From an uncultured Bacteroidaceae bacterium (GTDB taxonomy: Bacteria; Bacteroidota; Bacteroidia; Bacteroidales; Bacteroidaceae): DNA of 64,000 nt. Location: the NCBI GenBank assembly GCA_905235565.1, contig CAJOLR010000002.1:18005-82004 (forward strand), given 5' to 3'. Below are positions 1-64,000 of the stretch, in pieces. How positions within the stretch are numbered: the stretch's first letter is position 1; each line of letters opens with the position of its first letter. The position numbers were made by a program, and so were the translations under genes. The notes beneath the pieces were generated by a model. The model made no database searches and was not told the DNA's origin. It was given only the letters and a program-made list of their open reading frames with translations.

Positions 1-720
1 GCATCCAAGCCATACTATGCCATTGAGTATGTCCTGGCTGATAATGCGGCACAGGCACCCAGAAGGGCTCCGGGTTCAGTCACGGGCCGAAGCAACGCCG
101 TAAGCACCCAGGCTGTACGTAATGTGACATACGTAACCGGACTCTCAATTCTGTCGGCCAGCGGATCTTACTCTACGACCGCCACCAATCCGTCTGTATA
201 TCTGTATGCCGAGTTCTCACCGGTATCGGCCACTTACAAGACAGTCAGATGGGAGATTGTCTCCGGTACGGGACTGGCCACAATATCCGAAGAGGGACTC
301 CTTACCGCTACGGTTCCCAACCGCGGCGGTACGGTAACGGTACGTGCTACAGCTCTTGACGGATCGGGCATGAGCGCTACAAGGCAGATCTCAATCGGCA
401 GTATATCATGCTTCACCGTAACGTTCACAGACTGGGACGGTACTGTGATTGACGTCCAGACTGTAGAATCCGGACAGGGCGCAAGCCTGCCTGACGATCC
501 GTTCCGTGCAGGTTATAAGTTCACAGGTTGGGACAAGGATGTTTCGGCTGTAACCGGCGACATTACGGTCAAGGCCATCTATGTGACACAGACTGCAGTA
601 TATGGCGTCAAGTCCGACAGCACGGGCGGAGAATCCTATAAACTGCTTGATTCTGAAGGGAATATCTATTTGGTAACACCGTCAGGATTATACAATATGC
701 ACGGAGTACGGCTCAAATAA
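1..720 (+). CDS. C-terminal part of a secreted/surface protein with Ig-like (Big_2-type) and InlB B-repeat-like (Listeria-Bacteroides repeat) domains; 5' end outside window
   Basis: Frame of ORF 124-720 stays open to base 1 (ASKPYYAIEYVLADNAAQAPRR...). The motif VTFTDWDGTVIDVQTVESGQ...GYKFTGWDKDVSAVTGDITVKAIY is typical of an InlB B-repeat. Confidence 0.75.
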   Translation, partial: ASKPYYAIEYVLADNAAQAPRRAPGSVTGRSNAVSTQAVRNVTYVTGLSILSASGSYSTTATNPSVYLYAEFSPVSATYKTVRWEIVSGTGLATISEEGLLTATVPNRGGTVTVRATALDGSGMSATRQISIGSISCFTVTFTDWDGTVIDVQTVESGQGASLPDDPFRAGYKFTGWDKDVSAVTGDITVKAIYVTQTAVYGVKSDSTGGESYKLLDSEGNIYLVTPSGLYNMHGVRLK

Positions 721-783
721 TAGAGTGTAATTATGCAGGTTACGTTTTATTTGAGGTAAATTGCATCGTCAATACTATTTCAG

Positions 784-1854
784 ATGAGCATTATAATACC
801 TGTTTTCCTGATAGGTGTATCGGTATGCTGGTACCTGGTGAGGGCATTAGACCTTCTAAGGCTTCCGTCACCGTCCAGACTGCAGATGCTGCTGGGATTC
901 ATTTTCATCTGGTGGGGCGTTTCAACACTCAAGGATATTGTTATTTATCTGCCGGTAACCGATACTGCTGTTGTGTTGGACCATGTGTTTTACATAGACG
1001 GTTGCGGGGCTGTTACGTTTGCCCTGTTCCTTATGGAACTGACGTCACCTGGGTGGATAAGGCTCCGCCGTGTACTTTTGCTGTCGGCACCATTCCTGCT
1101 CTTCCTGCTGTTGCATTTCCTGTCTGATTCAAGTTTGCTGCATAAGGTCTTTACTGTATTCTTTGTGACATTTGCATGGCTTGCCGTCTTTTATGCTGTT
1201 TACAAGAGCCGAAAGTACAGGAAGGCCATCCAGGAGACCTACTCCAATCTGGATGACGTGGATATATCATGGATATGGAAGATTATCGCCGCATTCATTG
1301 TATGCCAGCATGTGTGGTGGGCCGTATCGGATAAACTTGATGTGCTGGCAGACTCATTCTACTATGTGAGTTCACTTGTATGCTGGTGTCTGGTAATGCG
1401 AGGAGTTAACCGTATGCGGGCGCTCAGATTGCCTGACTATCCGGGATATGACGGCAAGCAGGCATTAGCCGAACCTAAAACGGCCGAGACTCTGAACACA
1501 CGTAAGCGTACATCAGTACTGCATGGCCGGTTGGAGAAGCTAATGGAGGATGAGGAACTGTACACTAATCCGGACCTTACGCTCAGCAACCTGGTCGAGC
1601 GGCTTGGTACCAACCGTACATACCTGTCTGAATACATTTCAACAGAGCTTGGAACCACATTCTATGATTACGTTAACCGTCTGCGCATAGAACGCAAGGT
1701 GATACCTATGCTGCTTAACGGCAACAATAACTATTCGTTGGAGTACATCGCCGAGCAGGCAGGATTCAAGAGCCTGTCCACATTCCGCAGGGCATTCAAG
1801 AAACTTACAGGACATCTTCCGAGCGAGTATGTGCGCCTGAATTCCGGCAGCTGA
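784..1854 (+). CDS. AraC-family transcriptional regulator with N-terminal multi-TM region
   Basis: C-terminal double HTH (LTLSNLVERLGTNRTYLSEYISTELGTTFYDYVNRLRIERK...YSLEYIAEQAGFKSLSTFRRAFKKLTGHLPSEY); hydrophobic N-terminal half. Confidence 0.9.
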   Translation: MSIIIPVFLIGVSVCWYLVRALDLLRLPSPSRLQMLLGFIFIWWGVSTLKDIVIYLPVTDTAVVLDHVFYIDGCGAVTFALFLMELTSPGWIRLRRVLLLSAPFLLFLLLHFLSDSSLLHKVFTVFFVTFAWLAVFYAVYKSRKYRKAIQETYSNLDDVDISWIWKIIAAFIVCQHVWWAVSDKLDVLADSFYYVSSLVCWCLVMRGVNRMRALRLPDYPGYDGKQALAEPKTAETLNTRKRTSVLHGRLEKLMEDEELYTNPDLTLSNLVERLGTNRTYLSEYISTELGTTFYDYVNRLRIERKVIPMLLNGNNNYSLEYIAEQAGFKSLSTFRRAFKKLTGHLPSEYVRLNSGS

Positions 1855-2062
1855 GGCTGCGGTCAGTGAGCCTGGGCCAGGTACAGCTCTGACCATCCGG
1901 GTAAGGAGGGAAGGGCGGCTTTGAAATAACCGTCGGTCAGTGTCATCAATGTCACAGACTGTTTAGTCTATTGATGCATCCATCAACATCGCCCATTGAA
2001 AACTGTTCTTATCCGTTGTCAAATATTGTGGAAGATATAGGAATCTGTTCTTTTAATTACCT

Positions 2063-2070
2063 TATATTTG
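2063..2070 (+). promoter_or_regulatory. Bacteroidetes -7 box (TATATTTG) upstream of the esterase
   Basis: TAnnTTTG match 19 nt upstream of ATG 2089; the listed TTG start at 2068 lies inside this box. Confidence 0.6.
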
Positions 2071-2088
2071 CAAGATAAAGAGCAGAAG

Positions 2089-3630
2089 ATGAAAAGAATG
2101 GTTTGGGCTGCCCTGATGGCGGCGGTAATGTTGAGTTGTCAGGCGGATCCGTATGTGATACGCACTACAAACGGTAAGGTCCGTGGTTTTGACGAAGAGG
2201 GCACGATGGCATTCAAGGGTATTCCTTATGCCAGGGCCGAGCGTTGCATGCCACCTGCTCCGGTAGAGAAATGGGATACCATACTGGATTGTACCCAATG
2301 GGGACCTCAGTCATTGCAGGGCGGACGTATCCAACGCGGAAGCAGCGAGGACTGCTGTGTGCTGAATGTATGGACCTCAGACACCAAAGGCCGCAAACCG
2401 GTCATGTTCTGGTGCCACGGAGGCGGATTCGACTCGGGCACATCGGCCTGGAACCCCGGTATGGGTCTGGCCAAGAAGGATGTGGTTGTGGTAAGCCTTA
2501 ACCATCGGCTGAATATCATAGGATTCCTGGACCTTTCGGCCACCGGCGACCCCAAGTACAAGTACTCGGGCAATGTAGGCATGATGGATGCCGTCAAGGC
2601 CCTTGAGTGGGTGCGCGCCAATATCAGCCGTTTTGGAGGTGATCCCGATAACGTGACCATATTCGGTGAGTCAGGTGGCGGCGGCAAGGTGGGAACCCTG
2701 ATGTGCATGCCTGCAGCCAAGGGCCTCTTCCACAAGGCAATCATAATGAGCGGTACTATATTGAACGTCAATACCAAAGCCATGACCGAAGAGTTGGGGC
2801 TTGCGGTCCTTGACCAGTTGGGAATTCCGCACAATGAGCCTGACCGCATAAAGGACGTTCCTTATGACCAGCTTTATCAGGCAGGTCAGCGCGCTCTGGC
2901 AGCAAGCGTGGGCACTCGTACTCCGGGAACGCCTATCATGTGGGGGTTTGGTCCTACGCCCGATGGCGAAGTGCTGCTCCAGCAGCCTTTCCAGCCCGAT
3001 TTTGCAGATATTTCGAGTGATATACCTCTGGTAATAGGCACTACATTCAACGAGCTTCAGCGTAGTCAGTATAACCGTGTTATGACTCTGAATGAGGCCA
3101 AGGATGCGGTCCGTGACACATTCGGCGATGAGACCGATGCATACGCCGAGGCGTTAGCCAAGGCATGGCCGGATTATATTCCGCAGGACCTGCCGTCCAT
3201 AGACCCGCTTTTCCGTGCCAAGACTGTTATTACGGCCGATGCCGCATCGGCCTCCAAAAACGCTCCGGTCTATAACTATATGTTTACCTGGAAGTCTCCT
3301 TCCACACGTGTGTCGGCACATGGTGCAGAACTTAATTTCTGTTTCAACACCCTGCATCTGGCCGGGCGTGACCTGCCCAACCCGTCGGAGTCGGACAAGA
3401 TTCTGGCAGACCGTATGGCACAGTCATGGGCCAATTTTGCACACACCGGCAATCCTAATGTGGAGGGACTGCCTCAGTGGCATCCTTATACTATGGAAAA
3501 CGGCGAGTGCTTCATGTTCGGCCCGGAGATAGAGATTCGCCACAACTTTGACCGCGGGCTGCAGGAAATAATCAACCGTCATTGCTTTACCAAACTGGAT
3601 GCGTTCCGTGCCACGGGCTCATTAAGATAA
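2089..3630 (+). CDS. Type-B carboxylesterase (para-nitrobenzyl esterase family), putative lipoprotein
   Basis: FKGIPYA, GGGFDSG oxyanion region and GESGGGGKV nucleophile elbow; signal peptide MKRMVWAALMAAVMLSC. Start moved from 2068 to 2089. Confidence 0.9.
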   Translation: MKRMVWAALMAAVMLSCQADPYVIRTTNGKVRGFDEEGTMAFKGIPYARAERCMPPAPVEKWDTILDCTQWGPQSLQGGRIQRGSSEDCCVLNVWTSDTKGRKPVMFWCHGGGFDSGTSAWNPGMGLAKKDVVVVSLNHRLNIIGFLDLSATGDPKYKYSGNVGMMDAVKALEWVRANISRFGGDPDNVTIFGESGGGGKVGTLMCMPAAKGLFHKAIIMSGTILNVNTKAMTEELGLAVLDQLGIPHNEPDRIKDVPYDQLYQAGQRALAASVGTRTPGTPIMWGFGPTPDGEVLLQQPFQPDFADISSDIPLVIGTTFNELQRSQYNRVMTLNEAKDAVRDTFGDETDAYAEALAKAWPDYIPQDLPSIDPLFRAKTVITADAASASKNAPVYNYMFTWKSPSTRVSAHGAELNFCFNTLHLAGRDLPNPSESDKILADRMAQSWANFAHTGNPNVEGLPQWHPYTMENGECFMFGPEIEIRHNFDRGLQEIINRHCFTKLDAFRATGSLR

Positions 3631-3641
3631 GGCTAAACGAG

Positions 3642-4388
3642 ATGATAGTAGCTATAGTTCAGAACAATCCGTCAAAGGGTAATACAATAGCAAATCTGAC
3701 CGGTCTTGACCGCCTGATAGGTGACGGGTGCGGGGCCGATATCTACGTGTTGCCTGAGATGTTTGCCACGGGTCAGTACATTGACCCGCGTCAGGTTGTT
3801 CAGGCTATGGACGGAGAGATAGTTGAATGGATCCGCAACAAATCCGTCAAACTGGATGCTGCGGTGTGCGGAACACTTCCGGTCCTGGACAACGGTCATA
3901 CCTATAACCGTCTCTGTTTCTGCATGCCGGACGGTCAGATGGTTTGTTATGACAAGCACCACCTGTTTACATACTCCGGCGAGAGTGAGAATTTTACTCC
4001 CGGCAATGACAGGGTCGTGGTCAACTTCCGCGGACTCAGGATATTGCTGCTGATATGCTATGACCTGCGATTCCCGATTTTCAGCCGTAACAGGGATGAT
4101 TATGATGCCGTCATCTATCCATCCAACTGGCCCGATAAGCGAATACTGGCCTGGGATACGCTGTTGCGCGCCAGAGCTATCGAAAATCAGTGCTTTGTCA
4201 TCGGTGTAAACCGTTCTGGCAGCGATGAATTCGGTTTCTATCCCGGGCACAGTGCCATTATAGGGCCTTATGGAGATACAATCGTCCAGACAGACGAGTC
4301 TGCCGTTATGGTATCGGCCGAACTTGATATGGAGCGGCTATACAGGTTCCGTGCCAAGTTCCCGGTGCTTCAGGATGCTGATTTGTAA
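3642..4388 (+). CDS. Carbon-nitrogen hydrolase (nitrilase / omega-amidase family)
   Basis: MIVAIVQNN...LPEMFATGQY, DKHHLF, LLICYDLRFP (catalytic Cys), YPSNWP. Start moved from 3582 to 3642. Confidence 0.88.
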   Translation: MIVAIVQNNPSKGNTIANLTGLDRLIGDGCGADIYVLPEMFATGQYIDPRQVVQAMDGEIVEWIRNKSVKLDAAVCGTLPVLDNGHTYNRLCFCMPDGQMVCYDKHHLFTYSGESENFTPGNDRVVVNFRGLRILLLICYDLRFPIFSRNRDDYDAVIYPSNWPDKRILAWDTLLRARAIENQCFVIGVNRSGSDEFGFYPGHSAIIGPYGDTIVQTDESAVMVSAELDMERLYRFRAKFPVLQDADL

Positions 4389-4515
4389 CCTTACACCGGA
4401 TGATGCCCGCCGCGCCATCCGGATAAATATCAAGACCCAGCTGCTGATGATTGTAATTTGCGCAGTAGGGATTGCGCATTAGTGACAGTCCAAGCGTCCC
4501 TTCGTGCCGGGCGCC

Positions 4516-5718
4516 CTAATTCGCAACTGTGATGCTGTTTTTTAGTTTCAGGATACGGCGCACACTCTGGTTAATGCGCTCCTCGGTGAGCGTTCCCTTC
4601 CGGACGGCAGCCACAACAGCATCAAACGCCTCCACAAAATTCTGAGGGCCGAGCACAATGTCCACGCCGGCCAGGATGCAACCCACAGCAGCCTCCGCAT
4701 TGCCGTACTGCTGGGTGATAGCGCCCATCTCCATTGCATCAGTAATGATAATATTTTGATAACCGAGCTCTTTGCGCAGTTTGTCCTTCAGTATGACCGA
4801 TGACATGGTAGACGGAATGTCCGATCCGATCACATTGGGCGCGGCAATATGTGCCGTCATAATGAGCTGGCATCCCCATTTGATGCCCGCCTTAAATGTA
4901 ATCATCTCACAATCAAGCATCTGGGACCAAGTCTTAGGTGTGCTGGCATAACCAAAATGCGTGTCGGCTTTGGTATCGCCGTGCCCTGGAAAATGCTTCA
5001 TGCAGCCGGTGATACCGGCATCTTTCAGTCCCTGCAGGTAATTTGTAACCATGGAGGCTGCCACAGCCGGATCATCGCTGAAAGCGCGGGCGCCGATAAC
5101 GATATTATCCGGATTGGTATTGACATCGGCCACCGGAGCAAAGTCTATATCAAAACCGTAGCGCTTCAGGTAAGTGCCTATGGTATTACCGCATTCGTAT
5201 GCATTGGCGGGATTACCTGTGGCACCAATCGAACCCATTGACTCATAGGTCTTCACATTAAAATTGCTATTGTGTCCGATACGGGCCACACGGCCGCCCT
5301 CCTCATCGATGCAGAGCAGGGGAGAGCCTTTAAGACTCCTTATCTGAGGGATGAACTCCTCCAGCTGGGCTTCGTCCTCAATGTTGTGCGCATATAGTAT
5401 GATGCCGCCTACAGGATAATCCTGGTTCACAGCCCGCATCGTAGCATTCACAGCCTGCAGTTTGATATCTGCAAGACTGACTACGCTGGCATCGATACCG
5501 CCCGACTGATTGAAATGTATGGTCGTGTCAAGGCACTCGGGCCGCACATAGAACATCTGTCCTACCTTCTCGCGAAGCGTCATCTGCCGCAGTTGCGCAT
5601 CAATTTCATCCTCTTGCGTTTCAATGACTTCATCATCGTCGTTTGAGCACGATGTCAAGAATGTAAAGCCGCAGAATGACAGGATGGCGGCAAGCATCCA
5701 CAGTTTCAGTTTCTTCAT
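4516..5718 (-). CDS. Glycoside hydrolase family 3 N-terminal domain lipoprotein (beta-N-acetylhexosaminidase-like)
   Basis: LREKVGQMF, CIDEEGGRVARI, DFAPVADVN, KHFPGHGDTKADTHFG motifs typical of NagZ-type GH3; lipobox FLTSC. Confidence 0.88.
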   Translation of the reverse strand: MKKLKLWMLAAILSFCGFTFLTSCSNDDDEVIETQEDEIDAQLRQMTLREKVGQMFYVRPECLDTTIHFNQSGGIDASVVSLADIKLQAVNATMRAVNQDYPVGGIILYAHNIEDEAQLEEFIPQIRSLKGSPLLCIDEEGGRVARIGHNSNFNVKTYESMGSIGATGNPANAYECGNTIGTYLKRYGFDIDFAPVADVNTNPDNIVIGARAFSDDPAVAASMVTNYLQGLKDAGITGCMKHFPGHGDTKADTHFGYASTPKTWSQMLDCEMITFKAGIKWGCQLIMTAHIAAPNVIGSDIPSTMSSVILKDKLRKELGYQNIIITDAMEMGAITQQYGNAEAAVGCILAGVDIVLGPQNFVEAFDAVVAAVRKGTLTEERINQSVRRILKLKNSITVAN

Positions 5719-5727
5719 CGTTATATA

Positions 5728-5866
5728 CTATTTCAGGTAATCCCGCAGGTTGATTGTGCCGGCATCGCTCTCAATATTCAGTGCCGGAACAGACTCCACC
5801 ATCCTTGCGGCATCCGCCCGACAGCACCATCATGATTGCTGCCGATATCAATATTGTACGTTTCAT
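5728..5866 (-). pseudogene. Remnant of a small lipoprotein gene (N-terminal signal/lipobox followed by a tail in another frame)
   Basis: ATG 5866 gives MKRTILISAAIMMVLSGGCRKDGGVCSGTEY*. A different frame continues DAARMVESVPALNIESDAGTINLRDYLK* up to 5728, next to the GH3 start. Confidence 0.4.
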
Positions 5867-5888
5867 GAAACAAAAGTACAAAAATGTG

Positions 5889-6281
5889 TCATTCCAGCAG
5901 CATTCTGATATCTGCAATGATTTGCAGATCGGCCGGCAGCCACTCCACGCTGTCCAGCTGGCGGGCCGATAACCAGCGCGCCGCCTCATGCTCCTTGAGC
6001 GTAAGCTGGCCGCTCTCAACATGACACCAGTAGCAGTGCATGGTCAGATGAAACTGTGGATAATCCCACTCAATGGTCCTGACCGGCCGCTCCACGACAA
6101 TGCGGGTCTCCAGCTCCTCCCAGATCTCACGCTCCAGTGCTTGCCCGGGACTCTCACCCGGCTCCATCTTGCCGCCCGGAAACTCCCACAGGTCCTTAAA
6201 GTCACCGTACCCCCGCTGCGTGGCGAATATCCGCCCGTCGGCATCGTGAATTATTGCGGCTGCTACCTCAATCTGCTTCAT
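5889..6281 (-). CDS. NUDIX hydrolase, MutT-like (8-oxo-dGTP diphosphatase family)
   Basis: NUDIX box GGKMEPGESPGQALEREIWEEL; N-terminus MKQIEVAAAIIHDADGRIFATQRG. Confidence 0.9.
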   Translation of the reverse strand: MKQIEVAAAIIHDADGRIFATQRGYGDFKDLWEFPGGKMEPGESPGQALEREIWEELETRIVVERPVRTIEWDYPQFHLTMHCYWCHVESGQLTLKEHEAARWLSARQLDSVEWLPADLQIIADIRMLLE

Positions 6282-6403
6282 ATTCCAACCGCTTCAAGCC
6301 ACCGCTCAATCTCATACAGTGTCGCTCCGGCCGTATCGGCCAGCTTGCGTGCCACCGACTCTGTCGTGCCAGTGGCCGGAAAATATGCTACTAAAGTTTT
6401 CAT
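6278..6403 (-). pseudogene. Flavodoxin remnant (internal deletion), 41 codons
   Basis: Minus-strand translation MKTLVAYFPATGTTESVARKLADTAGATLYEIERWLEAVGI*. The N-terminus is the flavodoxin FMN-phosphate loop (T/S-x-T-G-T-T); the core is missing. Stop overlaps the mutT-like start (ATGA). Confidence 0.65.
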
Positions 6404-6407
6404 GTTT

Positions 6408-6415
6408 CAAAAATA
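6408..6415 (-). promoter_or_regulatory. -7 box TATTTTTG upstream of the flavodoxin remnant
   Basis: TAnnTTTG on the minus strand, 4 nt before ATG 6403. Confidence 0.5.
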
Positions 6416-6445
6416 CAAAAAAATGACGCAAAGGGGTCAATTGTA

Positions 6446-6793
6446 TCATTTGGGGTGGTGGGCTGCCCAGAAGTCAGCGGCGGCCTGCATGCAATCGCAG
6501 AGCGCCTTATTCACCTCCTCCCAGTTGTCATCATTGATCTCGATGGTAGGATTCTCAGGAGTTCCGCCACCGGTCTGGATGACGTAGAAATCCGTGCGTC
6601 CATCGGCATAAACCACATACTCCTGCCGCTTGTTAAGCTCCGCCATAATCTCATCCTTCCGATCCGGAGGGGTAGGGATAATCTGACAGTTCATCCAAGG
6701 ATACTCGTTGGCCGTCAGCAGCGGGTATTTGTTGCCGTATGGGCCTGTGATTTGGGTTGTGGTGAAGGTGTATTTAGGTATATCTACGTGAAT
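6446..6793 (-). pseudogene. Hypothetical protein gene, apparently 5'-truncated at the edge of the restriction-modification island
   Basis: Frame is open from stop 6794-6796 to 6446 (IHVDIPKYTFTTTQITGPYGNKYPLLTANEYPWMNCQIIPTPPDRKDEI...) with no ATG/GTG/TTG before 6694; it overlaps the vsr 3' end. Confidence 0.5.
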
Positions 6794-7230
6794 TTAAGCA
6801 GGTTGGTATTTAAGGAATGCTCAACTTGACGCATGCTATTGTCAAGAACAGTTTTCTTAAGCTGACATTCCCATATCACAACAACCTGCCAGCCAGCATC
6901 ATGCAGGGCCTTGTATTCCTGCTGGTCGCGCTCGCGGTTACGCTTCACCTTTGCCATCCAGAAATCAGTGTTGCTTTTAGGTACAGAATATAGGCTGCAA
7001 CACTCATGCCCGTGCCAGAAGCATCCATTCACGAATATGGCAGTGCGGTACTTGCGCAGCACAATGTCCGGCTTCCCCGGCACGCTCTTCACGTTAAGCC
7101 GATACCTATACCCGTGACTCCACAGCCAATGCCTGACCAGCAGTTCCGGCTTAGTGGCCTTACCGCGAATCCTTGACATGCAGTAGTGCCGTTGCTGTGG
7201 GGTCAAAACATCCGGCATTTCACAAATCAA
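6784..7230 (-). CDS. vsr: Very short patch repair endonuclease (Vsr)
   Basis: RHYCMSRIRGKATKPELLVRHWLWSHGYRYRLNVKSVPGKPDIVLRKYRTAIFVNGCFWHGHEC...FWMAKVKRNRERD: canonical Vsr motifs. Confidence 0.95.
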   Translation of the reverse strand: MICEMPDVLTPQQRHYCMSRIRGKATKPELLVRHWLWSHGYRYRLNVKSVPGKPDIVLRKYRTAIFVNGCFWHGHECCSLYSVPKSNTDFWMAKVKRNRERDQQEYKALHDAGWQVVVIWECQLKKTVLDNSMRQVEHSLNTNLLKFT

Positions 7231-8420
7231 ATGATATAATATTTAGGCAGAGATTCTTGTTTCTTCCTTACCATCTGGATGAATCCAGTCAAATCACTGA
7301 TGGACGGTTGGTATTCAATAGGGAAAGACGAAATATATTGACGTGGAACCACAAGAGTTAATCTGGAATCCTGCATCTCTTTAAGCTGGTTTTTGGAAAC
7401 TCCTTGTTGTAACGTGAAGAGGTATTTTGTATCAACTCTGTCTGCCTCCGAAAGAACCTGGCGCCATCGGTCCTTGCATGTTGTCTTTGCTCCTAAAACC
7501 ACAAGATCGTCTGCCGGGAAATGAAGGTTATGATAACATTCAGAATTAGGGAACAGGAAGTCTGGCTTTTTGTTGTCCTCTGTTATAGCTTGTTCCTCAA
7601 AAACAAGCTCATTGTGCGTGAATATGTCTGCCAAATGATGCTCCAGAGATTTGCCCGCACGTGATTTACGGCGGTTAAGCACTTCGTTCGCTATCTTTAC
7701 GAAAGAATCAATGCTGTTAAAAGGATGGGATATCACATCTGAATAGACTTTCTCTTCCATATATTTGAAAAGACGATATTCGGTGTCAACCCAGCTTAAC
7801 AACATTTCATCGGGTTTAGCCTTGAGTGCCCCTTCTGATATTCTATACGCTTCATTGAAACATTCTCTTGCACCTTGTGCCATCTGGCGTGTTTCGGGGA
7901 AGTGGCTGTATTGAGCAACAAACTGTTGGAGCAGGTGGTCAATTTTATCGTCAGGTTTAACATTACCTGCTACATCAATAATCTGATTGGTTTCTCCAGG
8001 AGAAAGATTGAAACTTGCAAAGAAATCATCAATATCATCATCCGAACTAAGCACATAACCCACATAGTCCTCCTCAGTGAATTTTGCTATTATCAGTAGA
8101 TCACCAACATTGTCATCCTGCAAGAATGGAAAGCCACGGCCAAAACGGGTTACACGGTATTCATTGCGTGTACCCTGACCATAATACTTCATACAGCTAT
8201 CCGTGGTAAAATCGTCCTGCCATTTGATCTGCACTATCTTTTCCTTGTTCTCTCCTTTACGTCCGGGCTCTTCAAACAACAACCTGGATGCACATTTAGG
8301 AATATAGAATCCGGCTTGGTGACTGCCTGTAGTGCCTGTGTCATTTCCAGTTATATAACGGCACCACGCAGCTTTTGATTGCTGCACGCTACGGATTGCA
8401 GAGTTCAGTATTTCACTCAT
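7227..8420 (-). CDS. Type II restriction endonuclease, EcoRII family (N-terminal effector domain and C-terminal PD-(D/E)xK domain)
   Basis: [17 protein letters not shown] (EcoRII-N), [50 protein letters not shown] (EcoRII-C catalytic region). Confidence 0.93.
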
Positions 8421-9699
8421 AACCGTTAATGGTTTTAATTATTTGTTCAGAAACAGCGGTAATCAAAGGTACTATAACAGAATTACCGCATTGTCTGTAA
8501 GCCTGTACATCTGAGACCTGACTGAGTTTATAAGAATCAGGATATCCCATTAGTCTTGCGCATTCTCTGGGTGACAACCTTCTCGGATTCTTACCCTTAC
8601 CTTGTGGAATAAGTATCTCAGAACCATCTTTGTAGTAACGGGCACTAAGAGTTCTGGCTATTCCGTTCAAGTCAACAAGACCATAGCCGAATCCGTTTCC
8701 TTTCTCACGATGCTTTTCTGCATAGTTCTGCAGATATGTCCACAGTTTATCACTCAGAGTGTATTTTGAATCAATATTGGGCTCTAATATTTCTTTAACA
8801 CAACGTGTAGCTTCATGTTGTTCCGGGAACTCAAACTTCTCTTCGCCATGGAATATATCCTTGTTGAATCCCACAATCATTATACGCTCACGGTGCTGTG
8901 GTACATATGTCTGCCCATCCATCACTTTATAGTGAATTGAATAATTCAATTCTTCCAGTGTTTCACGAATAACCTTGAATGTGTTACCTTTATCATGTGA
9001 AGTCAGGTTCTTTACATTTTCCAGGTAAAACGCTTTAGGGCGATGGCGGCTTATAATATCGGCAACATCAAAGAAGAGTGTTCCTTGGGTTTTGTCTTTG
9101 AATCCGGTCTCTCTGCCAAGACTATTCTTTTTTGAGACTCCGGCAATTGAGAATGGCTGGCAGGGAAAACCTGCGCAGAGTATATCAAATGACTTGGGTA
9201 TGAAACGCTTTGTGGACTGTTTGGTAATATCACCAAACGGAACCTCACCAAAATTGGCAAAGTATGTTTTTTGAGCATACTTGTTCCATTCTGATGAAAA
9301 CACGCATTTTCCGCCTTGCGCCTGCATGGCTAGGCGAAAACCACCCATACCAGCAAACAAATCTATAAAAGTGAAGTTATAGGGTTTAGGATCTGGGAAT
9401 GGAACTTTAAAGAAATCTGAGAAGAAAGGTGACATAGCCCAATCATCAGCTACACCTTTTTCAAAGTCAAACTTCTTTTCTCCATCTTCAATGTCCAGAC
9501 TGTCAAAATAATCACGTATCGCGATGAGTATGTCATTGCGTATTTCTTCTGTTTCCTCGGTATCAGCTGTATCAAAGAATCCATTATGCAAATACTGGCT
9601 TAATACGGCCATATTGTTATCAAGGGAAGTCTCGCCGTATATTTTAACGCCAGATTCTGTTATCTCCTCCGGAAAATCAACTACACTAACTTTTTTCAT
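8413..9699 (-). CDS. dcm: DNA (cytosine-5-)-methyltransferase
   Basis: [15 protein letters not shown] (motif I), [11 protein letters not shown] (motif IV), YLENVKNL (motif VI), [11 protein letters not shown] (VIII), GNSVIVPL (X). Confidence 0.95.
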
Positions 9700-9721
9700 T
9701 TTGTTTTGAATGTCTGAAACG

Positions 9722-9729
9722 CAAATTTA
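9722..9729 (-). promoter_or_regulatory. -7 box TAAATTTG of the restriction-modification operon
   Basis: TAnnTTTG on the minus strand, 22 nt upstream of the dcm ATG. Confidence 0.5.
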
Positions 9730-9815
9730 CAAAAAAGCTTCAATGAGACCCCAGACAGAAGTCATGACATATCAACAGTTTTCTCTATCGTAAAACGACC
9801 TACGGTTTTCAGGTA

Positions 9816-10238
9816 TTATAGTGCAGCTATCACCCCATCAAAATCATCCGTTATGCAATCAAACATCTTATACATCAGTTCCGGATCCTCCTTATCAGGA
9901 ATATAGGCAATCACCTTCTTGCCGGCACCGGCCATCCAGCCGGCCTCGGTATGTGCGGAGCGGCCGCAGGGAAGTACCAGGACGCAGACATCGGCCCAGC
10001 GCATGGCATCGAAATCGCGCTGGAATCCGTATCGGGCCCATTCGTGGTCCAGGTGGGCGATGTAGTCCCGGGTGGTCCACTGCTCCCAGTTGGGGGCGAC
10101 GTCGCGCCAGAAGAATCCGCCTTTGCCGTCGGGCGGGTTGCGGAAGTCAAATACCTGGTGACCTTGCTCGCGGAGTTTCTTTACCACTTGAGGCTGGTAG
10201 GGGTTCTTCCAGCTGGATGCTACGTATATCTTGGCCAT
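9816..10238 (-). CDS. Nucleoside 2-deoxyribosyltransferase-like protein
   Basis: MAKIYVASSWKNPYQPQVVKKLREQGHQVFDF...DFDAMRWADVCVLVLPCGRSAHTEAGWMAGAGKKVIAYI. Start moved from 10274 to 10238. Confidence 0.7.
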   Translation of the reverse strand: MAKIYVASSWKNPYQPQVVKKLREQGHQVFDFRNPPDGKGGFFWRDVAPNWEQWTTRDYIAHLDHEWARYGFQRDFDAMRWADVCVLVLPCGRSAHTEAGWMAGAGKKVIAYIPDKEDPELMYKMFDCITDDFDGVIAAL

Positions 10239-10362
10239 AGTGTTGGGAATGGGTTTAGGTTTGTTGAATAACAAAAATAATACATTTATCCTATTTTGTT
10301 TTTAAAACTCTGCAAATAGAGTGATTTTTGGAAACGCAATAACCTTTGGCGATGTTTTCCCA

Positions 10363-10420
10363 TTGACGTATTGTTCGCTTGGTAAAAGTGTCCCTTCAGA
10401 CCGAGCGAACAATGCGTCAA
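10363..10420. repeat. Imperfect inverted repeat (21-nt arms, 16-nt loop)
   Basis: ttgacgtattgttcgcttggt (10363-10383) versus accgagcgaacaatgcgtcaa (10400-10420); 19/21 complementary. Confidence 0.8.
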
Positions 10421-10476
10421 GAAAATACCCTTTTTTAGCGAGGTTTACGCATCGGATATATAAGTATCTTTGCGGC

Positions 10477-10866
10477 ATGATAAATCGTTCCAGCCTCTAT
10501 TACATTGCCTCTGTTATCTGGGGCATTCCGGGAGTTATAATCACTGTCAAGGGAATATCGGCCTATTTTTCTGTCGATAAGGGTCAACTGTGGTGGCTGC
10601 TTGTAATCACTGCACTGGTTCTGACGGGATTCATTTTCATGTTCAGTAGGATTGTGGCCAGATACCGCAGGCTGATTCAGGAGCAGCCTGAGCGGACATC
10701 ACCGCTCAAGACGCTCCCTGTGCGCGGGTGGGTGATTGTGGCGTTTATGATGTGTCTTGGAATGGCTCTCAAGATCATCGGTGTACCGGCAACTTTCACT
10801 GCTTCATTCTACAGCGGTCTGGGGCCCTCCTTACTCACTGCTGCCCTCCTGTTTTTGAAAAAGTGA
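10477..10866 (+). CDS. Hypothetical small membrane protein
   Basis: MINRSSLYYIASVIWGIPGVIITVKGISAYF... with about 4 TM segments; start moved from 10321 to 10477, where a -7 box TATCTTTG (10465-10472) sits 4 nt upstream. Confidence 0.65.
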   Translation: MINRSSLYYIASVIWGIPGVIITVKGISAYFSVDKGQLWWLLVITALVLTGFIFMFSRIVARYRRLIQEQPERTSPLKTLPVRGWVIVAFMMCLGMALKIIGVPATFTASFYSGLGPSLLTAALLFLKK

Positions 10867-10894
10867 TGCAAAGGGGTCCTTTTCAGCAGTCGTT

Positions 10895-11143
10895 TCATTT
10901 GAGTTGCTCAAGGGCGCGGCACAGCTGGTCGGGGCAGGATGTGCCTTTGCCGCCGCAGTCTATGCCGTTCAGGCGGGCTATCACATCGTCTATTTTCTGA
11001 CCGGCTACAAGGCGGCTGATTCCCTGCAGGTTACCGTTGCAGCCGCCCAGGAATGCTACCTGCTGGATTACGTCGTCATCGCTGGCCACTACGTCTATCA
11101 GTAGCGAGCAGGTTCCTTCTGTCTGATACTGTATGTGTTTCAT
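10895..11143 (-). CDS. TSCPD domain / TIGR03905-type small protein
   Basis: MKHIQYQTEGTCSLLIDVVASDDDVIQQVAFLGGCNGNLQGISRLVAGQKIDDVIARLNGIDCGGKGTSCPDQLCRAL; contains TSCPDQL. Confidence 0.85.
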   Translation of the reverse strand: MKHIQYQTEGTCSLLIDVVASDDDVIQQVAFLGGCNGNLQGISRLVAGQKIDDVIARLNGIDCGGKGTSCPDQLCRALEQLK

Positions 11144-11161
11144 ATCGGGTGCAAAAATATA

Positions 11162-11199
11162 AAATGATACAAAAGAGGACTGCCCCTTTTGTATCATTT
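11162..11199. repeat. Perfect-arm intergenic stem-loop aaatgatacaaaag-N10-cttttgtatcattt
   Basis: 14-nt perfect inverted arms around aggactgccc. Confidence 0.9.
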
Positions 11200-11276
11200 C
11201 ATCAGGATGTCAAACATTCCCATGTCCTTGAAGTCCTGGGTGCGCTGGTCCTAATGTGCAAGTTTGTGATTTGTAG

Positions 11277-11942
11277 TTATTTTATGGCTTCAACCAACTG
11301 TTCGCAGATACTTTTCATGCCGCTGATTGAGGGATGGCCGTTCTGCTTCTCTATGTCATGCAGTTCTATCAGCTGAACGCCGTAATGCTTGCAGACCTCT
11401 CGCATGGACTCGTTTATCGGCTCACGGAGTTCGGAATTGAGGATTGAATAGATCTGTGCTTTGGGGTACTGTTTCTTGAGCATATCCAGAAGGCAGGCCA
11501 GGGCGGGACGGAAATTCTTGCAGTCGTCCTTGGTCCAGTCAGAATACTGATATTCGCCTATAGGCGCGTTGGCCCAGGCATCGTTGGTGCCGCCGAATAC
11601 AAAGATTATGTCGGGGTTGCCAAGCTTGTCCACGCGTGATATGAAATTATTGCGTGAAGCGTCCATCCTGCCGTAACCGGTGCCGCAGATGGTGGTGCCG
11701 CCCCATGAATCATTCTTTTCAAGTTGGTAACCATTAGCCTTGATGTATAGGTCCCACCATGTCTGTGATACCTCCTTGACATCATTCCTGTCATTGGGGT
11801 AGAAAGGATTGTAACCTTCTGGGTTTACTCCCTGGAAAGTTGAATAAGAGTCTCCCAGGATTGATACTTTCTTGGTCTGTGCCTGAGCTGCTATTGCAGC
11901 GGCTGCAACCAGGACAAATGCTAATACCTTTTTCATATTCAT
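11277..11942 (-). CDS. SGNH/GDSL hydrolase family secreted protein
   Basis: Signal peptide; VSILGDSYSTFQG (GDS block I) and FVFGGTNDAWA (GxND block III). Confidence 0.85.
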   Translation of the reverse strand: MNMKKVLAFVLVAAAAIAAQAQTKKVSILGDSYSTFQGVNPEGYNPFYPNDRNDVKEVSQTWWDLYIKANGYQLEKNDSWGGTTICGTGYGRMDASRNNFISRVDKLGNPDIIFVFGGTNDAWANAPIGEYQYSDWTKDDCKNFRPALACLLDMLKKQYPKAQIYSILNSELREPINESMREVCKHYGVQLIELHDIEKQNGHPSISGMKSICEQLVEAIK

Positions 11943-11973
11943 ATGTTTTATAATAAATATATTGCTTTTGACG

Positions 11974-11981
11974 CAAAGTTA
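11974..11981 (-). promoter_or_regulatory. -7 box TAACTTTG upstream of the SGNH hydrolase
   Basis: TAnnTTTG on the minus strand, 31 nt from the ATG. Confidence 0.5.
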
Positions 11982-12051
11982 ATAAAGTTGAGCATTAAGG
12001 ACAGTGCCTGATGCGTGGTTTTTGTTGCATTTGCTTTCAAATCAATTGAGA

Positions 12052-12168
12052 ATGTGCAAGTATATACAGTCATTAATACTTAGTGTGGCGTGCGTCAGGG
12101 CAAACTCTCAGCCGGAAAACGGATGGCGTAAGGTGGAGCTGCCGCAGCAGGCACTGACATCAGCATAG
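12052..12168 (+). pseudogene. Short signal-peptide ORF, possible gene remnant
   Basis: MCKYIQSLILSVACVRANSQPENGWRKVELPQQALTSA*: hydrophobic N-terminal leader then abrupt stop. Confidence 0.25.
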
Positions 12169-12233
12169 AATCGGATTAAATCCTTACTTCACAGGTTATA
12201 GGCTTCGGTCTGACGCATTAGAGCCCTTTTGCG

Positions 12234-12767
12234 TCAAAACAGTACAGGACTGTCCCCAATTGTATCTGCAAAGAAACGTCGGTATTCAGACTCAAAGTTG
12301 GGTGTCAGTATGTTACGTCCCATGGCATCCATAATCTCCAGACTGGTCCAGAACCGGCCTCCGTCAAGCTCTTCGGCACTGGGATTGACCGGTCCGTCGT
12401 AGATGGCACGGAACACATACACCAGCTCTTTCTCAACTTTACTCTCGAACACGTAGTGACCCATAGGAGTGGCATCGGGCACGTTTATTCCCAGTTCCTC
12501 CATGACTTCACGACGGAAAGCCTGGTCAACGGTTTCGCCAAATGATATGTGCCCTCCCACAGCGGTGTCCCATTTGCCGGGCTGGATGGGTTTCCAGTCG
12601 GGGCGGCGCTGCAGGTACAGTTCTCCTTTTGAGTTGAACAGGTGCAGATGTACCACTGGATGCAGAACCTTGCGGCCGTCATGAGCCTGGCCGCGCAGTA
12701 TCTTGCCCAGAACATTTCCCTGCTCATCGACAATTGGGAACAGCTCGTTGTCGTTGTCTCGATTCAT
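12234..12767 (-). CDS. NUDIX hydrolase
   Basis: VVHLHLFNSKGELYLQRR...GGHISFGETVDQAFRREVMEELG (NUDIX box). Confidence 0.9.
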   Translation of the reverse strand: MNRDNDNELFPIVDEQGNVLGKILRGQAHDGRKVLHPVVHLHLFNSKGELYLQRRPDWKPIQPGKWDTAVGGHISFGETVDQAFRREVMEELGINVPDATPMGHYVFESKVEKELVYVFRAIYDGPVNPSAEELDGGRFWTSLEIMDAMGRNILTPNFESEYRRFFADTIGDSPVLF

Positions 12768-12906
12768 TGTTGCTTCGTTTTTTCATATCAGCCCGCAAAT
12801 ATACGCAAAAAAACACAGTAGGGTCTGACCCATCCGTGTCGGTTCAGGAATGATGGAAATATTCAATAATCTTAAAGAGGTATCCTTATAAAAAACAAGA
12901 AAAGTG

Positions 12907-12914
12907 TATATTTG
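12907..12914 (+). promoter_or_regulatory. -7 box TATATTTG upstream of the large GH3
   Basis: TAnnTTTG 31 nt upstream of ATG 12946. Confidence 0.55.
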
Positions 12915-12945
12915 TAAAACTTATGTTGCATAGAAAACTACCCGT

Positions 12946-15900
12946 ATGGAAAAATCATTGAAAAGATTCCTGACAGTTGCCGCTCTGGCAATCATCGGAG
13001 TGCCGATGTCGGCTCAGGAGACCGTTCCGGTTTACAGGAACACAAGTTATTCATTCCAGGAGCGTGCAGTAGACCTGGTGTCACGCCTTACGCTGGAGGA
13101 GAAACAGGCCCTTCTGGGCAATAATATGGCCGCAGTTCCGCGCCTTGGTATCAAACAGTACAATGTATGGAGCGAGGCTCTGCACGGAGTATTGGCCGGT
13201 GCCAACGCATCGGTAGGACTGCAGGGACCGACATCGTTTCCGGGCAGCGTAGCATTAGGTTCCACATGGGACCCCGATTTGCTGGAGCTGGAGGCATCGG
13301 TCATAGCCGATGAGGCCCGCGCCATTTTCCAGACCGGCACCAAGGGGCTTACATTCTGGAGCCCGGTGGTGGAGCCCATACGTGACCCGCGCTGGGGCCG
13401 TACCGGTGAGAGCTATGGTGAGGATCCGTTCCTGGCCGCAGTGATGAGCGGCGGATTTGTGCGCGGCATGATGGGCAGTGACCCCAACTACATCAAGGCC
13501 GTGCCTTGCGCCAAGCACTATTTTGCCAACAACAGTGAGTTTGACCGTCATGTAGGCAGTTCAAACATGGACAGCCGCGATATGCGCGAGTTCTATCTCT
13601 ATCCCTACAAGGAGCTGATTGAGAATGACAACCTGCCGTCAATCATGTCATCGTACAACGCCGTGAACCACGTGCCTACATCGGCCAGCGGACTCTATCT
13701 GGATACCATTGCCCGCCGTACCTACGGCATGAAGGGTTACGTGACAGGTGACTGCGCTGCAATAGAGGATATCTACACTGGTCACTACTACGTGGAGACT
13801 GCCGAAGAGGCTACCGCCGCCGGACTCAAGGCCGGTGTGGACTCTGACTGCGGAAGTGTATATCAGCGTTACGCCCTGAGCGCACTGGAGAAAGGTCTTA
13901 TCACAGAGGCCGATATGGACCGTGCCCTGGTAAACATGTTCATAATCCGTATGCGTACAGGTGAATTTGACCCCTTGATGAAGGTGCCGTACGCAAATTT
14001 CCCCGCCAGCACAGTAAACTCAGAGCGCAGCCAGGCCATTGCCCTGGAGGTGGCTACACGCACTCCGGTACTGCTCAAGAACGATAAGATTGCGGGCACT
14101 GAGACCAAGGCTCTGCCTATCAACCTCAATGATATAAAGAGTATAGCGCTGATAGGCCCGCAGGCTGACCGCGTGGAGCTGGGACCGTACTCCGGACGTC
14201 CCGAGCAGTCCAGCCGCACCAGCCCTTACGCCGGCATCAGCAAGTACATAGCCGACAAGGGTCTGGACATAGAGGTGACCCTGGCACAGGGCGGAAGCAC
14301 CAAGAGCAAGAGCAACCTGCTATATGTCGCATATTTTGACCTTGAGAAGGCCGACGGCACCAAGACCCATCATGACGCCACCCAGTACAGTTCATCGTCC
14401 CAGGGTATCACCGTAGGTTCGGGTATGGGTACCGAGGAGCAGGTTCGTTCCATCGATGACGGCTCATGGACAGCATACGAGAACATTGACCTGATCAATG
14501 TGGACAAGATAACCATCGGCGCCAACATCCCCACCGAGGGCGGTATAATAGAGGTACACGTAGGTTCACCCGAGGGTAACCTGATAAGCACCATCGAGGC
14601 CACCCGTGCATCGGGCAAGAGGGTAGGCGGCGTGTACGGCGCCAGCACCCCTATGGAGGAGAAGGTAAACCGACTGGGTTACAACGGCCCTCAGACCCTC
14701 TATCTGGTCTACAAGGCCCCTGAGGACGAGGAGATTGACAATGAGGTGCTTGAGGCCGCACGTAAAAGTGACGTAGCCATAGTATTCGTGGGTACCGATG
14801 AGAACACCGCCACCGAGGAGGCCGACCGTCTAACCCTGAACCTGCCCGGTAACCAGGTCAAGCTGATCCAGGCAGTGGCTAAGGAGAACAGGAATACCGT
14901 AGTTGTGATGCAGACTCTGGGTTGCGTTGAGGTAGAGGACTTCAAGAACCTGGAGAACATTCCCGGCATTCTGTGGACCGGTTACAACGGCCAGGCACAG
15001 GGTGCTGCAATTCCTATGGTACTGTTTGGCGACGTTACCCCTGGCGGTAAGCTGAACGCCACATGGTACAAGTCCGTCAAGGACCTGCCTCCCATCACCG
15101 ACTATACCCTGCGTGCCGGTAACGGCAAGCCCGGCCGTACGCTGTGGTACTTTACCAAACCGGTATCATACGAGTTCGGTTACGGTCTGAGTTACACCAC
15201 ATTCGAGTATTCTGACTTTACAATCAGCAAGAGTTCAATCACTCCCGATGATATGATAACCGTCAGTGTAAACGTAAAGAATACAGGCGATTATGACGGC
15301 GATGAGGTGGTACAGATCTATGTAAGGACCCCCGACAGCCCCGCATCGCTGCAGCGTCCCATCAAGAGGCTCAAGGGCTTCAGGCGCGTTACCATACCGC
15401 GTGGCCAGACCCGCCGCGTGGAGATTGAGATTGACTGCGCCGACCTCTGGTTCTGGGATATGGAGGGTGACCGCATCACCTATGATTCGGGCCGTTACCT
15501 GTTTGAGATAGGCTCTTCGTCACAGGATATCCGCGGAACAGTATCGGCCAATATGAACGGCAGGTTCACCCCGCAGCTCAAGACCGTAGTGGCCGATTGC
15601 CGTGTGTCGGTATTGGAGATTGGCCAGACCGCCCAGACCGTTACATCGGCCTGCCTTACCGATGACTCGTTCATCGGTCTGGACAAGGCTGCCGTAAAGT
15701 ATCTGAGCAGCAATGAGTCTGTGGCAACCGTGGATGCTGCCGGCAAACTTACCGCTGTAGGTCCCGGAATAGCGTCAGTTACCGTAAGTGTTACCTATAA
15801 CGGCAAGACCGTGAGTGATATCTATTCAGTCAAGGTCAATGCCGACCTGTCACTTGCCACACTCAAGAACGGCAGCAAGTCTATTTATAAGGCCGGACGC

Positions 15901-16749
15901 AAGCAGTTCAGCGTGCTGGGCAAGATGTCGTCGCAGGTCAGCGCTACTGCCAAGTCACAGAAGGTCAAGGTTGACGTCCAGCAGGCTCCGACTGTTCCCG
16001 GCACTGCCGTAGTCAAGGTGTCCGAGCCTGTTACCGGCGATGCCCAGACCTATTATGTAAACTTCGGTTCCAAGGGCGTAAGCGATGAGTTCAAGAACAA
16101 CAGTCTGGCCCGCCAGTGGGATGTGTTGCGCCGGAATGATGACAACCTGTTGCTGGCTGACGGCCGATTAGAGATTACCGCTGCGGCCGGTGATATAAAC
16201 GGCGCTGCCGATAACGGAGCCAACGTGGTGCTGCAGAGCGCCAACAGTGACTGGACCATCGATACCAAACTGCAGACAAACGCTCTGCCAACCGGTGCCC
16301 AGAACGCAGGCCTGGTGGCTTATCAGGATGATTCACACTTTGTCAAGTTCGTATATACGGCAGCCGGATTCCGCCGCGGACAGCAGCAGGCTGCTGCACC
16401 GGCAGCAGGCAGCCTCCAACTCTATGTTGAGGAGAATGGCGCATCGAAGAGTACGGTAAGCGTCAATCTGGCTGAGGCCGGTGTAAAGGACAACACTGTA
16501 TATCTCAAGCTTGAAAAGGATGGCAGCGTTTATACAGCACTCTATTCGGTAAACGGCAAGCAGTGGATTCAGGCCGGTCAGGCGGATGTGACCCTTAAGG
16601 ACATCCGGGCCGGACTGATAGCATGCCAGGGCGTCCAGAACATGCGTATGGGTATGCGTCAGGGCGCAGCACCTGCAGCCACACCGGCACAACAGCCGGC
16701 TGCACCTTTCAAGGCCTGGTTTGACTGGTTCAAGATAAAGAACAGATAA
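12946..16749 (+). CDS. Secreted multidomain glycoside hydrolase family 3 (beta-xylosidase/beta-glucosidase-like) with inserted CBM6-like domain, Fn3-like, Big_2-like and C-terminal LamG/GH43_C2-like domain
   Basis: RLTLEEKQALLGN, WSEALHGV, RDPRWGRTGESYGEDPFL, CAKHYFANN, GYVTGDCAAIEDI; Fn3-like VQIYVRTPDSPASLQRPIKRLKGF; C-terminal SDEFKNNSLARQWDVLRRNDDNLLLADGRLEI. Confidence 0.92.
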   Translation: MEKSLKRFLTVAALAIIGVPMSAQETVPVYRNTSYSFQERAVDLVSRLTLEEKQALLGNNMAAVPRLGIKQYNVWSEALHGVLAGANASVGLQGPTSFPGSVALGSTWDPDLLELEASVIADEARAIFQTGTKGLTFWSPVVEPIRDPRWGRTGESYGEDPFLAAVMSGGFVRGMMGSDPNYIKAVPCAKHYFANNSEFDRHVGSSNMDSRDMREFYLYPYKELIENDNLPSIMSSYNAVNHVPTSASGLYLDTIARRTYGMKGYVTGDCAAIEDIYTGHYYVETAEEATAAGLKAGVDSDCGSVYQRYALSALEKGLITEADMDRALVNMFIIRMRTGEFDPLMKVPYANFPASTVNSERSQAIALEVATRTPVLLKNDKIAGTETKALPINLNDIKSIALIGPQADRVELGPYSGRPEQSSRTSPYAGISKYIADKGLDIEVTLAQGGSTKSKSNLLYVAYFDLEKADGTKTHHDATQYSSSSQGITVGSGMGTEEQVRSIDDGSWTAYENIDLINVDKITIGANIPTEGGIIEVHVGSPEGNLISTIEATRASGKRVGGVYGASTPMEEKVNRLGYNGPQTLYLVYKAPEDEEIDNEVLEAARKSDVAIVFVGTDENTATEEADRLTLNLPGNQVKLIQAVAKENRNTVVVMQTLGCVEVEDFKNLENIPGILWTGYNGQAQGAAIPMVLFGDVTPGGKLNATWYKSVKDLPPITDYTLRAGNGKPGRTLWYFTKPVSYEFGYGLSYTTFEYSDFTISKSSITPDDMITVSVNVKNTGDYDGDEVVQIYVRTPDSPASLQRPIKRLKGFRRVTIPRGQTRRVEIEIDCADLWFWDMEGDRITYDSGRYLFEIGSSSQDIRGTVSANMNGRFTPQLKTVVADCRVSVLEIGQTAQTVTSACLTDDSFIGLDKAAVKYLSSNESVATVDAAGKLTAVGPGIASVTVSVTYNGKTVSDIYSVKVNADLSLATLKNGSKSIYKAGRKQFSVLGKMSSQVSATAKSQKVKVDVQQAPTVPGTAVVKVSEPVTGDAQTYYVNFGSKGVSDEFKNNSLARQWDVLRRNDDNLLLADGRLEITAAAGDINGAADNGANVVLQSANSDWTIDTKLQTNALPTGAQNAGLVAYQDDSHFVKFVYTAAGFRRGQQQAAAPAAGSLQLYVEENGASKSTVSVNLAEAGVKDNTVYLKLEKDGSVYTALYSVNGKQWIQAGQADVTLKDIRAGLIACQGVQNMRMGMRQGAAPAATPAQQPAAPFKAWFDWFKIKNR

Positions 16750-16754
16750 AACTG

Positions 16755-17555
16755 ATGCTCTTAAGGCATAAATATAGCTGGAAACTGTTTCCTGTCATAA
16801 TCATGTTATGGTGGGGAACAGCTTTCAGTTTGTATGCCGCAAGCCCGAAGATTGTTGATGCCAAACCGTATGATGACGGTTTTGTGATAGCTTCCACTGA
16901 CGGAATGCTTTACTGGACAGATATTGACGGTGTCCATCTGGATAGTGTGAACCTTAAAACAGACATTGCCGGAATTGAGGTCGCTGACGGATCGGTGCTT
17001 GCTGTAAGTCCGGATTGCATGATTCTTAAGGTGGAGCGTAACGGCAAGAGCAGCCGACTCAGCCGCAAGCAGGTTAACGATGGTTCCAACCGTGTGGTAG
17101 GGATAGCCTGTTCAGGGGGCAATACGTTTGTGCTTACAAGATCTGGAATAATCCTTAAAACGACAGATTTTAAGTTATTCACGTCATTTGATTTCAATCT
17201 TACCTATACCGGCTATTATGAGCAGACCCGTTTCAGCGCGATATGTGCATCGGGTAACAGCATATTCATAGCAGGTATTTATGACAACGGACAGCCTGCC
17301 GTATTCACATCGACTGTGGGCAATATCTGGAGCGAACGCACACTTACCTATACATTTAGCGGTGAGATACTCTCATTGGAGCATCAACCTCTCTCGATGG
17401 CGTATGATTCCCGCATGGACCGTTTTGTGCTGGGCTGCACCGACGGCTATCTCTTCTACATGCCCGGTTGTTCCCACTGCAACTCCTTAGAGAGCAAGAC
17501 CCACGCAGACATTACGGCGGTTGCCTTCAATTCAGGCTACTCTCTATTACGTTGA
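16755..17555 (+). CDS. Hypothetical secreted beta-propeller-like protein
   Basis: N-terminal signal, repeated short beta-strand motifs (DGMLYWTDIDG...; FVLTRSGIILKTTDF). Confidence 0.6.
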   Translation: MLLRHKYSWKLFPVIIMLWWGTAFSLYAASPKIVDAKPYDDGFVIASTDGMLYWTDIDGVHLDSVNLKTDIAGIEVADGSVLAVSPDCMILKVERNGKSSRLSRKQVNDGSNRVVGIACSGGNTFVLTRSGIILKTTDFKLFTSFDFNLTYTGYYEQTRFSAICASGNSIFIAGIYDNGQPAVFTSTVGNIWSERTLTYTFSGEILSLEHQPLSMAYDSRMDRFVLGCTDGYLFYMPGCSHCNSLESKTHADITAVAFNSGYSLLR

Positions 17556-17568
17556 AACTTATGGTACT

Positions 17569-18026
17569 ATGAGAAAAACCGCATGGTTTGGATTGGTTCT
17601 GCTGCTGTTTGTAGTGTTATGCAGGATGTTTACTCCTGTTGCGGAGTTCTATGCTGAATATTGCTATCCGGTAATATCGGTCTGTCTGTCATGGCCGGCC
17701 TCAATCCTCCCGTTTTCTCTTGAGGAGATAACGGTGCTGGTATTTGTGTTCCTGTTTATAGGCATAATCATTGTCTCTGTAAAGCGTAAACAGGGCTTTG
17801 TCTGTTGGCTTAAAAGAACTGCTATGCTGATAATGTGGATTGTGGTCTGGTTCTATATAAGGATTCACGAGAGTACTGGCAGCAGAAACGTGTCAGGATA
17901 CTTGATGAAATACAGTCATGGATGATGGATTCCTACCTCAAGTCAAACAATGTCAGCGAGGGGGCCGATGACTACATCGGTGTGGTAGGGATGATTATCA
18001 CTATGGAATCTGCAAAAAAGAAGTAA
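17569..18026 (+). pseudogene. DUF3810-family gene with internal deletion and frame change
   Basis: 17569-17925 encodes a DUF3810-like N-terminus (MRKTAWFGLVLLLFVVLCRMFTPVAEFYAEYCYPVIS...VVWFYI). The other frame (17835-18026) gives a tail resembling the DUF3810 C-terminus ([43 protein letters not shown]). No HExxH core. Confidence 0.6.
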
Positions 18027-18028
18027 AG

Positions 18029-18643
18029 ATGAATCATAATCCGTTGTTACCGTTTTTGGTAGAGGGTCGTGTTGAGGCCGGGTGCGATGAGGCCGGGCGC
18101 GGCTGTCTGGCGGGGCCTGTCTATGCGGCTGCGGTGATATTGCCGCCTGATTTCAGCAATGAACTGCTCAATGACTCCAAGCAACTGACAGAGAAGCAGC
18201 GCTATGCCTTGCGTCCCGTAATTGAGAAAGAGGCTCTGGCCTGGGCCGTGGGCGTGGTTGATAATCGGGAGATTGACAAGATAAACATTCTCAAGGCATC
18301 CTTCACGGCCATGCACAGGGCCATAGACCGGCTCAGGGTGCGGCCTGAGCATCTGCTCATAGACGGTAACCGTTTCATCCCGTATCCGGGCATACCGCAC
18401 ACCACCATCGTGAAGGGTGACGGCAAGATGATGTCCATTGCGGCTGCATCGGTCTTAGCCAAGACCTATCGTGATGACTTTATGAATAAGATAGCCCTTG
18501 AGTATCCCCAGTATGACTGGATGGAGAACAAGGGTTATCCTACAAAGAAGCATCGCGATGCCATTAAGCGATACGGAACCACTCCGTATCACCGTATGTC
18601 ATTCAACCTATTGGGTGCCGGACAGTTATCGTTTGATTTCTGA
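18029..18643 (+). CDS. rnhB: Ribonuclease HII
   Basis: [55 protein letters not shown]. Confidence 0.96.
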
Positions 18644-18676
18644 CACAATAATCAGATGCTTTGTTTAAATTTTTTA

Positions 18677-18684
18677 TATCTTTG
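18677..18684 (+). promoter_or_regulatory. -7 box TATCTTTG upstream of the ferredoxin-type protein
   Basis: TAnnTTTG 23 nt upstream of ATG 18708. Confidence 0.55.
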
Positions 18685-18707
18685 CAGTAAAGTCAATTTA
18701 TCTGACC

Positions 18708-20111
18708 ATGCTTAAGAAATGTAGAATCATATTGGCGGCGTTGTTCCTGATAGGGATAACACTGCTTTTTCTGGGCGTAGGCCACAACTGCTGGGGCTGG
18801 ATGGCCAAACTCCAGTTCCTGCCTTCCCTGCTGGCCCTCAACCTGGCAGTCATAATAGGTGTAGTACTGCTCACCCTGCTTGTGGGCCGCATCTATTGCT
18901 CCGTAATCTGTCCGATGGGCGTATTCCAGGACCTGATAATCTGGATTCACCGCAAGTGCAGCAAACTGTTCACCAAAAAAAGCTTGAAATTCAAGTACTT
19001 AGGTGAGCACAAATGGGTGCGTTACGGCGTACTGGCGCTCTCAATAGTGTCGATAATAGCCAGCGGCCAGATGCTGATAGCGCTCATAGCCCCTTATAGC
19101 GCTTACGGACGAATGGTCCGTTCCATAGCCGCTATGGGGTCCGATACAATGACCCCCGCGCTGATCATAACCGGTCTGGTTACGCTGGTGATCATCTGCA
19201 TCTGCGCCTGGCTGTGGGGCAGGGAGTACTGCAATACCGTCTGCCCGGTAGGAACCACGCTCAGTCTTCTGAGCAGGTTCTCGCTGATGCGTCCCGTAAT
19301 AGATGAGAGCAAGTGCATAAACTGCGCCAAGTGTGCCCGCGGCTGTAAGGCGTCATGCATAGATTTCAAGGCACATAAGATAGATTACAGCCGTTGCGTG
19401 GACTGCTTCGACTGCATAGAGAACTGCGGTGATGGTGCACTCAAGTTCAAATACGTATGCAACCGTAAACCCGTCAAGGCCGATGCCCCCACAGATGAGG
19501 GCCGACGCGCATTCCTTGTAACCACAGCCGTAGTTGCCGCAGGTGCCGCCGCAAACGCCCAGGACCATATGCACGGTGGATTGGCCGAGGTAATCGCCAA
19601 GAAATCACCCGACCGCTCGGAACGTCTTGTACCGCCCGGATCAGGCAGCGTCAAGAGTTTCTATGACCACTGCACCGGATGCCAGCTCTGCGTGAGCGCC
19701 TGCAAGAATAAGGTGCTGCGCCCGTCATCGGACCTGGAGCATTTCATGCAACCGGTCATGGAGTACGACAAGGGCTATTGCCGTCCGGAGTGCAACGCCT
19801 GCAGCCAGGTGTGTCCGGCAGGTGCCATAAAGCCCGTGAGCGTGGAGCAGAAAATGGCTGTGCGCATAGGCGTGGCTCACGTTAATCTGGATCTCTGCCT
19901 GCCAGCAACCGGCAAGGACAGTTGCGGTAACTGCGCATATCATTGCCCGTCGGGCGCTATCAGGATGGTGCGCCAGCAGGGATCGCGCAATCAGATTCCG
20001 ACAGTCTCCGAGGACCGCTGCATAGGCTGCGGTGCATGTGAGAACCTTTGTCCCTCACGCCCCATCAGCGCAATCACCGTAAACGGACTATCTATTCACC
20101 ACAACGCTTGA
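18708..20111 (+). CDS. Membrane polyferredoxin (NapH-like 4Fe-4S protein)
   Basis: TM helices plus multiple CxxCxxCxxxC motifs (CINCAKCARGCKASC, CVDCFDCIENC, CTGCQLCVSACKNK, CIGCGACENLCPSRP). Confidence 0.85.
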   Translation: MLKKCRIILAALFLIGITLLFLGVGHNCWGWMAKLQFLPSLLALNLAVIIGVVLLTLLVGRIYCSVICPMGVFQDLIIWIHRKCSKLFTKKSLKFKYLGEHKWVRYGVLALSIVSIIASGQMLIALIAPYSAYGRMVRSIAAMGSDTMTPALIITGLVTLVIICICAWLWGREYCNTVCPVGTTLSLLSRFSLMRPVIDESKCINCAKCARGCKASCIDFKAHKIDYSRCVDCFDCIENCGDGALKFKYVCNRKPVKADAPTDEGRRAFLVTTAVVAAGAAANAQDHMHGGLAEVIAKKSPDRSERLVPPGSGSVKSFYDHCTGCQLCVSACKNKVLRPSSDLEHFMQPVMEYDKGYCRPECNACSQVCPAGAIKPVSVEQKMAVRIGVAHVNLDLCLPATGKDSCGNCAYHCPSGAIRMVRQQGSRNQIPTVSEDRCIGCGACENLCPSRPISAITVNGLSIHHNA

Positions 20112-20115
20112 TACT

Positions 20116-21453
20116 ATGGACAGAAGAGATTTCATCAAATATATGGGAGCAGGCGCAGCCGCTCTGGCGCTTGATTCATGCACACCCAAGGCCGCCAGGA
20201 ATCCCGGCAAGACCGGAACGTCAAACAAGGACCTGCACGGAGAGATGCTGCAGAACTATCCCGGCATAGGCGTGCTGGGTTACGGTTGCATGCGCTGGCC
20301 GCAGAAACGTAACGAGCAGGGCCGTCAGGTTATTGATCAGGAAGAGGTTAACCGTCTGGTTGACTATGCTCTGGAGCATGGAGTGAACTACTTTGACACA
20401 TCGCCCGTATATCTGGGAGGTGACAGCGAGCGCGCCACAGCCGAGGCACTTAACCGCCATCCGCGTGACAAGTGGATCCTGGCCACCAAGTTGTCGGTCT
20501 TTGGTAATTCCACGTTTGACGGTTGCCAGACAATGTACCGTCGCTCTCTTGAGATATTCAAGACAGACCATATAGACTACTATCTGTTGCACTCCATTCA
20601 GGACGGCAACGATTTCCGCAACCGTTTTGAGAATACCGGAATCATGGAATTCCTGGTTGCAGAACGTGAGGCAGGACATATCCGCAAACTGGGATTCTCG
20701 TTCCATGGCTATAAGGACGGTTTTGACCAGATGATGGCGCTGCACGACAAGTACCACTGGGACTTTGTGCAGATCCAGATGAACTATGTGGACTGGGAGC
20801 ACCCCAACGGCCGAAATACCCGTGCCGATTACCTCTATGCAGAACTTGACAGACGTGAGATCCCCATCGTGATAATGGAGCCTCTGCGCGGCGGAGCCCT
20901 ATCGGACGTACCGGCCCAGATTGCCGACCAACTGAAGGAACGTGAGCCAGAGCGCTCAATCGCATCGTGGGCGTTCCGTTATGTGGGCAGTTTCCCGCGT
21001 GTATTGGCCGCCTTGAGCGGTATGACCTATATGGAGCACCTGCAGGACAACCTGGAGACTTTCCTGGATTTCCAGCCGCTGGATGAGGATGAGAAGAAAC
21101 TGCTGCTGGATCTGGCCACCCAGATGGAGAATTATCCGCTGGTCAAGTGCACCGCCTGCAACTACTGCATGCCTTGCCCCTACGGCATCAACATACCCGG
21201 CATATTCAAGTTCTACAATGACAACATCACCGCCGGCACATACGTAAAGAGCAAGGAGCAGGCCGGTTACGCCCGCGCCCGCCGCAAGTATCTGCTGGCC
21301 TACAACGAGGCCATCCCCACAGTCCGTCAGGCCGATCACTGCATCGCCTGCCGCCGCTGCGAGCGCGAATGCCCGCAGAACATCCGCATCCCGGACGAGT
21401 TGCGCCGCATAGACCGCTACATAGAATCGCTCAAACGTGAAACCATAGAGTGA
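20116..21453 (+). CDS. Exported aldo/keto reductase-like protein with C-terminal 4Fe-4S domain
   Basis: RR-type signal MDRRDFIKYMGAGAAALALDSC; AKR barrel (YFDTSPVYLGGDSE, DYYLLHSI); C-terminal CTACNYCMPCPYGINIP and CIACRRCERECPQNI. Confidence 0.88.
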   Translation: MDRRDFIKYMGAGAAALALDSCTPKAARNPGKTGTSNKDLHGEMLQNYPGIGVLGYGCMRWPQKRNEQGRQVIDQEEVNRLVDYALEHGVNYFDTSPVYLGGDSERATAEALNRHPRDKWILATKLSVFGNSTFDGCQTMYRRSLEIFKTDHIDYYLLHSIQDGNDFRNRFENTGIMEFLVAEREAGHIRKLGFSFHGYKDGFDQMMALHDKYHWDFVQIQMNYVDWEHPNGRNTRADYLYAELDRREIPIVIMEPLRGGALSDVPAQIADQLKEREPERSIASWAFRYVGSFPRVLAALSGMTYMEHLQDNLETFLDFQPLDEDEKKLLLDLATQMENYPLVKCTACNYCMPCPYGINIPGIFKFYNDNITAGTYVKSKEQAGYARARRKYLLAYNEAIPTVRQADHCIACRRCERECPQNIRIPDELRRIDRYIESLKRETIE

Positions 21454-22106
21454 TACCGACAATAGAATACGTTCAGCAGAAGTTCAGGGAGTTTAACGTC
21501 ACGATGTTTGACGGCAGACTCCCTGAACCTCCTGTATCCATTACCAATGCCAAGACCTATCTGGGCGTGTGCGCCTTCCGCAAGCACCGCAAATGGCACG
21601 GAAGACTGGAGTATTCGGACTTCAAGATACGCATAAGCCGGCGGTTTGACCTGCCCCAGGATGAGATTGACAACACCATCATCCACGAGATGATACATTA
21701 TTACATAGGCCTTTTCAGCCCGGCCGATATGCCTGGTCACAGTGCTCTGTTCCGCAGTATGATGGCCGATATCAACACACGTTTTGGCCGACAAATCAGC
21801 GTGTCACACCGTTTGAGCGCGGAGCAGCAGGAGCAGGCAACCGATAATCGGCCCAAGAGACACATAGTGGCCAGGGTGGTTCTCAAAGACGGCCGCACCG
21901 GCATCAAGGTGATTCCCTGCATGGAGCGCCATATACGCCGTTACCGCCGCGGGATGATGGCCAGCGGCAAGATCAGCTCAATAGAGTTCTTTGAGACCAC
22001 CGACCCCTTCTTTAACCGCTTTCCCAGCTCATCGGCCTTTACCGTCTACTTTCCGGATCCCGCTCTCCTGGCACAGCATCTCTCAGGCTTGCAAGAATGC
22101 AACTGA
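21450..22106 (+). CDS. SprT-like zinc metalloprotease domain protein
   Basis: FDGRLPEPPVSITNAKTYLGVC, HEMIHYYIG (HExxH), DMPGHSALFRSMM; GTG start overlapping the upstream stop. Confidence 0.8.
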   Translation: MIPTIEYVQQKFREFNVTMFDGRLPEPPVSITNAKTYLGVCAFRKHRKWHGRLEYSDFKIRISRRFDLPQDEIDNTIIHEMIHYYIGLFSPADMPGHSALFRSMMADINTRFGRQISVSHRLSAEQQEQATDNRPKRHIVARVVLKDGRTGIKVIPCMERHIRRYRRGMMASGKISSIEFFETTDPFFNRFPSSSAFTVYFPDPALLAQHLSGLQECN

Positions 22107-22124
22107 GTTGCAATAGTGCTCGTG

Positions 22125-22132
22125 TACCTTTG
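22125..22132 (+). promoter_or_regulatory. -7 box TACCTTTG upstream of the P-type ATPase
   Basis: TAnnTTTG 27 nt upstream of ATG 22160. Confidence 0.55.
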
Positions 22133-22159
22133 CAGCGGAAATCAAAAAAAGTACGCTAT

Positions 22160-24052
22160 ATGACACACGAACATCATCATCACGAAGAGGAAGAGGAGGA
22201 GGGCCGCGGCCGCATCATCAAAATCATCTCTGCAACGGTACTTCTGATAGTTGCATCAATAATTGAGCGCAGGACCGATTGGGCCGACTGGCAGTATCTG
22301 CTGCTGTTCATGGTACCTTATCTGATTGTAGGCTGGCAGACACTGAAGGAAGCCGCCGAGGCCCTTTTTGAGGGCGAGCCCATGAGTGAGGATTTCCTGA
22401 TGAGCATAGCCACCATTGGCGCGCTTGCCATAGGATTCATGCCCGGGGCCGAAAACCAGTTTGCCGAGGCCGTATTCGTAATGCTGTTCTTCCAGATAGG
22501 CGAGGCGTTTGAGGAGGTGGCCGAGGGCCGGAGCCGCAAATCAATAGAACACCTTATGGACATACGTCCCGATACCGCCAATGTGGAGCGTGACGGAAAA
22601 CTGCTTACCGTAGCGCCCGATACCGTAACGCCCGGCGAGATAATCGTTATCCGTCCGGGAGAGAAAGTTCCCATGGACGGAGTGGTTATAGAGGGTACGT
22701 CAAGCCTTGATACTGTGGCGCTTACAGGTGAGAGTATGCCCCGCAGCGTAAACAGGGGTGATGAAATCCTTTCCGGTTGCGTAAACCTGAACGGCTTGCT
22801 CAAGGTACGCACCACCAAGGCATTTGCCGAGTCAACCGTATCCAAGATCCTGGACCTGGTGGAGAACGCAGCCGGGAGCAAGAGCCGCAGCGAGAGTTTC
22901 ATAACCCGGTTTGCACGCATATATACTCCTATAGTAGTGGGCTTGGCAGTGCTTGTGGCTGTGATTCCAAGCCTGATAACCGGCGAGTGGGCCACATGGA
23001 TCTACCGTGGCCTGCTGTTCCTGGTGGTATCGTGCCCCTGTGCTCTGGTTATTTCGGTCCCGCTCACATTCTTTGGCGGACTGGGCGGTGCATCCCGCAA
23101 GGGTATTCTTATCAAAGGCTCCAATCTTCTGGATAAACTGGCCGGCGTAAAGACCGTGGTGTTCGACAAGACAGGCACGCTTACCGAGGGCGTGTTTGAG
23201 GTGACCGCCGTGCATCCGCAGGAGATTGACAACAATGAACTGCTGCACCTGACCGCGCATGTGGAGCGCCATTCCACTCATCCCATTGCAATGGCTCTGC
23301 GTAACGCCTATCCCGATGAGCAGGATGACTGCGTGATAACCGATGTCCGGGAGACCGCGGGTCACGGAATCATAGCCAGTGTAAACGGCAGGAGCGTGGC
23401 AGTGGGCAACAGCAAACTGATGGAGAAAGTGGGTGCGGAGTGGCATCCATGCCACCACACCGGAACCATAATCCACGTGGCGATAGACGGTGTTTATGCC
23501 GGTCATATAGTGATATCAGACCGCATCAAGGAGGATGCCTCCCGGGCCATTGCCGACCTTAAGGATGCAGGTATCAGCAAGACGGTAATGCTTACGGGCG
23601 ACCAGAAGGCGGTTGCCGCAGCCGTTGCAGCAAAAGTCAAGGTTTACGAGTATCACGCCCAACTGCTCCCGGCCGATAAGGTGAGCATTGTTGAAAGACT
23701 GCTTGCAGGCGGAACGCTGGCATTCGTGGGCGACGGCATAAACGATGCTCCCGTGCTTACCCGCGCCGACATAGGCATAGCAATGGGTGCACTGGGATCG
23801 GACGCCGCAATCGAGGCCGCCGATGTGGTGCTGATGGATGACAAACCCTCCAAGATAGCGCTGGCCGTGCGCATAGCCCGCCGCACCATACGCATAGCAA
23901 AGGAGAACATCTGGTTTGCCATAGGAATCAAGATTGCCGTACTGCTGCTGGCAATCCCCGGCCTTGCCACGATGTGGATGGCGGTATTCGCCGATGTAGG
24001 CGTAACCGTGCTGGCAGTCCTCAACGCCATGCGCGCCCTCCGCATCCGCTGA
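22160..24052 (+). CDS. zntA: Heavy-metal translocating P1B-type ATPase (Zn/Cd/Pb-type) with His/Glu-rich N-terminus
   Basis: MTHEHHHHEEEEEEGRGR; SCPCALVISVPL, DKTGTLTEG, LTGDQ, VGDGINDAPVL. Start moved from 22097 to 22160. Confidence 0.9.
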   Translation: MTHEHHHHEEEEEEGRGRIIKIISATVLLIVASIIERRTDWADWQYLLLFMVPYLIVGWQTLKEAAEALFEGEPMSEDFLMSIATIGALAIGFMPGAENQFAEAVFVMLFFQIGEAFEEVAEGRSRKSIEHLMDIRPDTANVERDGKLLTVAPDTVTPGEIIVIRPGEKVPMDGVVIEGTSSLDTVALTGESMPRSVNRGDEILSGCVNLNGLLKVRTTKAFAESTVSKILDLVENAAGSKSRSESFITRFARIYTPIVVGLAVLVAVIPSLITGEWATWIYRGLLFLVVSCPCALVISVPLTFFGGLGGASRKGILIKGSNLLDKLAGVKTVVFDKTGTLTEGVFEVTAVHPQEIDNNELLHLTAHVERHSTHPIAMALRNAYPDEQDDCVITDVRETAGHGIIASVNGRSVAVGNSKLMEKVGAEWHPCHHTGTIIHVAIDGVYAGHIVISDRIKEDASRAIADLKDAGISKTVMLTGDQKAVAAAVAAKVKVYEYHAQLLPADKVSIVERLLAGGTLAFVGDGINDAPVLTRADIGIAMGALGSDAAIEAADVVLMDDKPSKIALAVRIARRTIRIAKENIWFAIGIKIAVLLLAIPGLATMWMAVFADVGVTVLAVLNAMRALRIR

Positions 24053-24089
24053 AAATTGCACATTAGGGACTGGCTCTAATGCGCAATTT
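24053..24089. repeat. Intergenic stem-loop aaattgcacattag-N9-ctaatgcgcaattt
   Basis: 14-nt arms, 13/14 complementary, immediately after the ATPase stop codon. Confidence 0.8.
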
Positions 24090-24124
24090 ACAATCAGAGG
24101 GGATGGTTCCGTCCGGTAAATTTG

Positions 24125-24132
24125 TATATTTG
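24125..24132 (+). promoter_or_regulatory. -7 box TATATTTG upstream of the DUF4380-like gene
   Basis: TAnnTTTG 18 nt upstream of ATG 24151. Confidence 0.55.
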
Positions 24133-24150
24133 CCCCAAAAATAGCGCTAT

Positions 24151-25065
24151 ATGAGAAAAGACAGAATATTTGCAGCCTTGATGGCAGTGGTAATATCAGG
24201 TGCAGCAAATGCACAGACAGTGAGCGGTAACGTAGAGGACGGTTTTGATGTAAAGGCCGGCAAAGTGACAATGAGAGTCAACGCCAAGGAAGGTGGCAAG
24301 ATTATCTCATACAAGTACGGTGAAACCGAGATGATTTCACAGCTTCGTATGCAGAACCAGTACGGCAGCACCTTCTGGACCAGTCCTCAGAAAGAGTGGA
24401 ACTGGCCTCCTGTAACAGAGTTTGACCGTGCCGCCTACAATGATGAGTCACATCTTTGCAAACGCACTTTCGGCGATAACACCCAATCGCTGTTCCTTAC
24501 CAGCCAGATAGGCCGGAAACTGCCGTTCCAGATACTCAAACAGTATGCACCAGACCCCAAAGGCAAGTTTATCCGAATATCATATACCATAATCAACAAA
24601 GGTGACGAGACCCGGAAAGTGGCTCCTTGGGAGATAACACGAGTCATATCCGATGAGGAGGCCCTGATATTCTTCGATGCTCCAGTAGAGAGCATCACTC
24701 CGGCCAACCTTATCCCGTTCAAGGGTGAGGCCGGCGCTTCATGGTACAATTTTGAGACAGGTGGCCAGAACCGAAAGATCAATGCCGATGGCAAGGGCTG
24801 GCTGGCATACGCCGCAAACGGCCTGCTTATGATCAAGAAGTTCGATGACCTGACCCCCACACAACCCGCGCCTGATGAGGCCGAAATACAGGTATACGTA
24901 AACCAGGGCAAGACATACATAGAATTGGAGAGCCAGGGAGAGTACAAGACTCTGGCCCCGGGCGAGGGATTTACTTGGGATGTTGACTGGTATCTGATTC
25001 CTCTAAAGGATAAGGCAGAGCCTTCCAGGAAGTTACTCAAGCTTGTACGGAAGACCATCAAGTAA
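24151..25065 (+). CDS. DUF4380-like secreted protein
   Basis: Signal peptide (ALMAVVISGAANAQ); GGKIISYKYGETEMI...GSTFWTSPQKEWNWPP resembles DUF4380. Confidence 0.7.
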   Translation: MRKDRIFAALMAVVISGAANAQTVSGNVEDGFDVKAGKVTMRVNAKEGGKIISYKYGETEMISQLRMQNQYGSTFWTSPQKEWNWPPVTEFDRAAYNDESHLCKRTFGDNTQSLFLTSQIGRKLPFQILKQYAPDPKGKFIRISYTIINKGDETRKVAPWEITRVISDEEALIFFDAPVESITPANLIPFKGEAGASWYNFETGGQNRKINADGKGWLAYAANGLLMIKKFDDLTPTQPAPDEAEIQVYVNQGKTYIELESQGEYKTLAPGEGFTWDVDWYLIPLKDKAEPSRKLLKLVRKTIK

Positions 25066-25073
25066 AAGGTGAC

Positions 25074-26132
25074 ATGGGGAAAATCAAATCATTTCTTGAA
25101 AGGAAGAACATTGTAATATCGGGAAAGCGTTACGGAGTAGATGCTTTGGGGGCTATGGCGCAAGGACTCTTTGCGTCACTTCTGATAGGTACGATCATCG
25201 CTACCATCGGCGAGCAGACAGGATTGCAGTGGCTGGTCGATATAGGCGGTTTTGCCAAGAGCATGGCAGGTCCGGCCATGGCAGCCTCGATAGCCTATGC
25301 GCTGGGCACGCCTAATCTGGTGCTTTTCTCAATGCTTGCAGTCGGTGCTGCAGCCAACAAGTTAGGTGGCGCCGGCGGTCCGCTTGCGGTCTATGTGGTG
25401 ACTGTTTTCGCATCCGAATTCGGCAAGGCCGTATCCAAGGAGACCAAGATTGACATTCTGATTACACCTCTCGTGACGATAGCAGTAGGTGTAGGCCTTT
25501 CTTACTGGTGGGCTCCCGGTATCGGTGCTGCTGCCAGCAGTCTCGGACACGTCATAATGTGGGCAACGACCAAACAGCCATTCCTTATGGGTGTTCTGGT
25601 ATCGGTCATCGTAGGCATGGCTCTGACCCTGCCGATAAGTTCGGCGGCAATATGTGCTGCGCTCAGTCTGACCGGTCTTGCCGGTGGAGCCGCCCTGGCG
25701 GGTTGCTGCGCCCAGATGGTTGGATTTGCGGTACTCAGTTTCAAGGAGAACCGATGGAACGGAATAATATCACAGGGCCTGGGTACCAGTATGCTTCAGA
25801 TGGGCAACATTATCAGGAATCCCAGGATATGGATTGTCCCCACATTGGTATCGGCCATAACCGGCCCCCTGGCTACCTGCCTTTTCCGGTTGGAGATGAA
25901 CGGTCCCGCCATTGCATCGGGTATGGGCACATGCGGTCTGGTAGGCCCGATAGGAGTCTATACCGGTTGGATGCAGGAGATTACGGCCGGTACCCGCACG
26001 ATGGTTGGAACAGCCGATTGGATAGGGCTTATAGCAATCTGCATAGTCTTGCCGGCTATACTTACCATTCTTTTCGGTGTGACGGTGCGCAGGGTCGGCT
26101 GGATAAAGGAGGGCGACCTCAAGCTTGACTGA
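25074..26132 (+). CDS. PTS_EIIC_2-like membrane transporter
   Basis: ISGKRYGVDALGAMAQGLFASLLIGTII..., long hydrophobic Gly/Ala-rich TM protein matching the PTS EIIC type-2 family pattern. Confidence 0.8.
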   Translation: MGKIKSFLERKNIVISGKRYGVDALGAMAQGLFASLLIGTIIATIGEQTGLQWLVDIGGFAKSMAGPAMAASIAYALGTPNLVLFSMLAVGAAANKLGGAGGPLAVYVVTVFASEFGKAVSKETKIDILITPLVTIAVGVGLSYWWAPGIGAAASSLGHVIMWATTKQPFLMGVLVSVIVGMALTLPISSAAICAALSLTGLAGGAALAGCCAQMVGFAVLSFKENRWNGIISQGLGTSMLQMGNIIRNPRIWIVPTLVSAITGPLATCLFRLEMNGPAIASGMGTCGLVGPIGVYTGWMQEITAGTRTMVGTADWIGLIAICIVLPAILTILFGVTVRRVGWIKEGDLKLD

Positions 26133-26134
26133 CA

Positions 26135-26505
26135 GTGAAGATTGAACTGGCAGGGAACTACAGTTACGGGAGGATGGTCAGGTCATCCGTCCCGTCTGTC
26201 CTTATGATGCTGATAACGGCCATACTGTTCCTGTTCCTGGCCAGGCCTGTTGCCATACTCCTGGGGGCCGAAGGAGAACTGGTGGACCTGTGCGTCACAT
26301 ATAGCCGCATTCTGGTACTGGTGCTGCCGTTGTTTATGTGCCAGATGGCTTTCCACTCCTTTTATTTGAGCTGGGTTCAATATTTGTCCTACCCGTATTC
26401 CTTGGACTTGACGGGGTCTGGCTTGCTGTCGATGCAGCCGATGTCCTGGCTCTGATAATGTCGGTAATACTTCTTGCCGTATTCCGTCGTCGTTACGGAT
26501 ACTGA
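26135..26505 (+). pseudogene. MATE-family efflux transporter remnant with internal deletions
   Basis: Frame 1: MKIELAGNYSYGRMVRSSVPSVLMMLIT joined to AILFLFLARPVAILLGAEGELVDLCVTYSRILVLVLPLFMCQMAFHSFYLSW. A second frame gives the MATE-like C-terminus FELGSIFVLPVFLGLDGVWLAVDAADVLALIMSVILLAVFRRRYGY*. Confidence 0.75.
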
Positions 26506-26511
26506 AAAAAA

Positions 26512-26534
26512 ACTCCGGCCTTGCGGACCGGAGT
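26512..26534. terminator. Stem-loop between convergent MATE remnant and rpsP
   Basis: actccggccttgcggaccggagt with an adjacent A-tract (T-tract for the minus strand). Confidence 0.75.
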
Positions 26535-26557
26535 CTTGATTGTCTTGGGCAAGAGAT

Positions 26558-27124
26558 TTATGCCTCGGCGGGAACTGCCTCTTCAGCAGGTGCCTCAGTA
26601 GCCTCGGCGGGTGCCTCCTCTGCTGCTGCTGCTTCTGCTGCAGCTGCCTCGGCTGCTGCCTTGGCCTCAGCCTTCTTGGTAGCCACCTTCTCAGCGATAG
26701 CCTCGTTTACCTTCTTTTCTGCTTCCAGTTTAGCCTTGCTCTGCTCGCGCCTGGTCTGCTCATCCTTAACGGTGATAGCCTTCAGAGCGCTCTCCTTAGC
26801 CTGCTTCCAGGCATCGAACCTGGCCTGAGCTGCTGCCTCATCGAATGCGCCTTTCTTGACGCCACCCTTGAGGTGCTTCATAAGATACACACCCTCACGT
26901 GACAGGATGTTACGTGCGGTGTCGGTGGGCTGTGCGCCAACCATTACCCAATACAGGGCTCTTTCGAAGTTCAAATCTACTGTAGCGGGATTGGTGTTAG
27001 GATTATAGGTACCAATCTTCTCAATAAACTTTCCATCACGTGGAGCTCTGGAGTCTGCAATTACGATTGAATAGAAGGCGTAACCTTTGTGGCCTCTTCT
27101 CTGCAATCTGATTTTTGCTGCCAT
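26558..27124 (-). CDS. rpsP: 30S ribosomal protein S16 with Ala/Glu-rich C-terminal extension
   Basis: [78 protein letters not shown]. Confidence 0.97.
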
Positions 27125-27186
27125 AAGTTGTTGTTTTTATTGAATTTATAAATGATTTGAATAACCGTTATCCCGTAACGGTGCCG

Positions 27187-27194
27187 CAAAGGTA
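27187..27194 (-). promoter_or_regulatory. -7 box TACCTTTG upstream of rpsP
   Basis: TAnnTTTG on the minus strand. Confidence 0.5.
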
Positions 27195-27286
27195 GTAAAA
27201 TTTGGCGAACTCACAATTAATCTGTGCTTTTTAATTTTTTCCGATAAAAATGTGATTTTGATACGTTCCGAGAATTAGAAATATCT

Positions 27287-27294
27287 TACATTTG
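27287..27294 (+). promoter_or_regulatory. -7 box TACATTTG upstream of rseC-rnf
   Basis: TAnnTTTG 26 nt upstream of ATG 27321. Confidence 0.55.
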
Positions 27295-27320
27295 TGGAAT
27301 AAATCGGATCAGGAGTATTA

Positions 27321-27734
27321 ATGACTCAGGAAATAAGGCACGACGGTATTGTGGACTCTGTTGAAGGTCAGACTGTTGTTGTACGTATTACCCAATCATC
27401 AGCTTGTGGAGGGTGTCAGGCAAGGAGCATTTGTCACGCTGCCGAATCCAAGGATAAGCTGGTTGAGGTGAATTGTACCGATGCCGGCAGCCTGCAGATC
27501 GGGCAGACGGTAACGGTGGCCGGTGCGGAGAGTCTTGGCATGAAAGCCGTGGCTTTCTCATTCGGGCTGCCTCTATTGCTTTTATTGGCCGCACTGATTA
27601 CTGCTGTGGCTGTCACAGGCAGTGAAAAGGTTGCGGCTATAGCAGCGTTGGGTATACTGTTGCCTTATTATATCGTGCTGTTCCTGCTCCGTGACAGGAT
27701 TAAAAAGGACTTTCAATTCAGTATCAAACTTTAA
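27321..27734 (+). CDS. rseC: RseC/MucC-like positive regulator / SoxR-reducing system protein
   Basis: GIVDSVEGQTVVVRITQSSACGGCQARSIC, two TM helices; first gene of the rnf cluster. Confidence 0.88.
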   Translation: MTQEIRHDGIVDSVEGQTVVVRITQSSACGGCQARSICHAAESKDKLVEVNCTDAGSLQIGQTVTVAGAESLGMKAVAFSFGLPLLLLLAALITAVAVTGSEKVAAIAALGILLPYYIVLFLLRDRIKKDFQFSIKL

Positions 27735-27741
27735 ACTGTAT

Positions 27742-28650
27742 ATGACGTTTATTTTGACAGCTGTCCTTGTACTAGGTGCCACCGGACTTGTTTTGGGACT
27801 GGTGTTGTACCTGATATCCAGGAAGTTCAAGGTTGAAGAGGACCCCAGAGTGGGTCAGATCACCGAACTGCTGCCCGGTGCCAACTGCGGCGGATGCGGA
27901 TTCCCCGGTTGTTCGGCTTTTGCCGCTGCTTGCGTCAAGAGTGACTCAATGGAGGGCCTCAAGTGTTCGGTATGTAAGAGTGAGGTAATGCAACAAATCG
28001 CATCCATAACAGGTCATGCGGTAGAGGTTGGAGTTGAGAAGGTTGCTGTGGTCCGTTGTAACGGATCGTGCCAGAACCGTCCCAGGACTCGTGTATATGA
28101 CGGGGCCAGGAGCTGCGCCGCAGCTGCACTGATGAACGGAGGTGAGACGGGTTGTTTCTTTGGTTGCCTGGGTTGTGGTGACTGTGTGAAAGCCTGTAAG
28201 TTTGATGCCATACAAATGGATGCGGAGACAGGTCTGCCTGTTGTGGATCAGGATAAATGTACCGCTTGCGGCGCTTGCGCCAAGGCTTGTCCCCGTACCA
28301 TCATCGAACTGCGCAACAAGAACAAACTGGACCGCAGGGTTTACGTGAGTTGTGTAAACAAGGATAAGGGCCCGATAGCCAAGAAGGCTTGCAGCGTAGC
28401 ATGCATAGGCTGTGGCAAGTGCGTCAAGGCATGTCCGTTCGAGGCCATCACCCTTGAAAACAATCTTGCATACATTGATTTTGAAAAATGCCGTTTGTGC
28501 CGCAAGTGTGTGGATGAGTGCCCTCAGCAGACAATTACGGCTGTCAACTTCCCGCCCAAGAAGGTTGCAGTTCCTGCTCAGCCTGCCCAGACAGACCAGC
28601 CGGTTCAGACAGACCAGCCGGCCCCGGCCGAAAATACGGTAAAAGAATAA
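27742..28650 (+). CDS. rnfB: Electron transport complex subunit RnfB
   Basis: TM anchor, LLPGANCGGCGFPGCSAFA, multiple CxxCxxCxxxCP clusters. Start moved from 27691 to 27742. Confidence 0.95.
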   Translation: MTFILTAVLVLGATGLVLGLVLYLISRKFKVEEDPRVGQITELLPGANCGGCGFPGCSAFAAACVKSDSMEGLKCSVCKSEVMQQIASITGHAVEVGVEKVAVVRCNGSCQNRPRTRVYDGARSCAAAALMNGGETGCFFGCLGCGDCVKACKFDAIQMDAETGLPVVDQDKCTACGACAKACPRTIIELRNKNKLDRRVYVSCVNKDKGPIAKKACSVACIGCGKCVKACPFEAITLENNLAYIDFEKCRLCRKCVDECPQQTITAVNFPPKKVAVPAQPAQTDQPVQTDQPAPAENTVKE

Positions 28651-28654
28651 CAAC

Positions 28655-29998
28655 ATGGCTATGAATACATTTAAAATAGGTGGCGTACATCCCGAGCCCA
28701 ATAAGCTTACGGCCGACAGGAAGATAGAGACTCTGGGACTTCCCAAGCAGGCTGTATTCCCGTTGTCACAGCATATCGGAGCTCCGGCCGTACCTTGTGT
28801 ACAGAAAGGTGATACTGTGCTTGTCGGAACCAGGATAGCCGAACCCGGCGGTTTCATGTCGGCTTCAATACACTCATCGGTATCCGGTAAGGTTGCCAAG
28901 ATAGACTCCATCGTCGATGCCAGCGGACTGCGCAAGCCTGCCATATTCATCGATGTGGATGGAGATGAATGGGATCCGACAATTGACCGTTCCGACAAGC
29001 TGGTGCTTCAGTGCAACTTGTCGCGGGAAGAGATTATAGAAAAGATCAAGAATGCCGGTGTAGTGGGTATGGGAGGTGCCTGTTTCCCGACGCATGTAAA
29101 GCTTTCTCCCCCCAAGGACTGTACTATTGATACTCTCATAATCAATGCCGTGGAGTGTGAGCCGTTCCTGACGGCAGACCACAGGCTGATGCTGGAGTAT
29201 CCAGACCAGATCATCATCGGAATAAAGGTAATCCTCAAGGTGCTGGGCATCGACCGGGCAGTCATAGGCATAGAAGCCAATAAGCCCGATGCCATAGAAC
29301 TGATGAATTCAAAGACTGCCATGGTCAGCGGCATAGAGGTGATGCCTCTCAAGATGAAATATCCCCAGGGAGGTGAAAAACAGCTGATTGAGGCTGTCAC
29401 CGGCCGTCAGGTTCCGCCTCCACCCGCACTCCCCGCCAACGTGGGTTGTGTGGTGCAGAACGTGGGCACCGTTTTTGCCATCTATGAGGCTGTCATGAAG
29501 AATAAGCCTCTGTTTGAACGCATAGTTACCGTTACCGGTCAGGAACTCCGGAATCCATGCAACCTGAAGGTGCGTATGGGTACCCCGGTAAGCCAGCTCA
29601 TAGAATATGCCGGCGGAATGCCGGAAGATACCGGCAAGCTGATATCCGGCGGTCCCATGATGGGACGTCCGCTGTTGGATGATACAGCTCCGGTAGTAAA
29701 GGGCACATCGGGCCTGCTTATGATTCCCGAATCCGATGCCATACGCCGTGAGGAGCGTAACTGCATCCGTTGTGCCAAGTGCGTACAGGCATGCCCCATG
29801 GGACTGGAACCCTATCTGCTTGCCACAGCATCGGAATCATCGGACTGGGAGTGTGCCGAAGAGAACTGGATAATGAGTTGTATAGAGTGCGGCTGCTGTC
29901 AGAGCACCTGCCCGTCACGCAGGCCTCTGCTTGACTGGGTCCGTCTTGCCAAGAACAGGGTAGGCGGCATAATCCGCGCACGTAACGCAAAGAAATAA
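28655..29998 (+). CDS. rnfC: Electron transport complex subunit RnfC
   Basis: GGVHPEPNKLTADRKI, GMGGACFPTHVKLSPP, CIRCAKCVQACPMGL, CIECGCCQSTCPSRRPLLD. Confidence 0.96.
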   Translation: MAMNTFKIGGVHPEPNKLTADRKIETLGLPKQAVFPLSQHIGAPAVPCVQKGDTVLVGTRIAEPGGFMSASIHSSVSGKVAKIDSIVDASGLRKPAIFIDVDGDEWDPTIDRSDKLVLQCNLSREEIIEKIKNAGVVGMGGACFPTHVKLSPPKDCTIDTLIINAVECEPFLTADHRLMLEYPDQIIIGIKVILKVLGIDRAVIGIEANKPDAIELMNSKTAMVSGIEVMPLKMKYPQGGEKQLIEAVTGRQVPPPPALPANVGCVVQNVGTVFAIYEAVMKNKPLFERIVTVTGQELRNPCNLKVRMGTPVSQLIEYAGGMPEDTGKLISGGPMMGRPLLDDTAPVVKGTSGLLMIPESDAIRREERNCIRCAKCVQACPMGLEPYLLATASESSDWECAEENWIMSCIECGCCQSTCPSRRPLLDWVRLAKNRVGGIIRARNAKK

Positions 29999-30004
29999 GT
30001 AATC

Positions 30005-30988
30005 ATGGCTCAGAAACTATATGTAACTACATCACCGCACGTGCATTGCGGTGATACCATAGAGAGAAACATGCGCTGGGTGATTGTGGCCCTTATGCCG
30101 GCACTCATTGCATCATTCGTGGTATTCGGACTGGGATCACTGATAGTTACAGCTACATCAGTTGCATCCTGTCTCTTCTTTGAGTGGTTCATTACCAAAG
30201 TGTTCCTCAAGAAACCGTCCACCCTTGCCGACGGCTCTGCAATAATAACCGGTATCCTGCTGGCGTTCAACCTGCCGTCCAACTTGCCGCTGTATATGAT
30301 TGTGATAGGAGCTTTGGTGGCTATCGGAATCGGCAAGATGGCGTTCGGAGGACTGGGTAACAACCCGTTCAACCCTGCACTTGTAGGCCGTGTGTTCCTG
30401 CTGATATCATTCCCGGCCAAGATGACTTCATGGCCCGTCCCGCATCAGCTTTCTGCTTATGCCGATGCCGTTACCGGTGCAACGCCGATGAACCTTATCG
30501 GTCAGATTGCAGGCGGTAATGTATCTGCCGCTGACCAGCTGCCTGACCTGACAGACCTTTTCCTTGGTAACATAGGAGGCTGTATTGGTGAGGTGAGTGC
30601 TCTTGCACTGCTCATCGGACTTGTTATCCTGCTATGGCGCAAGGTTATCACATGGCATATTCCTGTGGCTATATTGCTTACAGTAGCAGTACTGACAGGC
30701 ATCATGTGGCTTATAAATCCGGTACTTTACGTCAATCCCCTGTATCATCTCTGTTCGGGCGGTCTTATGTTGGGCGCCATCTTTATGGCCACTGACTATG
30801 TGACATCCCCAATGACTCACAAGGGGATGCTATGGTACGGTGCCGGAATTGGTTTCCTGACCGTAATCATCAGATATTTCGGATCTTATCCGGAGGGCAT
30901 GTCGTTCGCTATCCTTATCATGAACGCCGTTACTCCGCTTATCAACAACTGGTGCAAACCTAAACGTTTCGGGGAGGCAGTAAAATGA
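30005..30988 (+). CDS. rnfD: Electron transport complex subunit RnfD
   Basis: RnfD-type TM protein with flavinylation motif DAVTGATPM and FNPALVGRVFLL. Confidence 0.95.
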   Translation: MAQKLYVTTSPHVHCGDTIERNMRWVIVALMPALIASFVVFGLGSLIVTATSVASCLFFEWFITKVFLKKPSTLADGSAIITGILLAFNLPSNLPLYMIVIGALVAIGIGKMAFGGLGNNPFNPALVGRVFLLISFPAKMTSWPVPHQLSAYADAVTGATPMNLIGQIAGGNVSAADQLPDLTDLFLGNIGGCIGEVSALALLIGLVILLWRKVITWHIPVAILLTVAVLTGIMWLINPVLYVNPLYHLCSGGLMLGAIFMATDYVTSPMTHKGMLWYGAGIGFLTVIIRYFGSYPEGMSFAILIMNAVTPLINNWCKPKRFGEAVK

Positions 30989-31656
30989 AAAAACTTGAAT
31001 CAAACATACTGAATATGGCCGTTGTCCTGACAGCGATAGCTGTCGTGGCAGGCGGATTGCTGGCCTGGGTTAACAATGTGACTGCAGGTCCGATAGAGAC
31101 CATCAACAATCTGGCCATTGAGAATGGTATCAAGAGCGTGATACTGGGTGACCGTGACATTCAGTTCCGTGTAGAGGATCCTGTTGAGAAAGAGGGTTTT
31201 GTCTTCCACAACGTGTATGACACCAACGATAATCTTCTTGGAACGGCAGTCGAATCTACCGATAAGAACGGATTCGGCGGTTCTATCAAGATAATGGTGG
31301 GCTTTGACTCTGAAGGCAAGATCCTTGGGTATGAGGTGCTTGAGCACAGCGAGACCCCGGGACTTGGTGCACAGGCCAACGAGTGGTTCCGCCAGAAGAG
31401 CGGTCAGGTTGAGGAGCAATCGGCCGTAACCACCGTCCTTCTGGGAGCTCCCGGCAAACCCGGAAACCACAATATCATTGGGATGAACCCCGGTGACAAC
31501 CTTATGACCGTCACCAAGGACGGAGGCGAGGTTGATGCCATCACCGCTTCCACAATAACATCCAGAGCATTCCTTCGTGCAGTGAACGCCGCATACAAGG
31601 CTGTGTTCGGATACACAGCCGCCGATGGTGTCAGCGGAGCTTCGTCACAGAACTAA
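30985..31656 (+). CDS. rnfG: Electron transport complex subunit RnfG
   Basis: FMN_bind protein: GYEVLEHSETPGLGAQ, DAITASTITSRAFLRAVN. Confidence 0.94.
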   Translation: MKKLESNILNMAVVLTAIAVVAGGLLAWVNNVTAGPIETINNLAIENGIKSVILGDRDIQFRVEDPVEKEGFVFHNVYDTNDNLLGTAVESTDKNGFGGSIKIMVGFDSEGKILGYEVLEHSETPGLGAQANEWFRQKSGQVEEQSAVTTVLLGAPGKPGNHNIIGMNPGDNLMTVTKDGGEVDAITASTITSRAFLRAVNAAYKAVFGYTAADGVSGASSQN

Positions 31657-31670
31657 AAACCAAGGCAACG

Positions 31671-32261
31671 ATGAATTACTTCAAGACAATAATAAACGGA
31701 ATAGTAAAGGAGAACCCTACTTTTGTACTCCTTCTGGGAATGTGTCCCACCCTGGCCACAACTACATCGGCCATAAACGGATTGGGAATGGGCGTTGCCA
31801 CAATGTTTGTGCTCATATGCTCCAACACATTCATTTCACTTTTAAAGAACCTCATCCCTGACGGCGTGAGAATACCTTGCTACATTGTGGTGATAGCGTC
31901 ATTCGTAACACTGCTGCAGATGCTCATGCAGGCTTACGTGCCGGATCTTTACAAGACATTGGGTATTTTTATACCGCTGATTGTGGTTAACTGCATCATA
32001 TTGGGCCGTGCCGAGGCATTTGCTGCCAAGAACAACGTTCTGGCATCTGTCTGTGACGGCATCGGTATCGGCATAGGTTTCACGCTGGCCCTGACCATAC
32101 TGGGATTTGTACGCGAACTGCTGGGCAACGGCGCTGTTTTCGGATACAGCATATTCCCCGAGTCAATGAAGATGCTGGTATTCGTACTGGCACCCGGAGC
32201 GTTCATCACCCTTGGTCTTCTGATGGCAATAGTCAATTCAATAAAGAACCGTAAAGCCTGA
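31671..32261 (+). CDS. rnfE: Electron transport complex subunit RnfE
   Basis: ENPTFVLLLGMCPTLATTTSAINGLGMG; TM protein. Confidence 0.95.
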   Translation: MNYFKTIINGIVKENPTFVLLLGMCPTLATTTSAINGLGMGVATMFVLICSNTFISLLKNLIPDGVRIPCYIVVIASFVTLLQMLMQAYVPDLYKTLGIFIPLIVVNCIILGRAEAFAAKNNVLASVCDGIGIGIGFTLALTILGFVRELLGNGAVFGYSIFPESMKMLVFVLAPGAFITLGLLMAIVNSIKNRKA

Positions 32262-32266
32262 ACACT

Positions 32267-32887
32267 ATGGAATATTTTCTGATTTTTATAGCTGCTATAT
32301 TTGTCAATAATATAGTTCTCTCCCAGTTCCTGGGCATATGTCCGTTCCTGGGCGTTTCCAAGAAGATCAGTACCGCCGCCGGTATGGGCCTGGCAGTAAC
32401 GTTTGTGCTTACGGTTGCGGTAATCGTTACCTATTCATTGCAGAAATGGGTGCTTGACCCATATGGTCTGGGCTATCTGCAGACCATCCTGTTCATCCTG
32501 GTGATAGCAGGTCTGGTACAGATGCTGGAGATGGTGCTTAAGAAAGTATCTCCGTCACTTTATCAGGCTCTGGGTATATTCCTTCCGCTTATTACCACCA
32601 ACTGCTGCATCCTGGGCGTATCCATCCTGGTGGCCAATACCACATATAACGCTCAGGGGCTGGAGCCTAACCTGCTTACAGGTGTTGTTTACGCATTCGC
32701 CACATCGATAGGTTTCGCTCTTGCCCTGATAATATTTGCAGGCATACGTGAGCAGCTGGCACGGGTGCGCGTACCCAAGAGCATGGAGGGTATGGCTATC
32801 GCCCTGATCACAGCCGGTCTGCTGGCACTGGCATTCATGGGATTCAGCGGCGTGGATCACGGCATTGCCGTTGCTGCAGGACTTTAA
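32267..32887 (+). CDS. rnfA: Electron transport complex subunit RnfA
   Basis: NNIVLSQFLGICPFLGVSKKISTAAGMGLAVTFVL, PLITTNCCILGVSI. Confidence 0.96.
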   Translation: MEYFLIFIAAIFVNNIVLSQFLGICPFLGVSKKISTAAGMGLAVTFVLTVAVIVTYSLQKWVLDPYGLGYLQTILFILVIAGLVQMLEMVLKKVSPSLYQALGIFLPLITTNCCILGVSILVANTTYNAQGLEPNLLTGVVYAFATSIGFALALIIFAGIREQLARVRVPKSMEGMAIALITAGLLALAFMGFSGVDHGIAVAAGL

Positions 32888-32899
32888 TTCTTTTAATAT

Positions 32900-35494
32900 A
32901 TGAGAATATCAAAAGTTTGTTTTCCAGTTTTTGCAATGTTGGTGGCTGCCTGCGGAGGTGGTGCACCGAGTGACGGAACTCAGTTGGCTAACGGCAAATA
33001 CAGTGCCGATGCCCTTAACGTTGAGAGTACAATAACCGCTACAGTGACCGTAAAAGGTCACAGGATTGCCGCTGTATCCGTTAAGGATAACGGCAATACA
33101 TACGCACAGTACACATCGCCATACACCGTTGTTCCCAAAAGGATAGTCGAGGCCCAGAGCACCGATGTTGACGGCGTTACTGGTGCCACATATTCATCGG
33201 ATGCAGTAAAGAAGGCAGTGGATCTGGCTCTTGCCCAGGCCCGCGGCGAGAAACCTGTACCGGCCAAGAATGCAGCCCTTGGCTTTACTCCGGGTACATA
33301 CACAGGCAGCGGTAAGGGTTACGGCGGTCAGGTTCAGGCCCGCGTGACATTCAGCGAGACCGGAATTACCGATATCCGTGTGGGTCAGCAGCGCGAGACC
33401 GCCCATGTGGGTGATGTGGCACTGCAGACTCTGCCGCAAAAGATCATCGCAGCCAACGGACTTGGTGTTGACGCCGTAACAGGTGCCACAATGTCAAGTT
33501 TCGGCCTTAAGGAGGCCGTTCTGGATGCAGCTGACCAGGCTGGCGTTACCAATCGTAAGGCTTTCATTGACAATAGCGTAAAGGTTGAGCCGGGCGCTCC
33601 CGTGGATGATACCTGGGATATAGTGATAATAGGAGGCGGTGGTGCCGGACTCTGTGCCGGAGCACAGGCTGCCCAGGACGGAAACACTGTCCTTATCATA
33701 GAGAAGAACGCAGAACTGGGCGGTAACACTCTGGTATCAGGCGGAGTCTATCAGTCTGTTGACCACAGTCTGGTTTGGGATATCAACAACCCCACAGCCA
33801 CCAGCGCCAAGGGATTTGACGGCAGGATGCACAACAAGGTCCGTGCTACAGTAGGTTGCGTAAATGACCTTAAGGTTATCTATAACTGGAGCGAGGAGCC
33901 GTTTGATGCATCATACTACAAGGATCATGAGTTTGTGGCCGGCGATATAGTTGAACTCTCCAAACATGGCGTACATCCCGAATATCTCCAGACCTTGAAG
34001 GACCTTAAGAAAGAGATAAAGGCTTATCTGGCTTATGCCGAGCCTCAGCTGGCCAAGGGTACCCCCGAGAATCAGCTGATGCTGTTCTCAACCACCAACC
34101 TGCACATATTCCAGACCTATTACGGCGGCCTACGCCAGAATACAGCCAAGGATGAGTGGATATACGGAGAGTATCCGTTGGTAAAACAGTTTATTGAAGA
34201 GGGCGAGCAGCTCAAACCCTGGCTCATGCAGATGGGCGTAGGCTTCAGTGACAGCCAGTCAACACTGGTGGGAGCCCTGTGGTATCGCGGCAACACCATG
34301 AACGGTTGCACCACCGATGCCGACGGTGACGGTACAACAGAGCGTTATCAGGGCAACTGGGGATCATACGTAATGGCTCCTCTGGCAGTAGTGAACAATG
34401 CCGATAATCACAACCGTGTGATGCGTGAGACCAGCGCCAATGAACTTATCTTTGAGAACGGCCGTGTAACAGGCGTCAAGGCCAAGATGGCCGATGGCAC
34501 TCAGGTTACCGCTCATGCCAGGAAGGGTGTCATCATAGCTACCGGCGGATATGCCGCAAACATACAGAAAGTGCTCAAGACCAACAAGTACTGGTCCAGA
34601 CAATATCTATCACCCAACATAGGCACCACCAACCGTTCGTCACTGCGCGGTGACGGTATCGATATGGCACAGAAGATTGGTGCCGCAACGGTAGGCGAGG
34701 GCTATACCCAACTCATGCCTCTGGCTTATATTGCTGACGGCGCTATCGCATTCGGCGGTGTTGAGAACGCCGTGTTCATCAGCACCAAAACAGGTAAGCG
34801 TTATGTGGATGAGTGCTCTGAGCGTGATGTGCTGTCACTTAACGGATTCAAGAACGGAATAGACCTGGAGGGCCGTCACGGAGTATATTTCTACATCACT
34901 CCCGGCTTTGGCGGATTCGGTGGCGGATTCGGCGGATTTGGCGGAGGCGGTTTCGGAGGCTTCGGAGGCGGTTTTGGCGGTGGTGCCAATGCCAATGCAT
35001 CGGCTGCGGCTCCTGCACGCCGTTTCAACGGCCGTGACTGGAGCGGTAAGGCATCCGAACTTCCTGAACTGTTTGATGAACTGGGCATAAAGCTTGATGC
35101 CGAGGTGGTTAAGAACAGTATCCGTGAGTATGATATGGCTGTTATGGAAGGCCGTGAGCCTGCTCCTGTAGGCAAGCGTCACGCAACCGGTATCATAGGC
35201 TCGGCACGTCGCGGTGCCGACGGCAAGTATGACACGTCAACCTACAACATTGACGATGCCAACCTGTCAATCCGCGTGCTGGCTCCGTCTACCCACCACA
35301 CCATGGGTGGTCTTAAGATTGACCTGGACCGCCGCGTCCTGGATGAGAACGGCAAGGCCATACCCGGACTCTATGCAGCAGGCGAGGTAACAGGCGGATT
35401 CTTCGGAGGCAACCGTCTGGGAGGCAACGCCCTTACCGAGTGCATGGCATCTGGCCGCATTGCCGCCAAGGGCATAGAGAAGGATAATAAATGA
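32900..35494 (+). CDS. Lipoprotein flavoreductase: two FMN_bind domains plus FAD-dependent fumarate/urocanate reductase-like domain with Gly/Phe-rich insertion
   Basis: Lipobox MLVAAC; flavinylation motifs DGVTGATYS (33170-33196) and DAVTGATMS (33470-33496); FAD motif IIGGGGAGLCAGAQAAQDG; C-terminal GLYAAGEVTGGFFGGNRLGGNALTECMASGRIA. Confidence 0.9.
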   Translation: MRISKVCFPVFAMLVAACGGGAPSDGTQLANGKYSADALNVESTITATVTVKGHRIAAVSVKDNGNTYAQYTSPYTVVPKRIVEAQSTDVDGVTGATYSSDAVKKAVDLALAQARGEKPVPAKNAALGFTPGTYTGSGKGYGGQVQARVTFSETGITDIRVGQQRETAHVGDVALQTLPQKIIAANGLGVDAVTGATMSSFGLKEAVLDAADQAGVTNRKAFIDNSVKVEPGAPVDDTWDIVIIGGGGAGLCAGAQAAQDGNTVLIIEKNAELGGNTLVSGGVYQSVDHSLVWDINNPTATSAKGFDGRMHNKVRATVGCVNDLKVIYNWSEEPFDASYYKDHEFVAGDIVELSKHGVHPEYLQTLKDLKKEIKAYLAYAEPQLAKGTPENQLMLFSTTNLHIFQTYYGGLRQNTAKDEWIYGEYPLVKQFIEEGEQLKPWLMQMGVGFSDSQSTLVGALWYRGNTMNGCTTDADGDGTTERYQGNWGSYVMAPLAVVNNADNHNRVMRETSANELIFENGRVTGVKAKMADGTQVTAHARKGVIIATGGYAANIQKVLKTNKYWSRQYLSPNIGTTNRSSLRGDGIDMAQKIGAATVGEGYTQLMPLAYIADGAIAFGGVENAVFISTKTGKRYVDECSERDVLSLNGFKNGIDLEGRHGVYFYITPGFGGFGGGFGGFGGGGFGGFGGGFGGGANANASAAAPARRFNGRDWSGKASELPELFDELGIKLDAEVVKNSIREYDMAVMEGREPAPVGKRHATGIIGSARRGADGKYDTSTYNIDDANLSIRVLAPSTHHTMGGLKIDLDRRVLDENGKAIPGLYAAGEVTGGFFGGNRLGGNALTECMASGRIAAKGIEKDNK

Positions 35495-36411
35495 TTACAT
35501 TCCCCAACGCTAAGATAAACATAGGACTCAATGTCGTGGCCAAACGCACAGACGGCTACCACGACATTGAGACTGTGTTCTATCCGGTGCTGCTGCAGGA
35601 TGCGCTGGAGATTAAGCCTATGCGCACGCTTGATCCCACACAGTTGCGTAAGCGTCTTGAGGCGGGCCTGCTGGTTCAGCCCGATGACGTTTTCATGCCT
35701 TACCGCCTTTTCCCCAAGAAAGAGGACATACCCTGCTGCTCTTTGGAGATTACAGGCAATGATTTTCCCTTTAAGGCGGCCGACAACCTTGTGGTCAAGG
35801 CTTATCTTATGTTGCAGCAGGATTTTGACCTGCCGTCAATAGACATTAAACTGCACAAGCATATACCGTCCGGCGCCGGCCTGGGCGGGGGGTCATCGGA
35901 CTGCGCGTTCATGATAAGCCTTCTTAACCGTCGGTTCAACCTGCGTATGCGTGATGTCATGATGGAGCGCTACGCTGCAAAGTTGGGTTCGGACTGTGCA
36001 TTCTTTATTACAAACACCCCATCGCTGGCTACGGGCAGGGGTGAGATACTCAATCCCATAAGCCTGTCACTCAAAGGCTACACAATCCTTCTGGTCAAGC
36101 CTGATGTGTCGGTAAGTACGGCCGAAGCATATGCTTCACTTACTCCAAAACGTCCCGAGATTCCGCTTGAGGAGGCAATCAAGCGCCCGGTGTCTGAGTG
36201 GAAAAATTGTGTTTTCAATGATTTTGAGACCACAGTCTTTGCCAAGTATCCTCTTTTGGCCGATATCAAACAGAAACTCTACTCAATGGGTGCAGTCTAC
36301 GCCTCAATGTCCGGCTCCGGCTCCACCATCTACGGCCTGTTCCGTAAACCGCTGGACGCTCCTGCCGACTTGTTCCCCGACATGTTCTGCTGCCAGCGGG
36401 AGATGGCTTGA
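35491..36411 (+). CDS. ispE: 4-diphosphocytidyl-2-C-methyl-D-erythritol kinase
   Basis: FPNAKINIGLNVVAKRTDGYHDIETVFYPV, PSGAGLGGGSSDCAFMI (GHMP kinase). Confidence 0.95.
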   Translation: MITFPNAKINIGLNVVAKRTDGYHDIETVFYPVLLQDALEIKPMRTLDPTQLRKRLEAGLLVQPDDVFMPYRLFPKKEDIPCCSLEITGNDFPFKAADNLVVKAYLMLQQDFDLPSIDIKLHKHIPSGAGLGGGSSDCAFMISLLNRRFNLRMRDVMMERYAAKLGSDCAFFITNTPSLATGRGEILNPISLSLKGYTILLVKPDVSVSTAEAYASLTPKRPEIPLEEAIKRPVSEWKNCVFNDFETTVFAKYPLLADIKQKLYSMGAVYASMSGSGSTIYGLFRKPLDAPADLFPDMFCCQREMA

Positions 36412-36499
36412 CTGTTGAAAACGCGGGGAAAAGTATAGTTGGCGGTTTGCCTGATGCTGACGGCAAACCGCTAATTTTGTATCTGCAATTAAGAACGAT

Positions 36500-38011
36500 A
36501 TGGCAGATTCCAGAACAAGAACCCGCAGCACACGCACCAACACCGACGGCATTGTACTCAATCACCTTCAGCCTCAGTCTCTGGAGCTTGAGGAGGCAGT
36601 GATTGGCGCATTGATGATTGAGCAGGATGCATTCCCAAAAGTCAGTGATATAGTCAAGAAGGAGTCATTCTACGATCACCGCCATCAGGTGATTTATGAG
36701 GCTGTGGCCAATCTGTCACTTGGTCAGCGTCCCATTGACATCCTGACTGTGACCGAGCAGCTCAAGAGCAACGGCACGCTTGATGAGGCTGGCGGTCCTC
36801 TTTATGTTACCCAGCTGGCCGGCAAGGTAACTTCATCGGCACATATTGAGTATCACGCCCGTATCATTGCCCAAAAAGCCATGGCGCGCGAGCTTATTAC
36901 ATTTACAAGTGAGATACAGACCGAAGCTTTTGACGATACGACCGATATCTCCGAACTGTTGGGAGAGGCCGAGAACAAGCTGTTCCAGATAGCTCACCGT
37001 AATGTAAAAAAGGATTTTGCATCGATAGACGTGGTGCTTCAGGAGTCTGTAAACCGTATCCGTACCGCTGCACAGCGTGCCGAGGGTATGAGCGGACTGG
37101 CCAGCGGATTCAATGACCTGGACAACATCACTTCCGGTTGGCAGAAATCGGACCTTATTATCCTTGCCGCACGCCCTGCCATGGGTAAGACTGCATTTGC
37201 CCTGTCAATGGCCAAGAACATTGCTGTCAACAATGAGCATCCGGTGGCACTCTTCTCACTTGAAATGAGCAATGTCCAGTTGGTAAACCGCTTGATTTCC
37301 AGCGTATGTGAGATACCGGGCAATAAACTTCGTGACGGTCGTCTTGCCCCTTATGAGTGGAGTATTCTGGACAGTAAGATAAATGCCCTGCAGAGCGCAC
37401 CTATTTATCTTGATGATACGCCTTCGTTGTCCATTACTGAATTCCGGACCAAGGCTATACGCCTTAAGCAGGAGCATCAGGTTGAACTTATAATAATAGA
37501 CTATCTGCAGCTTATGAACGCCAGCGGAATCCGGTTCGGAAACCGTCAGGAGGAGATAAGCACCATATCGCGTAACCTCAAGGGTATTGCCAAGGAACTG
37601 GATATCCCTATCATAGCCCTGTCTCAGCTGAACCGTGGCGTTGAGGGCCGAGAGGGCTATGAGGGTAAGCGTCCGCAGCTGAGTGACCTGCGTGAGTCCG
37701 GTGCCATTGAGCAGGATGCCGATATAGTTTGCTTCATCCATCGCCCGGAGTACTACAAGATCTATGAGGACAACAACCACAATGACCTGCACGGCATAGC
37801 CGAGATCATCATCGCCAAGCACCGTAACGGCGGAGTGGGTGATGTACGTCTGTCATTCCGCAGCGACCTGGCACTCTTTGATAACATCGGCACCGGGGAG
37901 TCTGTAGCCGGAGGCCGCAAGGGCAGTGTCAAACGTTCCAAAATGAATGACGAACCCATTCCCGCCGATCCGCTTGATTCCGCCCCCGACATGGGTGACG
38001 CTCCCTTCTGA
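36500..38011 (+). CDS. dnaB: Replicative DNA helicase DnaB
   Basis: LEEAVIGALMIE, ARPAMGKTAFALSMA (Walker A), LIIIDYLQLM, LSQLNRGVEGR. Confidence 0.97.
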   Translation: MADSRTRTRSTRTNTDGIVLNHLQPQSLELEEAVIGALMIEQDAFPKVSDIVKKESFYDHRHQVIYEAVANLSLGQRPIDILTVTEQLKSNGTLDEAGGPLYVTQLAGKVTSSAHIEYHARIIAQKAMARELITFTSEIQTEAFDDTTDISELLGEAENKLFQIAHRNVKKDFASIDVVLQESVNRIRTAAQRAEGMSGLASGFNDLDNITSGWQKSDLIILAARPAMGKTAFALSMAKNIAVNNEHPVALFSLEMSNVQLVNRLISSVCEIPGNKLRDGRLAPYEWSILDSKINALQSAPIYLDDTPSLSITEFRTKAIRLKQEHQVELIIIDYLQLMNASGIRFGNRQEEISTISRNLKGIAKELDIPIIALSQLNRGVEGREGYEGKRPQLSDLRESGAIEQDADIVCFIHRPEYYKIYEDNNHNDLHGIAEIIIAKHRNGGVGDVRLSFRSDLALFDNIGTGESVAGGRKGSVKRSKMNDEPIPADPLDSAPDMGDAPF

Positions 38012-38013
38012 CG

Positions 38014-38178
38014 GAGCCGGTTCCTCCCGTGTAAATTTTGGGGCATAGGTATAGGAAACCATAGCCGCCCGTGGGTTTGTGAACGGGAGGGGCCCGCTCC
38101 GAAGGAGTGGGAGGGATAGCGCGAAGCGCGTAGTTTCAGATACCTATGCCCCAAAATTTACACGGGAGGAATCGGCTC
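38014..38178. repeat. 165-bp palindromic element with 39-nt terminal inverted arms and internal small hairpins
   Basis: Left arm 38014-38052 gagccggttcctcccgtgtaaattttggggcataggtat, right arm 38140-38178 atacctatgccccaaaatttacacgggaggaatcggctc; 38/39 complementary. Confidence 0.95.
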
Positions 38179-38195
38179 TATTATGTTCTTTTTTG

Positions 38196-38203
38196 TAACT
38201 TTG
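38196..38203 (+). promoter_or_regulatory. -7 box TAACTTTG upstream of pheT
   Basis: TAnnTTTG 25 nt upstream of ATG 38229. Confidence 0.55.
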
Positions 38204-38228
38204 CAGTTTGAAAAAGAAATAGTGTTTT

Positions 38229-40724
38229 ATGAACGTTTCATATAAGTGGCTCAAGGAGTATGTTGACTTTGATCTGACCCCTGATGAGGTGGCTGCAGCC
38301 CTTACATCGGTAGGTCTCGAGGTCGATGGAGTAGAGGAGGTTCAGTCTGTCAAGGGCGGACTCAAGGATATTGTTGTAGGTGAGGTCCTCACATGCGTGG
38401 AGCATCCCAATTCGGACCATCTGCATGTAACCACTGTCAACCAGGGCAGTGGCGATCCCGTGCAGATAGTATGCGGTGCACCCAATGTGGCAGCAGGCCA
38501 GAAGGTGGTGGTGGCAACCCTGGGCGCCAAGATTTATGAGGGCGACGAGAGCTTTACCATCAAGCCTTCAAAACTGCGTGGCGTAGAGTCTCAGGGCATG
38601 CTCTGCTCCGAGAAGGAACTGGGCCTGGGCAATGACCACTCCGGTATCATGGTACTTCCGGCCGAAGCCGTTCCCGGCACTCCCGCTGCCGAGTATTTCC
38701 ATCTGGAGTCTGATTACGTGATTGAGGTGGACATAACTCCCAATCACTCCGATGCCTGCTCACACTGGGGCGTTGCCCGCGACTTCTATGCATGGCTGCT
38801 TCAGAACGGTTACAAGACAGCTCTGCATCGTCCCGATGTGGATGGATTCAAGGTTGATAACCATGACCTGCAGATAGAAATTGACGTTCAGAACACCGAG
38901 GCTTGCCCGCGTTATGCCGGCGTAAGCATCAAGGGTGTGACAGTAAAGGAGAGTCCTGACTGGCTCAAGAACAAGCTCTCCACCATAGGGCTGCACCCCA
39001 TCAACAATATTGTAGATATCACAAACTACATACTTTTTGCATACGGTCAGCCGCTGCACAGCTTTGACGCCGATAAGATCAAGGGTGGCAAGGTGGTTGT
39101 CAAGACCATGCCCGGTGGTACTCCTTTTGTAACCCTGGACGGCGTGGAGCGCAAGCTTTCGGAGCGTGACCTGATGATATGCAACGTGGAGGAGCCCATG
39201 TGCATGGGCGGCGTGTTCGGCGGTCTGGATTCGGGCATATCGGACTCAACCGTGAATGTGTTCTTAGAGAGCGCATACTTCCATCCCACATGGATCCGCA
39301 AGAGCGCCCGCCGTCATCAGCTCAGCACCGATGCATCGTTCCGCTTTGAGCGCGGCATTGACCCCAACGGCACCATCTATGCACTCAAGCAGGCTGCAAT
39401 GATGGTCAAGGAACTGGCAGGCGGTACCATATCAATGGATATCAAGGATGTTTATCCTTCCAGGATAGAGAACTTCAAGATAGACTTTGAGTTTGACTAC
39501 GCAGACCGTCTTATCGGCAAGCAGCTTGACCGTATGGTCATGAAAAGCATTGTTGAGAACCTGGGTATTACAGTTGAGTCTTTCGATAAAAAATCGGGAA
39601 TGAAGCTCTCCGTTCCTCCATTCCGCGTGGATGTACAGCATCAGTGCGATGTGGTGGAGGAGATACTCCGTATCTATGGCTACAACAATATAGATTTTGA
39701 CAAGTCAGTCAAGGCAAGTCTTACCGTTCAGGGTGATGTGGACCGCTCACACAAGTTGCAGGACCTTGTGTCCGAGCAGTTGGTAGGCTGCGGATTCAAC
39801 GAGATTCTCAATAATTCACTTACCCGTGCCGCCTATTATGACGGTCTGGATTGCTGCCCGCCGCAGAAACTGGTGCATGTGATAAACCCGCTCAGTGCCG
39901 ATCTCAACGTGCTGCGTGAAAACCTGATATTCGGTGGTCTGGAGAGTCTTTCCCATAATATCCGCCGTCAGAGTTCCGACCTCAGGTTCTTTGAGTTCGG
40001 CAAGTGCTACTACTTTGATGCCGCCAAGCGTGAGGCACTCAAGGAGCCTGGCAAGGACGGCGAGCCTCAGAACCCGCTCCGCGCATACTCCGAGGACTAT
40101 CGCCTGGGTCTGTGGATTACCGGTAAGCGTGTATCGGGCTCATGGGCACATGCCGATGAGGAGAACTCGATATATGAGATAAAGGCTCACGTACAGAATA
40201 TATTCCTGCGTGTGGGTCTGGCACAGAGCGCCATTCAGATTGAGGAGTTTGAGAATTCCGTATTCAGCACTGCCCTGCGTTACAAACTGCGCTCGGGCAA
40301 GACCGTTGCAGAGCTTGGTGTTGTAAGCCGCTCAATGCTCAAACTTACCGATATTGACCAGCCGGTTTATTATGCCGATATCAACTGGGACGAACTGCTC
40401 AAGGCTACCCGCAAGAACAAGGTAAGTTATGCCGAACTGCCCAAGTATCCGGCTGTCCGCCGTGACCTGGCCCTGCTCATAGACAAGGGCGTCAAGTTTG
40501 CCGATATAGAGAAACTGGCTTATCAGACAGAGAATAAACTGCTCAAGGAGGTTACCCTGTTTGACGTATATGAGGGTAAGAACCTGCCTGCAGGCAAGAA
40601 GAGTTACGCCGTAAGTTTCCTGCTTCAGGATGAGAGCCAGACACTCAACGATGTCCAGATAGATAAGGTGATGAACAAGCTTATCCAGACTGTTCAGACC
40701 AAACTGGATGCACAACTCCGTTAA
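38229..40724 (+). CDS. pheT: Phenylalanine--tRNA ligase beta subunit
   Basis: MNVSYKWLKEYVDFDLTPDEVAAALTSVGLEVDGVE, EVDITPNHSDACSHWGVARD, full length with C-terminal anticodon-binding domain. Confidence 0.97.
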   Translation: MNVSYKWLKEYVDFDLTPDEVAAALTSVGLEVDGVEEVQSVKGGLKDIVVGEVLTCVEHPNSDHLHVTTVNQGSGDPVQIVCGAPNVAAGQKVVVATLGAKIYEGDESFTIKPSKLRGVESQGMLCSEKELGLGNDHSGIMVLPAEAVPGTPAAEYFHLESDYVIEVDITPNHSDACSHWGVARDFYAWLLQNGYKTALHRPDVDGFKVDNHDLQIEIDVQNTEACPRYAGVSIKGVTVKESPDWLKNKLSTIGLHPINNIVDITNYILFAYGQPLHSFDADKIKGGKVVVKTMPGGTPFVTLDGVERKLSERDLMICNVEEPMCMGGVFGGLDSGISDSTVNVFLESAYFHPTWIRKSARRHQLSTDASFRFERGIDPNGTIYALKQAAMMVKELAGGTISMDIKDVYPSRIENFKIDFEFDYADRLIGKQLDRMVMKSIVENLGITVESFDKKSGMKLSVPPFRVDVQHQCDVVEEILRIYGYNNIDFDKSVKASLTVQGDVDRSHKLQDLVSEQLVGCGFNEILNNSLTRAAYYDGLDCCPPQKLVHVINPLSADLNVLRENLIFGGLESLSHNIRRQSSDLRFFEFGKCYYFDAAKREALKEPGKDGEPQNPLRAYSEDYRLGLWITGKRVSGSWAHADEENSIYEIKAHVQNIFLRVGLAQSAIQIEEFENSVFSTALRYKLRSGKTVAELGVVSRSMLKLTDIDQPVYYADINWDELLKATRKNKVSYAELPKYPAVRRDLALLIDKGVKFADIEKLAYQTENKLLKEVTLFDVYEGKNLPAGKKSYAVSFLLQDESQTLNDVQIDKVMNKLIQTVQTKLDAQLR

Positions 40725-40744
40725 TAACTAAAACAACACATACA

Positions 40745-41479
40745 ATGGGAAGAGCATTTGAATTCAGAAAGGCCCGTAAGCTGAAACGCTGGGGCAACAT
40801 GGCCAAGACATTTACCCGCTTAGGCAAACAGATTGCCATTGCTGTCAAGGCTGGCGGTCCCGATCCGGACAACAACCCCACTCTGCGTGCCATCATAGCT
40901 ACCGCTAAGCACGAGAACATGCCCAAGGACAACATTGAGCGCGCTATCAAGAACGCGATGGGTAAGGACCAGAAGGACTACAAGGAGATGAACTATGAGG
41001 GCTACGGTCCCCACGGAATTGCCATCTACGTAGAGACCCTGACCGATAATACCACCCGTACCGTTGCAAACGTACGTTCAGTATTCACCAAGTTCGGCGG
41101 TACACTGGGTACCAGCGGCAGCCTGGACTTCATGTTCAGCCACAAGTGCCAGTTCACCATCGCCCTTAAGGACGGTTTCGATATGGATGACCTTATCCTG
41201 GAACTTATTGACCTTGGCATAGAGGAGGAGTATGATATAGATGAGGAGGAGAACGAGGTAACCCTGTACGGCGATCCCAAGTCATACGCCGCAATCCAGA
41301 AGTGGTTTGAGGAGAACGGCTTTGAGGTTAAGGCCGCCGAGTTTACCCGCATCCCCAATGACCTGAAGGATGTTACCCCCGAGCAACGCGAGACCATCGA
41401 CAAGATTGTGGAGCGTCTGGACGAGGACGATGACGTTCAGAACGTCTATACCAACATGAAACCTCTGGACGAGGAGTGA
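40745..41479 (+). CDS. YebC/PmpR family protein
   Basis: MGRAFEFRKARKLKRWGNMAKTFTRLGKQIAIAVKAGG, YEGYGPHGIAIYVETLTDN. Confidence 0.95.
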   Translation: MGRAFEFRKARKLKRWGNMAKTFTRLGKQIAIAVKAGGPDPDNNPTLRAIIATAKHENMPKDNIERAIKNAMGKDQKDYKEMNYEGYGPHGIAIYVETLTDNTTRTVANVRSVFTKFGGTLGTSGSLDFMFSHKCQFTIALKDGFDMDDLILELIDLGIEEEYDIDEEENEVTLYGDPKSYAAIQKWFEENGFEVKAAEFTRIPNDLKDVTPEQRETIDKIVERLDEDDDVQNVYTNMKPLDEE

Positions 41480-41496
41480 TTTGTTAGAGTAATAAT

Positions 41497-41532
41497 AAAG
41501 GGACAGATTCCATGAACGGGTTCTGTCCCTTT
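41497..41532. terminator. Stem-loop aaagggacaga...tctgtcccttt between yebC-like gene and nadE
   Basis: 11-nt perfect arms (41497-41507 / 41522-41532). Confidence 0.75.
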
Positions 41533-41547
41533 GGATATTTAATAAGT

Positions 41548-42303
41548 ATGAAGACATTCGATGCCAAAGAGGTTAAGAACCAGGTGGTCCAGTGGATCAG
41601 AGACTGGTTTGAAGTTAACGGTAAGGGTTGCAATGCAGTTATCGGTATATCGGGAGGAAAGGACAGCAGTGTCGTTGCCGCGTTGTGCGTGGAGGCGCTG
41701 GGTGTAGACCGCGTGATAGGTGTGACCATGCCCAATGGTGTGCAGAAGGATATATCGGACAGCATGAAGCTGATAAACCATCTGGGCATCCGCCACTTCA
41801 ACGTGAATATTGCCGATACATACAATGCGCTCATGAACACGATCGGTGAGCAGTTTGCTCCCGATGGTATTGAAATAAGCCGACAGACGGTTATAAATAT
41901 GCCGCCGCGACTGCGTATGACAACACTGTACGCTGTCTCACAGTCCATGAACGGCCGCGTGGCTAATACCTGTAACCTCTCCGAGGACTGGGTGGGCTAT
42001 TCCACCCGTTACGGCGATGCTGCCGGTGATTTTGCCCCCCTGGGCGGCCTTACCGTGGCCGAGGTCAAGACTATCGGCCGTGAACTTGCCCTGCCCATAG
42101 ATCTGGTGGACAAGACTCCATCGGACGGACTGAGCGGCAAGAGCGATGAGGATAACCTGGGATTTACATATGCTGTCCTGGACCGATATATCCGCACCGG
42201 CATTTGCGACGATCCGCAAGTAAAGGCTGCTATTGATGACAAGTATGTAAAGAACCTGTTTAAATTGCAGCCTATACCTCATTTTGACTACAATGCTGAT
42301 TAA
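41548..42303 (+). CDS. nadE: NAD+ synthase (ammonia-dependent)
   Basis: GISGGKDSSVVAALCVEALG (PP-loop), NTCNLSEDWVGYSTRYGDAAGDFAPLGGLT. Start moved from 41512, which lies inside the stem-loop. Confidence 0.94.
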   Translation: MKTFDAKEVKNQVVQWIRDWFEVNGKGCNAVIGISGGKDSSVVAALCVEALGVDRVIGVTMPNGVQKDISDSMKLINHLGIRHFNVNIADTYNALMNTIGEQFAPDGIEISRQTVINMPPRLRMTTLYAVSQSMNGRVANTCNLSEDWVGYSTRYGDAAGDFAPLGGLTVAEVKTIGRELALPIDLVDKTPSDGLSGKSDEDNLGFTYAVLDRYIRTGICDDPQVKAAIDDKYVKNLFKLQPIPHFDYNAD

Positions 42304-42401
42304 TGAGGGCTGGTAATTGCAATTATGCGTTTTTTATGCATAAATAAGTTTGTGTATGTAAAATAGTGGGTTGTTTGAGAATAACATATTGCAAAAATAT
42401 G

Positions 42402-42409
42402 TAATTTTG
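42402..42409 (+). promoter_or_regulatory. -7 box TAATTTTG upstream of the wHTH gene
   Basis: TAnnTTTG 28 nt upstream of ATG 42438. Confidence 0.5.
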
Positions 42410-42437
42410 CGCCCGATTTATAAAAACACATACAATA

Positions 42438-42635
42438 ATGAATGAAATGGTAGGCGAATTCGCCGGTTTGATCTGGCGCGCGCTGGAGGGTAAGAACGCC
42501 CTTTCACAGAAGGAAATTAAAAAGGCTACAAAACTGAAAGACAAAGAGTTTTATCTTGGACTGGGCTGGTTGCTCCGTGAAGACAAAATCAACGTTACAG
42601 AGGGTGAGGAGGAAAATTACTACGCTCTGAAGTAA
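42438..42635 (+). CDS. Small winged-helix protein (DUF2582-like)
   Basis: MNEMVGEFAGLIWRALEGKNALSQKEIKKATKLKDKEFYLGLGWLLREDKI. Confidence 0.85.
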   Translation: MNEMVGEFAGLIWRALEGKNALSQKEIKKATKLKDKEFYLGLGWLLREDKINVTEGEEENYYALK

Positions 42636-42654
42636 TAACCTTTTCAAATTGAAT

Positions 42655-42691
42655 AAAAGAGCCGGAAGCATTATTAGCTTTCGGCTCTTTT
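42655..42691. terminator. Rho-independent-type terminator
   Basis: aaaagagccggaagc-attatta-gctttcggctctttt stem-loop with flanking A/T tracts. Confidence 0.85.
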
Positions 42692-42693
42692 GT

Positions 42694-42701
42694 TATCTTT
42701 G
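42694..42701 (+). promoter_or_regulatory. -7 box TATCTTTG upstream of uxuA
   Basis: TAnnTTTG 29 nt upstream of ATG 42731. Confidence 0.55.
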
Positions 42702-42730
42702 CAATCAGTATTAAATAACCAAAGAATAAT

Positions 42731-43984
42731 ATGGAGAGAACATGGCGTTGGTTCGGCAAGAAGGATAAGATTACTCTTGCCATGCTTAAGCAGATAGGCG
42801 TTGAGGGAATCGTGACAGCTCTGCACGATGTGCCTCTGGGTCAGGTATGGACACGTGAGAAAATCCGTGACCTGCGTGAATACATTGAGAGTTACGGCAT
42901 GCGCTGGAGTGTGGTTGAGAGCCTGCCGGTGGTTGAGACCATCAAATACGGCGGTCCGGACCGCGACCATCAGATAGAGGTATATAAGGTGAGTCTGCGT
43001 AATCTGTCGGCCGAAGGCATCCACTGCATATGCTACAACTTCATGCCGGTGCTTGACTGGGCGCGTACGGACTTGTTCCATATCAATCCCAACGGATCCA
43101 CCAACCTCTATTTCAATTACGCCGAGTTTGCCTACTTTGATATCTATATACTTAAACGTGCGGGTGCGCGTGAGGAGTGGGCCAAGTTCCAGTTCCCTGA
43201 GGGTTGGGGCAAGGGCCGCAGCGTACTGGCCGAGGCCGATGAACTGGCCAAGACCATGACCCCCGAGGGCGAGCACAAGCTGGTTGAGACCATCATAATC
43301 AAGACCCAGGGATTTGTTAGCGGTAACTTCAGTGAGAACGATGAGGCTCCCATCCAGAAGTTCCGTGATTTCCTGAACCTTTACAAAGGCATTGACAAGG
43401 CACAGCTCCGTGCCAACATGAAATATTTCCTGGAGGCCATCATGCCTACCTGCGAGGAGTATAACATGAACATGTGCGTACACCCCGATGACCCTCCAAT
43501 CGAGGTCCTGGGCCTGCCGCGCATAGTCCGTACCGAGGAGGATATCCAGTGGTTCCTGGATGCAGTGCCCAACAAGCACAACGGCCTTACTTTCTGCGCA
43601 GGCTCACTGTCGGCCGGAGCATACAACAACGTGGTTGAGATGGCTAAGAAGTTTGCTTCACGCACACACTTTGTACATCTGCGTTCTTGCCACATCTTCC
43701 CCAACGGTGACTTTACCGAGGCATCGCACTTAGGTGGCCGTGCAGACCTTATAGAATTGTGCCGCATTTTTGAGAAGGAGAATCCTAACCTCCCTATGCG
43801 TGTTGACCACGGTATGACATTTACCGATAATCCCGGCGGCATAATGGATGAGTCCAGCCACGGACACAATGCAGGCTACACCCTTCTGGGCCGTATGTTC
43901 GCAATGGGTCAGGTGCAGGGCATCCTGGCTACCGTTGACCGCGAGCTTGGTATTGAGTACAAACAACCCGGATTCTTTGATTGA
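42731..43984 (+). CDS. uxuA: Mannonate dehydratase
   Basis: MERTWRWFGKKDKITLAMLKQIGVEGIVTALHDVPLGQVW, CVHPDDPP, FCAGSL, HLRSCHIFPNGDFTEASHL. Confidence 0.96.
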   Translation: MERTWRWFGKKDKITLAMLKQIGVEGIVTALHDVPLGQVWTREKIRDLREYIESYGMRWSVVESLPVVETIKYGGPDRDHQIEVYKVSLRNLSAEGIHCICYNFMPVLDWARTDLFHINPNGSTNLYFNYAEFAYFDIYILKRAGAREEWAKFQFPEGWGKGRSVLAEADELAKTMTPEGEHKLVETIIIKTQGFVSGNFSENDEAPIQKFRDFLNLYKGIDKAQLRANMKYFLEAIMPTCEEYNMNMCVHPDDPPIEVLGLPRIVRTEEDIQWFLDAVPNKHNGLTFCAGSLSAGAYNNVVEMAKKFASRTHFVHLRSCHIFPNGDFTEASHLGGRADLIELCRIFEKENPNLPMRVDHGMTFTDNPGGIMDESSHGHNAGYTLLGRMFAMGQVQGILATVDRELGIEYKQPGFFD

Positions 43985-44003
43985 CAATTGACAATTGATA
44001 ATT
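43981..44003. repeat. Short tandem heptamer repeat (ttgacaa)(ttgacaa)(ttgataa)tt
   Basis: Direct reading; overlaps the uxuA stop codon. Confidence 0.6.
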
Positions 44004-44030
44004 AATACGCAGAACCTGCGTGGATACGAT

Positions 44031-45617
44031 ATGAAACTTACAGAAATAACAAAAGGCGGATTCAATGCCGCAGAGTGGGAGAAGAAAGGTTATCTGCTCC
44101 CCAAGTTTGATATAGCAGCAGTTCGCCGCAAGACACACGATGAGCCAACATGGGTGCATTTCGGCGGCGGTAACATTTTCCGTGCCTTCCCGGCCGCCAT
44201 CATCAATGATGCGCTCAACACCGGCAAGTATGACCGCGGTGTCATCATGGCCGAGACCTTTGACTATGAGATCATAGACAAGGCATACGCCCCGTATGAT
44301 AACCTCTCTCTGCTGGTCAGCCTGCAGTCATCGGGCACCATAGAGAAAAAGGTAATCGCATCGGTAACCGAGGCCCTCAAGGCAGATCCCCAGTTCCCGG
44401 ATTGGCAGCGTCTGCAGGAGATATTCCGTACCCCGTCACTCCAGATGATATCGTTCACCATCACCGAGAAGGGTTACACATTCAATGAAGCCGATCTGGC
44501 ACGCGGTCTCAAGCCCATGTTCGCCATGGGTAAGGTCTGCGCCCTGCTGCTGGAGCGTTACAATGCAGGCCGTCTGCCTCTTACCGTCCAGAGCATGGAC
44601 AACTGTTCGCACAACGGCGATAAGGTAAAGGCCGGAGTCATGGCATACGCCGAGCGTTGGGTGGCCGATAAACTGGTACCCGCCGATTTCCTGGCATACC
44701 TCAAGGATGAAAAGAAAATCACTTTCCCGTGGTCAATGATCGATAAGATCACCCCGCGTCCGCACGAGAAGGTCAAGGAACTTCTGGCCAAGGACGGATT
44801 TGAGGATAACGATTACATTGAGACCGAGAAGCATACATTCACCGCTCCGTTCGTGAACGCCGAGGAGGTGCAGTATCTGGTCATTGAGGATAACTACACC
44901 AACGGTCGTCCGCCGTTGGATCTGGGCGGTGCCCTCTACACCACACGTGAGACGGTTGATAAGGTTGAGACCATGAAGGTGACCACCTGCCTCAACCCCC
45001 TGCATACTGCAATGGCCATCTACGGCTGCATGCTGGGCTACACCCTTATCAGTGCCGAGATGGCCGATGAGGATATCCGTCCCTTCATCCAGAAGATGGG
45101 TTACATGGAGGCCATGCCGGTAGTGGTTGATCCCGGAATCCTGAACCCGTACGAGTTCATAGGCGCCGTAATCAACCGCCGTCTGCCCAACCCGTTCATG
45201 CCCGATGCACCTCAACGCATAGCATGCGATACCAGCCAGAAGATTCCAATCCGTTTTGGTGAGACCATAAAGAAATACATAGCACGTGGCCTTGACATGG
45301 ATAACCTGGTGCTCATACCTCTGGCACTTGCCGGCTGGGCACGCTACCTGAAAGGCATCAAGGATGACGGCACCCAGTTTGATCCGTCACCCGATCCCCT
45401 GCTGGCAGAGGTTCAGGCCATAGTAGCTCCCCTTGAGATAGGTAAACCCGATCAGGACTACTCATGCCTTAAGAAACTCTACAGCCGCAAGGACATCTTT
45501 GCAGTAGATCTCTACGAGGCCGGTCTGGGTGAGCGCATAGAAGGAATGGTCAAGGAACTATACGCCGGTCCCGGCGCCGTCCGCAAGACCTTGCACAAGT
45601 ACGTCCAGGCCCGCTAA
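44031..45617 (+). CDS. uxuB: Mannitol dehydrogenase family protein, likely fructuronate reductase
   Basis: VHFGGGNIFRAFPAAIINDAL, FTITEKGYTFN; adjacent to uxuA. Start moved from 43995. Confidence 0.85.
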   Translation: MKLTEITKGGFNAAEWEKKGYLLPKFDIAAVRRKTHDEPTWVHFGGGNIFRAFPAAIINDALNTGKYDRGVIMAETFDYEIIDKAYAPYDNLSLLVSLQSSGTIEKKVIASVTEALKADPQFPDWQRLQEIFRTPSLQMISFTITEKGYTFNEADLARGLKPMFAMGKVCALLLERYNAGRLPLTVQSMDNCSHNGDKVKAGVMAYAERWVADKLVPADFLAYLKDEKKITFPWSMIDKITPRPHEKVKELLAKDGFEDNDYIETEKHTFTAPFVNAEEVQYLVIEDNYTNGRPPLDLGGALYTTRETVDKVETMKVTTCLNPLHTAMAIYGCMLGYTLISAEMADEDIRPFIQKMGYMEAMPVVVDPGILNPYEFIGAVINRRLPNPFMPDAPQRIACDTSQKIPIRFGETIKKYIARGLDMDNLVLIPLALAGWARYLKGIKDDGTQFDPSPDPLLAEVQAIVAPLEIGKPDQDYSCLKKLYSRKDIFAVDLYEAGLGERIEGMVKELYAGPGAVRKTLHKYVQAR

Positions 45618-45638
45618 AAAGCCTTGTATCAGCATAAT

Positions 45639-45669
45639 AAGCGCATTAGGAATAGTTCCTGGTGCGCTT
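45639..45669. terminator. Stem-loop terminator after the uxuB-like gene
   Basis: aagcgcattaggaatagttcctggtgcgctt followed by T-rich tail. Confidence 0.8.
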
Positions 45670-45685
45670 TTTATTATTATTTTGC

Positions 45686-45693
45686 TATTTTTG
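45686..45693 (+). promoter_or_regulatory. -7 box TATTTTTG upstream of the metallophosphatase
   Basis: TAnnTTTG 18 nt upstream of ATG 45712. Confidence 0.5.
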
Positions 45694-45711
45694 CCAAAAA
45701 CAGGACTGGTT

Positions 45712-46629
45712 ATGAAAAAGATTTCAAAGTGCTTACTCTCTCTCGTGATTGTTGGCTTCAGTACAGTATCGGCGCTGGCCCAGAAGGCTAAAGATATTGT
45801 GATTCTGTATGAGAATGATGTGCATTGCAGTATTGACGGATATACCAGGCTGGCCGGACTGCGCGATGCCATTTCCAAGGCCGATACGTGTTACGTAGGT
45901 ATTGTGAGCTGCGGTGATTTTGCGGCCGGAGCCGATGTGGGTAAGAACTCACAAGGTAAGTATATAGTGGATATTCTCCGTTCCGTGGGTTATGATGCCA
46001 TCACGTTAGGCAACCATGAGTTTGACTATGGAGTACCCCATATCAAGGAACTGATGCAGCAGGCAGGTGCCCCGGTTGTGTGCTCCAACCTGTTCGATAT
46101 GGAAGGCAATCAGATTTTCCCGTCATATACAATACACCAGTACGGAAGCAAGCGTGTGGCGTTTGTGGGTGCCCTGACGCCTCAGACCATGCAGATTGAA
46201 AGGAACGCATTCTATGACGCTGAGCGCAACCAGCTTTATGATTTAAAGCGCGATGCAATCTATGAACTGGTTCAGCAGGCCGTGGATGAAGCTCGTGCCA
46301 AAGGAGCTGATTATGTAATCATGCTCTCACACCTTGGTGAAAGACCCGCCAGCCACGTTGACTCCCATGAACTGATAAGCAAGACCAATGGTATTGATGC
46401 ATTGCTTGATGCCCACACCCATTCCACAGTACCCTGTGTCTATGTTGAGAACAAGGACGGCAAGCAAATCCCCATCACCCAGACCGGTATCCATTTTGCC
46501 AACATCGGCAAACTGATTATAACAACCAGCGGCAAGGTGAGCGTCCAGCTCATGCCCGTTGAAGAAATAACCTACACCAGCCCCCGGGTAACCGCCACCA
46601 CCGACAGCATAAAGTCTCTCCTCCCTTAA
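45712..46629 (+). CDS. Secreted metallophosphatase / 5'-nucleotidase N-terminal (UshA-like) domain protein
   Basis: VILYENDVHCSIDGYTRLAGLRDAI, LGNHEFDYG, DAHTHS. Start moved from 45682. Confidence 0.88.
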   Translation: MKKISKCLLSLVIVGFSTVSALAQKAKDIVILYENDVHCSIDGYTRLAGLRDAISKADTCYVGIVSCGDFAAGADVGKNSQGKYIVDILRSVGYDAITLGNHEFDYGVPHIKELMQQAGAPVVCSNLFDMEGNQIFPSYTIHQYGSKRVAFVGALTPQTMQIERNAFYDAERNQLYDLKRDAIYELVQQAVDEARAKGADYVIMLSHLGERPASHVDSHELISKTNGIDALLDAHTHSTVPCVYVENKDGKQIPITQTGIHFANIGKLIITTSGKVSVQLMPVEEITYTSPRVTATTDSIKSLLP

Positions 46630-46660
46630 GGCAAGTTGCGGGAATACAATGAAATTTTGC

Positions 46661-46668
46661 TAATTTTG
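46661..46668 (+). promoter_or_regulatory. -7 box TAATTTTG upstream of lepA
   Basis: TAnnTTTG 19 nt upstream of ATG 46688. Confidence 0.55.
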
Positions 46669-46687
46669 CGGCGTAATAACACCTTGT

Positions 46688-48469
46688 ATGGAGAACATCC
46701 GCAACTTTTGCATAATTGCTCATATTGATCATGGTAAGTCCACGCTGGCTGACCGTCTGCTTGAATATACACATACCATAAACATTACCGAGGGTCAGAT
46801 GCTCGATGACATGGACCTGGAGAAGGAGCGCGGCATTACTATCAAGAGCCACGCCATCCAGATGGAGTACGAGTATCAGGGGCAGAAGTATATCCTGAAC
46901 CTTATTGACACTCCGGGTCATGTGGATTTCTCATACGAGGTGTCACGATCTATCGCCGCCTGTGAGGGCGCGATCCTGGTGGTGGATGCCACTCAGGGCG
47001 TGCAGGCGCAGACCATCAGTAACCTATACATGGCCATTGAGCATGACCTGGAGATAATCCCGGTCATAAACAAGTGCGATATGCAGAGCGCTATGCCCGA
47101 TGAGGTGGAGGATGAGATAATAGAGCTGCTGGGTTGCAAGCGCAGTGAGATTATCCGCGCATCGGCCCGCACCGGAATGGGCGTTGAGGAGATACTGAAC
47201 GCAATCGTGGAGCGCGTGCCGCATCCCGTGGGTGATCCCGATGCACCACTGCAGGCACTCATCTTTGACTCCGTATTCAACTCGTTCCGCGGAATCATAG
47301 CATATTTCAAGATAGAGAACGGCAGCATCCGCAAGGGTGACAAGGTAAAGTTCTTCAATACCGGTAAGGAGTATGATGCCGATGAGGTAGGTGTGCTCCG
47401 TATGGATATGGTGCCGCGCGACGTGATGACCACAGGCGATGTAGGTTATATCATATCGGGCATAAAGACATCGACCGAGGTCAAGGTGGGCGATACCATC
47501 ACCCATGTGGCCCGCCCCTGTGACAAGGCTATTGCCGGATTCGAGGAGTCCAAGCCGATGGTGTTTGCCGGCGTATATCCCATTGAGGCCGATGAGTTTG
47601 AGGACCTGCGTGCCTCACTTGAGAAACTGCAGCTGAACGATGCCTCACTGAGTTTCTTCCCTGAGTCATCGGCAGCATTAGGATTCGGATTCCGCTGCGG
47701 ATTCTTAGGACTGCTGCACATGGAGATTGTGCAGGAGCGTCTGGACCGCGAGTTTGACATGAGTGTGATAACCACCGTGCCCAACGTATCATACATGGTG
47801 TATGACAAGCAGGGTAACGCTACCGAGGTGCACAACCCCAGCGGCATGCCAGACCTTACACTGATAGACCACATTGAGGAGCCCTATATAAACGCATCCA
47901 TAATCACCACGACCGATTACATCGGACCCATAATGACCCTGTGCCTTGACAAGCGCGGAGAGCTGGTAAAACAGCAGTTCATAGCCGGAAACCGTGTGGA
48001 GATTTACTTCAAGCTGCCTTTAGGTGAGATTGTGATTGACTTCTACGATAAGCTTAAGAGCATATCAAAGGGTTACGCATCATTTGACTATCATCCGGCC
48101 GGTTACCGTCCGTCCAAGCTCATCAAACTGGACATATTGCTTAACGGTGAGCCTGTGGATGCCCTGTCAACCCTTACTCACGTGGATAACGCATACGACC
48201 TGGGCCGCCGCATGTGCGAGAAACTCAAGGAACTCATACCGCGCCAGCAGTTTGACATAGCCATCCAGGCTGCCATCGGCTCCAAGATCATCGCCCGCGA
48301 GACCATCAAGCAGGTGCGCAAGGATGTGACCGCCAAGTGCTACGGCGGAGACGTATCGCGTAAGCGCAAACTTCTGGAAAAGCAGAAGAAGGGCAAGAAG
48401 CGCATGAAACAGATAGGCAACGTGGAAGTGCCGCAGAAAGCCTTCCTGGCTGTGCTTAAACTGGATTAG
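46688..48469 (+). CDS. lepA: Elongation factor 4 (LepA)
   Basis: [54 protein letters not shown]-4-specific C-terminal domain. Confidence 0.97.
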
Positions 48470-48499
48470 CCAACAAAGGACACAACAGGGAAGGTTCTA

Positions 48500-50191
48500 T
48501 TATTCTTTCTGATAGAGGAATCGTTTGATACTCTTCTTCGGGGTCTTTTCAAACTCCTCGTGGTAGATGCGGATCTGGGAAATCTTCTCGTAGGCTGGCA
48601 GGATGTTGTTAAGTTCCTGGCGGTTCTGCTCCATCACCTCGGCTATCTGCTCATCGGTCATGCCTGACTTCATCGCCTCATCAAAGTCAGGATAAACAAG
48701 AGCTACCAGCTTATCGGACTCAGATATTACAACAGACTCGTTTACAAGGTTCATGTTGTTCAGATGGTCCTCAATCTCCTCGGGGTAGATGTTCTGGCCC
48801 GAAGGACCTAAGATCATGCTCTTGCTGCGGCCCTTGATGAATATGTTGCCCTCCTTGTCCATTATACCAAGGTCGCCGGTGTACATCCAGCCGTCCTTGT
48901 CGATGGTCTCTTCGGTCAGCTTCTCGTTCTTGTAGTAACCCAGCATCACGTTGGGACCGCGGCATATAATCTCACCGGGTACGTGCTCAGGATCATTGCT
49001 CAGAATCTTTACCTCCATGTTGGGTACCGGCTTGCCGCATGAGCCTGGTGCGAACGTAGCCTTGTCATCGTATGCAATTATGGGACCGCACTCTGTGGCG
49101 CCGTAACCTACGGTGTAGGGGAAATGTATTGATGACAAGAATCTCTCAACCTCCTGATTGAAAGGCGCACCGCCCAGTATGGCCTCATAGAAATTGCCTC
49201 CGAATCCCTTGAACATCTCCTCGCAGACCTTCTTCTTGATCTGGTCGTTCAGGATGGGGACCTTGAGCAGGAACTTCATCTGCGGGGTCTCCAGTTTGGG
49301 CAGTATGTTCTTCTTTATGATCTTCTCTATTACAAGCGGCACTGAAACTATCAGCATGGGCTTAATCTCTCCCAGAGCCTGGAAAATGATCTTGGGGCTG
49401 GGCAGGCGGGTCAGAAAATATACGTGGCAACCCATCAGGAACTCATGCATGAACTCGAATGTGAATCCGTACATGTGGGCCATGGGGAGCATGGAGATAA
49501 CCTTGTCACCCGGTTTCATCACATACAGTGCCTTGCGACCGAACAGGTGGTTGCTTATAAGTGAGCGGTATGGCAGCATCACGCCCTTGGAGAATCCGGT
49601 TGATCCCGATGTGTAGTTGATCATGGCCATATCGTCAAAACCGGCCTCAAAATACCTGACATCGGCCTTGGTGAACTCCTTGGGATATTTACGGCCGAAA
49701 AGCTCGTTCAGATGCTCACGTGCGTAGGTGAGTTTCTCATTACGTGATATTACCAGCTGGTACTCATCAAGTGTGATGATTCCCTCCACGTTGGGCATTG
49801 ATGTCTCGTTAAGGTTCTCCCATATCTGGTCTCCGGCAAAGAACAGCTTGGTCTCGGAGTGGTTGATGATATGGTGTATGTTGTCCGATTTGAACTCATG
49901 CAATATGGGAACTACCACAGCGCCGTAGGTGAGGGCGGCCAGACATGCGGTACCCCAGTTGGAACTGTTCTTGCCGCACAGTGCAATACGGTCACCGGGT
50001 TTGAGACCGGCCTCCTCAAAGAGTATTTGCAGTTTGGCTATACGGCGGGCAACGTCGCGGTAGAGCAGGGTGGCACCCTTATAGTCGGTGAATGCCTCCA
50101 TGTCCCAGTTGCTGATAATGGAGTTGCTTATGTAGGCATTAAGGTTCTTTTCTGTAAATACACTGTCGGATCTGTCGTAATGATCAATCAT
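48500..50191 (-). CDS. Long-chain acyl-CoA synthetase (AMP-dependent)
   Basis: INYTSGSTGFSKGVMLPYRSL, GYGATECGP, DGWMYTGDLG, KGRSKSMILGPSGQNIYPEEIE. Confidence 0.93.
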   Translation of the reverse strand: MIDHYDRSDSVFTEKNLNAYISNSIISNWDMEAFTDYKGATLLYRDVARRIAKLQILFEEAGLKPGDRIALCGKNSSNWGTACLAALTYGAVVVPILHEFKSDNIHHIINHSETKLFFAGDQIWENLNETSMPNVEGIITLDEYQLVISRNEKLTYAREHLNELFGRKYPKEFTKADVRYFEAGFDDMAMINYTSGSTGFSKGVMLPYRSLISNHLFGRKALYVMKPGDKVISMLPMAHMYGFTFEFMHEFLMGCHVYFLTRLPSPKIIFQALGEIKPMLIVSVPLVIEKIIKKNILPKLETPQMKFLLKVPILNDQIKKKVCEEMFKGFGGNFYEAILGGAPFNQEVERFLSSIHFPYTVGYGATECGPIIAYDDKATFAPGSCGKPVPNMEVKILSNDPEHVPGEIICRGPNVMLGYYKNEKLTEETIDKDGWMYTGDLGIMDKEGNIFIKGRSKSMILGPSGQNIYPEEIEDHLNNMNLVNESVVISESDKLVALVYPDFDEAMKSGMTDEQIAEVMEQNRQELNNILPAYEKISQIRIYHEEFEKTPKKSIKRFLYQKE

Positions 50192-50203
50192 ATATAAGTA
50201 TAG

Positions 50204-50884
50204 TTATTTGTTCAAACTGTAATCTCTTGCTCCGAATATGGAACTTCCAATGCGTACCATATTGCTGCCGGCCTGTATGGCAAGCTCATAATCACCGCTC
50301 ATTCCGGCCGATATGGTATTGAAATCAGCGCTACCGGCAAAATATTTCTGCCTGTATGTATCAAAAAGCTCTTTCAGACGGCCGAACTCGCGCATCACCT
50401 GAGCCTCATCATCAGTGTTGGTGGCCATTCCCATCAGACCGGCGATGGTGATGTTCTGCAGGGATTTCCACTTGCCCTCGTCAAGCATTGCGGTGCATTC
50501 ATCGGGTGTGAATCCGAACTTGGTCTCCTCAGAGGCGATATGAATCTGCAGATAGCATGTTATGTGCCGGCCGGACCTGGCTGCCTGACGGTCAATCTCG
50601 GCCAGTTTATCATAAGTGTCAACACCCTGGATGACCGATACATACGGAGCCATCAGCTTGATCTTGTTGCTCTGTACGTGGCCGATGAAATGCCACTCTA
50701 TGTCCTTGGGCAGAACCTGGCTCTTGGCTGTCATCTCCTGAACCTTGTTTTCGCCGAATATGCGCTGACCGGCATCGTATGCCTCCTGCAGCATCTCTAC
50801 GGGATGGGTCTTGGATACCGCTACAAGCCTTACTCCATCAGGAAGACCGGCTTTGATTCTGTTCAGGTTCTCTTTAATGTCCAT
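50204..50884 (-). CDS. YggS family PLP-binding protein
   Basis: GVRLVAVSKTHP, IFGENKVQEM, WHFIGHVQSNK, LSAGMSGDYELAI-type motif (ISAGMSGDYELAIQAGSNMVRIGSSIFG). Confidence 0.95.
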   Translation of the reverse strand: MDIKENLNRIKAGLPDGVRLVAVSKTHPVEMLQEAYDAGQRIFGENKVQEMTAKSQVLPKDIEWHFIGHVQSNKIKLMAPYVSVIQGVDTYDKLAEIDRQAARSGRHITCYLQIHIASEETKFGFTPDECTAMLDEGKWKSLQNITIAGLMGMATNTDDEAQVMREFGRLKELFDTYRQKYFAGSADFNTISAGMSGDYELAIQAGSNMVRIGSSIFGARDYSLNK

Positions 50885-50902
50885 ACCAAACGCAAAACGA
50901 TG

Positions 50903-50910
50903 CAAAGTTA
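50903..50910 (-). promoter_or_regulatory. -7 box TAACTTTG upstream of the YggS-family gene
   Basis: TAnnTTTG on the minus strand, 18 nt from ATG 50884. Confidence 0.5.
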
Positions 50911-50954
50911 CTTTTAGGATGCCACTAAGGTCTTAAAAATGTCCATTATTTGGC

Positions 50955-53474
50955 TTATCGTGCACACTTTAAAAGAATGTGTGCATCCTTTATTCCTTCG
51001 GACCATGCATGGAGTCTAATCTTTCCTTTCTTGGAGTTGTTCTGTACTACTACCAGACACTTTCCGTAGAATGCCTTGCGTTTATTGTCCTTGAAACGTT
51101 CCAGAGATATGGGACTTCCGTTGTCAACACCGGCGATGAATCCATTGCCTTCAACCTGGAACTGTACCAGGTTTTCGGCATTGGGGCACAGGTTGCCGTC
51201 CTTGTCAAGAATCTCTACAGTAACAAAACTCAGGTCAGTACCATTGGCCTTGATACGGCTGCGGTCAGGAGTGAGGCGTATCTGCGCGGGCTCACCGGCG
51301 GTATGTATCTCTTGGCTGGCCGTCTCAACTCCGTCCTTGCGGGCCACGACCTTTACCGTACCAGGCTCAAAGGTCACGTTCCATACCACATGCAGGTGGT
51401 CGGCATCCTTGCGGCGAACGCCCTGTGATACACCGTTTATGTATAGCTCCACCTCATCGGCATTATTGTAGTAGCACCACATGTCAATCTGCTGTCCGGG
51501 CTCCCAGTTCCAGTGGGGGAACAGGTGCAGCACGGGGGTATCGGTCCACTCTGACTGATACAGGTAATAGACATCCTTGGGGAACCCGGCCAGGTCAACT
51601 ATTCCGAAATATGAACTGCGGGCGGGCCAGCCGTACGGGGTGGGCTCGCCAATGTAGTCAAATCCCGTCCAGATGTACTGTCCTGCCACAAAGGGCTGGG
51701 AGTTCAGGAATATCAGGTTCTCCTCATGATGGCTGCCCCATGGGGTGGCCACGTTGTCATATGCGGAGCATGAGAATGTCTCGTTAAAGTAGGGGCGGTC
51801 CCAGCGAACCGGGCGCGTCATCATCTGCCCGGACGGCATCTCATAGAACCCGCGTGTCATCAGGGCCGATACACTCTCGGTTATGATGAACGGCTTGCCG
51901 GGGAACAGGCGCGGAACCGCAGGGACGTTCTGGTTATGGTAGTTGTAACCTATCACGTCAATGGTGCCGGAGCGGAACAGGTGGTTGCCGGGGCTGGGCT
52001 CGTTGCAGCCGGCTGTTACGGGACGGGTGGGGTCAAGTGCCTTTATTATCTCTGCCAGGCGGGCAGTGATCAGTGAGTTGACACTCATCTCACCCTCCTG
52101 TGCCAGTTGGTCCTCACTGTGCCCCATGTTCAGTATCAGGTTGGCCTGCTCAAGCGACAGGGTATCGGCTTTGGCATCGGACCATTGCTCAAGTACCTCG
52201 TTTCCGATGCTCCAGAGCACTATGCAGGGATGGTTGCGGTCACGTACCACAAGGTCGGTCAGGTCACGCTCGTACCAATCGTCAAAGAAACGGGCATAGT
52301 CGCGGTCAGTCTTGCGGCGGCGCCACATGTCAAAGGCCTCGTCCATGACCAGGAATCCCATGCGGTCACATAGATCCAACAGTATTGGTGATGGCGGGTT
52401 GTGTGAGCAGCGTATGCCGTTACAGCCCATCTCTTTGAGTATTTGCAGTTGGCGCTCTATGGCACGCTCGTTGGTTGCTGCGCCCAGGCAGCCCAGGTCA
52501 TGGTGGTTACACACTCCGTTTATGCGTACATGCTCACCGTTCAGATAGAATCCGCTGTCGGTGCGGAACTCAATTGTACGGATTCCGAACGGTGTTTCAT
52601 AGGTGTCTATCCGTTTGCCGTTCAGGGTAAGTTCTGTAACCAATGTGTACATGTACGGGTCATCTACACTCCACAGATGCGGAGAATCCACCCAAATGCT
52701 GTCATCAACAACTATTACCGGTACCACTCCTTTCCAATTGAGATCTCTGCTTGTAGTTGAAGTGATTATTGCTTTTCCTTCTGAATCCTTGATAGTGGAC
52801 TTAACTGTCAGGTTTCTTGTTATATTGCTCCAGATAATATTTCTGTCATTTATAGTAGCAGACAGTTTGACAAGTGCTTTGTCCTGCGAAACTGTCGGAG
52901 TTGAAACGTAAGTACCCCATTCTGCTATATGAACCTGGTTGACCATCACAAGACGTACATCACGGAATATTCCGCATCCTGAGTACCAGCGGCTGTTGGG
53001 CTGGTCGGAGTTATCGACCTTTACTGCTATTACATTCTCTTTGTCCCAGTTGATGTATGGTGTCAGGTCATAACTGAACGATATATATCCATAAGGGCGT
53101 GTGCCCAGCAAGTGTCCGTTTAAATAGACCGAGCTGTTCATATAGACGCCGTCAAACTCAATGCTGAACACCTGGTCTTTATCCTTTTTGGAAACGGTGA
53201 ATGACTTACGGTACCAGCCTATGCCACCCGGCAATGCTCCGCCGCCGGTACCTGACGGGTTATGCTCATCAAAATCACCCTCAATGGCCCAGTCATGGGG
53301 CAGGTTAAGGGTGCGCCAGCCGCTGTCATCAAACCCAGGTGCAGCCGCTCTCTCATCGGCCCCCATGTCAAGGCTGAATCTCCAACTGTTGTTGAAGTTT
53401 ATGACCTCTCTGGCGTTCATGCATGTGACGCAGAGAGAAAATAGGATGATAAGGAATTGTTTTAGCCGTTTCAT
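50955..53474 (-). CDS. Glycoside hydrolase family 2 (beta-galactosidase-like), secreted
   Basis: INFNNSWRFSLD, LNLPHDWAIEG, GVCNHHDLGCLGAA, IRCSHNPPSP, WSIGNEV, ITESVSA. Start moved from 53663 to the signal-peptide ATG at 53474. Confidence 0.93.
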   Translation of the reverse strand: MKRLKQFLIILFSLCVTCMNAREVINFNNSWRFSLDMGADERAAAPGFDDSGWRTLNLPHDWAIEGDFDEHNPSGTGGGALPGGIGWYRKSFTVSKKDKDQVFSIEFDGVYMNSSVYLNGHLLGTRPYGYISFSYDLTPYINWDKENVIAVKVDNSDQPNSRWYSGCGIFRDVRLVMVNQVHIAEWGTYVSTPTVSQDKALVKLSATINDRNIIWSNITRNLTVKSTIKDSEGKAIITSTTSRDLNWKGVVPVIVVDDSIWVDSPHLWSVDDPYMYTLVTELTLNGKRIDTYETPFGIRTIEFRTDSGFYLNGEHVRINGVCNHHDLGCLGAATNERAIERQLQILKEMGCNGIRCSHNPPSPILLDLCDRMGFLVMDEAFDMWRRRKTDRDYARFFDDWYERDLTDLVVRDRNHPCIVLWSIGNEVLEQWSDAKADTLSLEQANLILNMGHSEDQLAQEGEMSVNSLITARLAEIIKALDPTRPVTAGCNEPSPGNHLFRSGTIDVIGYNYHNQNVPAVPRLFPGKPFIITESVSALMTRGFYEMPSGQMMTRPVRWDRPYFNETFSCSAYDNVATPWGSHHEENLIFLNSQPFVAGQYIWTGFDYIGEPTPYGWPARSSYFGIVDLAGFPKDVYYLYQSEWTDTPVLHLFPHWNWEPGQQIDMWCYYNNADEVELYINGVSQGVRRKDADHLHVVWNVTFEPGTVKVVARKDGVETASQEIHTAGEPAQIRLTPDRSRIKANGTDLSFVTVEILDKDGNLCPNAENLVQFQVEGNGFIAGVDNGSPISLERFKDNKRKAFYGKCLVVVQNNSKKGKIRLHAWSEGIKDAHILLKCAR

Positions 53475-53479
53475 AAAGG

Positions 53480-53487
53480 CAAAGATA
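53480..53487 (-). promoter_or_regulatory. -7 box TATCTTTG of the GH2 gene
   Basis: TAnnTTTG on the minus strand, ending 5 nt before ATG 53474. Confidence 0.5.
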
Positions 53488-53517
53488 AACCGAAAATGCA
53501 TATCTTCGCGTTCAGTT

Positions 53518-54756
53518 ATGGAGAAGTTTCTGGCCAGACGACTGTACGGTAGGGACGAGGGTGTAAAAGGCGGCTCGCGTCCGGCCATTATCATTGCTAC
53601 TGCAGGCATTGCTGTGGGTTTGGCCGTCATGATACTGACTCTGGCTGTGACCCGCGGATTCAAGAGTCAGATACGTGACAAGGTGATGGGCTTCTCGCAG
53701 CATATCACCGTCACTAACTACTATGTAGGAATGGGAACGGTTGAAGACCCGGTCGGTTGTACGGATTCTGTCATGCAGGAACTTCTGTCATGCAGTCTTG
53801 TCAAACTTGTTCAGCCATTTGTCAACAAGCCTTGCATAGTCAGGACTCCCGAGGCTTTCCATGGTTTCATGCTGAAGGGTATCAACGGGCTTTATGACCG
53901 CTCATTCCTGAACCGTTATATGCTTGATGGAGGTTTTCCGGAGCCCGAAGATTCATTGGGCAACAACTGGATGGTGGTTTCGCGCACCATAGCCGACATG
54001 CTGGGGTTGAAGGTGGGTTCCAGAGCAGATGTATATTTCATGCAGGGACAGGTCAGGATACGCCGTCTTACGGTTACAGGTATTTATGAGACCGGTTTTC
54101 TGGAATATGACCGTATGTTCGGAGTGACCGGGCTGGAGCTTCTGCAACGCCTTAATGACTGGGAGCCATATGAGTATACGGGTTTGGAGATAGGTTTGAC
54201 AGATATCGGCAAGATAGATGACGGATATGGTCAAGTACGCATTGTCATGAATGACCTGGAGGAAAAGACGGGTGAGGATTACTTTGTACAGACTCTGTAC
54301 GATACCCATTCGGGCCTGTTCGCCTGGCTTGATGTGCTGGACCTGAACGTGTGGATCATACTGACGCTTATGCTGGGAATAGCGGGTTTTACGATGATAT
54401 CGGGGCTTCTTATCATAATTTTTGAGCGCACTGCCACAATAGGTACATTAAAGGCGCTCGGTGCCTCCGACAGGACGGTCCGTAAGGTTTTCCTGCGCCT
54501 GGCATCATACATTATCATAAAAGGAATGATGATAGGCAATGTCATAGGTATCGTAATCAGCCTTGTGCAGCAATGGTTCCATCTGGTTCCGCTGGATCCG
54601 GCCAACTATTATCTTGACAGCGTACCTATGCAGCTTGGAGTGGGGTGGCTGGTTATCCTGAATGTGGTGATGTTCCTGCTGTCCATGCTTATGATGCTGA
54701 TTCCGAGTGCTGTAATATCCAGGATTGTCCCGTCCAAATCAATCCGGTTTGAGTGA
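53518..54756 (+). CDS. FtsX-like/LolCE-type ABC transporter permease
   Basis: MEKFLARRLYG...IATAGIAVGLAVMILTLAVTRGFKSQI; FERTATIGTLKALGASDRTVRKVFL. Start moved from 53161. Confidence 0.9.
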   Translation: MEKFLARRLYGRDEGVKGGSRPAIIIATAGIAVGLAVMILTLAVTRGFKSQIRDKVMGFSQHITVTNYYVGMGTVEDPVGCTDSVMQELLSCSLVKLVQPFVNKPCIVRTPEAFHGFMLKGINGLYDRSFLNRYMLDGGFPEPEDSLGNNWMVVSRTIADMLGLKVGSRADVYFMQGQVRIRRLTVTGIYETGFLEYDRMFGVTGLELLQRLNDWEPYEYTGLEIGLTDIGKIDDGYGQVRIVMNDLEEKTGEDYFVQTLYDTHSGLFAWLDVLDLNVWIILTLMLGIAGFTMISGLLIIIFERTATIGTLKALGASDRTVRKVFLRLASYIIIKGMMIGNVIGIVISLVQQWFHLVPLDPANYYLDSVPMQLGVGWLVILNVVMFLLSMLMMLIPSAVISRIVPSKSIRFE

Positions 54757-54777
54757 TGAAACAAAACAGAATAACAT

Positions 54778-56016
54778 ATGGAGGTTTTAATAGGAATCCT
54801 TTGTGCCCTGGTTGGCTTGTCGGCCGGTTACCTGCTGGGGATGGGCAGAGCCAAGAGTGAATGGCAGGCCCATACGCAGCAGCTTCTGGACGCACAACAG
54901 TCCAAGTTTGATGAGACTATAGCCAAGGTATCAGCCCAGTTGAAGACCGATACCGCCGAGATACTCAAGCAGCGTCAGGATGAATTCGCCGCTTCCAGCA
55001 ACAGCAGCATCGGCCAGATAGTGAATCCCCTCAAGGAGACCATCGCCAGCATGAAGGAAGCCATGAAGGAGAATACCCTAAAGCAGACGTCCATCAGCAG
55101 TGAGATAAAGACACAGGCGGAGAATATGATGCGTCAGAGTGCCGCAGCCAAGGAGAGTGCGGACGAACTGACCAGGGTGTTCCGTCATGCCGGCCGTGTT
55201 CAGGGTAACTGGGGCGAGATAATCCTGGACGAACTGCTCGAATCACAAGGACTTACCAAAGGAGTGCATTATGAGTTGCAGTCATCCATCCGTGATGCAG
55301 CCGGCGATGTGGTACGCACGGAAAATGACCGTAGCATGCGTCCTGATGTGATACTTCATCTGGATCAGAAACGCGATGTCATAATCGATTCGAAGGTATC
55401 ACTTACCTCTTTCATGGATTATGTAAACGCCGAGGATGAGAATGCCCGGCAGAAATACCTGAAGGCTCATGTTGACAGCATCCAGAAACATGTTAAGGAA
55501 CTTTCCGTAAAGGATTATTCATCATATGTCAAGCCGCCTAAGGTCAGGATGGACTACGTGATAATGTTTGTCCCCAACACCGGAGCGCTTTGGGCTGCCG
55601 TAGGAGCCCAGCCTGACCTGTGGCGGAATGCCATGGAGAAGAATGTTTACATAGCCGATGAACAGACGCTGTTTGCCGCCCTGCGTATTATCAACATGAC
55701 ATGGACACAGATTGCTCAGGCACAGAATCATGAGAAAGTTTATGAACTTGCCAATGAGATGCTGGACCGTGTCGGACAGTTTATCGACCGCTATAGAGCT
55801 ATAGGCAAGGCCATTGAGAATGCAGGGAAGGCATATGAGGCCGGCGAAAAGAAACTTGTGCCCGGAGGTCAGAGCATCCTGCAGACATGCGCCAAGCTCC
55901 AGAAACTGGGAGCCAGGCAAAGTTCACGCAATCCGATACCCCAACTGAATGATACAGATACAGATACGGACAATGACGAGCAGGTTTTGCCTGAGTCTGT
56001 ACAACTGGATGATTGA
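54778..56016 (+). CDS. rmuC: DNA recombination protein RmuC
   Basis: N-terminal TM, coiled coil, GNWGEIILDELLESQGLTKGVHYELQ, RPDVILHLDQKRDVIIDSKVSLTSF. Confidence 0.95.
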   Translation: MEVLIGILCALVGLSAGYLLGMGRAKSEWQAHTQQLLDAQQSKFDETIAKVSAQLKTDTAEILKQRQDEFAASSNSSIGQIVNPLKETIASMKEAMKENTLKQTSISSEIKTQAENMMRQSAAAKESADELTRVFRHAGRVQGNWGEIILDELLESQGLTKGVHYELQSSIRDAAGDVVRTENDRSMRPDVILHLDQKRDVIIDSKVSLTSFMDYVNAEDENARQKYLKAHVDSIQKHVKELSVKDYSSYVKPPKVRMDYVIMFVPNTGALWAAVGAQPDLWRNAMEKNVYIADEQTLFAALRIINMTWTQIAQAQNHEKVYELANEMLDRVGQFIDRYRAIGKAIENAGKAYEAGEKKLVPGGQSILQTCAKLQKLGARQSSRNPIPQLNDTDTDTDNDEQVLPESVQLDD

Positions 56017-56123
56017 CTGCTGCTCCTTTTATAGGGTTTTTCCCCGAATCTTTTAGGGAAAATTCCCTTTGCGGGTAATCCCTCTTGAGTATCTTCGCAT
56101 CGGATAATAAACCGATTACGATA

Positions 56124-57179
56124 ATGAAAAAGCTGATGATTCTTATGATGGCTGTGATGCTTCCGCTGACAGCCTTGTATGGAAAGAAGAAGGATAAAAG
56201 CAATATCATGGTTTGGGGCGAGGTGGTAACAGCCGATGACGGCCGTGACTATCTGACCATGTATAAGAATTGCCCGGCTGAGGTTACAGCCCAGTTCCAT
56301 TTCAAATATAAGGACAAGACAGAGTCGGTCATGTATGACCTCTTTATGCCCGATACTGTTGCCGCGGTACATGATCCGGTACCGGTAGAGAAACCGGTCA
56401 GGGAGGTAATAGTGGACAATATAGTCTACAGCACAGTTGATGCCGAGGGTAAGAAATACAGTACAAGCGATCCAGATGATCCCGTGCTGGCCATGTTGCT
56501 GGTTGACCTGTTTGACTTCTATCACGACCTGTTCTGGTTTGACGTTTACCACAGGGCGCGTTATTATGAAGGCCGTCACTATGAAAGCTGGACTCCAACA
56601 TCATCAAGCCGTTATCAGAAAACTCATTCCGACAACAACAGGTCAAAGACTCCCGATGTAAACCTGAACAAGGTTGATGACGCTGCATTACTGATAGGTG
56701 CCGCCACGGTAGCAGTGGCATCGGTAGGTATGCTGGTGGCAGTGGTTGACAAGTGGGATGTTCCCGATGACAGGTTCCCGTATGTGTCACTGTCACCTCA
56801 GCTACAGTATTTTACACAGTCCGGAACTATGCGTGATGTGCTGCAGTTCAAGGTAAGGATGGGAAACTTAGGCGGATTCTCATTCTTAGGTGACATTGGC
56901 TATACCACAGGTTCCCTTAATGAGGCTAATCTGTTTGATCCGGGCTTGACATGGAGCGCCGGATTGGGTATTGACCTGGGCGCTTTCTCACTCTCCTTCC
57001 GGGGAAAGCCAGCCACATCCCGCTACTCGGAGAACTTTCTGACCTGTCAGTTGGGATATGATATATTTGTCTCCAAAGACTTGGCTATGGACTTGAGTGC
57101 CGGAGCCGGCATACTTGGACACGACGGGGAATTGTACTGGGATATTCCGGTGTCTGTAGGTCTGCTCTGGAAATTCTGA
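56124..57179 (+). CDS. Hypothetical exported protein
   Basis: Signal peptide MKKLMILMMAVMLPLTALYG; beta-rich C-terminus. Start moved from 56085. Confidence 0.7.
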   Translation: MKKLMILMMAVMLPLTALYGKKKDKSNIMVWGEVVTADDGRDYLTMYKNCPAEVTAQFHFKYKDKTESVMYDLFMPDTVAAVHDPVPVEKPVREVIVDNIVYSTVDAEGKKYSTSDPDDPVLAMLLVDLFDFYHDLFWFDVYHRARYYEGRHYESWTPTSSSRYQKTHSDNNRSKTPDVNLNKVDDAALLIGAATVAVASVGMLVAVVDKWDVPDDRFPYVSLSPQLQYFTQSGTMRDVLQFKVRMGNLGGFSFLGDIGYTTGSLNEANLFDPGLTWSAGLGIDLGAFSLSFRGKPATSRYSENFLTCQLGYDIFVSKDLAMDLSAGAGILGHDGELYWDIPVSVGLLWKF

Positions 57180-58298
57180 TCAGAACTGCCCGGCTTCGGC
57201 CTGAGGCAGCGGGCGGCAATTGTACTGCGATGCCATAGCCTCTCCGTATGCTCCTGCCGACATGAGCGCAATCAAATCACCGCGGTGTAACTCATTAATC
57301 AGTTCGTCCTTACCGAAAACGTCTGATGATTCGCATATCGGACCAACCACATCATACTTCCCTATCGGGCCGTTTGAGCTCAGGTTAACGATCTTGTGAT
57401 GTGCTCCGTACAGCGCGGGACGAATAAGTTCCGTAAAACCGGCATCGACGATAGCGAACTTCTTGATGGTTCCTTGCTTTACGTACAGCACTTTGGTCAA
57501 GAGCCTTCCGCATTGCGCTACAATTGCGCGGCCAAGTTCAAAATGAAGCTGCTGGCCAGGGCGAAGCTTGAGCTCATTGCGGAAAACATCAAAGTATTGC
57601 CTGAAATCCGGTACGGGGTTCTGTTCCGGATTTACGTAGTCTACTCCCAGACCGCCTCCCACATTGATACTGTGAAGCGTTATACCCTCTTTCTCAAGCA
57701 TCTCCTGCAGGTCATTGATTTTCTGGCACAGCAGGCTGAACGGCTCCATGTCAAGTATCTGTGAGCCTATGTGGAAATGAAGACCTTCAAAAACGAAAGC
57801 GGGATTCTGCTGCGCCTTGCGGATGATGGGGAGTAGCATGGGAATCTCTATTCCGAACTTGTTCTCAGCCTTACCGGTAGTTATGTTGGCATGTGTGTGT
57901 GCATCCACGTCGGGATTGACCCGAAGTGCGATGTGTGCGGTCTTTCCGAGAGCAGTGCAACGCTCTGCAATTACGTCCAGTTCGGCCTCTGACTCCACGT
58001 TGAAGCACAGTATGCCGGCATCCAGGGCAAGGTCAATCTCCCAGTCGGCCTTGCCTACACCTGCAAACACTATCGAGGATGCCGGGAATCCGTTGTCCAA
58101 GGCTACCTGAATCTCGCCTCCGCTAACACAGTCTATTCCCAGACCATACTCGTTGATATGCTTGAGCAGCAATGGGTTGGAATTGGCCTTTATGGCATAA
58201 TGAACGTGCCAGTCAGGATTGCCTGCTGTACATTCCTCTATTGACTTGAGGGTATTTTGAAGTATCCCCAGGTCATACTGATAGTAGGGGGTGCGCAT
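57180..58298 (-). CDS. lysA: Diaminopimelate decarboxylase
   Basis: HYAIKANSNPLLLKHINEYGLGIDCVSGGEI, GLHFHIGSQI, NVGGGLGVDY, GPICESSDVF. Confidence 0.95.
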   Translation of the reverse strand: MRTPYYQYDLGILQNTLKSIEECTAGNPDWHVHYAIKANSNPLLLKHINEYGLGIDCVSGGEIQVALDNGFPASSIVFAGVGKADWEIDLALDAGILCFNVESEAELDVIAERCTALGKTAHIALRVNPDVDAHTHANITTGKAENKFGIEIPMLLPIIRKAQQNPAFVFEGLHFHIGSQILDMEPFSLLCQKINDLQEMLEKEGITLHSINVGGGLGVDYVNPEQNPVPDFRQYFDVFRNELKLRPGQQLHFELGRAIVAQCGRLLTKVLYVKQGTIKKFAIVDAGFTELIRPALYGAHHKIVNLSSNGPIGKYDVVGPICESSDVFGKDELINELHRGDLIALMSAGAYGEAMASQYNCRPLPQAEAGQF

Positions 58299-58302
58299 CT
58301 TT

Positions 58303-59625
58303 TTACTTGTTGTTGAAGAGAACGTAACTCAATCGCTGCAATGCGGCTTTCTTGTCACTCTCTTTGATGAGGAATGAAATGTTGTAGTTGCTTCCGCCGT
58401 ATGAGATCATTCGTACGGGGATATCGGCCAAGGCATCCAATGCGCGTGACTCGAATCCCAGGTTCTCCCAAATCATATCGCCGACAACGCATACGATGCA
58501 CATACCGCTGTCTACGGTCACGGTACCGTATTTCTTGAGTTCGGACACGATGTCCTCCAGATGCTTGGTGTTGTCGATAGACATTGATACACCCACCTCG
58601 GATGTACAGATCATGTCGATTGATGTACGGTAGGTCTCAAATACCTCGAACACCTTCTTGAGGAAGCCGTGAGCAAGGAGCATTCGGCTTGACTTGATCT
58701 TTATGGCTGTGATGTTCGACTTTGCGGCTACGGCAGCTATGCGGCCTGGCTCCGAACGGTTGTCAATCAGAGTGCCGGGTGCGGTGGGCTCCATTGTGTT
58801 GAGCAGACGCACAGGTATGCCCGCTGCCTTAGCCGGCTGTATGCAGGTGGGGTGGAGGATCTTGGCTCCGAAGTAAGCAAGCTCGGCGGCCTCCTCAAAG
58901 TGCAGATGGCGCACCGGCTGTGTGTTGTCGACCACTCTGGGGTCATTGTTGTGCATGCCGTCGATGTCTGTCCATATCTGGATCTCATCGGCCTTGACGG
59001 CTGCACCAAGTATGGATGCGGTATAGTCGCTACCTCCACGCTGCAGGTTGTCGATGTCACCCTGCGCATTGCGGCAGATGAAGCCTTGTGTAATGTATAT
59101 CTGCATGCCAGGGACTGCCTTAAGGGCCTTTGCGGCATTCTCTGAAATGAAGTTCATGTCAGGCTCGGCATCGGCGTCGGTCTTCATGAAGTCAAGGGCG
59201 GGCAGGAGAGCGGCCTTGATGCCCTGCTCCTTAAGGTAGCTGGTAACCATATAGGTTGAAATCAGCTCACCCTGAGCAAGTATTATTTTCTCTTCCTTCT
59301 CGGTGAAGTTGTCCTTGGAGAATGACTGCAGGTATGCAAACTTGTCTTCCAGGAATTTCTGTACTTCATCCCGGTTGTCATTTTTTGAGAGCAGTTCCGG
59401 TACATGGGCGTAATATTTGGCACGCAGACGGTTTATCACATCGTCAGCACCGGCCTTGTTTCCGCCGTAAAGGTATTGTGCTATCTCTACAAGTGAATTC
59501 GTGGTGCCTGACATGGCCGACAGGACTACCAGTTTCTGTTGTCCGTCTTCTGTTATGAGGCGGCTCACCTCTTTCATTCGCTGCGGACTCCCTACTGATG
59601 TTCCGCCGAATTTCAATACTTTCAT
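58303..59625 (-). CDS. lysC: Aspartate kinase
   Basis: [50 protein letters not shown]-terminal ACT domains. Confidence 0.95.
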
Positions 59626-59658
59626 GTTATGGTCGTTTATGTACTTGGTTTTTCAAAT

Positions 59659-60357
59659 TCAATTCTCAGCTGTTCCCGCATTGGAATCTACAATCAGCTT
59701 GCGTCCCTCGCATTTGAACACGCGGCCAGGGAACTCGTCAATCCACTGCAGATTATGGGTGATCATCAGGATCGTGGTTCCGGTCTGTCCGACCTTGTGC
59801 AGGATCTCCATGATCTGGCGTCCGGTTTCAGGGTCAAGGTTTCCGGTAGGCTCATCGGCCAGGATAAGTTTGGGGTCGTTAAGCAGTGCGCGTGCTATGC
59901 AGATGCGCTGCTGTTCTCCGCCAGACAGCTCATGGGGCATCTTGTAGCCTTTGGTGTCCATTCCTACCATGGCCAGGACCTGGAATATTTTCTGGTGTAT
60001 GAGCTTCTTGTCTTTCCAACCCGTGGATTTGAGTACGAAACTCAGATTATCAAAAACGTTACGGTCGGTAAGCAGTTGGAAATCCTGGAACACTATTCCC
60101 ATCTGGCGGCGCAGACGTGGTATCTGGCGTTTCTTCATGGCCGCCAGGTCCATTCCGAGAACTATTGCGTGGCTGTCCGGCATGGGGCAGAGTACATCCA
60201 GTTCACAGTAGAGTGTCTTGAAAAGTGAGCTTTTGCCTGATCCGACCTTTCCTATCAGATAGACAAAATCACCCTCCTGTACCGTGAATGTCACGTCGCC
60301 AAGGACGAACATGTCCTCCTGGCGGACCTCAACGTTGCGATAATCGATTATATCCAT
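59659..60357 (-). CDS. ftsE: FtsE-like ABC transporter ATP-binding protein
   Basis: [20 protein letters not shown] (Walker A), [32 protein letters not shown]. Confidence 0.9.
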
Positions 60358-60954
60358 TTACTCCTTATGGCGTTTTACAAGTTCGGCGGCAAGCTCCTCA
60401 ATGCGGTGTCCCTTTGAGGTAAGCAGAACAATGAGGTGGTAAATCAGGTCCGATGCCTCATAGATCAGGCGGTCATCAGTGCCGTTTGTGGCCTCGATGA
60501 CTGTTTCCACGGCCTCTTCGCCAACCTTCTGGGCCATACGGTTAACTCCACTCTTGAAAAGTGAAGTGGTGTATGAACCTTCGGGCATCTCCTTGAAGCG
60601 GCGGTCAATGAAATCCTGCAGGTAAGAGAGGAAGTTCAGGTCAACTGAGTTCTGCTCGTTCCAGCATGTATCGGCACCGGTGTGGCATACCGGGCCATCA
60701 GGACGTGCCTTGATGAGCAGGGTGTCCTTGTCGCAATCCAGCAGGATATCTTTTACGTTAAGATAGTTGCCGCTGGTTTCTCCTTTTGTCCAAAGGCAGT
60801 TTCTGGTGCGGCTCCAGAATGTGACTTTTCCGGTTTCGACGGTCTTATCATAGGCCTCCCTGTTCATGAAACCAAGCATCAGGACCTTGCGTGTTACATT
60901 GTCCTGAACGATTGCGGGCACAAGACCGCCCATCTTTTCAAAATCTATATCCAT
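60358..60954 (-). CDS. hisIE: Bifunctional phosphoribosyl-AMP cyclohydrolase / phosphoribosyl-ATP diphosphatase
   Basis: LVPAIVQDNVTRKVLMLGFMNREAYDKTVETGKVTFWSRTRN, CHTGADTCW; C-terminal HisE QKVGEEAVETVIEA. Confidence 0.97.
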   Translation of the reverse strand: MDIDFEKMGGLVPAIVQDNVTRKVLMLGFMNREAYDKTVETGKVTFWSRTRNCLWTKGETSGNYLNVKDILLDCDKDTLLIKARPDGPVCHTGADTCWNEQNSVDLNFLSYLQDFIDRRFKEMPEGSYTTSLFKSGVNRMAQKVGEEAVETVIEATNGTDDRLIYEASDLIYHLIVLLTSKGHRIEELAAELVKRHKE

Positions 60955-60964
60955 TTTGGTATAA

Positions 60965-61720
60965 TTATAATCTAATCGGAATATTCAAACCGCAAAGGTA
61001 CTGCTTTAATTCGGGAATCGGTATTTCTCCAAAATGAAAAACGCTTGCAGCCAGTGCGGCATCGGCGTGACCCTCTATGAAAGCGTCCCTGAAATGCTCC
61101 TTGGCGCCAGCTCCGCCCGATGCTATCACAGGGATGCTCAGATTGTCCGAAAGATACCGCAGGGCCTCATTGGCAAATCCCTGCTTGACTCCGTCGTGGT
61201 CCATGCTGGTAAACAGGATTTCACCTGCACCGCGCTGCTGAGCCTCCCGGGCCCATTCAAACAGCATGCGGTCTGTGGGTACGCGGCCACCGTTAAGGAA
61301 ACAGCGCCACCCCTCATCGGTCTGCTTTGCGTCAATGGCAACTACGCATACCTGCGATCCGAAATTCAGAGCTATCCGGTCAATGAGCCCGGGGTCCTTT
61401 ATGGCGGCCGAGTTGACCGATACCTTATCGGCTCCGGCCTTTAGGAGACGCTCCACGTCCTTTAGCTCATGTATACCGCCGCCTACGGTAAAGGGAATGG
61501 ATATGCCGGCGGCTATGCGCTCTACTAATTCTGTAAAAGTTTTTCTGTCTTCAAAAGAAGCCGTTATATCCAGGAATACCAGCTCGTCGGCCCCCTGCCG
61601 GCTGTAGAGCCTGCCAAGTTCAACGGGATCTCCCGCATCACGCAGGTTTACAAAATTGGTACCCTTGACAGTGCGTCCGTCACATATGTCCAGACAGGGT
61701 ATTATTCTCTTTGCTAACAT
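60965..61720 (-). CDS. hisF: Imidazole glycerol phosphate synthase subunit HisF
   Basis: [54 protein letters not shown]. Confidence 0.97.
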
Positions 61721-61723
61721 GAC

Positions 61724-62446
61724 TTATTCCTGGCTTAATCCTGATAGTTGCTCAAGTGTTATCCGTCCCTCATAATAGGCTTTTCCAACTATGGCTGCAG
61801 GCAAACCGGCTTCCTTCAGGTCCAGAAAGTCCTGTACTGAACTCACTCCGCCGCTGGCTATCAGCCATATGCCGGGAAATTCCTCCATCAGGGATCTGTA
61901 AAGTCCTATGGACGGCCCCTGGAGCATTCCGTCCCGGTTTATGTCGGTACATAACACCTGAGTTATTCCTTTGTGCAGATAGTTGCGGATAAAGTCGCTG
62001 AGTGACAGTGTGCTGTCCTCTTTCCATCCGTTGACCGATATCTTTCCGTCACGGGCATCGGCCCCCAGGATGATATGTTCCTGGCCATAGTCCGATATCC
62101 ATTGGTCCATGAGCTCCGGGTCTGTGACGGCGGTGCTGCCAATCGTCACCATCGCCGCACCGCAACCCAATGCGGTCTCAAGGTCTGATGTGGTTTTTAT
62201 TCCGCCTCCGAAGTCAACGGTAAGGTCCGTGTGTCCGGCTATCTTCTCAAGAGTGGGATAATTGACAATGTGTTTGCTGCGGGCTCCGTCCAGATCCACC
62301 AGATGCAGCCTTCTGATGCCGGCATCCTGAAAACGCAGGGCTATATCCAGCGGGTTGTCGCCGTAAGTCTTGCATACGTTGTAGTCACCCTTGGTGAGCC
62401 GTACGCATTTACCTTCTATTAAGTCTATGGCAGGAATTATCTCCAT
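61724..62446 (-). CDS. hisA: Phosphoribosylformimino-5-aminoimidazole carboxamide ribotide isomerase
   Basis: MEIIPAIDLIEGKCVRLTKGDY, LHLVDLDGAR, DFGGGIKT. Confidence 0.97.
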   Translation of the reverse strand: MEIIPAIDLIEGKCVRLTKGDYNVCKTYGDNPLDIALRFQDAGIRRLHLVDLDGARSKHIVNYPTLEKIAGHTDLTVDFGGGIKTTSDLETALGCGAAMVTIGSTAVTDPELMDQWISDYGQEHIILGADARDGKISVNGWKEDSTLSLSDFIRNYLHKGITQVLCTDINRDGMLQGPSIGLYRSLMEEFPGIWLIASGGVSSVQDFLDLKEAGLPAAIVGKAYYEGRITLEQLSGLSQE

Positions 62447-62451
62447 TGGTA

Positions 62452-63042
62452 TTATATGTCAAGAAAATTCTTAAGTATGCGCTCTCCTGTGCCACCGCTC
62501 TTCTCAGGGTGGAACTGTGTGGCGTAGAAATTATCTTTGTGCAGCGATGCACTGAAAGGAAGTATGTATTCGGTCTCAGCTGCCGTCCAGTCACAAACCG
62601 GAACATAGAAACTGTGCACAAAATATACGAATTCAGGCTTGCTGAACCCTTTGAACAATCCCTGTCCGTCGGTCTTAATGGTGTTCCAACCCATATGCGG
62701 AACCTTGTTCTCATGACTTTGGGGAATGAATTTGAGCACAGGAACGTCAAAAATGCCCAGACACTCAGCGTCTCCCTCCTCGCTGCGGCTGCACATGAGC
62801 TGTTGGCCCAGGCAGATTCCCAGGACGGGTTGCTTGAGATCCCTTATCAGCAGGTCCAGTTTGCGGGCTTTGAGGTACTCCATTGTGGTGCTGGCTTCAC
62901 CGACTCCCGGGAAAATGACTTTATCGGCTCCTCTCAGTTCCTCTTCTTTGTCGGTCAGCAGAGCAGTCACGCCAAGTCTCCCCAGCGCATTTATGACCGA
63001 GTGTATGTTTCCGGCATTGTATTTGACTATTGCTAAGTTCAT
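62452..63042 (-). CDS. hisH: Imidazole glycerol phosphate synthase subunit HisH
   Basis: MNLAIVKYNAGNIHSVINAL, PVLGICLGQQLM, MGWNTI, FVHSFYV, ATQFHPEKSG. Confidence 0.97.
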   Translation of the reverse strand: MNLAIVKYNAGNIHSVINALGRLGVTALLTDKEEELRGADKVIFPGVGEASTTMEYLKARKLDLLIRDLKQPVLGICLGQQLMCSRSEEGDAECLGIFDVPVLKFIPQSHENKVPHMGWNTIKTDGQGLFKGFSKPEFVYFVHSFYVPVCDWTAAETEYILPFSASLHKDNFYATQFHPEKSGGTGERILKNFLDI

Positions 63043-63121
63043 AAAGTGTCGGTATCTGTTTTTCAGCCGCGAAGTTACTAAAAATGATGTCTACCATCCT
63101 CAAACTTAATAATAAAATGAG

Positions 63122-63129
63122 TAAATTTG
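63122..63129 (+). promoter_or_regulatory. -7 box TAAATTTG upstream of ileS
   Basis: TAnnTTTG, 64 nt upstream of ATG 63194. Confidence 0.45.
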
Positions 63130-63193
63130 CGGCAAATTACGGGAAGGGACTTCTGTAATGTAGTAGCAATAGTTTGATTATCAAAAGATTATA

Positions 63194-64000
63194 ATGAAAA
63201 AGTTCGCTGAGCGTGGACAGTTGGACCTGTCAAAGGTCAACAAGGAGGTGTTGGAAGACTGGCTTAAGGAGGATCTTTTCAGCCGCAGCATAAAGGAGCG
63301 TGAAGGATTTCCTTCATTTGTATTCTATGAGGGTCCTCCCTCGGCAAACGGAATGCCAGGTATCCACCACGTCATGGCACGTACCATCAAGGACACATTC
63401 TGCCGTTACAAGACCATGTGCGGCTACCAGGTTAACCGCAAGGCAGGTTGGGATACCCACGGACTGCCGGTTGAACTTGGCGTAGAGAAGAAACTGGGCA
63501 TAACCAAGGAGGATATAGGCAAAAAGATTTCGGTGGATGACTATAACCTTAACTGCCGTACCGAGGTTATGAAGTACAAGGAGCACTGGAGTGACCTGAC
63601 TCAGAAAATCGGTTACTGGGTAGACCTTGACAACCCCTATATCACATACGATAACCGTTACATCGAGACCCTGTGGTGGCTGCTCAAGCAGCTTTACGGC
63701 AAGGGTTATCTTTATAAAGGATATACTATCCAGCCTTACTCACCCGCAGCTGGTACCGGACTTTCAAGCCATGAACTGAACCAGCCCGGCTGCTACCGTG
63801 ACGTGAAGGATACCACCGTGACCGCTCAGTTCACCATGACTGATCCCAAGCCGGAAATGAAAGGCTGGGGCACGCCCGTGTTCCTGGCATGGACCACAAC
63901 CCCGTGGACACTGCCTTCAAACACCGCTCTGTGCGTAGGCAATAAGATTGATTACGTCGCAGTCCGCACTTACAATCCTTATAACGGCCAGCCTGTAACC
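63194..64000 (+). CDS. ileS: Isoleucine--tRNA ligase, 5' part (runs off window)
   Basis: Open frame from ATG 63194: MKKFAERGQLDLSKVNKEVLEDWLKEDLFSRSIKEREGFPSFVFYEGPPSANGMPGIHHVMARTIKDTFCRYKTMCGYQVNRKAGWDTHGLPVE; absent from the ORF track because it has no stop in the window. Confidence 0.95.
   Translation, partial: MKKFAERGQLDLSKVNKEVLEDWLKEDLFSRSIKEREGFPSFVFYEGPPSANGMPGIHHVMARTIKDTFCRYKTMCGYQVNRKAGWDTHGLPVELGVEKKLGITKEDIGKKISVDDYNLNCRTEVMKYKEHWSDLTQKIGYWVDLDNPYITYDNRYIETLWWLLKQLYGKGYLYKGYTIQPYSPAAGTGLSSHELNQPGCYRDVKDTTVTAQFTMTDPKPEMKGWGTPVFLAWTTTPWTLPSNTALCVGNKIDYVAVRTYNPYNGQPVT

Follow-up and report, generated by a model that had tools for sequence, protein, structure and literature searches.

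Small mobile repeats of bacteria are normally defined by conserved ends. Several described systems resemble the element considered here, a large palindrome located between dnaB and pheT in the genome of an uncultured Bacteroidaceae bacterium. With MITEs, it shares inverted repeats, the absence of an ORF and the occurrence of empty sites. However, its terminal repeats are unconserved, no target duplication was recognised at the sites compared and its core is structured and strand-specific. Like intrinsic (Rho-independent) terminators, it immediately follows a stop codon and precedes a T-run, and in relatives such a terminator stands in its place, but it is far larger, apparently mobile, probably orientation-independent and endowed with a conserved core.

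Closer likenesses are found among repeats of other bacteria. The BOX elements of Streptococcus pneumoniae are likewise small, multicopy, modular, folded, non-autonomous and intergenic, and insert into each other (PMC3049150). In contrast with BOX, the present core has a covarying pseudoknot, the arms are unconserved, the taxa are unrelated and no insertion sequence with shared ends was found here among the candidates tested (Y1, IS110, reverse transcriptase) (PMC3049150). The REP/BIME/REPIN and TIR-type (RAYT/TIRYT) repeats are also palindromes downstream of genes, in tandem or convergent gaps, and GGGGACAG/GGGACGGTTC palindromes resembling the RAYT/TIRYT terminal repeats surround some of the present copies (PMC3733652). 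However, core and arms together measure ~125 nt here, versus a hairpin of 20-40 nt for REP, and the present element shows no dependence on Y1 and conserves its core, not its arms (PMC3733652). Finally, palindromic candidate structured RNAs from Bacteroidetes of the human microbiome are long palindromes of ~80-130 bp, many of them predicted terminators (PMC8040213). Pseudoknots are not mentioned in the main text of that study, and the likeness is judged by description, not by sequence (PMC8040213). A literature search by topic and by sequence word returned no description of the element, and the combination of a conserved knotted core with arms that change from copy to copy was not found described there. 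The family would belong with the small non-autonomous palindromic mobile elements, and there is a real chance that it forms a class of its own.

The palindrome between dnaB and pheT

The window, that is the whole stretch of DNA analysed, measures 64,000 nucleotides. The gene names are taken from the first-pass annotation and from the translated sequences. The features of the locus are the following.

36500-38011, + strand: dnaB, the upstream gene, with its stop 2 nt 5' of the element
38014-38178, + strand (set by the conserved core): the whole palindromic element
38014-38033, + strand: outer 5' arm GAGCCGGTTCCTCCCGTGTA, akin to the GGGACGGTTC palindromes outside other copies
38034-38052, + strand: inner 5' arm (P1), pairing with 38140-38158; it varies among copies with complementarity kept
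38055-38059, + strand: P2 5' strand GAAAC, pairing with 38133-38137; it covaries to ACGG/CCGT-type in other genomes
38063-38066, + strand: pseudoknot strand AGCC, pairing with GGTT (38074-38077) in the P3 loop
38068-38087, + strand: P3 hairpin CCCGT ... ACGGG, whose loop contains the pseudoknot partner; elsewhere it hosts a nested insertion of ~74-76 nt
38093-38111, + strand: P4 hairpin CCCGCTCC-GAA-GGAGTGGG, in which one G-U pair is nearly invariant
38119-38129, + strand: P5 hairpin GCGC-GAA-GCGC, missing in the G299 copies and in some G396 copies
38133-38137, + strand: P2 3' strand GTTTC
38140-38178, + strand: 3' arm
38229-40724, + strand: pheT, the downstream gene

The first-pass annotation had described a near-perfect palindrome starting 2 nt past the dnaB stop, with three small hairpins in its centre and a T-run plus the pheT -7 box downstream. 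This description holds in all its parts. Of the 39 positions of the arms (38014-38052 and 38140-38178), 38 are complementary and the remaining one is a G-T (G-U) pair. When extended, the arms reach 46 nt, at 93% (38014-38059 and 38133-38178, spacing 73 nt). The dnaB stop codon, TGA, occupies 38009-38011, and the T-run and TAACTTTG box precede the pheT start at 38229. At its spacing, no other inverted repeat of the window comes close to the palindrome in strength. Another strong inverted repeat, with 37-nt arms (73%) and a 7-nt loop, is found at 42633-42713. The computed RNA fold of the element reaches -115.3 kcal/mol, as compared to -66.0 +/- 4.6 kcal/mol for shuffled sequences (z -10.7), and its DNA fold gives a z of -11.4 versus shuffles.

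From the outside to the inside, the P1 arms are followed by P2, the pseudoknot strand, P3, AGGGG, P4, AGGGAT, P5, GTA, and the closing strands of P2 and P1. The AGGGG and AGGGAT linkers, located between P3 and P4 and between P4 and P5, respectively, are almost invariant. The loop of P3 pairs back with the preceding pseudoknot strand, thereby forming an H-type pseudoknot. In some copies, the tip of P4 is lengthened by ~55-60 nt.

Covariation of the core and freedom of the arms

The first-pass annotation had proposed that compensatory changes would support an RNA function. Such changes were observed, within one consistent secondary structure. With 25 aligned copies, 94.7% of the cells pair, double changes occur in 31 of the 45 pairs, and the covariation score is 0.433, versus 0.126 when shuffled and at most 0.086 when slid. 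With 37 diverse cores, the score rises to 0.587 (0.161 when shuffled) and the paired cells amount to 93% (69% when shuffled); because of kinship, the rows are not independent and the shuffle counts, here and for the pseudoknot, are not probabilities. The pseudoknot taken alone is fully paired in 107 of 116 copies. Its distinct combinations are fully paired in 41 cases out of 50, where 2000 shuffles gave a mean of 11 and a maximum of 21, some pairings being displaced by one position, a shift also permitted in the shuffles. The partner strands comprise AGCC/GGCU, AGAC/GUCU, CGAC/GUCG, CGCC/GGCG, CUGC/GCAG and GGCC/GGCC, among others. No Rfam family matched the element, at either gathering or permissive thresholds. 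The core fold is backed by comparison, and it may act as an RNA or as single-stranded DNA.

The ratio of G-U to A-C combinations is 141:1 in the core, mostly from one invariant pair. In the outer arms, it is 88:28 in the model alignment, which is biased toward G-U and calls for caution in strand inference, and 90:51 without gaps. The excess of G-U over A-C in both core and arms points to one strand being the folded one.

The arms follow a different rule. Within a copy, the 5' arm matches the reverse-complemented 3' arm at 87% (103 copies), whereas the 5' arms of two random copies are 37% identical and the cores ~80% similar. In 43 pairs of copies, the cores are more than 96% alike, yet the arms less than 50%. 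As the arms are mostly unrelated between copies while the core is kept, the ends cannot serve to define the element. Maintenance of arm complementarity could result either from selection for pairing or from repair, template switching or conversion between the arms. At several orthologous sites, the element is found in opposite orientations, as would be expected if the arms recombine.

Copies, empty sites and gene context

In its own genome (G000, 2.2 Mb), the element gives 25 BLAST matches, corresponding to ~17 copies or remnants spread over a dozen contigs, and matches are present in 29 of the 37 genomes of the genus, with up to 35 BLAST match pieces per sister genome. A single-copy sequence devoid of covariation, the outcome that the first-pass annotation had named as adverse to its proposal, is contradicted by these copies and by their compensatory changes. 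Covariance searches extended the survey: model R1 detected the element in 16 of 251 genomes of the family (15 from the same genus and one from another), and model R2, built from the 37 diverse cores, in 5 of 344 genomes of the order, its own included, with four other families represented, all these counts being lower bounds given the strict filters used. The carriers from other families (G299, G396, G447 and G477) are multicopy, with 3-8 matches each. Under the same filters, R2 found no copies in the rest of the phylum sample (345 genomes). When named genomes were scanned with a pattern, at least 114 places were revealed, and those listed all belong to uncultured Bacteroidales MAGs, mostly from rumen and gut. 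No copy was found in the phages, plasmids and viral contigs searched, where 15-mer matches in viral contigs were discarded as incompatible with the model. In several draft genomes, the elements coincide with broken contig ends.

The gap between dnaB and pheT was read in 30 genomes of the genus. This copy occurs only in G000 and G025, the latter with an additional nested insert. G026 has another subtype, inverted, G007 a GGGACGGTTCC palindrome, several other genomes a AATTGAGAATT palindrome, and many relatives an ordinary terminator, GTCAGCAGATT...CTGCTGACTTTTTT. In G029, G035, G030 and G028 (L226, L231, L232 and L235, respectively), the gap contains a different palindrome family with AATTGAGAATTGAGAATT repeats, indicating that hairpins are recurrently gained there. 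At other loci, orthologous sites were found both occupied and empty. The site of the C7 copy is empty in G025, with flanks 93-96% identical, and the insertion begins right after the stop codon. The site of the C49 copy is empty in G012, and that of the C52 copy in G019, G027 and G033. At the empty sites compared, where species-level divergence blurs the edges, no target duplication was recognisable. The empty sites and the scattered copies argue that the element would be mobile, and this reading is well supported.

Copies with two flanking genes are located in 53 tandem, 39 convergent and 7 divergent gaps, versus 103, 42 and 55 for other gaps, according to ORF-based, approximate gene calls. 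After collapsing to sites (39, 27 and 7, respectively), the contrast between convergent and divergent gaps holds (p 3e-4). The stop codon preceding a copy in a tandem gap is mostly 45 nt away or less, and the core runs with the genes in 26 cases and against them in 27. This context, combined with random orientation, is the pattern expected of a symmetric terminator-like insertion. Moreover, the equal frequency of both orientations argues that it is the element, and not the host gene, that benefits from the strand-specific conservation seen in the core. Concerning termination itself, a hairpin and a T-run are present, but the T-run is ~10 nt past the foot of the stem, and no simple hairpin-plus-T terminator was detected in the element by a scan whose limit on loop size leaves out hairpins of these dimensions. 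At dnaB, the symmetric arms probably terminate transcription whatever the orientation. A terminator or insulator role would fit the location of the sites behind stops and the replacement of ordinary terminators.

Other elements accompany the family. A nested insert of ~74-76 nt, CCGACGAACGAAGAGAGAGTAGAG...GAGGAGGAGGTC with a variable small hairpin, was observed in L155:6188-6388, L225, L038, L045 and L022, always at one point of a P3 strand, between GTGAA and CGGG, with a possible duplication of AA. As it is present or absent between orthologous copies of sister genomes (L155 versus L049; L225 versus L220), this insert is probably a separate site-specific element. Another multicopy structured element, of ~230-300 nt, has a core ...GACCCTAAACGNCGAACTC...CGCCGTTCTTAACGGGATC... 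and its own variable complementary arms. This second core type was seen at L021:860-1135 (G000 C14), L304 (G025), L193, L308, L155:5976, L182:5198, L173:4648, L137:3081, L189 and L138:7555, and the two copies scanned had no Rfam match. At one site (L304 versus L009), it lies within the same arms that hold the present element in a sister genome. In G299, five copies (L254, L259, L264, L268 and L272) share the element together with ~70 nt containing an extra hairpin, AAAGAGAGTGACTCC...GGGTCACTCTCTTT, which suggests a unit equipped with its own terminator. In several of these cases, the contig ends within the element. A long repeat had been suspected in this genome but was rejected, the shared stretch being only ~140 nt.

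Possible origins and mode of movement

We favour, with a probability of about 0.7, the view that the element is one of a family of ~120-200 bp non-autonomous mobile elements with a conserved folded core and free self-complementary arms. The strand-specific core, comprising the H-type pseudoknot, P4 and usually P5, and closed by P2, would be held by the long arms, whose sequence would be free provided that pairing is kept. A factor, probably a protein supplied in trans, would recognise the folded core, in RNA or in single-stranded DNA form, and the recognised core would be copied into hairpin-rich 3' intergenic sites. Once inserted, the arms would form a strong terminator in either orientation, which would make such sites tolerant. 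At dnaB-pheT, the element would have replaced the ordinary terminator of the relatives.

Several other origins may be envisaged. Dispersed independent small RNAs, regulatory or decoy, might have spread by duplication and been kept for a transcript useful to the host. Strand-specific covariation, the G-U preference and the pseudoknot would suit such RNAs, but sister species differ widely, some having none detected and others dozens of match pieces (some genomes being incomplete), orientation and neighbours are random and no Rfam family is recognised, so that we consider this origin unlikely. It is quite unlikely that the element is a REP/REPIN or TIR-type repeat mobilised by a single-strand transposase of the Y1 (RAYT/TIRYT) type, even though 37 of 125 copies have, on their outside, a GGGACGGTTC motif or one like GGGGACAG, and 24 of 123 copies, as against 4.5 expected, have a 5' tag, CTAAGTGAGC, next to the foot of the hairpin. 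A single Y1 (RAYT-type) gene was found in G000 (L026:1316-2345, at C6:44220). It has AACACATTGGGGACGGTTCTC palindromes on both sides, a motif that also wraps some of the present elements; this arrangement recalls the terminal repeats, GGGGWSAS, that have been described for genes of RAYT type (PMC3733652). However, the outer motif is missing from 88 of the 125 copies, and Y1 genes are absent from G007 (97% complete, many copies) and from the copy-bearing G447, G396, G477, G299 and G186 (89-99% complete). No core lies within ~1.5 kb of the Y1 genes examined, and none of these is flanked by the element itself. Nor does the unit, of ~125 nt or more, correspond to the REP hairpin of 20-40 nt with a 5' GTAG or CGTC, the GTAG of the core being located 3' of P5, not 5'. 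An ordinary MITE, meaning a deleted insertion sequence whose terminal inverted repeats are bound by a double-strand DNA transposase from another locus, would account for a short, non-coding, palindromic and multicopy sequence with empty sites. Nevertheless, terminal repeats that match within a copy (87%) do not match among copies (37%), and arm and tip sequences diverge even between copies with nearly identical cores. Sequence-based recognition of these ends by a transposase is thus hardly possible. Together with the lack of a clean target duplication and a covarying pseudoknot that a dead spacer would not keep, this makes a MITE improbable.

A retro-element moved by a reverse transcriptase, or an RNA-guided element moved by IS110, would make good use of a structured core. 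Reverse transcriptase was found in none of the eight carriers tested (G000, G007, G009, G447, G396, G477, G299 and G186) and IS110, among the copy-bearing genomes tested, in G000 only, so that this origin appears highly improbable. As to a giant terminator or insulator of dnaB built by the host without any mobility, the distance of 2 nt from the stop and the T-run behind would agree with it, but copies occur at unrelated loci and most relatives lack the element at this site, which leaves it scarcely credible. More generally, Y1/RAYT, reverse transcriptase and IS110 were rejected as mobilisers because each is absent from several near-complete carriers; they are unlikely candidates, absence from drafts not being a proof. 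Among the loci examined, no autonomous form, in which an ORF would separate the two halves of the core, came to light. The first-pass proposal of a MITE/REP-type element or a structured RNA is therefore upheld for multiplicity, apparent mobility and a structure with compensatory changes. It does not hold for MITE or REP identity in the defining sense, in view of the unconserved arms, the lack of a clean target duplication and the lack of association with Y1/RAYT, a transposase that is neither needed nor found nearby.

Coming back to the mobile family with a folded core, its free ends together with the retained, covarying central pseudoknot point to an unfamiliar mode of movement, by recognition of a fold, and to a novel enzyme. 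It is tempting to go further and to imagine, in Bacteroidales, a hitherto undescribed class of structured RNA or single-stranded DNA that moves by fold recognition, writes or accepts any self-complementary arms and includes at least two unrelated core types, built on one plan and able to occupy the same arms; we regard this extension as tentative, its chances being somewhat below even. For the biology of uncultured rumen and gut Bacteroidales, the elements are common residents that settle at the ends of genes, where they probably set the points at which transcription stops.
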